Assembly (NCBI RefSeq): GCF_028858535.1
Contig: NZ_JAPMOU010000046.1
Coordinates: 1 to 39,998 of the forward strand
Direction of reading: 5' to 3'
DNA from: Spartinivicinus poritis
Lineage (GTDB): Bacteria > Pseudomonadota > Gammaproteobacteria > Pseudomonadales > Zooshikellaceae
DNA: 39,998 nucleotides
In this document: positions 1 to 39,998 of the stretch, piece by piece
Position numbering within the stretch: the first letter of the stretch is position 1
Layout of the letters: every line of letters starts with the position of its first letter
The notes under the pieces: generated by a model
Told to the model about the DNA's origin: nothing
What the model saw: only the letters and a program-made list of their open reading frames with translations
Databases searched by the model: none
Translations under genes and position numbers: made by a program

Positions 1-83
1 CCCTAGGGTCATCTGGTGATACAGATGGTTCTCTCGTAAGTCGGAGAACAACGACTTTATGCGACTTCATGTCGCACTTACCT
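1..83. mobile_element. Hairpin-rich junction, possible end of an IS200/IS605-type element
   Basis: Several hairpins are packed into this stretch: ATCTG-GTGATA-CAGAT at about 11-26, GTTCTC...GAGAAC at about 28-49 and TGCGAC-TTCAT-GTCGCA at about 59-75. Recognisable HsdR homology starts immediately after them at about 84. The HsdR frame has a TGA at 17-19, so the helicase N-terminal half does not continue leftwards in frame. Subterminal hairpins without terminal inverted repeats are typical of IS200/IS605/IS1341 ends, where the right end also overlaps the omega RNA of TnpB. Frame 3 is open from 3 to 119 and could be the tail of an upstream ORF. No transposase is visible here, so the identification is tentative. 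Confidence 0.3.
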
Positions 84-1735
84 ATTCTTACCGAGAAGCC
101 GTGGCTGATGATTGGCTAATCGATCATGAGCCCCCCATTCGCTATGAAACATTACTGACGCAGCAAGGCATTCATTTTGATAAAGGTGAAGAAGTATCCA
201 CTATTAATACTCAAACCGGTGAGGTTGAACTATCAGAGCTAGAAGATGAAGTGCATTTTGAAGTAGAAACCTTCAACCGTCGGGTAATTACAGAGAACTT
301 TAATCGAGTGATTTGCCAACAATTAGCACAGGAAATAGACCCGCTTGGTGAAGAAAAAACGATGATTTTCTGCGCTACAGATCTTCATGCTGATATGGTC
401 AAGCGTTTGTTAGATGAAGCATTTAAAGACATTTATGGGGATGAATATAACGAAGCAGCTGTTCGGAAAATAAAGGGCCAAAGCGACAAGGTTAATCAGC
501 TTATCAGTCAATATAAAAATGATCGCTATCCCAATATTGCGATTACTGTAGACCTGTTAACCACCGGTATTGATGTGCCGAATATATGCCATTTAGTGTT
601 CTTACGCCGAGTAAAATCACGGATTTTATATGAACAAATGGTCGGTCGGGCGACTCGCCGCTGTGACAATATTGGTAAAACCGTATTTAAAATCTATGAC
701 CCTGTGGATATTTATGCTTCGTTACAAGAAGTATCCAGTATGAAACCTTTGGTTAAAGACACGAACATCACCATTGAGCAGCTAACTGGAGAGTTAATCA
801 ATCCACAATGTTTGGAGCAGTCATTAGCTACTCCTGGCGAGCAACCCAATACCAGCCATGCAGATGATGTGCTGAATGGCTTAAACCAGAAAATTATGCG
901 TATTATGCGTAAAGCGGCCAAGCAATCGGAGCAAAACCCAGCACTTAAACAACGGCTTTCCACACTGGAAGATGCTTGGGGAGTAGCACCTGAAAAGTTG
1001 CATCAACACTTTCATGATCTTGGCCCACAGGGTGCTGCTGACTTTCTCCGCAAACATGAGCAGTTGCTGACACAACTAGAAGAAGTCAAAAAGCTAACGG
1101 CCTCAAATAATCGTCCGGTTATCCCTGATCATCATGATGAACTGCTAGGGCGTGAGCAAAGTTATGGTGAATACACAAAACCTCAAGATTATCTGGATAG
1201 CTTTAGTACCTTTGTTCGAAGCCAGGTCAACCAATCAACGGCGTTAGCTGCCGTGGTAAACAAGCCCAAAGACCTGACCCGCGAGTAGCTAAAAGAAGTG
1301 AAAATGCTGCTGGACCAGCATGGCTATTCTGAATCTCACTTGCAAAGCGCTTGGCGTAATCAAACCAACCAAGATATTGCCGCAGGTATTATTGGCTATA
1401 TCCGTCAAGCCGCCATTGGCGAAGCCCTGGTTCCTTTTGAGCAATGGGTGCAACAGGCGATGCAACATATCTACGGTCTACATAGTTGGACTGCACCACA
1501 GCGCCGGTGGTTAGACCGCTTAGCTAAACAGCTTAAGCATGAAGTCGTGCTTGAAAAGAACCTGCTTAATGAGGCTTTTGCTGATCATGGTGGCGTAAAG
1601 CGTCTGGATAGCATATTAGGGAACAAGTTGGATTCAGTGCTGGATGAGCTGGGTGAGTGCCTGTGGATGTCGATCCAATCGACACAACCCACTGTCATGT
1701 CGATAAAACTGGATTTTATCGATATATCTTTTTGA
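59..1735 (+). pseudogene. hsdR: Type I restriction enzyme R subunit, C-terminal half with an internal stop
   Basis: HsdR is the ATP-dependent translocase and nuclease subunit of type I restriction enzymes. Homology starts at about 84 with the conserved SYREA and IDHEPP region that follows the first helicase half. Helicase motif V (VDLLTTGIDVP, near 548-580) and motif VI (QMVGRATRR, near 637-663) follow. The frame then has a TAG at 1286-1288 (LTRE-stop-LKEV) and continues in the same frame through the usual C-terminal helical domain to the TGA at 1733-1735. A single C-to-T change in a CAG codon would explain the stop. The N-terminal nuclease and Walker A half is missing from the window and probably from the locus. 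The last 20 or so codons run into the palindromic array upstream of fic1. The gene is not functional as read. Confidence 0.85.
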
Positions 1736-1850
1736 TGTGTCGATACCATCGACATAAGCCTCTGTCATGTCGATAAAACTGGATTTTATCGACATATCAT
1801 CTTTACATGTCGATAGTATCAACATAAGCTTCTGATATGTCGAAATTTTC
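1664..1850. repeat. 70-bp tandem repeat of TGTCGA palindromes upstream of fic1
   Basis: Two consecutive 70-bp units (1692-1761 and 1762-1831) share about 60 of 70 positions, including 31 identical bases at the start. A partial unit precedes them at 1664-1691 and another follows at 1832. Each unit holds a long palindrome with arms ATGTCGATAAAA / TTTTATCGACAT around CTGGA (perfect at 1768-1796, one mismatch in the first unit). It also holds a shorter TGTCGAT-N3-ATCGACA site (perfect at 1739-1754). The array spans the hsdR stop and ends just before the fic1 ribosome binding site. An operator array for the winged-helix end of the Fic protein is the likeliest role, by inference. Confidence 0.8.
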
Positions 1851-1863
1851 GGAAAGTATAAAC

Positions 1864-2979
1864 ATGAGCTGGAAACCTGATCAGCCTTATAATCAACTTC
1901 CCTTATTGCCTCCATCACAAGAAGCCGAAAGCATCCAAGTCTTAAAAGCTTGCATTCCTGCACGCTCAGCCCTTGCAGAATTAAAGCAAGCAGGAGAGCT
2001 ATTACCAAATCAAGGTCTATTGATTAATCTGTTACCCATGCTTGAAGCAAAAGACAGCTCTGAAATAGAGAATATTGTGACAACAACAGATAAACTTTTT
2101 CGGTTTGCTGCTGAAGACACCTATGCTGATCACGCGACAAAAGAAGCACTTCGTTACCGCACCGCCCTTTTCAGCGGCTTTCAATCAATAGAAAAGCGCC
2201 CGCTTTGCACAAACACAGCCATTGAGGTTTGCAGCACTATCAAGTCTAGTCAGATGGATATACGAAAGCTGCCAGATACTACATTATCTAATCATAAAAC
2301 TGGTGAAGTTATTTACACACCACCTGTCGGCGAGCAACAAATTCGTGATTTGCTTTCTAATTGGGAAGCTTATTTACATATGGATGATGATATTGACCCA
2401 CTAATTAAAATGGCGATTTCTCATTACCAATTTGAGGCTATTCATCCCTTTACTGATGGTAATGGCCGCACAGGCCGGGTAATAAATATCTTATACTTGA
2501 TTGAACAAGGATTACTGACTTTACCTATTTTATATCTGAGTCATTATATCGTTCGTCATAAAGCAGACTACTATCAGCTATTAATAGATGTTACCAGCAA
2601 GCAAAGCTGGCAAGCCTGGATATTGTTCATGCTAAAGGCTGTCGAAGAAACAGCCAGATGGACCACCCATAAGATCAATGCTGTACGCGATTTACTGGAA
2701 CATACAAGTGAATATACTCGCCAACAGTTACCCAAAATTTATAGCTACGAGTTGCTGCAAGTTATCTTTGAGCAGCCTTATTGCCGTATTCAAAACCTAG
2801 TTGAAAAAGATATTGCTAAGCGTCAAACGGCTTCTATTTATCTCAAGCAACTCTGTGAAATTGGTGTATTAGGAGAAGTACCCGCAGGAAAAGAAAAGCT
2901 CTTTGTACATCCAAAACTCATGGCGCTAATGACCCAGGATAACAACGAGTTTTCCCATTATTTTCAATCTGAGAAGTAA
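1864..2979 (+). CDS. Fic family protein with N-terminal inhibitory motif and C-terminal winged helix
   Basis: A 371-aa Fic enzyme, a class that usually transfers AMP from ATP to target proteins. The Fic catalytic motif HPFTDGNGRTGR is intact at about residues 194-205. An (S/T)xxxE(G/N) autoinhibitory motif (SSEIEN) lies at about 65-70, as in class II Fic proteins. The last 70 residues look like a winged helix-turn-helix. The ATG at 1864 is chosen because GGAAAG lies 8 bases upstream and family members begin MSW-P-PYN-LPLLPP. The earlier ATG at 1837 lies inside the palindromic array. The gene sits between hsdR and hsdM, 3 bp before hsdM, and is intact although its neighbours are broken. The target protein is unknown. 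Confidence 0.9.
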   Translation: MSWKPDQPYNQLPLLPPSQEAESIQVLKACIPARSALAELKQAGELLPNQGLLINLLPMLEAKDSSEIENIVTTTDKLFRFAAEDTYADHATKEALRYRTALFSGFQSIEKRPLCTNTAIEVCSTIKSSQMDIRKLPDTTLSNHKTGEVIYTPPVGEQQIRDLLSNWEAYLHMDDDIDPLIKMAISHYQFEAIHPFTDGNGRTGRVINILYLIEQGLLTLPILYLSHYIVRHKADYYQLLIDVTSKQSWQAWILFMLKAVEETARWTTHKINAVRDLLEHTSEYTRQQLPKIYSYELLQVIFEQPYCRIQNLVEKDIAKRQTASIYLKQLCEIGVLGEVPAGKEKLFVHPKLMALMTQDNNEFSHYFQSEK

Positions 2980-2982
2980 TTT

Positions 2983-4623
2983 ATGACCCACAACGACATC
3001 GTACAAAAACTCTGGAATCTCTGTGACGTACTCCGGGATGATGGCATTAATTACAGCGACTACGTAACCGAGCTGGTGCTGTTACTTTTTATAAAAATGG
3101 AGCATGAAAACAAAGAAGCAGGCTTGCTTAAAAAGCATGCATTACCCAAAGGGGGGCGCTGGGTTGATATTAATAGCAAAAGCGGCCTTCCCTTGCTGAA
3201 TACTTACAAGCAAATTCTTTTGAATCTTTCGCAAAGCGATGATGGTTTAATTGCTGCTATTTATGCCGATGCCCAAACCCGTTTGCGTGAGCCGCAACAC
3301 CTTGATCAAATGGTATAGCTGGAAATCTATAATGTGGCATAAATAGAATGCCTCTACCCTCAGATACAGCCTGTTTATTGAGCGAATCGACTATGTCACT
3401 TTATGATTTTCTAGCTATAACAGCACTAGATAGTATCGACTGGTTTAGTGCACAAGAAGATGGGTTGGGTGATTTGTATGAAGGCTTATTGGAAAAAAAT
3501 GCCAGCGAAACTAAGTCCGGTGCTGGTCAGTATTTTACCCCTCGCCCACTGATCGATAGTATGGTCCGTTGCATCAAACCTCTAGCGGGTGAAACCATTC
3601 AAGATCCAGCCGCCGGAACTGCAGGCTTCTTAATTGCTGCTGATAATTACATTAAAGAACAAACAGATGACCTGTTTGACCTCAACGCAGCAGAACGTCG
3701 CTTTCAAAAAATAAAGCGTTTATTGGTGTTGAGTTAGTACCTAGCACTCGTCGTTTAGCCTTAATGAACTGTTTATTGCATGGCATGGAAGGCGATGATG
3801 AAGGTGTTGTGCATTTAGGTAATGCCTTAGGCCAAGCTGGCTCCAGATTAAAGCAGAGCGATATTGTACTAGCCAACCCACCCTTTGGTACTGCCAAAGG
3901 GGGTGATGCCAGCATTACCCGTGACGACCTCACCTATAAAACCAGCAATAAGCAGTTAGCCTTTTTGCAACATATTTACCGCACATTAAAACCTGGTGGC
4001 CAAGCAGCGGTTGTACTGCCCGATAATGTACTATTCGAAGCAGGAGTAGGTACGGATATTCGCCGAGATTTAATGAACAAGTGCAACCTGCACACCATTC
4101 TACGACTACCGACGGGTATATTTTATGCGCAAGGCGTAAAAACCAACGTACTCTTCTTTACCAAAGGCACCAGCAAGAACCCACTTCAAGATGAAAATTG
4201 CACCAAAAAAGTCTGGGTATACGACTTACGTACCAACATGCCCAGCTTTAGCAAACGTAATCCATTTAGTGCTAAACATTTAGAAGCGTTTGAAAAGCGC
4301 TATGGCCGAAAAGCCGACGGCACCAGCAAACGTACAGAAGGTTGCTGGCATTGGCTGGATGAGGATATCGAACAAACACAGGAAAACAGCCGCTGGCGTT
4401 ACTTTGATCGAGACTATATCCAAGAACAGAAAGGCGACACACTGGATATCAGCTGGATGAAAGACAGAGACAGTATTGATGCCGCCGACCTACAGAGGCT
4501 ATGAGTGAACTGACCGAGGCTTTAAGAGAGTTAGATGGTTGAATGCAAGCACTGGGTGCTACAGATGAAGCGGAAAACCAGAAGAATATGTTGGCAGATG
4601 TGTTGGGGCTGAATAATAAATAG
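2983..4623 (+). pseudogene. hsdM: Type I DNA methyltransferase M subunit, multiply disrupted
   Basis: HsdM is the N6-adenine methyltransferase subunit. The N-terminal helical domain (2983-3315) is cut by a 102-bp insertion at 3316-3417. Removing the insertion and one TA copy restores MVTALDSIDWF. The SAM-binding DPAAGTAGF motif follows. An A run at 3706-3711 has six A where seven would keep the frame (FQKNKAFIGVEL), so one base is lost. The catalytic NPPF motif is at about 3877-3888. A deletion near 4484-4498 shifts frame again before MSELTEALRELDG. A TGA at 4540-4542 and the terminal TAG at 4621-4623 follow. At least four independent lesions make it a clear pseudogene. Confidence 0.9.
3314..3419. 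mobile_element. 102-bp MITE with TA target duplication inside hsdM
   Basis: The insert is 3316-3417, flanked by TA at 3314-3315 and 3418-3419. Its ends are imperfect inverted repeats: TAGCTGGAAAT on the left, and TAGCTAGAAAA when the right end is read on the other strand. Excising the insert plus one TA rejoins the HsdM reading frame exactly, and the added 104 bp account for the observed change of frame. A TA duplication with short inverted ends is characteristic of IS630/Tc1-mariner-type elements. The insert encodes nothing and would need a transposase supplied in trans. Confidence 0.8.
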
Positions 4624-4631
4624 TCAGGCAA

Positions 4632-4654
4632 TTGTGCAGCAGCCTGCTGCACAA
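4632..4654. repeat. 11-bp-arm palindrome, first of a pair before hsdS
   Basis: The arms TTGTGCAGCAG and CTGCTGCACAA are perfectly complementary around a single C. A near copy lies 163 bp further on (4795-4817). The pair brackets a REP-like hairpin between the ends of hsdM and hsdS. Confidence 0.75.
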
Positions 4655-4702
4655 ATACTTTCCAATAAGTTGTTTACATTTAGCCAGCAAACCTGGGGGT
4701 AG

Positions 4703-4737
4703 CCCCCTCTCCCTCTGGGAGAGGGCTGGGGAGAAGG
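4703..4737. repeat. REP-like CT/GA-rich hairpin
   Basis: CCCTCTCCC and GGGAGAGGG form a perfect 9-bp stem with a TCT loop at 4705-4725, followed by CTGGGGAGAAGGG. This is the widespread bacterial CCCTCTCCCTCTGGGAGAGGG intergenic repeat. It may simply be a repetitive extragenic palindrome moved by a REP-associated transposase. Confidence 0.7.
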
Positions 4738-4794
4738 GATTTGGTTTGGAGTTCTTTCGCGTGGCAGGAGAATCAATTTTGGCAAGAAAACAAA

Positions 4795-4817
4795 TTGTGC
4801 AACAGGCTGTTGCACAA
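4795..4817. repeat. 11-bp-arm palindrome, second of a pair before hsdS
   Basis: The arms TTGTGCAACAG and CTGTTGCACAA pair perfectly around a single G. The site differs from the copy at 4632-4654 by compensating changes in both arms, so the dyad symmetry is conserved. It lies 77 bp before the hsdS start. Confidence 0.75.
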
Positions 4818-4893
4818 ATATCATCGACCGATAGTAGTCAGGTTATAAAAGTAAATCAGTTGTTGTTGATTGAAGTTTTTGGTGGGGTGAAGG

Positions 4894-6323
4894 ATGATCG
4901 ATAAGCAGATAGTTTCTAGTCTAACAGAAAGCGTCGAGTATCCTGTACATTGGAAAACGTCAACAATTGGTGAGCTCTGCTCCAAAGTTACGGATGGTTC
5001 ACACAATCCTCCTAAAGCTAAAGAGATTGGTTTACCAATGTTAAGTGCTAAAAATATATCTTGTGGAAAAATAGATTTTTCACAAAAGTATCGGCTTATA
5101 TCAGAAGAAGATTTTGAAATTGAAAATAAACGAACTCAAATTGAGCCAGGTGATGTTTTATTAACAATCGTTGGTACACTTTGGGAAGAGGCGCAATTGT
5201 ACCACCATATATAGAAAGATTTACATTACAAAGAAGTGTGGCTGTATTAAATGCAATTTTAATAAATGCTCAATATTTCTATTTTGCTATAGAAGAACCT
5301 GGTTTTCAAAAGCAAATACTTTTAAAGGCAAAAGGTACAGCGCAAAAGGGTATATATTTAAAAAAACTAAAGGAGTGAAATCTGCCTTTAGCGCCTCTAG
5401 CTGAACAAAAACAAATCGCCACAATATTAGATAATCCCCTAGTCCAAGTAGATACCTTAAAAACACGGCTTGATGCAATTCCCAATATCCTTAAACGGTT
5501 TCGTCAGTCAGTGCTATCTGCTGCTGTGAGTGGGAAGTTGACAGAAGATTGGCGGGAAGAAAAAGAGCTTATTTGGGAATATTCTTGCTCAAAAAAACTT
5601 GGTTCTATTATGGGAGGAAAAACACCAAGTAAGTCAAACCAATCATATTGGAAAAATGGAATCATTCCCTGGGTATCACCAAAAGATATGAAAGTACATG
5701 AAATTTCTATATCTGAGGATTTAATTACCAAGTTGGCAGTATCAGAAGGTGGAATGAAGATTATCCTTAAAAATACTGTCCTGATGGTTACACGAAGTGG
5801 TATTTTGGCTCATTCTTTTCCTATTGCTCTTACACTTAAAGACATTACTATAAATCAAGATATTAAAGCTTTTATTCCAAATAAAGCCAAAATTTCACCT
5901 AAATTCACAGCGATTCTATTAAGAGGGTTAACTCCAGTCATCTTGGCAACTTGCTCTAAAGCTGGTACGACTGTAGCTAGTATAGAAACAAAGCTATTAG
6001 AAAATTTTGAATTTGCTTTACCTTCACTTGTAGAACAAACCGAAATCGTCCGTCGAGTCGAAGAGCTTTTCGCCTTCTCTGACCAAATCGAACAACGGGT
6101 TAAAGATGCGCAACAGCGGGTCAACAACCTCACCCAGTCCATTTTAGCTAAAGCCTTTCGTGGTGAATTAACGGAGCAATGGCGTAAGGAAAACCTGGAC
6201 TTAATTAGTGGTGAAAATTCAGCCGAAGCGTTATTAGCCAAAATTAAAACCGAGCGGGAAGCTCAAGAAAAAGAGAAAAAAGCGAAACGGAAAACGACAA
6301 GAAGGAAAGCAGTCGTGGCTTAG
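4894..6323 (+). pseudogene. hsdS: Type I restriction specificity subunit S, disrupted
   Basis: HsdS carries two target-recognition domains that set the DNA sequence recognised by a type I system. The ATG at 4894 follows a GAAGG ribosome site. The first domain (IGELCSKVTDGSHNPPK) is open to about 5175, where the frame shifts by +2 or -1 (VGTL then GRGAIVPPYIERF in the next frame). A TGA at 5376-5378 interrupts the central conserved region just before LPLAPLAEQKQI. The rest, including the second recognition domain and the C-terminal helices (LTQSILAKAFRGELTEQW), is open to 6323. Two lesions break the first half and the spacer. Initiation inside the open 3' part is conceivable, but no good start was seen. 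Confidence 0.85.
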
Positions 6324-6362
6324 TCTTATCTTCTTCAAGGCTTGATCTAAATACACTTAACT

Positions 6363-6515
6363 TTCGGCTCATATGATGAGCTGAATAGCCTGCTTATTTG
6401 GCTCATCTCTCCACGCTATCAGCTATCTCACTAAAAGCTTACCTTGCTATATAAGCCGAATCTTTCTATTATTCGGCTCATATGGTGAGCCGAATAGTGG
6501 CTTTATTTGGCTCAC
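6363..6515. repeat. TTCGGCTC/GAGCCGAA palindrome array upstream of fic2
   Basis: A stretch of about 45 bp beginning TTCGGCTCATATG at 6363 recurs at 6472 with few changes. The second copy contains a perfect 9-bp-arm palindrome, TTCGGCTCA and TGAGCCGAA (6472-6494). A further half site (AGCCGAAT, 6454-6461) pairs with ATTCGGCT at 6471-6478, and isolated TTGGCTCA half sites follow each main copy (near 6398 and 6507). The array covers the presumed promoter region of fic2. It has the same layout as the fic1 array but an unrelated sequence. Operator function for the fic2 product is inferred. Confidence 0.75.
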
Positions 6516-6559
6516 TGCCATACATGACTGATCACAAAGCGTTGGTGAATAGGGTAGGT

Positions 6560-7693
6560 ATGCTTACAACTTGGGTTTGGCAGCAAGCAGATTGGCCTCA
6601 GTTTACTTGGGATGAAGCGGTTGTATTGCCATTACTCAGGCAAGTACAGTTGAAACAAGGTATTCTGCTTGGTAAAGCAGGGGCCTTTGATGTTGCAGAT
6701 GATAAAACGGCGCTAGATACGTTGTTACAAAACATTATTACATCGTCGGCTATCGAAGGTGAAAGCTTAAATGTCCAGTCTGTGCGATCTTCTTTAGCTA
6801 AGCGCCTTGGTGTTAGTGTTGAAGGTGATAATCTTAACTATCCTACTTCAGCTCAAACTGAAGGTTTGGCTGAACTGATGATGGATGCTATTCAAAACGT
6901 TAAACAGCCTCTTAGTTTAGAGCGTTTGTATCAATGGCATGCATGGTTGTTTCCAGAGCAAGAGTTCACCTTTCATCGAGTGCGTGTTGGCCAACTGCGG
7001 GGTGATGAGCCTATGCAAGTTGTGTCAGGACGAATTGATCGGCCTAAAGTGCATTTTGAAGCACCACCCAGAGATAGGTTGGAACAACAGTTAATGGAGT
7101 TTATTAACTGGTTTAATCAAAGTCGTAACGATACAACTGTTGCCCCATTATTGAGGGCAGGTGTTTGCCATTTTTGGTTTGTTACACTTCACCCGTTTGA
7201 TGATGGAAATGGCCGGTTGACCCGTGCGCTTACTGATTTGGCTTTAGCACAAGCTGATGCGCAAAGTATTCGGTTATATGCTATGTCAGTCGCAATATTG
7301 GATAAACGTAATAGCTACTACACAATATTGGAAACTTGTCAGAGAGGCAATTTAAATATTACACCTTGGCTGAAGTGGTTTCTTGACACACTAGAGGAAA
7401 CACTGCAGGCAGCAATGGATAAAATTGATCGCACCCTAAACAAAACTCGCTTTTGGCACCGATTTAATGATGCAGCACTTTCTAAAGAGCAAATAAAAGT
7501 GCTTAACCGTTTGCTGGATGGTGGTGAAAAAGGTTTTGAGCATGGGATTAGTGCCTCTCAATACCAAAAAGTAGCTAAAGTCAGTAAAGCGACGGCGACC
7601 CGTCACTTGGCTGATTTAGTTAAAAAAGGCTGTTTAGTTAAACTCCCTGGTGGTGGCAGGAGTACACGTTATCAAGTGTCTGTTTCTGATTAA
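6560..7693 (+). CDS. Fic family protein with DUF4172-like N-terminus
   Basis: A 377-aa Fic protein. The N-terminus (TTWVWQQADWPQFTWD) matches the DUF4172-type leader of Fic proteins. The inhibitory motif SSAIEG lies at about residues 62-67 and the catalytic motif HPFDDGNGRLTR at about 211-222, both complete. The C-terminus (SATTRHL-like helix then LVKLPGGGRSTRYQV) resembles a winged helix-turn-helix. The ATG at 6560 is chosen because the family begins at this tryptophan-rich segment. ATGs at 6524 and 6482 would extend the protein, and the latter lies inside a palindrome. The gene is intact while the adjacent hsdS is broken. AMP transfer is expected from the motif, and the target is unknown. 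Confidence 0.88.
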   Translation: MLTTWVWQQADWPQFTWDEAVVLPLLRQVQLKQGILLGKAGAFDVADDKTALDTLLQNIITSSAIEGESLNVQSVRSSLAKRLGVSVEGDNLNYPTSAQTEGLAELMMDAIQNVKQPLSLERLYQWHAWLFPEQEFTFHRVRVGQLRGDEPMQVVSGRIDRPKVHFEAPPRDRLEQQLMEFINWFNQSRNDTTVAPLLRAGVCHFWFVTLHPFDDGNGRLTRALTDLALAQADAQSIRLYAMSVAILDKRNSYYTILETCQRGNLNITPWLKWFLDTLEETLQAAMDKIDRTLNKTRFWHRFNDAALSKEQIKVLNRLLDGGEKGFEHGISASQYQKVAKVSKATATRHLADLVKKGCLVKLPGGGRSTRYQVSVSD

Positions 7694-7878
7694 TTTTTTC
7701 TTCTTCCGACTCTTTTTCTAGCTGCTTTGATTTGTTTCTTTTTCAGGTTGAAAACATGCCCACCATTCCATTCATTTTATCCATAACTTGCCATTGGCAT
7801 TGACCTTCACAAGCGGCAAAATAGAGTGATTGTTAAGCGTTGATTAGTACTACTACTCTACTTAGGCCTATAAAACAG

Positions 7879-9258
7879 ATGACCACTACTGATAGCACCA
7901 TGGAAGTATTTAAAACCAATAACCCCAAAATCAAGCAGTTGATTATCCAAGGTAAGCCTGAGCCGGTGAGTGAGTGGCCAGATTATATTGCTCAATATGG
8001 CTTTTCTGCTGAGGATATTCCTGAACTGTTGCGTGTTTTTGATAGTGAGCAGCTTTGGGAAGTGGTGGAAGGCCCTGAAATGTGGGCGCAGCTTCATGCT
8101 TTGAGAGTGTTAGGGCAGCTACATGCAGAGCAGGCCATAGGCCCAATTTTAGAGCAACTGGAACGACTTACTCAAGATGAATGGATACTTGATGAATTAA
8201 GTACAGTACTTGGGTTGATGGGCGTTGCTGTAATAAATCCACTACAAGAGTATTGGAATGAAGAGCATGAGGATGAGCTGTGTTGTGAAGTCGTGTCTGA
8301 TGCTTTCGCTAAAATTGTTGAGCATCATCCAGAAGTACGTGAGCAGGTAGTAGAAATTTATCGACAGTATTTAAAAAAACCCATCATTAATTTTGTTAGT
8401 TTAAATGGGGTAATAGTCAGTAATATTCTTGATTTAAAAGCAAATGAGATAGTGGATGAAGTGCGTAAGTTATTTCAGCTTGGTTGTATCGATCTAACTA
8501 TCATAGGTGACTTTGAAGAGGTTGAGTTAGCTTTAGGTATATCAAATGAACGAAAAACACCAGCACTAAGGTGGATTGGTGAAGAACTATTTATCTCAGA
8601 AAGAATAGCAAATAACAAAAAGTTAGCAGAAGTAGAAAAATGGTTACAAAAATATTCTGATGGAGATGCCATTGACTCACTATCAGAATTAGATGGGTTT
8701 TTTGCTGCAATTGCTTGTTCCCCTCAGGCTATTTTACCATCAGCTATGATGCCTGAATTATGGGGTGGGCATGAGAGTATGCCAGTTTTTGACTCCCATA
8801 AAGAATCTGAACAAGTGGTTAAATCTTTATTTGATTACTATAACAAACTGATAGATAGTCTTGATTCAAAAAGATGGCAGCCTATCTTTAAGCATTATAA
8901 AAATGATAAGAGCATAATATCAGTATTTGAATGGTGTAATGGCTTCTTACGAGGGAAGCGCTTGTGGGGAAATATACCGTCAACCATGACAGACTATGTA
9001 AATGGTAATCTTGTTCCAATCCTTTACTGTATGGGGTCAAATAATTTTCCATATGATAGTCGGATAAAAATAGAGGAAATTGAAAATTTCTACCGGATGA
9101 TAGAACAAAGTGTGAAAAATATTTATAAACTGATGCAAAAGCACAAAGCGGTAGAAGGTGATGGATTAACTGTTGTGCGAAAAGAACCAAAAGTGGGCCG
9201 TAATGACCCTTGTTCATGTGGGAGTGGTAAGAAGTATAAGAAGTGTTGTGGCAGGTAA
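7879..9258 (+). CDS. YecA/UPF0149-like protein with C-terminal SEC-C zinc motif
   Basis: About 459 aa. The N-terminal third is helical with HEAT-like character (repeated hydrophobic helices around [20 protein letters not shown]). The middle, from about [21 protein letters not shown], resembles the UPF0149/YecA domain. The last 22 residues are a textbook SEC-C motif ([18 protein letters not shown]), the zinc-binding tail also found at the end of SecA. Such proteins may act near ribosomes or SecA, but the substrate is unknown. The first ATG at 7879 is preferred over a TTG at 7840. No strong ribosome site was seen. The gene converges with the next one on a shared terminator. Confidence 0.8.
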
Positions 9259-9295
9259 TATACTCTTCGTATATGGCTATAAAGTAGCACTCTAA

Positions 9296-9322
9296 AAAAA
9301 TAGGGCTATTGGCCCTATTTTT
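9296..9322. terminator. Bidirectional intrinsic terminator
   Basis: An 11-bp perfect stem, AAAAATAGGGC and GCCCTATTTTT with a 5-nt loop, lies between two convergent genes. It gives A and T tracts in both directions. It overlaps the stop codon of the minus-strand gene. Confidence 0.85.
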
Positions 9323-10703
9323 AGTCGTTTATCTTACTCCAAAAGCTGCGTTTTCTACCATGCAATTCTTGTAAGGTTTGATAATATTGTTCAGCCGTTT
9401 CTAACGACTGATAATTTTTAATTTGGTTATCTAGTTCAATTAATTTTTTCATATAGCGAGCTGCATGGCTATAAGCCTTACTGCGTGCATTATCGAGAAT
9501 ATCATTGGCTAATACACGATAACAGGCAACTACTGCTAATAAGCAATTTTGTTTTTCAAATACTTTTACATAATCGGTTAAACGACTATAGAAGGTACGT
9601 GCCAGTTCATCGAGCCGAGATAGAATAAGATTTTGTGCCTTTTCATATTGCTTTAAATAAAGTAACTTATCCACAGCAATATAAAGGGTTTGACATTGTT
9701 CTGCTTCATCAACCGCTTTAGCTAAAACTAACTGCTTTTCTTCTTCGTGTAACAACTCTATTAATTCATTAAGTGCTTCAGCAGTTTGTGTGGTTTGATA
9801 AATTTTTTCCCTCACTTCTCTCAGTTTGGGTTTATCGTTCATTAACTCAAACACTTTATTTAATAACTGCAGGCGAGTCAGCTCATCTGTCTGCCATGGG
9901 CTATCAAGCCATTTAAGCGCTTTTTGGGGCTGATTGAACAGTACATACTGTTCAACAATGCTTTTAATTTGCAGAGAGTTTGGCATAGCAGAGAGTAATA
10001 AAGTAGCGTGCTCGTACAGCTCTGGGTCGGCCAAAGCCTCTGCTACCTGGTGTAGCTTGCTTGAGAGCTTGATTAGCTCAAAAGTTGGCCTTGAAGCAGT
10101 ATTGCCTGTACCCTCTTTTTTTAGCTGTTGACGTATTTCATTTTCATAACGCCAGGCTAACTGTTGGAGCTGTTGCTCATTTAATAGCGCGTTAGCGTTT
10201 GGTAATAAAGCATCTAACACTCCATAGTCTTCTTGAGCAACTAAGTCATAGATTTTAGTTAGCCAATCGATACTCTCATTGCCCCAGGCTTTAGCTGCTT
10301 TAAGCCATAAGACATTAGCACGCAGAAACTCTCCGCCTACCACACCACCAGAGTCATCAACACGGTTCATGACAGAGCCATGAATGAATAGCAACAAATC
10401 AGTTAGCTCAAAGGCATTTTTGGGGCTGTAAGGAAGGATTATTTGTTCAATATCATCTATAAGCGCTGCGAGTCTAGTAGCCAGCTGAAAACTTTCTCCA
10501 TACTCAATAAAGCGACGACCACGCTTAATTGACTGGATCTGGCTCTTAACTTGTCGGGTAAGCCCCTCAGGGTTTGAGCGTAAGGCTAGAGATTCTATTC
10601 TTAGGTCTAATGCCCGGTCTTCCCCAAGTAAACTGATGACAAAATCTGCCAGCTCTGCTGCATTAAGCTGTTTTAGCTGGGCTATCAGCTGTTCCTTTTT
10701 CAT
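9321..10703 (-). CDS. Helical protein of unknown function, possibly DUF6880-like
   Basis: A 460-aa soluble protein that is almost entirely predicted helix, rich in Leu, Gln and Glu, with no signal peptide or membrane segment. The segments RGRRFIEYGESFQLATRL (about residues 81-98) and RVDDSGGVVGGEFL (about 133-146) resemble the IDDSDG-type motif I associate with DUF6880 proteins, often linked to SWIM-type zinc-finger proteins. The rest looks like TPR or alpha-solenoid repeats. It stands alone on the minus strand. The function is unknown and the family name is tentative. Confidence 0.7.
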   Translation of the reverse strand: MKKEQLIAQLKQLNAAELADFVISLLGEDRALDLRIESLALRSNPEGLTRQVKSQIQSIKRGRRFIEYGESFQLATRLAALIDDIEQIILPYSPKNAFELTDLLLFIHGSVMNRVDDSGGVVGGEFLRANVLWLKAAKAWGNESIDWLTKIYDLVAQEDYGVLDALLPNANALLNEQQLQQLAWRYENEIRQQLKKEGTGNTASRPTFELIKLSSKLHQVAEALADPELYEHATLLLSAMPNSLQIKSIVEQYVLFNQPQKALKWLDSPWQTDELTRLQLLNKVFELMNDKPKLREVREKIYQTTQTAEALNELIELLHEEEKQLVLAKAVDEAEQCQTLYIAVDKLLYLKQYEKAQNLILSRLDELARTFYSRLTDYVKVFEKQNCLLAVVACYRVLANDILDNARSKAYSHAARYMKKLIELDNQIKNYQSLETAEQYYQTLQELHGRKRSFWSKIND

Positions 10704-10899
10704 GGGTGTACTCTATGTTTGGTGTACGCTTTTATTGATGACTCCTAAACTTCGAGTTATATGATACCTCACTGTTTCAGAATAAAAAGAAGCTAGCGCT
10801 GATAGTGGGCTTGAGACTGGTCACGATTTCTCCACCTTTATTTTTGGTAATACGTGTTAGTTTGATAGAGGTGGCAAAATAAGGTGAGTAATAAACGAT

Positions 10900-11250
10900 T
10901 TATTCAATATATAAACGCAAGGATAATAAAACCCCAATTAAAACAAAAATACAGGAAACTATTGCTGTTAAGTTAAAATTAGTGTCGATAGCAATCAGGA
11001 TAATCGCAACTGACTGAGAGCTTAGGATTAATAACAGCCTAAAGTCAGCTACTTGGTCAAAACGTTGTTGGCTCAGTGTGGTTTGAAGCAAGTACATACC
11101 AAAAAAGCCAACTAATGTTGTCAATGTGATAATTGACCCTGCCAGCAAAAATTTGCCTTGATCCATCAGCTGGCTGCCAATAGGAACTCCCCATAAGTAG
11201 TGTGGCGACCATATTAAGGCCGCCAACACTAAAACGACTAGATACAGCAT
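10900..11250 (-). CDS. Small four-helix membrane protein
   Basis: A 116-aa protein with about four hydrophobic segments (around residues 1-14, 34-56, 70-85 and 90-113), consistent with an inner-membrane protein. I do not recognise the family. Its start overlaps the stop of the upstream cupin gene as TAATG, so the two are probably translationally coupled. The pair lies opposite a LysR regulator across a short intergenic space. Confidence 0.65.
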   Translation of the reverse strand: MLYLVVLVLAALIWSPHYLWGVPIGSQLMDQGKFLLAGSIITLTTLVGFFGMYLLQTTLSQQRFDQVADFRLLLILSSQSVAIILIAIDTNFNLTAIVSCIFVLIGVLLSLRLYIE

Positions 11251-11564
11251 TAGTTTTCCTCAAACCAAAACTCAATTTCTTCTGTATCTTCAATAAATCT
11301 TGCAGAGTGCATTTGGTGTTTTTTGACATGATACCAATCACCAGGCCCATACTCTTGCTCTTGCCCATTAATAGTCAGATATAGCTTGCCCCGGGTGATA
11401 ATGCCGTAATTATCAGTGTCATGATCATGAGGCTCAATTTCTGTACCAGCGGGATACATAGCAAATAGTACATCGCACCCTTCAGCTGCAAGACGGAAGG
11501 CATCAAATCGACTGGTAAATGGTTCAAGCTGTTGAATTTTTGAGGGAAAGAGGATTTTTTTCAT
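11250..11564 (-). CDS. Cupin domain protein
   Basis: A 104-aa single-domain cupin. The metal-binding segment EPHDHDTDNYGIITRGKLYL (about residues 43-62) matches cupin motif 1, and GPGDWYHVKKHQMHSARF supplies the motif 2 region. Small cupins of this type are sugar or quercetin-type dioxygenase relatives or metal-dependent sensors, and the substrate cannot be read from sequence. It is first in a two-gene unit with the membrane protein (TAATG overlap) and divergent from the LysR gene, which suggests LysR control. Confidence 0.8.
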   Translation of the reverse strand: MKKILFPSKIQQLEPFTSRFDAFRLAAEGCDVLFAMYPAGTEIEPHDHDTDNYGIITRGKLYLTINGQEQEYGPGDWYHVKKHQMHSARFIEDTEEIEFWFEEN

Positions 11565-11588
11565 TAGAGTATCTCTGAGCTAAACACT

Positions 11589-11603
11589 TTTAGTTAGACT
11601 AAA
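11589..11603. promoter_or_regulatory. Candidate LysR operator
   Basis: TTTAGT-TAG-ACTAAA is a perfect dyad. It lies in the 99-bp space between the divergent cupin and LysR genes, with another partial ACTAAAA half site 3' of it. LysR proteins bind such interrupted dyads between divergent genes, and the assignment is positional. Confidence 0.45.
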
Positions 11604-11663
11604 CGACTAAAAATGAATTATAAATAGTAAAAACTGAAACAACTTCTTTCATATTTGAATATC

Positions 11664-12533
11664 ATGAATTGGGATGAGCTACGATTTTTTCTTGCTGTCG
11701 CTAATTTAGGTACTCTCAGCGCTGCAGCTCGTGCATTGCAGGTATCACAAGCGACGGTTTGGCGTAAAATATACAGCTTAGAACAGATGCTAAACGTGCG
11801 TTTGTTTGATGCTAGCCGGTCTGGCTATACTATGACAGCAGCAGGACTCCAGCTTATTCCTTTGGCGGAGCAGATGGCACTAACTGCCTCAGAAATTAAG
11901 GTTGCTGTTCAAGAAGGTGCTGAGTTGACAGGTTCTGTTCGCTTATCTGCCCCCGAGATTTTAGCTACTCAATTAGTGACAGAAATTATATGCCCGTTGA
12001 ATAAAGCGCACCCTTCGCTTAACGTAGAGCTTTTTACGGCCAGTCCTCTCGCATCTTTGGTGGCACGTGATACAGACATAGCCATTTTGGTCAATAAAAG
12101 CACTCAAGAACATCATGTATGCCTTGCCGAATACACACTGCCATTCGCTCTCTATGGAACATCTGAGTATTTAGCACAAAAAAAACAGCATCATATTATT
12201 GGGCTGCAGGATCACCTTTTGATTGATTTTGAAGAAAGTGGTGAACACCTTTCCCCTTCAGGCTGGTATAAAAAGTCTGCTGGAATGATTCGGGTATTTC
12301 GTAGCAATAGCCCAAATGCACGCTTAACCGCAGCAAAAAATAATATGGGATTAGCTCTATTACCTTGTTGTTATGTAAAAAAAGAAAAAGGTTTAGTTAA
12401 AGTAATAAATGAAAAAGAGATAGGCGAATTAACAGTTTACCTTTATTTAAATAAGAAAAGGGAGCGCTTGCCCTATGTTGTTGAACTGAGGCAACGTTTA
12501 AAAGTCAACTTACGACGTTTGTTGTTGGGGTAG
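11664..12533 (+). CDS. LysR family transcriptional regulator
   Basis: A 289-aa LysR-type regulator. The N-terminal winged helix-turn-helix (ELRFFLAVANLGTLSAAARAL, then VSQATVWRKIYSLEQML) is followed by a substrate-binding-like effector domain (TGSVRLSAPEIL onwards). The ATG at 11664 fits the family start (MNWDELRFFLAV), and a TTG at 11655 is an alternative. It is divergent from the cupin/membrane-protein pair, its probable target. The effector is unknown. Confidence 0.88.
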   Translation: MNWDELRFFLAVANLGTLSAAARALQVSQATVWRKIYSLEQMLNVRLFDASRSGYTMTAAGLQLIPLAEQMALTASEIKVAVQEGAELTGSVRLSAPEILATQLVTEIICPLNKAHPSLNVELFTASPLASLVARDTDIAILVNKSTQEHHVCLAEYTLPFALYGTSEYLAQKKQHHIIGLQDHLLIDFEESGEHLSPSGWYKKSAGMIRVFRSNSPNARLTAAKNNMGLALLPCCYVKKEKGLVKVINEKEIGELTVYLYLNKKRERLPYVVELRQRLKVNLRRLLLG

Positions 12534-12574
12534 CTATACTGGTTGCCTTGAATTGTAACCGTAATTTCTGTGTT

Positions 12575-13018
12575 TTATTGCTTTCTATCCAATATCACAG
12601 GCCCACTACCTTCCTTAGCCAATTTGTCATCTTCATTGTAAATTGGACAGTTTTTCATCGATAAACATCCGCAGCCAATACAACCTGTTAACGAATCCCG
12701 AAGTCGCTCAAGGTAGGCAATGCGTGCATTGATATCATCTCGCCAGCTGGTTGATAGTAACTGCCAATCTTCGGTTGTTGGAGTTCGGCTATCTGGCAAA
12801 GTAGCAAAGGCTTCTTTTATAGACGCCAAGCTAATTCCCATTTTTTGGGCTGCTTTTATCACCGATATTCTACGCAGAACATCAGGCTTGTAACGCCTTT
12901 GATTTCCAGCATTGCGCCAGCTACGGATTAACCCTTTCTCTTCATAAAAATGTAACGTACTAACCTTAACCCCGCATCGTTTGGCAACTTTTCCAACGCT
13001 CCAAGTCGCTTGTTCCAT
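12575..13018 (-). CDS. soxR: Redox-sensitive transcriptional activator SoxR
   Basis: A 147-aa MerR-family regulator with the SoxR [2Fe-2S] ligands Cys113, Cys116, Cys118 and Cys124 in CIGCGCLSMKNCPIYN. The N-terminal MerR helix-turn-helix (SVGKVAKRCGVKVSTLHFYEEKGLI) binds DNA and a coiled-coil dimerisation helix follows. Oxidation of the cluster by redox-cycling compounds triggers transcription. A consensus SoxR box lies upstream between soxR and the divergent VOC/FMN-reductase genes. No soxS is seen nearby, so this SoxR probably activates those two genes directly, as described for non-enteric SoxR regulons. Confidence 0.95.
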   Translation of the reverse strand: MEQATWSVGKVAKRCGVKVSTLHFYEEKGLIRSWRNAGNQRRYKPDVLRRISVIKAAQKMGISLASIKEAFATLPDSRTPTTEDWQLLSTSWRDDINARIAYLERLRDSLTGCIGCGCLSMKNCPIYNEDDKLAKEGSGPVILDRKQ

Positions 13019-13058
13019 AGATCCTCCAAACTTTTTTTAAGGATAGTGAAAAAAACAC

Positions 13059-13089
13059 TTTACCTCAAGTTAAGTTGAGGTTTTATCCT
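13059..13089 (+). promoter_or_regulatory. SoxR box within a 19-bp-spacer promoter
   Basis: CCTCAAGTTAAGTTGAGG at 13063-13080 matches the E. coli soxS operator at all but one position. It lies between a -35-like TTTACC (13059-13064) and a -10-like TATCCT (13084-13089), a 19-bp spacer. The overlong spacer is the signature of MerR/SoxR-activated promoters. It points towards the VOC gene. Confidence 0.9.
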
Positions 13090-13119
13090 GGAGCCACAAA
13101 ACTCAAAGGAGAAAAGAGT

Positions 13120-13536
13120 ATGTATATTGAACATGTAAACTTGGTTGTAGCTGACATCCCTGAAGTATTAACTTTTTATCAAGCAGCGTTTCCCCATTGG
13201 AAAGTTCGTACGGAGGGTAGCAGCCATTGGAGTGGCAAGCCTCGTAATTGGATACATTTTGGTGATGATTATTACTACATTGCATTTAGCGATCATGGTG
13301 AAGGGAAAAACAGGGACTTAGATGGATATCAAGTTGGTCTCGCTCATTTTGCTTATGTCACCAATAATATCGAGGCGACCATTGATCGTCTCAAAAGTGC
13401 CGGTTTTGAAATCTACAAAGATGGTGCAGAAGAGCCTTACCGCAAGAATGTGTATTTTCTCGATCCTGCAGGTTATGAAGTGGAGTTTGTTGAATATTTA
13501 AGTGATATTCCAGAAGAAAGAAACCTAACAAGTTAA
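13120..13536 (+). CDS. VOC/glyoxalase-fold protein
   Basis: A 138-aa vicinal-oxygen-chelate protein (MYIEHVNLVVADIPEVLTFY at the start, YFLDPAGYEVEFVEYL near the end). The fold is shared by glyoxalases, dioxygenases and antibiotic-resistance proteins. The putative metal ligands are His5 and the glutamate in YEVEFVEY. The ATG at 13120 has an AAAGGAGA ribosome site. It is the first gene under the SoxR box, followed 56 bp later by an FMN reductase, so a role in handling redox-active compounds is likely. The substrate is not known. Confidence 0.85.
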   Translation: MYIEHVNLVVADIPEVLTFYQAAFPHWKVRTEGSSHWSGKPRNWIHFGDDYYYIAFSDHGEGKNRDLDGYQVGLAHFAYVTNNIEATIDRLKSAGFEIYKDGAEEPYRKNVYFLDPAGYEVEFVEYLSDIPEERNLTS

Positions 13537-13592
13537 TCCCTTCACTTTGGTTCTAGTACTATTAAGTGTAGTACTTTCAAAAAGGAGAGCAC

Positions 13593-14156
13593 ATGAAAGT
13601 TTTAGCATTTGCTGCAAGTAATAATAAAAACTCGATTAACCAACGGCTGGCGTTGTATACAGCCGGACTGATTGAAAATGCTGAAGTAGAAACACTGGAC
13701 ATTAATGATTACGAAATGCCAATCTTCAGTGCTGCAAGAGAAGAGCAGTTGGGGCAACCCAAAGAGGCTATAACATTTTTCAACAAACTTGCTGAAGCGG
13801 ATGCTATTATCATTTCATTTGCTGAACATAACGGTACCTTTACGGCTGCTTTCAAAAACCTGTACGACTGGACTTCTCGAATCAATAAAGCCATATTTGG
13901 TAATAAGCCTGCCCTTTTTCTTGCTACTTCACCGGGGCCTGGTGGGGCAAAAAGTGTTTTGGTTACAGCTGAAAAGTCAGCTTCATTTATGGGGGCTGAT
14001 GTTAAAGGTAGTGTCTCTATTCCAAGTTTTTTTGAAAATTTTGATACTGAAAGTAATTGCCTTATTAATCCAGTATTTAAAACCAAAATAAAACAAGCTG
14101 TAGACCAGCTGGTTGATGCGACTATCTCTGATCAAATGTCAGCTAATGCATATTAG
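13593..14156 (+). CDS. NADPH-dependent FMN reductase-like flavoprotein
   Basis: A 187-aa flavodoxin-fold reductase of the NADPH-dependent FMN reductase family. The N-terminal phosphate-binding loop (FAASNNKNSINQRL) and FAEHNGTFTAAFKNLYDW match the FMN-binding SxxSxN and PEYNGSxPGxLKNAIDW positions of the family. GPGGAKSVL is also conserved. AAAGGAG sits 7 bases before the ATG. It is second in the presumed SoxR-activated pair. Reduction of quinones, chromate or azo compounds is typical of relatives, and the exact substrate is unknown. Confidence 0.88.
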   Translation: MKVLAFAASNNKNSINQRLALYTAGLIENAEVETLDINDYEMPIFSAAREEQLGQPKEAITFFNKLAEADAIIISFAEHNGTFTAAFKNLYDWTSRINKAIFGNKPALFLATSPGPGGAKSVLVTAEKSASFMGADVKGSVSIPSFFENFDTESNCLINPVFKTKIKQAVDQLVDATISDQMSANAY

Positions 14157-14199
14157 CAATGTGCTCTTGGTAAGAGAATATTTTAACTGTTACACATCT

Positions 14200-14245
14200 G
14201 ACTAGGAGCTATTGGTCATATTTATATAAACAATAGCTCCTAGTC
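14200..14245. terminator. Long perfect inverted repeat between convergent genes
   Basis: GACTAGGAGCTATTG (14200-14214) and CAATAGCTCCTAGTC (14231-14245) pair over 15 bp with a 16-nt AT-rich loop. It lies between the FMN reductase and the convergent monooxygenase-like gene and probably terminates both. It lacks a clear T tract, so it might instead be a small foldback element. Confidence 0.55.
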
Positions 14246-14277
14246 AACTGTACTATTAGTTTTTATATATCCTGACT

Positions 14278-14589
14278 TTAGGATATATTACTCTTACCAT
14301 AATCACGAATAACGTCTGCCACTCGTAATCTATAATTATTAAATAAGTAGTTTTTACCTTTTTCTTGGGCTATCCGATGCTCATTTTTGTTTTTCCAGGC
14401 CTTAGCCGATTGTTCGTCTTCCCAGAATGATAAGGAAAGAAAGCGGTTTGGGTCGGATAGGCTATTAAAACGCTCTACTGAAATAAACCCCTCCATATCG
14501 ACCAGACTGGCTTTTAGATTATTTGCAATAGAAAAATACTCTGCTTTTTCTTCACATCTTAGTTCTATCTCAAAAATAACTGCTATCAT
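14278..14589 (-). CDS. Antibiotic biosynthesis monooxygenase-type (ABM) protein
   Basis: A 103-aa ferredoxin-like fold protein. [30 protein letters not shown] and [17 protein letters not shown] are typical of ABM-domain proteins, which include cofactor-free monooxygenases and stress-response proteins. Its start overlaps the stop of the upstream NIPSNAP gene by 4 bp (ATGA), so the two are coupled. Control by the divergent ArsR regulator is likely from position. The substrate is unknown. Confidence 0.8.
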
Positions 14590-14924
14590 AAACTGGCCTT
14601 TGCTAGTTGGTGATAAGTTTCAGGTATAATTTTTAAGAAGCTGCGTTTTTCTGAAATAATAAATTTTTCTTGCTGAGCAAATTTAAAGTTTGCTTTTCCC
14701 TTATTATCTTCTTTGAGTATGGCTCTATATTTTTCGTAATCTGCCAGGTTATTGAAAGTTATCAGGCCATATGCAATGTCATTAGTACCTTCATGTGGTA
14801 AGAAATAACCGACAAGTTCTCCTCCACAACTAGGTATTATCTCGCTCCAGTTTTGGGCATATTTTTGAAATTTATCGATTTTGAATGGGTCTATTTTATA
14901 TTCAATAAAACAGGTGATGCTCAT
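14586..14924 (-). CDS. NIPSNAP family protein
   Basis: A 112-aa protein with the NIPSNAP ferredoxin-like fold ([54 protein letters not shown]). Family members are small and of unclear biochemical role, often encoded beside ABM proteins and ArsR regulators as here. It is the first gene of the pair, overlapping the ABM gene by 4 bp. Confidence 0.85.
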
Positions 14925-15011
14925 TGGCGTTATTTCCTCTTGGTTTTTCAGGTAGTCTAAAGAGTAAATAATTGCTTTGCTTCGATAAGCATCGAACTAT
15001 AGTCTTCCTTT

Positions 15012-15025
15012 TGAGTATATACTCA
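15012..15025. promoter_or_regulatory. Candidate ArsR-family operator
   Basis: TGAGTATATACTCA is a perfect 14-bp palindrome lying between the NIPSNAP gene and the ArsR-type gene. A second dyad (TTCGAT-AAGC-ATCGAA) is at 14981-14996. ArsR-family repressors bind short AT-rich dyads in such positions. Assignment is by position only. Confidence 0.4.
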
Positions 15026-15045
15026 TGACAAAGGCAATACTGAGG

Positions 15046-15317
15046 TTAAGGGCACCTCTATTAATTGTTTATGGTCTCTGCGCAAACTGAAGGAGTCTTG
15101 AACAAGACGGCTTGCGCAGTGTAAGGCTGGTTGCCTTTCCAAGCAAGCCAACACAGTGCAAGAGCCCTTCAGGCAGCGTCTTTTAGGGCCTTCTGGTAAG
15201 CCCGTACTTGGTGTTGTTGGTTTTCGACAGGTCACCAGCATGCCTTCAAAGCAACGCCTTGATTACGAATTTACCAGAAGGCCAGAGATAGCAAACAATT
15301 ATTAGAGGTACCCTTAA
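15046..15317. mobile_element. 264-bp IS5-like MITE with TTAA target duplication
   Basis: The element occupies 15050-15313, flanked by TTAA at 15046-15049 and 15314-15317. Counting the TTAA, the terminal inverted repeats run about 35 bp with about 6 mismatches (element ends GGGCACCTCTA on the left, GGGTACCTCTA on the right strand). A 4-bp YTAR target duplication is characteristic of the IS5 group. There is no transposase. A related 103-bp end is present at 34809-34911. The right end abuts the ATG of the ArsR gene, and its AGAGGT appears to act as that gene's ribosome site. Confidence 0.8.
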
Positions 15318-16021
15318 TGGAACCTGATATTTCATTTATAGCCAGCCTGATAGGTGATTCTGCTCGTGCTCGAATGCTGACTGCGCTTATGGGAGGAAAG
15401 GCATTAACTGCTACAGAGCTGTCCATAGAGGCTGATGTAACTCCCCAAACAGCCAGTAGTCACTTATCTAAATTAGTGGAAGGCAAACTTGTTGTGGTGA
15501 GAAAGCAGGGTTGGCATAAATACTTTCAATTACAAGGTGTAGAGGTCGCAGCGCTTTTAGAGCAGTTGCTAAATATCTCATCAATAAACCTGTATTCAAC
15601 GATAAGTACTGGTCCCAGCGACAACAGGCTAAGAAATGCGCGTGTCTGCTATGATCATTTAGCAGGTGAGCTTGGTGTTATGTTTTATGACTCGTTACTA
15701 GCTAATAACAAAATCACTGAAAATAACTATGAAGCCTCATTAACTGCTGGTGGGAGAGCATTCTTCGGTAGCCTAGGAGTGAATTTTAACCAGCTTGATA
15801 AAGCCAAACGTCCTTTATGTAAATCTTGCCTTGACTGGAGCGAGCGGCGTAATCATTTGGCGGGAAGTATAGGACAATGGGTGTTGACTGACATTTTTAG
15901 CAAAGGTTGGGCAATTAAAGACCTAGATACAAGAGCTGTCCAGTTTACACAACATGGCTTGAAGCAGTTTTGTAAGTTATACAGAATGCCTTTTACTCCA
16001 AGCCAAAAAGCGTTAGTTTGA
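15317..16021 (+). CDS. ArsR-family winged-helix regulator
   Basis: A 234-aa regulator. The ArsR-type helix-turn-helix occupies about residues 5-75 (LIGDSARARMLTALMGG, ELSIEADVTPQTASSHLSKLVEG). The C-terminal 150 residues are an extra domain with a CKSCLDWSERRNHLAG motif, as in long ArsR regulators adjacent to NIPSNAP/ABM genes. The A of its ATG is the last base of a TTAA duplication, and the only good ribosome site (AGAGGT, 7 bases upstream) belongs to the inserted MITE. It probably represses the divergent NIPSNAP/ABM pair. Confidence 0.88.
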   Translation: MEPDISFIASLIGDSARARMLTALMGGKALTATELSIEADVTPQTASSHLSKLVEGKLVVVRKQGWHKYFQLQGVEVAALLEQLLNISSINLYSTISTGPSDNRLRNARVCYDHLAGELGVMFYDSLLANNKITENNYEASLTAGGRAFFGSLGVNFNQLDKAKRPLCKSCLDWSERRNHLAGSIGQWVLTDIFSKGWAIKDLDTRAVQFTQHGLKQFCKLYRMPFTPSQKALV

Positions 16022-16327
16022 AGTTAACGATTTTCTCATTTCAACAAATGAAGCTTTGTCTTTATACTCATCCTTTACTTGTTCTAGCCAGTCAGCTTCT
16101 CTGGGGATCTCTTTACCCGTCAGCTCGTAGCCTTTTTTATGATAATAACTGATCAATTTGTCAGCATATTTAACCACTAAAATATGCATTTGGTCATACC
16201 CTTTTTGCTGAGCATCTGTTTCGACTTTGTTTATAAGCTTATCTGCTAGCTTTTTATCTCGGTAGCTGCCATTGAATTTAACTGTAAGTTTATTTATCGA
16301 AAATTTCTTAGTGATGAAGTGTACTTT
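16013..16327 (-). pseudogene. GNAT acetyltransferase remnant
   Basis: On the minus strand an open frame without a start reads FSINKLTVKFNGSYRDKKLADKLI, KGYDQMHILVVKYADKLISYY, KKGYELTGKEIPREADWLE and ends SFVEMRKSL. This is the C-terminal two thirds of a GNAT N-acetyltransferase. The acetyl-CoA loop (normally R-G-x-G-x-G/A) reads RDKKLAD and looks degraded. An in-frame TAG precedes it and no N-terminal part is found upstream. It overlaps the end of the ArsR gene in the convergent direction. Confidence 0.6.
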
Positions 16328-16329
16328 CT

Positions 16330-16642
16330 ACTTATAAGACGTATATTGTCACATTTTTAAAACTGATTTTAATTGTTTAATATAGCCTCAAGTTGTTGTG
16401 CAGAAAGTATCTTAAAAATACGATAAATGATGATGTTGTAAGTGATTATGGTTATTGGTAATTTGAAATTATTTGATTATTTTATGAAGCTATTTATTAA
16501 TAGCTGTGATCATATAACCTAATGAGTTTTACATGGCTTTTCAGCACAAGCATATTTATACAAATGTGAGCTAAGTTTAGACTCAGTTCCACTGCAATTT
16601 TTTACAAGCCTTGTACTATCTAAAGGGATATACTTCCTTTAG
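16330..16642. other. Intergenic stretch, no gene seen
   Basis: About 310 AT-rich bases between the GNAT remnant and the AraC gene. I see no convincing ORF, RNA gene or repeat. The 3' part presumably contains the AraC promoter. Confidence 0.5.
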
Positions 16643-16678
16643 ATGTGCTTATCAATTAATGATGATGAAGGCAGGTGG

Positions 16679-17497
16679 ATGAAGGCGGATGAGGTTAAAC
16701 GTTGGCAGTTGGAGTCCTGTGAAGGGCTAAATCTTAGCGTAGCCCGCTATGTAAGGTTTCAGTTTCAGCGCCACTTTCATCTTGATTATCACATCGGTGT
16801 GGTCCAGCAAGGTTGCCAATGCTTTTTTCATCGTGGCAACAGCTATAACCTGGCTCCTGGTCAGGTATCCATTATCAATCCAGATGAGTCCCATGATGGC
16901 CATAGCCTGGAAGAACAAGGCTATCAGGTGAGAGTATTAGCCATTAGCCCGGCACTTATGCAAACCTGGATAGATGACATAACAGATAAACCAGGAAACC
17001 TACCCTTTTTCACTGAGCCAAGTGTTCTTGAGCCTGCATTATTCAAAAAAGTTTTAGAGCTACATCATCTTATGGAGTCTGGTGGTGCTGCACTAGCGAT
17101 TGATGGAGAGTTACTAGCCTGTATTGCTGGTTTGCTTCACTATCAAGGAAAGCCGTCTTTTAGTTTAACTTCACCTGCATTAAGTAAACAACAGCTCAGT
17201 TTGATTAAAGAATATTTAGTAGCCAATATTGACGATAAAATTCACTTGCAAATACTGGCTGATTTATTAGGGTTAAGTCGTTTTCAGTTTTTGCGTCAAT
17301 TTAAGCAGGCGATGCACATAACTCCCCATGCATATCTGAAATGCTTGAGGCTTGAGCATAGTTTGAAATTATTGCAAAAAGGCCATACTATCTGTGAGGC
17401 AGCTCAAGCTGTTGGTTTTTACGATCAAAGTCATTTTAATCGTGCTTTTAAGCAATCCTTTGGTGTTGCCCCTTCCCTTTTGCTGAAATCACTATAA
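16679..17497 (+). CDS. AraC family transcriptional regulator
   Basis: A 272-aa regulator with an N-terminal cupin-like sensing domain (RHFHLDYHIGVVQQGCQCFFH, LAPGQVSIINPDESHDG) and a C-terminal AraC double helix-turn-helix (LQILADLLGLSRFQFLRQFKQ, AAQAVGFYDQSHFNRAFKQSFG). The ATG at 16679 is chosen because it begins the conserved part and follows GAAGGCAGG. An in-frame ATG at 16643 lacks a ribosome site. It is followed by a LysE-type exporter on the same strand, the usual target of this AraC subgroup. Confidence 0.87.
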   Translation: MKADEVKRWQLESCEGLNLSVARYVRFQFQRHFHLDYHIGVVQQGCQCFFHRGNSYNLAPGQVSIINPDESHDGHSLEEQGYQVRVLAISPALMQTWIDDITDKPGNLPFFTEPSVLEPALFKKVLELHHLMESGGAALAIDGELLACIAGLLHYQGKPSFSLTSPALSKQQLSLIKEYLVANIDDKIHLQILADLLGLSRFQFLRQFKQAMHITPHAYLKCLRLEHSLKLLQKGHTICEAAQAVGFYDQSHFNRAFKQSFGVAPSLLLKSL

Positions 17498-17609
17498 TAA
17501 AAAAGTAGCTCCAAAAACAGCCTCTGCAATAATTTACAATTCCTTCAGTTATTGTTTTCTTAAAATGGACTTTATTAGAAGTACCCATAAGTACAAGGTG
17601 GGAAAGTAA

Positions 17610-18284
17610 ATGACTGATTTAATGTTGCTAATAACCGTAGGTTCAGTCCATTTGGGCGGTTTAATTAGCCCAGGGCCAGACTTTGCCTTGGTATTGAAAA
17701 ATAGTATAGCAAGGGATAGTAAATCATTATCTCGTAAATTAGCCTGTATCACAGCCCTTGGTTTGGCCAGTGGTGTATTGATACATACCTTGTTGTCTAT
17801 TTTGGGGGTTAGCATACTCATTAAAAATCAGCCGATGTTATTTACTGGCTTACAGTTACTGGGTGCTACCTACTTGTTATATTTGGGTTATGGTGCACTA
17901 AAGTCAGGATGGTACAGGGTTAAATCTGGTTGTATAACCAGTTTAGGCGTAGATACTAATAAGCAACAAAAAGTTGGAATTTGGCAGGTCTATTTAACAG
18001 GGCTAGTGACTAACCTGCTTAATCCAAAAGCATTAGTTTATTTTATTAGCTTGGTATCTGCTTTTGTAGTCAATAGCAGTTCAACATCACTTAAGTTGAG
18101 TATTGCTGCTGAATTATTTCTACTAACTTTTATCTGGTTTTCTTTGTTAGCAATTTTTTTGTCAGCAAAGAAGATGCAGGAGTGGATAAAGCAATTTGAA
18201 GGCTATATTAATATTGCAACTGGCATGCTATTTAGCAGTGTTGGAGTTATTATAATTTGGCAGGCTCTAGCGCAATCGTTGTAA
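17610..18284 (+). CDS. LysE/RhtB family exporter
   Basis: A 224-aa inner-membrane protein with about six membrane helices. The N-terminal HLGGLISPGPDFALVLKNSI is the LysE/RhtB signature (SPGPDF). Relatives export amino acids such as lysine, threonine or homoserine lactone. It lies 112 bp downstream of the AraC regulator on the same strand, so control by that regulator is likely. The substrate is not determinable here. Confidence 0.88.
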   Translation: MTDLMLLITVGSVHLGGLISPGPDFALVLKNSIARDSKSLSRKLACITALGLASGVLIHTLLSILGVSILIKNQPMLFTGLQLLGATYLLYLGYGALKSGWYRVKSGCITSLGVDTNKQQKVGIWQVYLTGLVTNLLNPKALVYFISLVSAFVVNSSSTSLKLSIAAELFLLTFIWFSLLAIFLSAKKMQEWIKQFEGYINIATGMLFSSVGVIIIWQALAQSL

Positions 18285-18321
18285 GTTAGAAAATTGACCT
18301 TTTATTCTTGGTATCCATAAA

Positions 18322-18356
18322 CCATCATAAAAGGCTTTATAGGCCTTTTATGATGG
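18322..18356. terminator. Bidirectional terminator hairpin
   Basis: CCATCATAAAAGGC and GCCTTTTATGATGG form a perfect 14-bp stem with a 7-nt loop. It lies between the LysE gene and the convergent deacylase gene. Confidence 0.8.
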
Positions 18357-18377
18357 AGTTACATTGATGGTATGAGT

Positions 18378-19439
18378 TTACAGTATGGGTCCATCAGTTG
18401 GCTTCCGTGGTGCAGCCGTTGGTGCTTCTGGCTCTAACGTTTCTTGAAAGTTCTCTACCATGTTGACCACAGTATCAACTTTATGTTCGTAATAAGCCAA
18501 GTGAAATAACGCATCGCCTTCATGTACTAATGGCAAGTTGGTTCTGCCAATAACAACCCCCTCTTGCGGTGCTTTGACTTGATACTCTATTGACCCTAAG
18601 GGGTCTGCAATTACACCTAACACACTGCCTTTTTCTGCTTTGGCTCCTAATGCCACTAAAGCTCTTAAAATCCCGCTTGATGGTGCCCGAACCCAAGAAG
18701 TATTGTCAGACACTATCGAGGGTTTAGTCTGCTCCTTTAGTTTTAGTCTTGGCAGCATGCGAAGTTCTCGCATTACATTTAAAATGCCTTTAACTCCTGC
18801 ACGAATGCAGACTTCATTAAAACGAAGTGCTTCACCTGCCTCATACAATAAAATAGGGATTCCAGCATCGCCTCCGGTGGCTCGTAACGATCCATCACGA
18901 ATTTTGGAGTTTATAATAGCAGGGACACCAAAAGCATGAGCTAATTGCTTAACTTCTTCAGTGGTTAAATCAGCACGTATTTGAGGGAGGTTTTCACGGT
19001 GTCTGGCACCTGTGTGTAAATCAATACCATGACTACACTTGGATACAACTTCTTTTAAAAAAGTATTAGCCATACGCGCAGCAAGTGAGCCTTTACTGCT
19101 GCCGGGAAAACTTCTATTTAAATCTCGGCCATCAGGCAAATAACGGGAGTTTGTAATGAAGCCATGCACGTTCACAATGGGGATCGCAATAATGGTGCCA
19201 CTGATTCGCTGCATTTGTTTTTGCTTAAGCAGACGACGAATGATTTCTACCCCATTAATTTCATCGCCATGGATTGCTGCGCTAATAAATAAACAAGGAC
19301 CAGCATTTCTTCCATGGATTACCTGAGCAGTCATTTGCACATTGTTATGGGTAACCATTGCAACCAGAGGGATATCAATAGTTTTTTGCTCGCCAGGCTT
19401 AATAGTTGTGCCGCTAATTACAATGGGTTTATTTTTCAT
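18378..19439 (-). CDS. Succinylglutamate desuccinylase/aspartoacylase-family zinc deacylase
   Basis: A 353-aa zinc-dependent M14-like deacylase. Zinc ligands are visible as His57 and Glu60 in HGDEINGVE and His142 in DLHTG. The conserved DGRDLNRSFPG follows the family pattern. The C-terminal part is a beta-rich biotinyl-like domain (APSSGILRALVALGAKAEKGSVLGVI). Family members release N-acyl groups from amino acids, and this subgroup commonly follows rimK. It is the last gene of the rimB-rimK cluster, separated from rimK by a 220-bp space holding a foldback element. A role in removing or recycling glutamate tails is speculative. Confidence 0.85.
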   Translation of the reverse strand: MKNKPIVISGTTIKPGEQKTIDIPLVAMVTHNNVQMTAQVIHGRNAGPCLFISAAIHGDEINGVEIIRRLLKQKQMQRISGTIIAIPIVNVHGFITNSRYLPDGRDLNRSFPGSSKGSLAARMANTFLKEVVSKCSHGIDLHTGARHRENLPQIRADLTTEEVKQLAHAFGVPAIINSKIRDGSLRATGGDAGIPILLYEAGEALRFNEVCIRAGVKGILNVMRELRMLPRLKLKEQTKPSIVSDNTSWVRAPSSGILRALVALGAKAEKGSVLGVIADPLGSIEYQVKAPQEGVVIGRTNLPLVHEGDALFHLAYYEHKVDTVVNMVENFQETLEPEAPTAAPRKPTDGPIL

Positions 19440-19446
19440 TTCTATT

Positions 19447-19634
19447 TAATTACAATACTGTGGACAGTTTTTGAATTATAAAACATTGCTCTACAGGCCA
19501 TGTACCATAGGAAGGAGGAGTTTATTGCATGTTAAGCCTCAGGCTATCTTGCAATAAAGTATATGAGAGTAGAGCACTCCCCCCGTAAACACTAACATAC
19601 AACACCTATAAAACTGTCCGCAGTATTGTAATTA
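19447..19634. mobile_element. Foldback MITE with 25-bp inverted ends
   Basis: The left arm starts TAATTACAATACTG and continues GGACAGTTTT. The right arm (19610-19634) is its reverse complement with one mismatch over 25 bp. Nested dyads lie inside: GCTCTAC/GTAGAGC and TTTATTGCA/TGCAATAAA around AAGCCT/AGGCT. The whole element folds on itself. A TA at each outer end would fit a TA target duplication. It has no ORF and sits between rimK and the deacylase gene. Confidence 0.75.
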
Positions 19635-19660
19635 GTACATAATCATTTGTGAAGAGAGTG

Positions 19661-20566
19661 CTACCCTTTGCCACGGGTGCGGGTTTGATTTGGCTTAGCA
19701 TTTTCCTCAATAAACTCAATAATGGCCCCTGCTACATCTTTATTAGTGGCTTTCTCTATTCCTTCTAAACCGGGAGATGAGTTAACTTCCATCACTAAAG
19801 GCCCTCGACTTGAACGTAAAATATCTACACCAGATACTTTAAGCCCTAATGTTTGTGCTGCATTGATTGCTGTTTTTCGTTCAGCAGGAGTCAGCTTGGT
19901 CAGGTTTGCAACTCCGCCTCTGTGTAGGTTGGAGCGAAATTCTCCTGCTTGCGCTGTTCGCTCCATGGCCGCTACCACTTTATTGCCTATAACAAAGCAC
20001 CTCACATCACTACCACCAGCTTCTTTAATGAACTCTTGGACCAAGAAGTTTGCATCTAATTCCCGAAAGGCATCAATAACACTTTCTGCTGCTTTAGCTG
20101 TTTCTGCCAGTACAACTCCTCTTCCTTGGGTGCCCTCAAGTAGCTTTATCACGAGAGGCGCGCCTCTAACTAGTTTGATCAGGTCTTTGGTATTATCAAG
20201 ATGGTTTGCAAAACCGGTAATAGGCATGCCAACCCCTTTTCTAGACAATAACTGTAATGCTCTTAATTTATCCCGTGATCGTCCTAAGGCGACTGACTCG
20301 GTTAAACAGTAAACCCCCATCATTTCGAACTGTCGTATCACAGCGGTGCCATAGCTGGTAATAGAGGCGCCAATACGGGGAATAACGGCATCGTATCCCT
20401 CTAACTTTTCACCCTTATACCATACAGCAGGTTTAGTAGAGGTAATATCCATATAACACTTAAGGCAATCAATTGTCGTAACCTCATGGCCACGTTGCTT
20501 TGCTGCTTCAATCAGTCGTTTAGTCGAGTAAAGTCTTCTATTTCTCGATAAAATGCCGATTTTCAT
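19661..20566 (-). CDS. rimK: Ribosomal protein S6 glutamate ligase family (ATP-grasp)
   Basis: A 301-aa ATP-grasp ligase, the usual length of RimK. RimK adds glutamates to the C-terminus of ribosomal protein S6 using ATP. The start ([21 protein letters not shown]), the ATP-grasp segment [19 protein letters not shown] and the metal-binding end ([25 protein letters not shown]) are all conserved. It lies 7 bp downstream of rimB, so they are one operon. The RimB retropepsin modulates RimK activity in Pseudomonas, and the same arrangement here supports that pairing. Confidence 0.94.
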
Positions 20567-20573
20567 AGCCTAT

Positions 20574-21032
20574 TTACTCCTGATCAACATCATCTAGGCT
20601 TGGCCCTCCTAATAAAAATGACTCAACTGGATCTACAGTAAAACGGTTGTTGAGTGCATTGCGGCCTAGTAACATACGAAATCGCATCGAATCACGATTG
20701 GTTAGTGTAATTTCTGCATCGAACTGCTCACGGCCTACCACCAGTGTAGTAATGATCACAAAACGTTGTTCTGAGTGGCCACCTGAATCTGTCACATAGC
20801 GTTGATCTGCGAGTCGAGCATGGCATTCCACTGATGTATCAGTATCAAGTTGAATAGGGTGAATACCAAACTTAACCCATGTTTCCCCATCTTTATCGTA
20901 AGGATCAATATAATAAGCATGTAAGGCACAGGTTTTGGCCCCTGTATCTACCTTGGCTTTGATGGTGTTAATGTTTAAGCCTGGTAAGCTAACCCACTCA
21001 CGCCAGCCAACAGTCACTTTGTTTGTTTCCAT
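20574..21032 (-). CDS. rimB: RimB-type retropepsin-like zinc/aspartic protease
   Basis: A 152-aa protein of the ATP-dependent zinc protease / RimB family with a retropepsin-like fold. The active-site region is KAKVDTGAKTCALHA (Asp in DTG), and RMLLGRNALNNRFTVDP is the conserved end. In Pseudomonas RimB acts with RimK and RimA in S6 glutamylation and ribosome remodelling. The gene is immediately upstream of rimK and 14 bp downstream of an MscS-like fragment. Confidence 0.9.
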   Translation of the reverse strand: METNKVTVGWREWVSLPGLNINTIKAKVDTGAKTCALHAYYIDPYDKDGETWVKFGIHPIQLDTDTSVECHARLADQRYVTDSGGHSEQRFVIITTLVVGREQFDAEITLTNRDSMRFRMLLGRNALNNRFTVDPVESFLLGGPSLDDVDQE

Positions 21033-21046
21033 ACTTTAGCTCGATG

Positions 21047-21493
21047 TTAAGATATAGTTTCGTTCTTTCTTATATCTATAGCTGTATTCGGGTTTTTCTC
21101 TACCTTTTTAACTTTCGGTTCTTTTTTTTCTCTATCTTTGTCTTTATTTTTAGCCTTTTCATTGGCTTCATACCAATAACGCATAAAGACTTCTGTTACC
21201 TGTTGTTCAATTTTCACTGCCTCATGAGTTGGGCAAAATAAAGAAACAGTGAAAACATTTTTGCCAATATTGTTAGTGGAAACTCTCACGCTTGGCTCTG
21301 GTCCTGGTATGTCAACCCCCATTCGGCTGCCAATTAAGCAATTGTATCTTGAGGCAACCTCCTTAAATGGAGCGCAGTATTCGTGGACTTTTTCTAAAAT
21401 AAGGGCTTTTGCAGTAAACACATCTACATTGGAGCCAGGGAATATACCCAATGTAGGGGGTATGGAAAAGAAAAATATAGTAGAAAGTATCAA
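21047..21493 (-). CDS. Possible C-terminal fragment of an MscS-like channel protein
   Basis: A 148-aa frame starting with TTG. The segment ALILEKVHEYCAPFKEVA followed by GPEPSVRVSTNNIGKNVFTVSLFCPTHEAVKIEQQVTEVFMRYWYE resembles the cytoplasmic alpha/beta end of MscS-family channels. The tail is Lys- and Glu-rich. No membrane helices precede it, and an in-frame stop lies just upstream of the TTG. It may be a 5'-truncated gene. It leads directly into rimB. Confidence 0.4.
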   Translation of the reverse strand: MILSTIFFFSIPPTLGIFPGSNVDVFTAKALILEKVHEYCAPFKEVASRYNCLIGSRMGVDIPGPEPSVRVSTNNIGKNVFTVSLFCPTHEAVKIEQQVTEVFMRYWYEANEKAKNKDKDREKKEPKVKKVEKNPNTAIDIRKNETIS

Positions 21494-21579
21494 GCTATGT
21501 TATACCCAGTGATTACAAGTAAAGCTGCTCTTAATAATTTTGTCATATCACTATGTGTCAATTCTAGTTGTTACATTTT

Positions 21580-23007
21580 TTAATAGTGAATATTCGAATT
21601 TATTAACTCACATAATTTTATGAGCTTGCTTCTTCTTTTTTCTATATTTTTATTTGCTTCTGCATCAAATTCTTGTTGTGGAGTTATAGGCCAGCCGGCA
21701 TTAATACGAAAACAGTCATTGTATAGTTTACGACTACTAAACTCATTGCCTGGCTTAAAGTATATTCCTTCATTTTTGGCCAGGTTAAATAATAGTTGAC
21801 TGTTGAGTTGGGGGATTTGTACCCATATGACCATACCTCCTAATGCTTTGCTTAAACGAGCAGTGGTTGGTAAGTGCTGTTGTAGCAATTGGTAATAGTC
21901 TTTGGTTTGCTTCGCTAAAGTCAACCGCAATTGTTTTAGGTGCTTTAAATATAGTCCTGAACGAATAAACTCATGAAGAGTATTTTGTAGTGGCTGACTT
22001 ACCCCGTAAAATTGCACTTGGCGTAATTTTAAATATTGATCAAAAAAGCGCCCAGGTTCGCACCAACCAATTCGATAGCTAGGTGTAAGTGTTTTAGAGA
22101 TAGAACCACACCATAATACCCAGCCTTTTTTGTCCCAGTGCTTTATAGGTAAAGGTGAAGTATTGGTATAACTCAACTCTAAAAATACATCATCTTCTAT
22201 TATTGCAATGTGATATCGAGCAGCGAGCTTAGCCAAGGTTTGCTTTTGCTCAACAGTTAAGCAAATACCTTGAGGGTTAATGTGATTAGCACTTAGCAAA
22301 CAGGCTTTAATATTGCCTTGTATCATGTGCTGTTCTAACTGTTGAAGATCTAACTGGCCATTATTACTGGGTATTTCTACTACCATCCGTTTAGTGCTTG
22401 CAAGTAACTCCAATAGCCCACTAAAGCAAGGCGAAGTAATCGCAATAGCATCTCCTTCATTGGTTGTAACCTCAATAGCTGTTTTCACGGAGTCAATGCA
22501 GCCATTAGTAATGACAAGGCTTTCTGTTATAGGAAAGTAATGTTGGCTAAAGTGATGAGCAAGACTTCGAATAAGCTTTGGATTCCCCTGCGCTTCTGGA
22601 TATAAGTTAATAGCACTATCAATACGACTATTGGCTCTTTTAAAGCACCGGTTTAATAAGGTTGTAGGCGTTAATTCTGGGGCCAATTGGGAGGCATAAA
22701 AGGGACTATCTTGTTCGATATCCGCAAGTCGTAGGGCCTTGGGTTTAGCAATGATTGCTTTAAATTTAGGGAATGTTGGGGATGATTGATTACCGTAAGG
22801 TAGTGATGTATAGAACCCCGACTGAGGCTTAGACTGTAACCAGCCTTGCTCCTGAAGAAGGTGATAACAGTTTAAAGCGGTGGTTTTGCTAATTTGGTGC
22901 TGATCTTTAAACTTCCGTATGGATGGCATCTTAAACCCTATAGGCAGTTTACCCGATTGAATGTTTTCAACCACTGAGTTAGCCAGAGAGACATACAGTG
23001 CCACCAT
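21580..23007 (-). CDS. MocR-type GntR regulator with aminotransferase domain
   Basis: A 475-aa MocR protein. A GntR winged helix occupies about residues 1-70 (PSIRKFKDQHQISKTTALNCYHLLQEQGWL), followed by a fold-type I aminotransferase domain. The PLP lysine lies in CGSISKTLTPSYRIGW, and NHINPQG and IIEDDVFLEL are also conserved. Such regulators sense PLP-linked amino acids. It is divergent from an EamA exporter across 113 bp and probably regulates it. Confidence 0.9.
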   Translation of the reverse strand: MVALYVSLANSVVENIQSGKLPIGFKMPSIRKFKDQHQISKTTALNCYHLLQEQGWLQSKPQSGFYTSLPYGNQSSPTFPKFKAIIAKPKALRLADIEQDSPFYASQLAPELTPTTLLNRCFKRANSRIDSAINLYPEAQGNPKLIRSLAHHFSQHYFPITESLVITNGCIDSVKTAIEVTTNEGDAIAITSPCFSGLLELLASTKRMVVEIPSNNGQLDLQQLEQHMIQGNIKACLLSANHINPQGICLTVEQKQTLAKLAARYHIAIIEDDVFLELSYTNTSPLPIKHWDKKGWVLWCGSISKTLTPSYRIGWCEPGRFFDQYLKLRQVQFYGVSQPLQNTLHEFIRSGLYLKHLKQLRLTLAKQTKDYYQLLQQHLPTTARLSKALGGMVIWVQIPQLNSQLLFNLAKNEGIYFKPGNEFSSRKLYNDCFRINAGWPITPQQEFDAEANKNIEKRRSKLIKLCELINSNIHY

Positions 23008-23120
23008 AACTGTACCCTTAAAAAATTCAATTATTGTATCTGTATATTTTGTAGCCGCCTGTCATACTTGTCAATTCCACAGAGGTAGATAGGTGTTTCT
23101 CTATAAATTGGGTAGTAGTT

Positions 23121-23987
23121 ATGAAAACCAAACATTTACTCATAGCGGTTGCTGTCACATGCTTATGGGGGTTTAACTTTTCAGTGATTAAGCTTGGTAT
23201 CCATGCCATGGACCCATTCATTTTGGCAGGATTAAGGTTTAGCTTTGCTGCCATACCCGCTATTTTCTTTATTAAAAAGCCTAATGTAAAAATCAGTTTG
23301 CTCGCTAGCTACGGATTACTTTTTGGCGTTGGTGTGTGGGGATTAATGAATCTTGCAATTTATACTGGCGTTTCTGCGGGTATGGCAGGATTAATATTAG
23401 AATTCACTGTATTTATTAGTGTTGTGTTTGGTGTGGTTTTTTTAAAAGAGGAGTTAAATAAAAGCAGCGTTATTGGTTTGCTATTTGCTTTAATTGGGCT
23501 GGGAATTATATTAACCATTGAAGATGGCTCCGTCACAGTAGCAGGTGTTATACTTGGGCTATTAGCAGCTGTATCGTGGAGCAGTATTAGTTTAATAATA
23601 AGAAAAGCACAAATTAAGCAAATTTTTGCCTTTATTGTGTGGTCTTGTCTATTCGCTCCTATACCACTATTTGCTTTGGCATTTTTTGTTAATGATAAGA
23701 ATATTTTTACTGAATTAATAACTATTAATAAGCTTGGAGTATTCTCTATTTTATTTCAGTCATTCATTACTACTCTTTTGGGTTATTGGATATGGAATCG
23801 ATTAATGACAATTTACCCAATGTCTGTGATAGCCCCTCTTAATTTGTTGGTGCCTATATTTGGTTTAATGGGATCGGCACTATTTTATGATGAAGTGGTT
23901 AGTCTAGATAAAGTTTTAGCATGTGTGATAATAACAGCAGGAGTAATGATTCCTATGTGTGTATCTTGGTATCCCCTTCGCGAATGA
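23121..23987 (+). CDS. EamA/DMT family transporter
   Basis: A 288-aa inner-membrane protein with about ten hydrophobic helices in two EamA repeats (LWGFNFSVIKLGIHAMDPFILAGLRF in the first, LLAAVSWSSISLIIRKA in the second). Drug/metabolite transporters of this subfamily export amino acids or related metabolites. It is divergent from the MocR gene at 23007, a common regulator/exporter pairing. The substrate is unknown. Confidence 0.9.
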   Translation: MKTKHLLIAVAVTCLWGFNFSVIKLGIHAMDPFILAGLRFSFAAIPAIFFIKKPNVKISLLASYGLLFGVGVWGLMNLAIYTGVSAGMAGLILEFTVFISVVFGVVFLKEELNKSSVIGLLFALIGLGIILTIEDGSVTVAGVILGLLAAVSWSSISLIIRKAQIKQIFAFIVWSCLFAPIPLFALAFFVNDKNIFTELITINKLGVFSILFQSFITTLLGYWIWNRLMTIYPMSVIAPLNLLVPIFGLMGSALFYDEVVSLDKVLACVIITAGVMIPMCVSWYPLRE

Positions 23988-24000
23988 CTTTTAGGGCCTG

Positions 24001-25431
24001 TTATTCGGTATATTCTTCTAGCATTGAAAATACTTCTGCTCCTATTTTTTTAATGGCTTGTTCTTGACGAGCTGAGGGCTCACCACTGTAATTGATACGA
24101 ATACAATTGCGGTATTTTCCAGTAGCAGAAAATAATATTCCAGGGGCAATTTGCACATTTTGTAATGTCAGGCGCCTGTTAAGCTCAACTGAATCTATTA
24201 TGTCTGGTAATTCTATCCATAATAAAAAGCCCCCTTGGGGATAACTGGTGCGGATATTTTCTGGTAAATAGCGTTTTAACCAACCTAATACTATATCGCG
24301 AGATTGCTTATATTGTTGGCGTATTTTTCTCAGATGCCGCTCATAACTCCCTTGAACCATAAATTCAGCTAACGCAAGCTGTGGTATGGTGGCAGTACAA
24401 CCACTGGATACATATTTCATGTGGGTGATCAAGTCACAATATCGTCCAGGTGCTGCCCAACCTAAGCGAAAGCCTGGTGCAATTGTTTTGGAAAAAGAAC
24501 TACACAGAATTACTCTGCCATCTTGATCAAATGATTTAATTGTACGAGATCGAGGGGTGTTGTAAGAGAGATCGCCAAAAATATCATCTTCAATAATTGC
24601 AATATCGAAACGTTGAGCCAGTTGATACAGTTGTTTTTTTCTATTATCAGGCATGGTGTAACCCAGTGGATTATTACAGCTGGGGGTGACCTGTACGGCT
24701 GTAATTGGCCATTGCTCTAGTGCCAGCTCTAATGCTTCAATGCTGATGCCTGTTTCTGGGTGGGTTGGAATTTCCAGAACTTTTAACTGTAAAGAGCGAA
24801 GTGTTTGCATGGTACCGTAAAAACTAGGTGAGTCTACAGCGACAACATCACCCGGTTTGGTGGTTACTTGAATACTAATGGATAGTGCTTCTTGGCAGCT
24901 GTTAGTAATGATGATGTCATCAGGGTGTAACTGACAGCCAGAATGAATCATCTGTCGAACGATTTGAACTCTTAGAACTTCTAGGCCACTTAACTCCTCA
25001 TGACTCTTGCCAAAGTTATTCACATCTCGGGTGAGACTTGCCATGGTTCTTAATAGTGGCTGTAGGGTGGCTGTATGGTAGTCAGGTAGTGCTCTACCCA
25101 AAGTAATCAAATCATCTCCGTGACGGGTATGGCTGGTTAGAAGGTCTAATACCTGATGCCATTGGGAAACATCAATTGGGCGTTGAATGGGGCGGCTGAC
25201 ATCCGGTAGTCTAGGAGGTGTATTTTGCTGGCATACATAGTAGCCAGATTTAGGTCTCACCTCAACAACTCCCTGGTCTTCTAGTAGTCGGTAGGCTTCC
25301 TGAGCGGTAGAAATGCTAATGTTGTGGTTTTTGCTCAAGCTTCTAATAGAAGGTAGCTTTTCACCCACTTGATAAAAGCCCTGACTGACCTGTTGGTTTA
25401 ACTCCTCAGCAATCTTTTCATAGAGCTTCAT
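24001..25431 (-). CDS. MocR-type GntR regulator with aminotransferase domain
   Basis: A 476-aa MocR protein. The winged helix is in the first 75 residues (LPSIRSLSKNHNISISTAQEAYRLLEDQG), then comes the aminotransferase domain with the PLP lysine in SSFSKTIAPGFRLGW and the SCNNPLGYTMPD and IIEDDIFGDL segments. The ATG at 25431 (MKLYEKIAEEL) has GGAG 8 bases upstream and is preferred over an upstream TTG. It is divergent from a DUF1127 gene and a LysE exporter, and ACAGTACAGA sites lie in the space between. Confidence 0.9.
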   Translation of the reverse strand: MKLYEKIAEELNQQVSQGFYQVGEKLPSIRSLSKNHNISISTAQEAYRLLEDQGVVEVRPKSGYYVCQQNTPPRLPDVSRPIQRPIDVSQWHQVLDLLTSHTRHGDDLITLGRALPDYHTATLQPLLRTMASLTRDVNNFGKSHEELSGLEVLRVQIVRQMIHSGCQLHPDDIIITNSCQEALSISIQVTTKPGDVVAVDSPSFYGTMQTLRSLQLKVLEIPTHPETGISIEALELALEQWPITAVQVTPSCNNPLGYTMPDNRKKQLYQLAQRFDIAIIEDDIFGDLSYNTPRSRTIKSFDQDGRVILCSSFSKTIAPGFRLGWAAPGRYCDLITHMKYVSSGCTATIPQLALAEFMVQGSYERHLRKIRQQYKQSRDIVLGWLKRYLPENIRTSYPQGGFLLWIELPDIIDSVELNRRLTLQNVQIAPGILFSATGKYRNCIRINYSGEPSARQEQAIKKIGAEVFSMLEEYTE

Positions 25432-25497
25432 AGCATGACTCCGCAATCCTGCTCTTATATACAGATGTGTAACACAATTCCATTACACGATAATAAA

Positions 25498-25557
25498 ACA
25501 GTACAGATTGAGCAAAATAGTAACAGTACAGAAAGGGTTTGTCTCTATCTGTACTGT
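25498..25557. promoter_or_regulatory. Three-copy ACAGTACAGA site, candidate MocR operator
   Basis: ACAGTACAGA occurs at 25498-25507 and 25523-25532 as direct repeats 25 bp apart. Its exact reverse complement TCTGTACTGT is at 25548-25557, again 25 bp on. MocR proteins such as GabR bind paired direct repeats, sometimes with an inverted copy. The region lies between the MocR gene and the DUF1127/LysE pair. Confidence 0.65.
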
Positions 25558-25669
25558 ATTAATTAATAAATTTTGAATCTGTAATGATTTCTAAGGAAGT
25601 TTTATCATTTCTGACATCCTGTAGTGGACTACCTCAATCTACGAATTTATTGGCACCGAGGAGAGCGAC

Positions 25670-25840
25670 ATGAAAGTGAGAGACTTTTTATGCCACCTCA
25701 CTGATCACTTGGGTTGCTGGCAGCATCGTTTACGAACCCGAAAACAACTATTGAATTTAGATATTCATGAATTACAAGACTTGGGAATTTCTAAGCAACA
25801 AGCAATTGTTGAGGGAAGTAAGCCTTTCTGGAAGCATTGA
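25670..25840 (+). CDS. DUF1127 small protein
   Basis: A 56-aa protein with the DUF1127 pattern: RLRTRKQLLNLDIHELQDLG followed by ISKQQAIVEGSKPFWKH. The ATG at 25670 has a GAGGAG ribosome site 6 bases upstream. DUF1127 proteins are small, basic, Arg-rich and in some bacteria linked to phosphate, carbon metabolism or RNA binding. It is the first gene downstream of the ACAGTACAGA sites and precedes the LysE exporter. It is probably part of the MocR-controlled unit. Confidence 0.85.
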   Translation: MKVRDFLCHLTDHLGCWQHRLRTRKQLLNLDIHELQDLGISKQQAIVEGSKPFWKH

Positions 25841-25892
25841 TGTAAATATTCTGCTTATGATTTTTACTCTGTTTTTAAATAGGGATAAGTAA

Positions 25893-26501
25893 ATGGTTTT
25901 TATTATTAGCTGGTTGGCCGTAATGTTTCCATTGGTATTTAGTCCAGGCCCGGCAAACATTATGTTTGCCGCAAATGGAGCGAGTGTTGGTATAAGAAAA
26001 TCGTTTCCTTTAATGTTAGGAGTAGATTCTGTTCTCCTGATTAAATCCATTTTAGTTGGTGCAGGACTTGGTTCTACACTAGCTGTTTATCCTGAAGTCA
26101 TCGTTTATTTTCAGGTTGTTGGTTCATTGTATATTTTTTGGTTAGCGTTGAAGTTCATCAAGCCGCTAAATAAGACAGCTTCAACACAAGCAAGCTACAT
26201 TGGATTTAAAGACGGTATCATTTTACAGTTATTCAACTCTAAAGGTTGGTTAATGGTTATTTTGATGTTTACCCTATTTACTGACCAATCAGCAAAAGAG
26301 TATGGGGAGTATGGCATAGCGATTATGGTTGTTATGTTGTTTGGGCTTAATATAGTGACTCACATTGTCTGGATTGGAATGGGGGCATTAATTATAAAAC
26401 TAATTACTAAATCAAGCTATTTAAAATATGTAAACTACAGTTTTGCATTAAGCTTGGTGCTGGTTGGTTTATGGTTGTTATCAGATGTTCTGTTTAAGTA
26501 G
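25893..26501 (+). CDS. LysE family exporter
   Basis: A 202-aa inner-membrane protein with about six helices. It has the LysE signature FSPGPANIMFAANGASVGIRKS near residues 13-34 and the KGWLMVILMF segment typical of RhtB relatives. It follows the DUF1127 gene by 52 bp on the same strand and faces the MocR regulator, so it is probably an amino-acid exporter under MocR control. Confidence 0.9.
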   Translation: MVFIISWLAVMFPLVFSPGPANIMFAANGASVGIRKSFPLMLGVDSVLLIKSILVGAGLGSTLAVYPEVIVYFQVVGSLYIFWLALKFIKPLNKTASTQASYIGFKDGIILQLFNSKGWLMVILMFTLFTDQSAKEYGEYGIAIMVVMLFGLNIVTHIVWIGMGALIIKLITKSSYLKYVNYSFALSLVLVGLWLLSDVLFK

Positions 26502-26649
26502 TTTGCACTAAGGAGGAAATATATAGTCGGGTTAGCAAGTAATTGCAATATACGATTATAACCTTCAATAGTTGATTGATATACACCTATATTTTACTCA
26601 CAATCCTGAACAAGCTAGAGAGACAGCAGTCTTCTTTCCTTGAAAAAAT

Positions 26650-26819
26650 CGATCCTAGTGGTCCATGCGCAAAATAAGGTAGCAACTTCTTCCCCCTTTA
26701 TCTTCTGGCTGTGTTACTTTTCTTGACGTAGACCCGCTATGCCTGAAAAAAAGCGCCTTACCAGAAAATAAATGGCTTTGAAGGCTGTTACCCAACTTTA
26801 CACATGGACCACTAGCGAT
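26650..26819. mobile_element. Foldback MITE with inverted CTAGTGGTCCATG ends
   Basis: CCTAGTGGTCCATG at 26654-26667 is mirrored by CATGGACCACTAG at 26803-26815. Imperfect complementarity continues inwards (GGTAGCA/TGTTACC, TTTAT-TTCTGG/CCAGAAAATAAA), giving arms of about 60-75 bases. CGAT at 26650-26653 and 26816-26819 may be a 4-bp target duplication. There is no ORF. It fills most of the 378-bp space between the LysE and MBOAT genes. Confidence 0.65.
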
Positions 26820-26879
26820 TAGTATACAATCGCAAATTGTTAATTTTTAATAGCAGTAAATGACTCAAGGAATGATGTA

Positions 26880-28451
26880 GTGCTGTTCAACTCATTTGAA
26901 TTTATTTTCTTATTCTTACCTATCACATTATTTGGTTATTTTTTTCTTGTAAAGAAGTGTTCACTTAAATGTGGATTAGTTTTACTGGTGTTTGCATCTT
27001 TATTTTTTTATGGGTTTTGGAATCCTTCCTATCTGCCACTGATGCTGTTTTCTATAGGGTTTAATTATTACCTAGGTAAACGACTAAGTGAAGCTGTTAA
27101 TAACAACAGGCGGCAACAAAAACCTAAAGGGCTACTTATCTTTGGTATTAGTGCTAATCTTGGTTTGCTCGCTTACTTTAAGTATGCAGGTTTTTTTGTT
27201 AAAAACATTAGTTTAGTGTTGGCAACACAGTGGAATATAAGTAATGTTGTATTACCACTTGCAATTTCATTTTTCACATTTCAACAAATTGCTTATTTAG
27301 TAGATGCTTGGAAAGGAAAAACCAAGGAATACAGTTTTTTACATTATTGTCTGTTTGTTTGCTTTTTTCCTCAGTTAATTGCTGGGCCGATTGTCCATCA
27401 TAAAGAAATACTGCCTCAGTTTTTACGACCAGAGAATATTAAGCCACAAGCAGCAAATTTTGCCATTGGTATTACCATATTTGCTATTGGCCTGTTCAAG
27501 AAAACGGTTATAGCTGACAACCTGTCAATTTATGTCAGTCCGGTATTTGATAGTAGTGATTTAACTGAAAAAATTGATTTCTTCACTGCTTGGGGGGGAG
27601 CGTTAGCTTATACACTACAGTTATACTTTGATTTTTCTGGCTATTCTGACATGGCTATCGGGTGTGCCAGGTTGTTTGGTGTAAAGCTTCCCATCAATTT
27701 CTTTTCCCCATACAAAGCAACAAGTATTGTTGACTTTTGGAGGCGCTGGCATATTACTTTGTCTCGATTTTTAAGGGATTATCTTTACATTGCATTAGGA
27801 GGTAACCGCCATGGAAAAGTTAGACGTTATAACAATCTTTTCATAACTATGGTACTGGGTGGACTTTGGCATGGTGCAGGTTGGACATTTATTGTTTGGG
27901 GGGGCTTGCATGGTTTCTATTTGATCGTTAACCATACCTGGTCATACTTATTAAAAACACTTAACTTTTCTATACAAGACTATAAAACTTATCGTCTGTT
28001 GAGTTGGGTGCTCACCTTATTAGCAGTGATTGTTGGTTGGGTCTATTTTCGTGCGCCTAATATTGAACAAGCCAATATTATTCTCTTTGCTATGGCTGGC
28101 GAATATGGTGCCAACCTACCCTCTGGTATTTATGTCCGGTTGGGTGAGTTTACACATTGGTTAACTGCTATAAATATTGGTGTCTCGCAAGGTAGTGGCA
28201 AGCAATTAGCCTTAAATGCCGTTTGGGTTTTGGGAGCAGGTGTGATTGCGCTAAAAGCACCCAATGTAGTAGAAATATTTGCAGTAAAAGAAAAAATCTC
28301 TTGCGACTCAACTATTCCTTTTCAGCTTACTCCATTGCGTTGGTATCAATGGGATTATAATAATCGCTGGGTAGCCCAAACAGCAGTGATGTTGACTTTT
28401 GGAATTTTAACCCTTAGCCAGGTTTCTGAGTTTTTATATTTCCAGTTTTAA
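26880..28451 (+). CDS. MBOAT family O-acyltransferase (AlgI-like)
   Basis: A 523-aa polytopic membrane protein of the MBOAT family. The start (LFNSFEFIFLFLPITLFGYF), QLYFDFSGYSDMAIGCARLFG, DFWRRWHITLSRFLRDYLYI and the catalytic-histidine segment LGGLWHGAGWTFIVWGGLHG are all typical of AlgI and related enzymes. These transfer acetyl groups across the membrane to polysaccharides. A GTG start at 26880 is used, with AAGGA 8 bases upstream. It is followed 16 bp later by an SGNH-like partner, forming an acetylation pair. No polysaccharide biosynthesis genes are seen nearby. Confidence 0.92.
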   Translation: MLFNSFEFIFLFLPITLFGYFFLVKKCSLKCGLVLLVFASLFFYGFWNPSYLPLMLFSIGFNYYLGKRLSEAVNNNRRQQKPKGLLIFGISANLGLLAYFKYAGFFVKNISLVLATQWNISNVVLPLAISFFTFQQIAYLVDAWKGKTKEYSFLHYCLFVCFFPQLIAGPIVHHKEILPQFLRPENIKPQAANFAIGITIFAIGLFKKTVIADNLSIYVSPVFDSSDLTEKIDFFTAWGGALAYTLQLYFDFSGYSDMAIGCARLFGVKLPINFFSPYKATSIVDFWRRWHITLSRFLRDYLYIALGGNRHGKVRRYNNLFITMVLGGLWHGAGWTFIVWGGLHGFYLIVNHTWSYLLKTLNFSIQDYKTYRLLSWVLTLLAVIVGWVYFRAPNIEQANIILFAMAGEYGANLPSGIYVRLGEFTHWLTAINIGVSQGSGKQLALNAVWVLGAGVIALKAPNVVEIFAVKEKISCDSTIPFQLTPLRWYQWDYNNRWVAQTAVMLTFGILTLSQVSEFLYFQF

Positions 28452-28467
28452 CAAGGAAGCAGTAATC

Positions 28468-29604
28468 ATGAATGCAAAACAATACTTAAGCAAAGCGCTC
28501 TGGCTTGGTGGCTGTTTAGCTTCAATGGTCATATTACTTAACTGGGTTGTTGATCCGTACCTTCTATTTGGTTCACCTAGAATATCAGGTGTTAATTACT
28601 ATAAAGCAGATATTAATAACTATGTTCGGGTGACAAAAGCCTATCAACCTTTAACAAAGCCATGGAATACCCTGATTGTAGGAAACTCTCGTGTTGAAAT
28701 GGGGCTGGATCCAAATCACCAATGTTTTCAGGATCGATTAGTTTATAATCTGGCTGTTCCAGGCTCGAGCGTAAAAATGCAGTTGCATTATGCTTTAAAT
28801 CTTATTTATCAAAACAATATTAAAGAAATATACCTAAGTGTTGATTTTACCGACTTTTTAATCAACCAGGCGGATTATGACAATCAGCAAAAGAGTAGAC
28901 GCTTAAACACAATTAAAAGAATGAAATATACTAAATATGGTGATAAAAATACAAAATACCAATGGCAGTATCTTGTGGATAACTATCGATCGCTATTGAG
29001 TCTAGATGCATTGACGAGCAGCCTAAAAACAGTTATACAACAAATACCTACAGCCAGTGATCGTACCAATAGTGGATTTAATCCAGCACGAGACTACTTT
29101 ACTGTAATTAATACAGAAGGTGCAGTAGCTTTATTTTCCCAAAAGCTACCACAGCTTGCAGATCGCCTTAGTCGTCCAAAGTATTTATTTGATAAAGCGG
29201 GAAATCGTTCAATTGAGTTTGATGAGCTAGCAATGTTTTTACAAATAGCTAAGGAAAAGCAAATAAGAATAAAGGTGTTTACTAACCCATTTCACAATGA
29301 TTATTGGAATTTAATTGACCAGTATAAGCTCACAACAAAATATCAACAATGGCACCAAATGCTGCTTGATGTATTAGCAGCAGCAGAGCACCCTTCTTTA
29401 GCGTTCTGGGACTTTGCTAATGATCGTAGGTTTGGCAATGAACAGCCCACCATGGTTAAAACCAAAGGTGAAGCGTTGCACTGGTTTTGGGAGCCGTCAC
29501 ACTATCGGAAGCCGCTTGGAGACATCATGCTCAATGTCATGAACCAGCCATATTGTAATACTTCAAGTGAACAGTTTGGAGCTCAATTAGTGGTTAATTA
29601 TTGA
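28468..29604 (+). CDS. SGNH-like partner protein of the MBOAT acyltransferase
   Basis: A 378-aa protein with one N-terminal membrane segment (about residues 10-27) and a periplasmic domain. GNSRVEMGL at about residues 72-80 is an SGNH-type nucleophile block, and EPSHYRKPLGD near the end corresponds to the usual DxxH block with Glu in place of Asp. Proteins of this type sit beside MBOAT enzymes and take the acetyl group to the final acceptor, as in AlgX/AlgJ and DltD systems. It has an AAGGAAG ribosome site and a 16-bp gap after the MBOAT gene. Confidence 0.75.
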   Translation: MNAKQYLSKALWLGGCLASMVILLNWVVDPYLLFGSPRISGVNYYKADINNYVRVTKAYQPLTKPWNTLIVGNSRVEMGLDPNHQCFQDRLVYNLAVPGSSVKMQLHYALNLIYQNNIKEIYLSVDFTDFLINQADYDNQQKSRRLNTIKRMKYTKYGDKNTKYQWQYLVDNYRSLLSLDALTSSLKTVIQQIPTASDRTNSGFNPARDYFTVINTEGAVALFSQKLPQLADRLSRPKYLFDKAGNRSIEFDELAMFLQIAKEKQIRIKVFTNPFHNDYWNLIDQYKLTTKYQQWHQMLLDVLAAAEHPSLAFWDFANDRRFGNEQPTMVKTKGEALHWFWEPSHYRKPLGDIMLNVMNQPYCNTSSEQFGAQLVVNY

Positions 29605-29618
29605 GTATAAATCTACAT

Positions 29619-29900
29619 TTATCTGTCTGAGCCAACAGCAAAAGTAACTGCTTCAGCATCAGTAATATTGGGATGGTTGCCTATTTTGGTAGAATGCTTT
29701 TGTTCAAAGTAATCTTCTAGATTAAGGTATATTGCCAGTGCAGAACCAATGATGGGCACAAGCCAGATAAATAAGATTTGATATAAACGGCGCTGTTTAA
29801 TCTCAAAGTAAGTTTTACATACTACGAATGTTGCGAAGATATTGGCTATTATAATAAAAATAGCAACAGCGATCATGATGTATAAACCAGTATGCTCCAT
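29619..29900 (-). CDS. Small two-helix membrane protein
   Basis: A 93-aa protein with two hydrophobic helices (about residues 5-28 and 41-60) and a polar tail. I do not recognise the family. It is convergent with the SGNH-like gene and stands alone. A 14-base sequence (TATAAATCTACATT) occurs on both sides of it, near 29606 and 29938. Confidence 0.6.
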   Translation of the reverse strand: MEHTGLYIMIAVAIFIIIANIFATFVVCKTYFEIKQRRLYQILFIWLVPIIGSALAIYLNLEDYFEQKHSTKIGNHPNITDAEAVTFAVGSDR

Positions 29901-30177
29901 TATATCCCCTTATTTTACCCGTTAGTGAGTGATTATATATAAATCTACATTTGTTGTAAAATCATTAGTATTTATATGAGTAGTTACTTAAAATAAAAAA
30001 TTAATGATACCTTTTGCACATTATTTATAAGCTCATGAGGTTTTATTGCTTGATGACTTTACCTAAAAAACTGTCACTTTGGCTATACCATCCAACCATT
30101 GTGGTTTTTATGCTAAAGTGCAATTCTTTATACCTCCTGTTATTATTATAATTTTTCCGATAATGTAAGGAATAACT

Positions 30178-30711
30178 ATGCTACGAGTTTTAGCATTAGC
30201 TACATTTCTGGTGTTGTTAGCTGGGTGTGGCACTGAAGAGTCACAATTACCCTCTCAAAACCAAACAAGCTCCAACGAATTAATGCAGCAAGATGCAGTA
30301 ACTAAAAAGACGACAACTGAAGTTAACGTGCAAAAAGATTCCGTCATAGGTGAAATGCACTGGCCAGATGTTAACTCCTACTGTACCTTTTTCAAAGAAG
30401 GTCATAAGTTTGACTTTGATAACCAAGATACATGGAAATTTGTTTTTGTAACGCTTTTAGCTGGTGCTGAAGACGTTGCTTACATGCAAATCAATAATAA
30501 ACGTGAAGCGATAAAGTTAGTAAGCTCTAATAAAATTGAAAACACTGAAAAGCGAATCTATAAAGTTGACTCCAATGAAAATATTCAAATAGAGATTGCA
30601 ATGAAAGCGGGTGAATCTGGTGTTGAGCATACCAATTACACAGGTGTTATTCGTTTATTAAAACCAGTTGAAGGTGGAGTCATAAAATTTTATGGCGATT
30701 GTGGCGTGTAA
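30178..30711 (+). CDS. Predicted lipoprotein of unknown function
   Basis: A 177-aa protein with a clear lipoprotein signal (MLRVLALATFLVLLAGC, Cys17). A Ser/Gln/Asn-rich linker leads to a compact beta-rich domain containing two cysteines (near CTFFKEG and the terminal YGDCGV), which could pair. AAGGAATA provides the ribosome site. No family is recognised. Confidence 0.75.
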   Translation: MLRVLALATFLVLLAGCGTEESQLPSQNQTSSNELMQQDAVTKKTTTEVNVQKDSVIGEMHWPDVNSYCTFFKEGHKFDFDNQDTWKFVFVTLLAGAEDVAYMQINNKREAIKLVSSNKIENTEKRIYKVDSNENIQIEIAMKAGESGVEHTNYTGVIRLLKPVEGGVIKFYGDCGV

Positions 30712-30758
30712 CCTCCATACTTCTTACAAGTTATACACAAAAAGTAAACTAACATATT

Positions 30759-30782
30759 CAGTTACAGTGCAATCTGTAACTG
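30759..30782. terminator. Terminator-like hairpin between convergent genes
   Basis: CAGTTACAG and CTGTAACTG pair perfectly around TGCAAT. It lies between the lipoprotein gene and the convergent chemoreceptor gene. It has no strong T tract. Confidence 0.55.
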
Positions 30783-30797
30783 ATATCAATTAGATAA

Positions 30798-32351
30798 TCA
30801 GCGTTGAAAACGATCAACCAGAACATATAAATCGTTTGATGCTCCTTTTAGGGATTGAATTCCGGCTAGTGTTTCTTGCCCTGCCGTCATAGTTTCCTGT
30901 GCAAGAGAGGAAATATGGTTCACCTGGTGATTAATTTCTTCTGAAGATTTAGCTTGTTGTTCAAAAGATGCTGCCATATGGGAGGAAACTGTCGCTATTT
31001 TGGATAGTGCACTAGTAATTTCTCCAAGCATAGCTTCCGCTTCCATCACGTTATTCAGGCCATTATCTGCATCTTTTTGGCCTTGCTTGGCAGTTTCAAC
31101 TGAAGTTTTGGCTTGCGCAGTTAATCTTTGAATAATGTTATGGATCTCTTGAGTGGAGCTTTGAGTGCGTTGTGCAAGTTGTCGAACTTCATCTGCAACA
31201 ACAGCGAAACCACGTCCCTGCTCTCCTGCCCTAGCAGCTTCAATGGCTGCATTCAATGCTAATAGGTTGGTTTGGTCTGCAATACCCTCAATTAGATTAG
31301 CAGCACTAGCAATATTTTCTGTTTGGGTTGATAGCTCTTCAACCGAAAGGCTGATGTCATTCACTTTATCTTGCAATTGAGCAATACTTTCACGAGTTGT
31401 GACTGCAATGCCTTTTCCAGATGCAGAGTGCTGACTGGCCTCTTCGGTTTGTTGAGCAGTATTTTGGATATGGGTTGAGGCTTCTCCAATAGCACTAGTC
31501 ATTTCATTCATAGCAGAGGCTACGGAGTTCGTTTTAGTACGTTGCTCTTGCATCGCTTGTTGTGAACGTTGAGTGGATCTGAGCGCTTTGTCGGCTTCAA
31601 GAGCTACACGTTTTGATAGCTCCTCAATGCAAGTTATTACAGTATTTAAGTGGGCTTTTAAGCTGAGAATAGAAACTTGTATTTGGCCTATTGGCCCGGC
31701 GTCATTGGCATAAACTAACCCTGCAAGTGGGTCTGAAAAGCTACCAGCTAGTAGTTTAAGAAATAACTGGTTGTGACGTTGTTGCTGCCATCGGACTAAA
31801 CATAGATTAACGAAAAGTCCAATAGTGCCAGTAATGGCTGCAATAACAGGGAGCTGGGAAATGAGTAGTACGAGTGTTGCTGTTAAAAATAGTAAAGCAG
31901 TGCCTTCAGTAAGCGTTATCAATGAGTTTAGTTTTAATTTTTTACCTCTGTTTATACTTGAATAGATTTGTTCTGCTCTATTAACTTGTTCTCTGGTTGG
32001 GCAAGTGCGAACAGACTCATAGCCAACGATATTATCTCCATCAAAAATAGGCGTTACATAAGCATTAACCCAATAGTGGTCACCATTTTTACAGCGATTT
32101 TTTACAATGCCCATCCATGGCTGACCAGCTTTGAGATAGCTCCACATATTTTGGAATGCAGCTGCAGGCATATCTGGGTGTCGGATAATATTATGAGGCT
32201 GGCCAATAAGTTCATCACGACTAAATCCTGCAACATCGATAAACACATCATTACAGTGGGTGATGCGTCCTCTCAAATCGGTAGTAGATATTAGCCGTTG
32301 GTCTGGTGAAAAAGATTTTTCTTTGCCTGTAACTGGATGGTTTTTTTGCAC
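30798..32351 (-). CDS. PAS-domain methyl-accepting chemotaxis protein (Aer-like)
   Basis: A 517-aa chemoreceptor. A PAS domain occupies about residues 15-120 ([37 protein letters not shown]), as in the FAD-binding sensor of Aer. A hydrophobic segment at about 146-187 anchors it to the membrane, with no periplasmic domain. The signalling hairpin ([35 protein letters not shown]) is near residues 355-395. Such receptors steer swimming by redox or energy state through CheW and CheA. No che genes are present in the window. Confidence 0.92.
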
Positions 32352-32596
32352 TACGATTTCCCTTAACCATTAACAAAAAGTAGGTTGAGAGCGGAAGGGC
32401 TGCTTTAGAGTTATTGCAAGTATTGAAGTTAGTTAGCTATGTAGTATAGCAGTGTACCTACAAATAGGTAAATTTTTAGGTGAAGTTATACATAACTAAA
32501 TAGTGAATCATATTTGCCTTTTTATGCATTGAAACAATATTAGAGAAAAAATACGGCTTATTACATACCAGCCTGTTGGTACAAAAATAAGTATTA

Positions 32597-32622
32597 AGAA
32601 AAACGGGCGGTAGCCCATTTTT
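32597..32622 (-). terminator. Intrinsic terminator of the lipoprotein-pilin gene
   Basis: Read on the minus strand, GGGC-TACC-GCCC is followed by GTTTTTCTT. It starts a few bases after the stop codon at 32626. Confidence 0.8.
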
Positions 32623-32625
32623 CTT

Positions 32626-34803
32626 CTATCGACAAGCTATAGGTAAATATGCATTTTTTATTTCATCACTAGAGCATTGCCAGTATAATTCACCTGTCGA
32701 CTCATCCTGCTGTACAATAAGTTGTAACACCAAACCATTAAGATTCTCATCCATCTTTTCACCACCAAGATTAATAAATATATTTCCTTGATTAACCTCA
32801 ATAGAGGTAATGTAGTCAGATTGATAGTCAGTGGCTGGTAATATTTGCCCTATTCCATTTGTAACTTCAATTAACGGAGTGCCTTCAGTAATCAGACGAC
32901 GAATTTCTTGCTGAATTGGTTGAGCAGAATAATATGCGCCTGACACTTGAGAACGCAGTGTGTAATCTTGATAAGCTGGTATTGCCACTGCCGCTAGAAT
33001 ACCTATCATAGCAACAACTTTGTAATCACCAACATAAAGTAAATCGAGAATACTTTGCTCAAAGCTAAACTCTAATGCTAGGTAGTTTTCATTAAAATCC
33101 AGATTAACACCAAGACTACCTTTGTCGGCAAAGCTAAGTTGGCCTGCATGAGGTAATGAGAAAATGTCTACTTGAGCACCACTAATATCAGATAGTGCAT
33201 TGAGTAATTGTAAATACACATGATATGACGTTCGAGATAACTTTACTTTTGAAGTAGAGTAGCCTAAAAATGCACTGGATAAGTCTTGCTTCTGAGATTG
33301 AGTTAACCACTCACCAATATTATGGGTATCTTTTCTGCTGGCTCGTTCTATTAAGGGTTGTGGTACAGCAGAGAGGATCATGTATCCACTCTCTTCAATC
33401 CAATAGTAATGCGTCTTTAATTGAGCAGCAATTTCCCCTACTACAGGAGACTCTTGACTTATAGTATTGCTCCATTTATCTAGGTTCATAAAAGGTGTTG
33501 TGATATGTTTTATAGTAACCCCATTTTTTTTATGTTCTTGATAATCTATCCATTTTTTCTGTTGTGCATTATTGATTAATTGTTTGAGTTGCTCTGGTTT
33601 ACTTAACCGAACTGCAATGAAGTCACTTATTGAGTCAGAAAAGTAGATAACTTCTGGACCAAGTATTGAAAGTAACTGTTCGATTGAAAAACCAGTTTGT
33701 TTCTTAAATTCTTCTTTGGCTTTGAAATATTCTGGCGATGAACCTTTAACCATCACAGTGGTTGCTTCAATTTGCCTGTATTGGGCTTCTGTCGGTAACG
33801 ATAAAATGCCTACAGAGTCAATTTCACCTCTAGCGGAAAGATCAAAATGATTCTTAACACTGGGTAAGTAGGCCCTAAAACCAGCAACTGGCATTTCTGC
33901 GATGACTTTTAAGCGTGTTTTGTCTGCGCTCGTTCCATAGCCAAATGCTAGTGCGCTGACTTTGTCAAAACCAGACATTTTTAGGCCTGCTAGTTGTTCT
34001 GGCTTCATAGTTTTTTGAGCAATAGGCAAAATAAGCTTAGCGTTAATGTAACCAAATAAACCTTTTCCGCTTGCGTCTGTTTTTGCTTCAACTGAATACA
34101 TTGGATGATCTTTAACAGGAGCTAAACTATTTAAAGTACTTTTTAGTTTATCTGGCTGTGCTCCCATTGCTGCAACTAATTGAAAATGACCTGTTTGAGC
34201 ATTGAATTGAAACTGTCCATTTACTCCCATGGGGGCAAATTGTATGCTGCCATTTCCTTGTGCATCAATTTTGTCAATAATCTGAAGCATTGGCTGTTGT
34301 TGTAATAACTGGGTAAAGCTTGCTTCAAATTCTGATACCTGTTTAAAATCAAGCTTGGTCGCGACTACTACATAAGGCATCATTGGATTGTCAGGATTAT
34401 TTAATACTGCAGCCTCAAATGGGCCATTAATATGTTTAATTAATAAGGATGCAATTGGCTTAATGGCATCTTCCATTTTAATTAATAGATTCTGATACAG
34501 ACCTTGCTGGATGGCTTTTAACTGTGCTACATGTTGCTCATTACCTTGGGCATACTTGAATCCACTCTCTACGTCAGCAAATAAAAACCACACATTTGGT
34601 ACTCGTAGATAGGCCAGAGCATCTGCTGGTAACTGGGTTCTTAACCAGCTTTTTTCAGTAAAGCTAGCCATCTTAAGTTGAACTTTTTCTGGAGCAGCCT
34701 TGGGCTTGTCAGCGGTTTGTTTATCGCTCTCAGAGCAACCAGTCAATATACCAACAAACAAAAGTAAAATAGTCAGATATTGGCGCATATTATTCACTTT
34801 CAT
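32626..34803 (-). CDS. Lipoprotein fused to a type IV pilin-like C-terminal domain
   Basis: A 725-aa chimera. It starts with a lipoprotein signal (TILLLFVGILTGC, Cys23) and a large periplasmic domain beginning LPADALAYLRVPN that resembles DUF3352-type lipoproteins (tentative). At about residue 596 it runs into VVAMIGILAAVAIPAYQDYT, the N-terminal helix of a major type IV pilin. A pilin-like body follows, ending with two cysteines (710 and 724, WQC...IAC) as in the pilin disulfide loop. The prepilin cleavage block (GFTLIEL) is missing and the helix is internal. The ATG at 34803 has AGAGGTG 9 bases upstream, inside a MITE end. The ATG at 34788 is an alternative with a more usual signal start. 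Confidence 0.8.
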   Translation of the reverse strand: MKVNNMRQYLTILLLFVGILTGCSESDKQTADKPKAAPEKVQLKMASFTEKSWLRTQLPADALAYLRVPNVWFLFADVESGFKYAQGNEQHVAQLKAIQQGLYQNLLIKMEDAIKPIASLLIKHINGPFEAAVLNNPDNPMMPYVVVATKLDFKQVSEFEASFTQLLQQQPMLQIIDKIDAQGNGSIQFAPMGVNGQFQFNAQTGHFQLVAAMGAQPDKLKSTLNSLAPVKDHPMYSVEAKTDASGKGLFGYINAKLILPIAQKTMKPEQLAGLKMSGFDKVSALAFGYGTSADKTRLKVIAEMPVAGFRAYLPSVKNHFDLSARGEIDSVGILSLPTEAQYRQIEATTVMVKGSSPEYFKAKEEFKKQTGFSIEQLLSILGPEVIYFSDSISDFIAVRLSKPEQLKQLINNAQQKKWIDYQEHKKNGVTIKHITTPFMNLDKWSNTISQESPVVGEIAAQLKTHYYWIEESGYMILSAVPQPLIERASRKDTHNIGEWLTQSQKQDLSSAFLGYSTSKVKLSRTSYHVYLQLLNALSDISGAQVDIFSLPHAGQLSFADKGSLGVNLDFNENYLALEFSFEQSILDLLYVGDYKVVAMIGILAAVAIPAYQDYTLRSQVSGAYYSAQPIQQEIRRLITEGTPLIEVTNGIGQILPATDYQSDYITSIEVNQGNIFINLGGEKMDENLNGLVLQLIVQQDESTGELYWQCSSDEIKNAYLPIACR

Positions 34804-34808
34804 GCTGT

Positions 34809-34911
34809 AGGCACCTCTAATAATTGTTTGCTGTCTCTGGTCTTTTGGTTAATTATCAATCAATGCGTTGATTTGAAGGCATGCTGGTGGCCTGTCGAAA
34901 AGCAACAACAC
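34809..34911. mobile_element. Partial copy of the IS5-like MITE end
   Basis: AGGCACCTCTAATAATTG and the following bases match the reverse complement of 15211-15313 at about 90 of 103 positions. Only one end is present. The end lies 5 bases from the start codon of the lipoprotein-pilin gene and, as at the ArsR gene, places AGAGGT at ribosome-site distance. Confidence 0.8.
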
Positions 34912-35160
34912 TTTGATGTAATCAAAGAACTTACTGAATTATATACCCAATGTGAGGTTATAGCGGCAGTCTCGTACACGACAGTTTGAAAATATGGGTA
35001 TCAAGGCAGGATTTAAACTATGCCAAGTCATACCTCTTCCCACAGAAATGAATATAATTGAATTTCAACCAATAAATCGAATTTAATCCAGCAAGCTGGC
35101 ACGGTTAAACAGCAGAATACTGATTTCTTATATAAAATCGGCTAGTAAGGCTTAATTAGC
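34912..35160. other. Intergenic stretch, nothing recognised
   Basis: AT-rich sequence between the MITE end and the small-RNA locus. A short plus-strand frame runs through its first 80 bases but has no recognisable similarity or ribosome site. No RNA gene is evident. Confidence 0.4.
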
Positions 35161-35164
35161 TGTC

Positions 35165-35190
35165 AAAAAAAGGCTACCAATAGGTAGCCT
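35165..35190 (-). terminator. Intrinsic terminator of the candidate small RNA
   Basis: Perfect 8-bp stem AGGCTACC / GGTAGCCT (35171-35178 and 35183-35190) with a 4-nt loop, followed on the minus strand by at least six T residues. Confidence 0.88.
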
Positions 35191-35240
35191 GAATGTGTGA
35201 TTAGCCTGATGAGGAGATAACCTGTTAGGTTACGCTCATT
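35165..35240 (-). ncRNA. Candidate Fur-regulated small RNA (RyhB-type)
   Basis: A transcript of about 76 nt is predicted on the minus strand from near 35240 to the T tract at 35165-35170. The upstream promoter is overlapped by a Fur box. The RNA would have a 5' hairpin (TAACCT-AAC-AGGTTA), then an unpaired pyrimidine-rich segment containing UCUCCUCAUCAGG, which could pair with ribosome binding sites. It ends in a strong terminator, AGGCTACC-TATT-GGTAGCCT plus a run of T. There is no ORF and no other gene for the Fur box to serve. The order hairpin, single-stranded seed, terminator is that of RyhB-like and PrrF-like RNAs. No similarity to the RyhB core sequence was found. Confidence 0.65.
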
Positions 35241-35244
35241 CTGT

Positions 35245-35275
35245 AAATGATAATCGTTATCATTTGAAAGAGCAA
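35245..35275 (-). promoter_or_regulatory. Fur box overlapping a sigma70 promoter
   Basis: The arms AAATGATAA and TTATCATTT around TCG (35245-35265) form a perfect dyad matching the GATAAT-type Fur consensus. On the minus strand, TTGCTC (35270-35275) and TATCAT (35247-35252) are a -35/-10 pair with a 17-bp spacer. The Fur site covers the spacer and -10, so iron-loaded Fur would block transcription. Confidence 0.85.
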
Positions 35276-35280
35276 GTTTT

Positions 35281-35725
35281 TTCTTGTGATGCTTTTTGCT
35301 TTTTGAGCCTTTCTGAGGGCATATCTCACTAAAACAGGTGTTAAGCGCTTGTTTGTATTCCAGTATCTAGGCTGCTAAACCAGAGACAGCCAGCCTCTAC
35401 CCCCAAAATACCTCACTTAAGTCTTAAGCCTCTGACAGAGCATTAGCCCGCTTTTTACTCCTATCTATCCAAACTGCATTAGTGGTGTCTCGAACTCGTC
35501 CCTAATCCGCTGTCATTGCGACAAAAAAATCTTACCCGGAATCCAGAGGAGCGGAAAAAAGCACTCATCCTCCCCCTGCGGGTTTTACGTCATAAAAGTT
35601 TTGTGCAATTGAAAAGAGTGCAGGAGAGGAAGTTTAACCATTACTGTATAAGGGCTTTAGAGGATTTTTGTTAGTTTCATAATTGAAATAAAGTGCAGTA
35701 AATTGTAAGTAGTTACCTTGAAGAT
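35281..35725. other. Intergenic stretch, no gene seen
   Basis: About 445 bases between the Fur box and the TolA-C lipoprotein gene. No convincing ORF, tRNA or terminator. The section near 35505-35555 (CATTGCGAC...CCCGGAATCCAG) resembles common short dispersed repeats but has no second copy in the window. Confidence 0.45.
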
Positions 35726-36139
35726 TTAAATAGCTTCTGGTCTGAATATAAATCTTAATTTTTTGAAGTTTCTACTGTAAGTTGTATCATTCACATACTT
35801 GACTTCCTCAAACTGACCTACGCGCTTGATAGCATTCATGGCACTTTTATCAAATTGCATATTACCACTGGATTCAATCACCGACATTCTAAGTACACGC
35901 CCATTTCGATCAAGTTCAGTTTGAATCATTACTTCCAAACCTCTATTTGCTCCTTCAGGTTCACTCCAATTACTTAAAATGTTTTCTTGCATTTCACCTG
36001 CAATAGAAGCTGTCTTTTCAGCGCATTCGGCAGGTGTTTTACAAGGCTGTTTTTTCCAAACAGTGGTACAGCCCTGTAGTAAAACTGTAGTTATAAAAAG
36101 TAACTTTACTATGGAAGCGGTTTTTGATAGTAAATACAT
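35726..36139 (-). CDS. Lipoprotein with TonB/TolA C-terminal-like domain
   Basis: A 137-aa protein with a lipoprotein signal (IVKLLFITTVLLQGC). A C-terminal domain follows (LEVMIQTELDRNGRVLRMSVIESSGN, FDKSAMNAIKRVGQF) that matches the TonB/TolA C-terminal pattern of LDxxGxVxxxxVxxSSG then FDxxAxxAI. Stand-alone domains like this are probably periplasmic and interact with envelope proteins. It lies 13 bp downstream of a broken paralog on the same strand. Confidence 0.78.
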   Translation of the reverse strand: MYLLSKTASIVKLLFITTVLLQGCTTVWKKQPCKTPAECAEKTASIAGEMQENILSNWSEPEGANRGLEVMIQTELDRNGRVLRMSVIESSGNMQFDKSAMNAIKRVGQFEEVKYVNDTTYSRNFKKLRFIFRPEAI

Positions 36140-36152
36140 ATTATAAATTTAC

Positions 36153-36533
36153 TTATTTGATCTTGAATAAAAATGGAATTGTTAATATACATCCGTCTTG
36201 TTTACAGATGCTATCTTTTGTTGTGAACTTTGATGTTTTAATGGTTCTTATTGCAGCCTTATCAAAGACCCCTTTAGGAACAGACTCTATAATCTTTATC
36301 TTGCTTACGTTGCCAGCCTTATCAATGGTAACTTCAGTCAGAACTGAACCTTCAATATTATTTTCATAAGCATACTTTGGGTATCTAAGCCCCTCTGCTT
36401 TAATTAACTTTAGATTTTTTCATTGCTCATTTGTTAGAACAACAGGCTGCTCTTTATCTAAATTTTTTATGCTTTTAGAATTATAGCAACCAATCATGAA
36501 TGCAAAGCTTATAAATACAACAATTATTCTCAT
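36153..36533 (-). pseudogene. TonB C-terminal-like lipoprotein gene with an internal TGA
   Basis: Reading on the minus strand from an ATG at 36533 gives a lipoprotein signal (VFISFAFMIGC), then TNEQ, a TGA at 36420-36422, and in the same frame KNLKLIKAEGLRYPKYAYEN, GSVLTEVTIDKAGNVSKIKI and FDKAAIRTIKTSKF. This is the TonB C-terminal pattern. The stop replaces a position where Trp (TGG) would be natural, so one substitution explains it. The gene is a tandem paralog of its neighbour at 35726. Re-initiation downstream would lack the signal peptide. Confidence 0.75.
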
Positions 36534-36631
36534 CTACTTCAAAACACAGCTGAACAAAAGCCCTGGATTATACCTAATGTGCAGTGACTTGATAAGGTAG
36601 GTGGGGTAGTTGAGGCTACTGGGCTTAAGGA

Positions 36632-37249
36632 TTACCCCTTGTGCAATATCACCTCATTCACCACCTGGTTAAATCCCGCTTCGTTTTGCTTAATTAACGC
36701 ATTGATTGCGGTATTGTCACGATCCATACATTCAACGCCTTTGTATAGGTTGATCGCAAAGGAATGCTTGCGGCCCGGCAAAGTGCGGAAAAAGGTTTTG
36801 TGTAGGTAGCAGCCTTTGTCTTTACCCTGATTGTTGAGTACTAAATAGCCGGTATTGTAGTAACGACCATCAATAAAACGTTCTTTATCTTTTTTTATGT
36901 AAGCTGATTTATCCGCAAAGTCATTAGTAAACATCATATTGCCATAGGTACGTTCGAACTGAATGGTGACGGAATCAATCACGCGTGCTTCAGGCTTACC
37001 CTTGATCGCAAAGTTATGCTGGTTATTATTCATGGTGTTACCAAACAAATCACGATCTTGGCCTGAGTTATAGCGCTCAAACCCTTTTTGATAATGGCTG
37101 TTGGTATACTCCCAGTTATCCGGCAGTTTAAATTTAAGCACTGGGTTTCTGGACGAAACAAAAAAGCCTTCTTGTACTTCACGTACGGGTGGTTGATAAG
37201 CGCAACCGACTACTGTTGAAAGTAAAAACACAGTCAATAACTGCTTCAC
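36632..37249 (-). CDS. Predicted lipoprotein of unknown function
   Basis: A 205-aa protein with a lipoprotein signal (MKQLLTVFLLSTVVGC, Cys16). The body is beta-rich (FFVSSRNPVLKFKLPDNWEY near the start) with cysteines in KGCYLHK and GVECMDRD that could pair. No family is recognised. It lies about 100 bp downstream of the RHS immunity gene on the same strand, but nothing ties it to the toxin. Confidence 0.7.
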   Translation of the reverse strand: MKQLLTVFLLSTVVGCAYQPPVREVQEGFFVSSRNPVLKFKLPDNWEYTNSHYQKGFERYNSGQDRDLFGNTMNNNQHNFAIKGKPEARVIDSVTIQFERTYGNMMFTNDFADKSAYIKKDKERFIDGRYYNTGYLVLNNQGKDKGCYLHKTFFRTLPGRKHSFAINLYKGVECMDRDNTAINALIKQNEAGFNQVVNEVILHKG

Positions 37250-37347
37250 TCTAACTACTCCATATTGACTAAAAGTATTATGAAAATTAATGACCCCAGT
37301 TTTTAGGCTGGGGTTGAGGGGAATAATTTATGGTTATTTCTAACTAT

Positions 37348-37752
37348 TTAATTACTGTGTTCAGCTTCTAGCTTTTTCTTTATTTCATCAAAGGCCAATA
37401 GAGCATCTACTTCTCTGTCTAAAATCTTTTCTGAGAGACCTGGGTCTTTTATAAAGTCTATTAGATCAAATGACAGTTTTATCCCATCTACTTTTACTTG
37501 CCAATATTTCGAAGGTGTTGGATCAATAATTTCAAACAAATCTGCTGGTATAGGAATTAACTTACCAAAGTCATCTTCAATATCGTAAAGCATACTATTG
37601 CCATAGAAACTTGAACCTGGGGCATTGCCTAGTGAAATAACTAAGTAGGTTTTACCTTCAGTAATTTGCCAACGAGTTTGATTTGATTCGGGAATACCTA
37701 AACTCTTTTTCTGCGACTCACTTAGTTGTGTTTGTCTTGCCACTACTTTCAT
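37348..37752 (-). CDS. Probable immunity protein for the RHS toxin
   Basis: A 134-aa acidic, soluble protein without a signal peptide. The ATG overlaps the stop codon of the rhs gene (TAATG), the tight coupling expected of a toxin and its immunity protein. No family is recognised. The segment GSSFYGNSMLYDIEDDFGKLIPIPADLFEIID is compact and SMI1/KNR4-like in flavour, but this is weak. The assignment rests on position. Confidence 0.6.
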   Translation of the reverse strand: MKVVARQTQLSESQKKSLGIPESNQTRWQITEGKTYLVISLGNAPGSSFYGNSMLYDIEDDFGKLIPIPADLFEIIDPTPSKYWQVKVDGIKLSFDLIDFIKDPGLSEKILDREVDALLAFDEIKKKLEAEHSN

Positions 37753-39911
37753 TACTGAGATCCTTTTGTTTGAGGGTATGCAATAGTTTTTGGCTCGTAC
37801 ACTTGTCCAGTGGATACATTTCTATAGGCGTGTATTTCTACATGAGATCCATCAGCAGCCTTATATGAATCACTTGAAACTTTTTGCCAATCAGATTTTT
37901 TTCCACCATATGTCCTTACAAGCCTGTCTGCAACATCGAGATTTGCCTTGGCGTCTGCACCGTGAGTAGGAGTTCCGCCCCCTGCTTTAATATCTGCAAG
38001 CTGTTCTTCACTTTTCAGCTGCTTTTTGAGGTTGATATTAGCCTTATGTCCGAATGCCCCTCTGTTTGTATTACTAGTAGTCAAGCTAGAAACCAAGCTT
38101 TTCGCTTTACTTGTAAGAGTTCCTATGCCTTTGGCAATACCCCCTATTATCGTTTGGCCTACCTTTTTAGGGTTAACATACTCTAAAAAACCCAGAACTT
38201 TATCAGCGGCATTAAAAAAGAATCCTCTTTTTGCGAGTTCTTCATCTGATAATCGGCCAAGTCTAATTACGTTTCGTGGCTGGTCACTCAGAACCCCACT
38301 AGGATTACCATGGGCTGTAGCATAATCCGTAACATCATCATAACTACCTGCATTGTTTACATGATGGTTAATTTCTGTCTGTGTTGGTCCTCTTGTTTCA
38401 AATGTTCTGTCAAAGTCGATGCCAATGCGGTCATCTAGTGAGTTTGAGTTGTAGTCGCTGCTCCAGTCACTCCTTCTTCCATCATCATTTCTATTATCAA
38501 AACCCCCACCCCTATTGCTGTTGTCATTCTTATCATTAGGAGAATCAAATCGACCACTATGATCGCCAACCGCAGAGCCAATTAATGTAAAGCCTGATGG
38601 GTCTGTTCCATTAAGTGGATTATTCCAAGCATAACTGTAACGGTTAAACGACTGTAAGTTGTACGGTGCTTGAATAAATGGGTCGGCAGAAAGGAATTTT
38701 CCGAGGTTCTGATCGTAGACCCGTCCGTTCATGTGGATTAAGCCCACTGCATCCAAATTCTCATGGTTAGTAAAACCACGAGTAGTAATATTGGAGGCAA
38801 GTGCAGTGTAATCCGGTGCAGGTTTCCAGTCGGTTAAGCGCTTTTTACCCCAGGGGTCGTAGCTAAACCGCTCTATCACCTGTGCATTTTCATCGGTAAT
38901 GGCAACAATCGAGTCTAAATGATCCCGGTGCAGGTAGTTGGTTTTGGTGCCGTTTTCTTCGCCGCCATTTTCGGTTTGAGTGACGATAGCAATGTCAGCA
39001 ATGTAATGCTTGTGCTGTACTTTGCCGCTGTCGCTAACAACCTTTTCGTAAATACCGCCCATGTAGTAGGTGGTATTTTTTCCTTGGGTTGTGGTATCGA
39101 CACGACGGTGACGCGCCCGATCAGCCCCATAAGCAATAGCAGTGGATGCATCGCCTTTGGTAATTAAATCCGGCTTATCAAATGCTGTGTATTGCACCGA
39201 GCGGCCATTGCCGCTGACCATATTGCCGTTTTTGTCATAGCAATACGTGGTGTTTTGAACGCCAGTGGTTTTGGTTACGGCATGAGGCCCAGCGGGTTTG
39301 CCATTGCAGCTACCCCCATAGCTGTAACTGCCCACATCGGATTTAAAAGTGATATTCCCGATCGCATCATATTCCACCCGCGTGTTTTGGGTTTTACCAT
39401 CACTGAAGGTGGCTAACACATCGGTCAGGCGGTTAAGCTGATCGTACTGGAAAGTTTCATTGATACTTAACCGTGTATCGGTGCGGCTAGTTAAATTGCC
39501 GATATCGTCATAGCTAAATTCCAATAAATTAACTTGGTTAGCATCACTGAGACGATCAGAAATCGCGATTAACCGGCCAGTTTTGGGATCAAAGAAGCGG
39601 GTATTTTTAATAGTATTACCCAACTCAGATTCGACCACATTCCCAAACGGATCGACTTCTGTTGCTTCCCAATACTTTTTCGGGTTTTCCACCTTTCCAT
39701 CGGTAATGGCTTTTAAATAACCGTGCTCATTGTATTGCTGGGCAATCGCTAAACCGGTTGGGTAAACGGTTTTAACCGGGCGGCTAAACTCGTCGTATTG
39801 GGTTTCAACCGTAAAGGTTTCATTGTAAGAACGCTGCGTACTGGTGGTTAACCGCAATAGCGAGTCATAGCCATACTGTCGGCTAAAGTATTCGCTTTTA
39901 ACGTTATCCAA
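37752..39911 (-). CDS. RHS repeat protein with variable toxin C-terminus (N-terminally truncated)
   Basis: About 719 aa from a TTG. YD-type repeats occupy residues 1-300 (QYDEFSRPVKTVYPTG, EFSYDDIGNLTSRTD, YDQLNRLTDV). The RHS core follows (YLHRDHLDSIVAITDENAQV, GRVYDQNLGKFLSADPFIQ near 395-415, NRYSYAWNNPLNGTDPSG near 423-440). After residue 440 the sequence is unrelated and Asn/Gly-rich, ending in a domain with KANLDVADRLVRTYGGKKSDW and DGSHVEIHAYRN that is probably the toxin. Homology continues upstream of the TTG (NFGTEYKGLLDNV) up to an in-frame TAA at about 39942-39944 beside a 7-A run. It is therefore a 3' rhs module cut off by a frameshift or rearrangement. Confidence 0.85.
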   Translation of the reverse strand: MDNVKSEYFSRQYGYDSLLRLTTSTQRSYNETFTVETQYDEFSRPVKTVYPTGLAIAQQYNEHGYLKAITDGKVENPKKYWEATEVDPFGNVVESELGNTIKNTRFFDPKTGRLIAISDRLSDANQVNLLEFSYDDIGNLTSRTDTRLSINETFQYDQLNRLTDVLATFSDGKTQNTRVEYDAIGNITFKSDVGSYSYGGSCNGKPAGPHAVTKTTGVQNTTYCYDKNGNMVSGNGRSVQYTAFDKPDLITKGDASTAIAYGADRARHRRVDTTTQGKNTTYYMGGIYEKVVSDSGKVQHKHYIADIAIVTQTENGGEENGTKTNYLHRDHLDSIVAITDENAQVIERFSYDPWGKKRLTDWKPAPDYTALASNITTRGFTNHENLDAVGLIHMNGRVYDQNLGKFLSADPFIQAPYNLQSFNRYSYAWNNPLNGTDPSGFTLIGSAVGDHSGRFDSPNDKNDNSNRGGGFDNRNDDGRRSDWSSDYNSNSLDDRIGIDFDRTFETRGPTQTEINHHVNNAGSYDDVTDYATAHGNPSGVLSDQPRNVIRLGRLSDEELAKRGFFFNAADKVLGFLEYVNPKKVGQTIIGGIAKGIGTLTSKAKSLVSSLTTSNTNRGAFGHKANINLKKQLKSEEQLADIKAGGGTPTHGADAKANLDVADRLVRTYGGKKSDWQKVSSDSYKAADGSHVEIHAYRNVSTGQVYEPKTIAYPQTKGSQ

Positions 39912-39998
39912 TAAACCTTTATACTCGGTTCCGAAGTTTTTTTAGATTGACATAACTGCTAATTTATTCATGCAGCCGCTCTGTATTTTAATGACTCA

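Follow-up and report, generated by a model that had tools for sequence, protein, structure and literature searches.

The locus lies in a window of 39,998 nucleotides (the whole stretch of DNA analysed), between two genes of the minus strand: upstream, a gene for a TonB-domain protein (35726–36139), and downstream, a gene for a 725-aa protein with a pilin-like C-terminal part (32626–34803). Residues 617–725 of the latter protein match the pilin family PF00114, and its start looks lipoprotein-like. Positions 35165–35275 hold, on the same strand, a −35 hexamer TTGCTC (35270–35275), which agrees with TTGACA at three of six positions; a −10 hexamer TATCAT (35247–35252), separated from it by a 17-nt spacer; a perfect 9-3-9 palindrome of the Fur-box type, AAATGATAACGATTATCATTT (35245–35265, without strand), covering the spacer and the −10 hexamer; and an intrinsic terminator (35165–35190), formed by the stem AGGCTACC-TATT-GGTAGCCT (35190–35171; eight pairs, five of them G-C) and a run of seven T (35171–35165), the first of which closes the stem. 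Judged from the −10 hexamer, transcription is expected to start at about 35239–35242, and a predicted compact sRNA of the PrrF type would occupy 35165–35240 of the minus strand (76 nt from 35240 to 35165). The ORF list contains no frame of at least 40 aa inside 35240–35165, and the sole ATG there starts a frame of four codons. Coordinates and ORF list thus agree with an earlier, sequence-only reading of this DNA, which had placed a terminator about 76 nt past the expected start with no ORF between; the perfect Fur dyad that it described over the promoter is also found, at 35265–35245. Of the minus-strand promoter with ideal 17-bp spacing, the spacing and TATCAT hold; the −35 hexamer is weak and, since it agrees with the consensus at only three positions, this promoter is absent from the output of the promoter scan.

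The predicted fold of 35245–35165 has an energy of −24.5 kcal/mol (z −5.35), which none of 200 shuffles equalled; in our reading, much of this energy is supplied by the terminator. A 5' hairpin is predicted at 35209–35239 of the minus strand, with the outer stem AUGAG/CUCAU and the inner stem GUAACCU/AGGUUAU. It includes part of the core and so overlaps the predicted antisense region ACAGGTTATCTCCTCATCAGGCTAATCAC (35197–35225, minus strand). Here, AGGUUAU and CUCAU lie inside the hairpin, the CUC between them is part of an internal loop, and most of AGGCUAAUCA is unpaired. Hence, the 5' hairpin that had been proposed is indeed predicted, while the proposed UCUCCUC seed would be unpaired only partly, CUCAU being in the stem.

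A permissive scan of 34850–35700, with matches taken up to E 10, aligns the PrrF model of Rfam (RF00444) with 35164–35274 of the minus strand over model positions 1–150 (54.5 bits, E 2.7e-8). The gathering score of RF00444 is 90 bits, so a default Rfam scan misses this copy; at gathering thresholds, Rfam gives no match within the window. The core UUAUCUCCUCAUCAGGCUAAUCAC equals the RF00444 consensus without change and, as in PrrF, an intrinsic terminator follows the core and a Fur-type palindrome lies across the promoter. One PrrF property, a length of about 114–116 nt with a long 5' part, is not shared by the window copy with its approximately 76 nt. RyhB of enterobacteria and vibrios, an iron-repressed sRNA that silences iron-protein mRNAs, follows the same logic. 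Rfam includes a RyhB model and an NrrF model, and both identities were rejected, as neither model gave a match up to E 10 in 34850–35700; matches of fungal snoRNA, human snoRNA, and lncRNA models there (E 2.5–8.6) were taken as chance. An unrelated new sRNA was rejected on the basis of the end-to-end RF00444 match. The covariance search proposed in the sequence-only reading therefore has a divided outcome, with PrrF matched and RyhB not. The same reading had called the RNA new and different in sequence from RyhB/PrrF, which is wrong, given the consensus core and the end-to-end alignment; its functional guess, an iron-regulated sRNA of the RyhB/PrrF design, was well founded and has good support from both anatomy and homology. 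By sequence, the locus is a PrrF homologue below the curated Rfam threshold, with PrrF-like action by prediction: a compact third sibling.

With PrrF1 and PrrF2 of Pseudomonas the locus shares the Fur-type palindrome across the promoter, the core TTATCTCCTCATCAGGCTAATCAC, the intrinsic terminator, and the lack of an ORF; it differs from them in its short 5' hairpin, which extends into the core, in the sub-threshold score, and in its position as a third copy, separate from the pair. According to PMC2851614, P. aeruginosa has a tandem PrrF pair with RNAs of 116 and 114 nt; the genome studied here likewise has a tandem pair, at another locus, and the window copy is about one third shorter than the RNAs of P. 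aeruginosa. PMC4211561 also describes tandem PrrF genes, in one strain of P. denitrificans and one of P. mendocina. ArrF of Azotobacter is named an iron-repressed PrrF homologue in PMC2851614, and the title of a reference cited there gives sodB as its target.

The tandem pair of the same genome consists of two longer copies on the minus strand (C17:108175–108339, 65.6 bits, and C17:108411–108574, 69.5 bits, with RF00444), both also below the gathering score. The 29-nt stretch ACAGGTTATCTCCTCATCAGGCTAATCAC, which contains the PrrF core, is identical across the window copy and both tandem copies. The window terminator is closer to that of the distal copy (GGCTACC/GGTAGCC) than to that of the proximal copy (GCCACTC); the window palindrome differs from that of the proximal copy in one base; and the 5' part of the window copy is unlike both siblings. 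Because core and terminator are shared, the window copy was probably derived from the distal copy. The promoters of the window copy and of the proximal copy are identical at 27 of 35 positions, which does not decide for or against a chimera (promoter from the proximal copy, core and terminator from the distal one), since most of this identity is due to the Fur box.

The RF00444 match of the window copy spans 111 nt and is the shortest of the core-bearing matches, the others spanning 121–197 nt; the match L018 is also 111 nt long, but lacks the core. A pattern scan of the genome contigs for TTATYATT 20–50 nt before the core, possibly with the own genome outside its scope, gave one locus, L044. 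This copy and that of G010 are also short, and in both UCUCCUCAUC stays almost free of the predicted 5' hairpin (0.96 and 0.81 unpaired). In the predicted folds of the window copy and its two siblings, UCUCCUCAUC is unpaired at 0.38 vs. 0.69 and 0.76, respectively, and AGGCUAAUCA at 0.94 vs. 0.75 and 0.71.

All three genomes of the genus carry the tandem pair, and only the own genome has the window copy. The downstream gene (32626–34803) has orthologues in both congeners, G001 (88% identity) and G002 (81%), and the core is absent beside them within 1.5 kb on each side. Conservation in relatives, proposed as a check in the sequence-only reading, thus holds for core and terminator, which both the paralogues and other families retain, and fails for the window locus itself, missing in both congeners; the refuting pattern, in which relatives would share the Fur box alone and lack the terminator, was not observed. 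A repeat of about 82 bp (34830–34911) occurs in many copies in the own genome and is present in both congeners; a second repeat (35377–35661), upstream of the sRNA, recurs several times in incomplete form, in the own genome as well as in the congeners; and a 12-bp inverted repeat (34830–34841/35379–35390) surrounds the locus. The dispersed repeats flanking the window copy may account for its arrival there.

To follow the core and terminator further, we used a sequence-only model (R1), built from nine sequences including that of the window. It matches (E up to 0.001) 49 of 390 genomes of the order, in 27 of 142 genera and in eight families (f1, f2, f7, f16, f21, f35, f216, and f217); the weakest of these 49 matches, with E near 1e-4 and above, may be due to chance. 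In the class, R1 matches 3 of 369 genomes, all three of the own order, and RF00444 gives the same three. The specificity of R1 was judged by this class sample, in place of control genomes; among the 366 class genomes without an R1 match, the 20 listed comprise 2 of the own order and 18 from outside. Samples of more than 40 genomes were scanned with stricter filters, at which weak matches are lost.

The RF00444 scan of 20 stretches (19 of an earlier 20, with L093 left out and L023 added) yielded 31 matches. Only two exceed the gathering score, both in L094 (G460, family f21), where the two PrrF copies lie in tandem, their cores separated by 213 nt; all 29 matches in families other than f21 remain below it. 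G024 also exceeds the gathering score (127.5 bits), and because of the over-threshold matches in G460 and G024, f21 looks like Pseudomonadaceae. Of 14 control genomes, one (Lactococcus lactis) matched RF00444 at E up to 0.1, below the cut-off, and none at E up to 0.001. The RF00444 matches L013, L018, L019, and L021 (E 0.015 to 0.076) lack the core CTCATCA[AG]GCTA and were excluded from the copy counts.

Possible targets were sought by scanning the own genome for the core complement CTGATGAGGAGATA with up to two mismatches. This gave 68 sites, three of them the sRNA genes themselves, vs. 34 for the reversed control pattern; the excess is not used alone, because purine-rich ribosome sites may explain part of it. 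Among the 65 non-self sites, six, that of petA included, are in sense and shortly precede a possible start codon whose frame runs for 60 codons or more. With one mismatch, there are three non-self sites: two are antisense to ORFs, and one is in sense at the start of petA, the gene for the Rieske Fe-S protein of complex III (the product matches Pfam PF10399). This site, CTGATGGGGAGATA, is at the ribosome site, 6 nt before ATG. Paired with the own core of each genome, petA gives −20.8 to −28.3 kcal/mol in nine of nine genomes from five genera and families f1, f2, and f7, which include near relatives and are not independent samples. The number of dinucleotide shuffles of the region as good, per 500, is 0 in G000, G001, G002, G417, and G010, 1 in G003 and G004, 5 in G005, and 18 in G414.

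A classical target, sodB (Fe-type superoxide dismutase family), was chosen beforehand. The core pairs across its ribosome site at −22.3 to −27.0 kcal/mol in six of six genomes, and between 0 and 5 of 500 shuffles did as well. Scrambled cores as good in the own genome are 1 of 1000 for petA and 3 of 1000 for sodB. When 67 start regions from the own genome, that of sodB among them, are ranked as a background (first start codon taken, no curation), sodB comes second. The top region (−25.3 kcal/mol) belongs to an ORF named sigma-factor-like by its look (L121, minus strand, 273–864); with no evident iron link, it is possibly a chance match or an unexpected target. Pairing of sdhC, another classical target, is not convincing, with 3 to 289 of 500 shuffles as good. 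The pairing with iron-protein mRNAs suggested at the outset is hence predicted for sodB and not convincingly for sdhC. The core is pyrimidine-rich and ribosome sites are purine-rich, a tendency that shuffles control only partly; also, the pairing region is common to all three copies, so the pairing does not show that the window copy in particular acts. The Hfq gene was found in all five genomes searched.

The gene petA also figures in the literature on two other bacteria. NrrF of Neisseria is described in PMC5586341 as a Fur-controlled sRNA that directly represses petABC through its 5' UTR; it shares its target with the prediction for the window copy, and the likeness is functional, with no NrrF match at the locus. 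In P. fluorescens Pf-5, petA is among the genes given in PMC3377617 as lowered when iron is limiting; the passages covered do not mention PrrF in this context.

Taken together, the locus probably encodes a Fur-repressed, PrrF-homologous, trans-acting sRNA, a compact third sibling beside the tandem pair elsewhere in the genome. The grounds are the sequence, the homology, the paralogues, and the conserved complementarity, from which we infer expression, Fur control, Hfq dependence, and repression. With iron present, Fur would bind the palindrome across the promoter and silence it. When iron is short, the RNA of about 76 nt would be made and, presumably with the help of Hfq, the gene of which is present, its core would pair across the ribosome sites of iron-protein mRNAs, the best predicted being petA and sodB, probably along with others. 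Such pairing would block translation and expose the mRNAs to decay, and scarce iron would be spared. Counting against this interpretation are the sub-threshold Rfam score, the weak −35 hexamer, the absence of the locus from the congeners, the costlier opening of the petA-pairing stretch, and the unconvincing sdhC pairing.

Three other interpretations were weighed. That a Fur site serving another gene is combined with a chance terminator is very improbable. The parts of the locus, taken one by one, are indeed weak evidence, near the chance level: there are two terminators in 34500–36000 vs. 1.2 ± 1.0 in shuffles; the Fur score of 16 for the 19-mer of the palindrome is the window maximum, also reached in one of 20 shuffled windows; and, of the five perfect 9-3-9 palindromes in the window (shuffled mean 0.15), the four others are without Fur-like sequence. 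The palindrome could also serve a plus-strand promoter. Homology, as judged by the end-to-end PrrF match and the two paralogues, does exceed chance. Moreover, the minus-strand gene before the locus ends at 35726, the next one starts at 34803, beyond the terminator, and the plus strand of the gap has in the ORF list only a 52-codon TTG frame (35516–35674).

A PrrF copy transcribed weakly or not at all, without a function of its own, with the tandem pair doing the work, is unlikely, if less so. Such decay would fit the presence of the copy in one genome of the genus, the lack of a core in the 1.5 kb that precede the orthologues of the downstream gene in G001 and G002, the weak −35 hexamer, the dispersed repeats around the locus, and the hairpin covering part of the core; however, the perfect palindrome, the 17-nt spacing, the unchanged 29-nt core, and the intact terminator speak against it, since random decay should have damaged them as well, unless the duplication is very recent. 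We prefer the compact, Fur-repressed sibling, which allows a refinement: the hairpin closing part of the core may shift the target range or delay action, so that the copy would not be redundant with the tandem pair. This role of its own is conceivable, although rather doubtful. The 5' part unlike both siblings and the more open AGGCUAAUCA agree with it, and pairing may be weakened or delayed by a hairpin that takes up part of the core: the predicted cost of opening the petA-pairing stretch is 6.7 kcal/mol in the window copy vs. 4.2 in the proximal and 5.6 in the distal one. We judge such differences of 1–2.5 kcal/mol to be near the prediction error, however, and CUCCUCAUC alone is cheaper to open in the window copy (2.9 kcal/mol) than in the distal copy (3.5; 1.6 in the proximal one); a search for a target specific to the window copy was also without success.

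A wider interpretation can be put forward tentatively. PrrF may be an order-wide iron-sparing family, not a Pseudomonas speciality, largely hidden by the Rfam cut-off. It would have retained petA (complex III) as a target over a long time and would have been amplified locally more than once, giving pairs, triplets, and one array of five. Compact offshoots, the window copy being one, would also belong to it, and their 5' hairpin might gate the core and set a separate threshold or target order. The literature searched (subscription papers lie outside its coverage) gave no report of PrrF together with Oceanospirillales; in the available parts of the papers retrieved, PrrF appears with Halomonas only as PrrF1, an engineered scaffold or a P. 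aeruginosa example, and Marinobacter appears with PrrF only in a reference list. The present results would extend this iron-sparing RNA to families other than the one in which matches exceed the Rfam threshold; in those other families, all 29 scanned copies fall short of it. The results also name petA as a conserved predicted target. A natural triplet of two long copies and one compact copy also bears on why bacteria keep sibling sRNAs, a question left open by a review (PMC4211561).

Several loci in other genomes show further arrangements. L012 (G023:C11:489988–490113) is compact, with a Fur-type palindrome, a possible 5' hairpin, a terminator, and a diverged core CTCTCATCAGGAGC; with its 36.7 bits it was counted separately and is possibly a remote PrrF relative. 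L077 (G729) and L078 (G468) have three RF00444 units each. L076 (G622:C3:1547300–1549200) carries five head-to-tail PrrF-like units with cores 277–302 nt apart, each unit having a Fur-like stretch upstream, a core, and a terminator.
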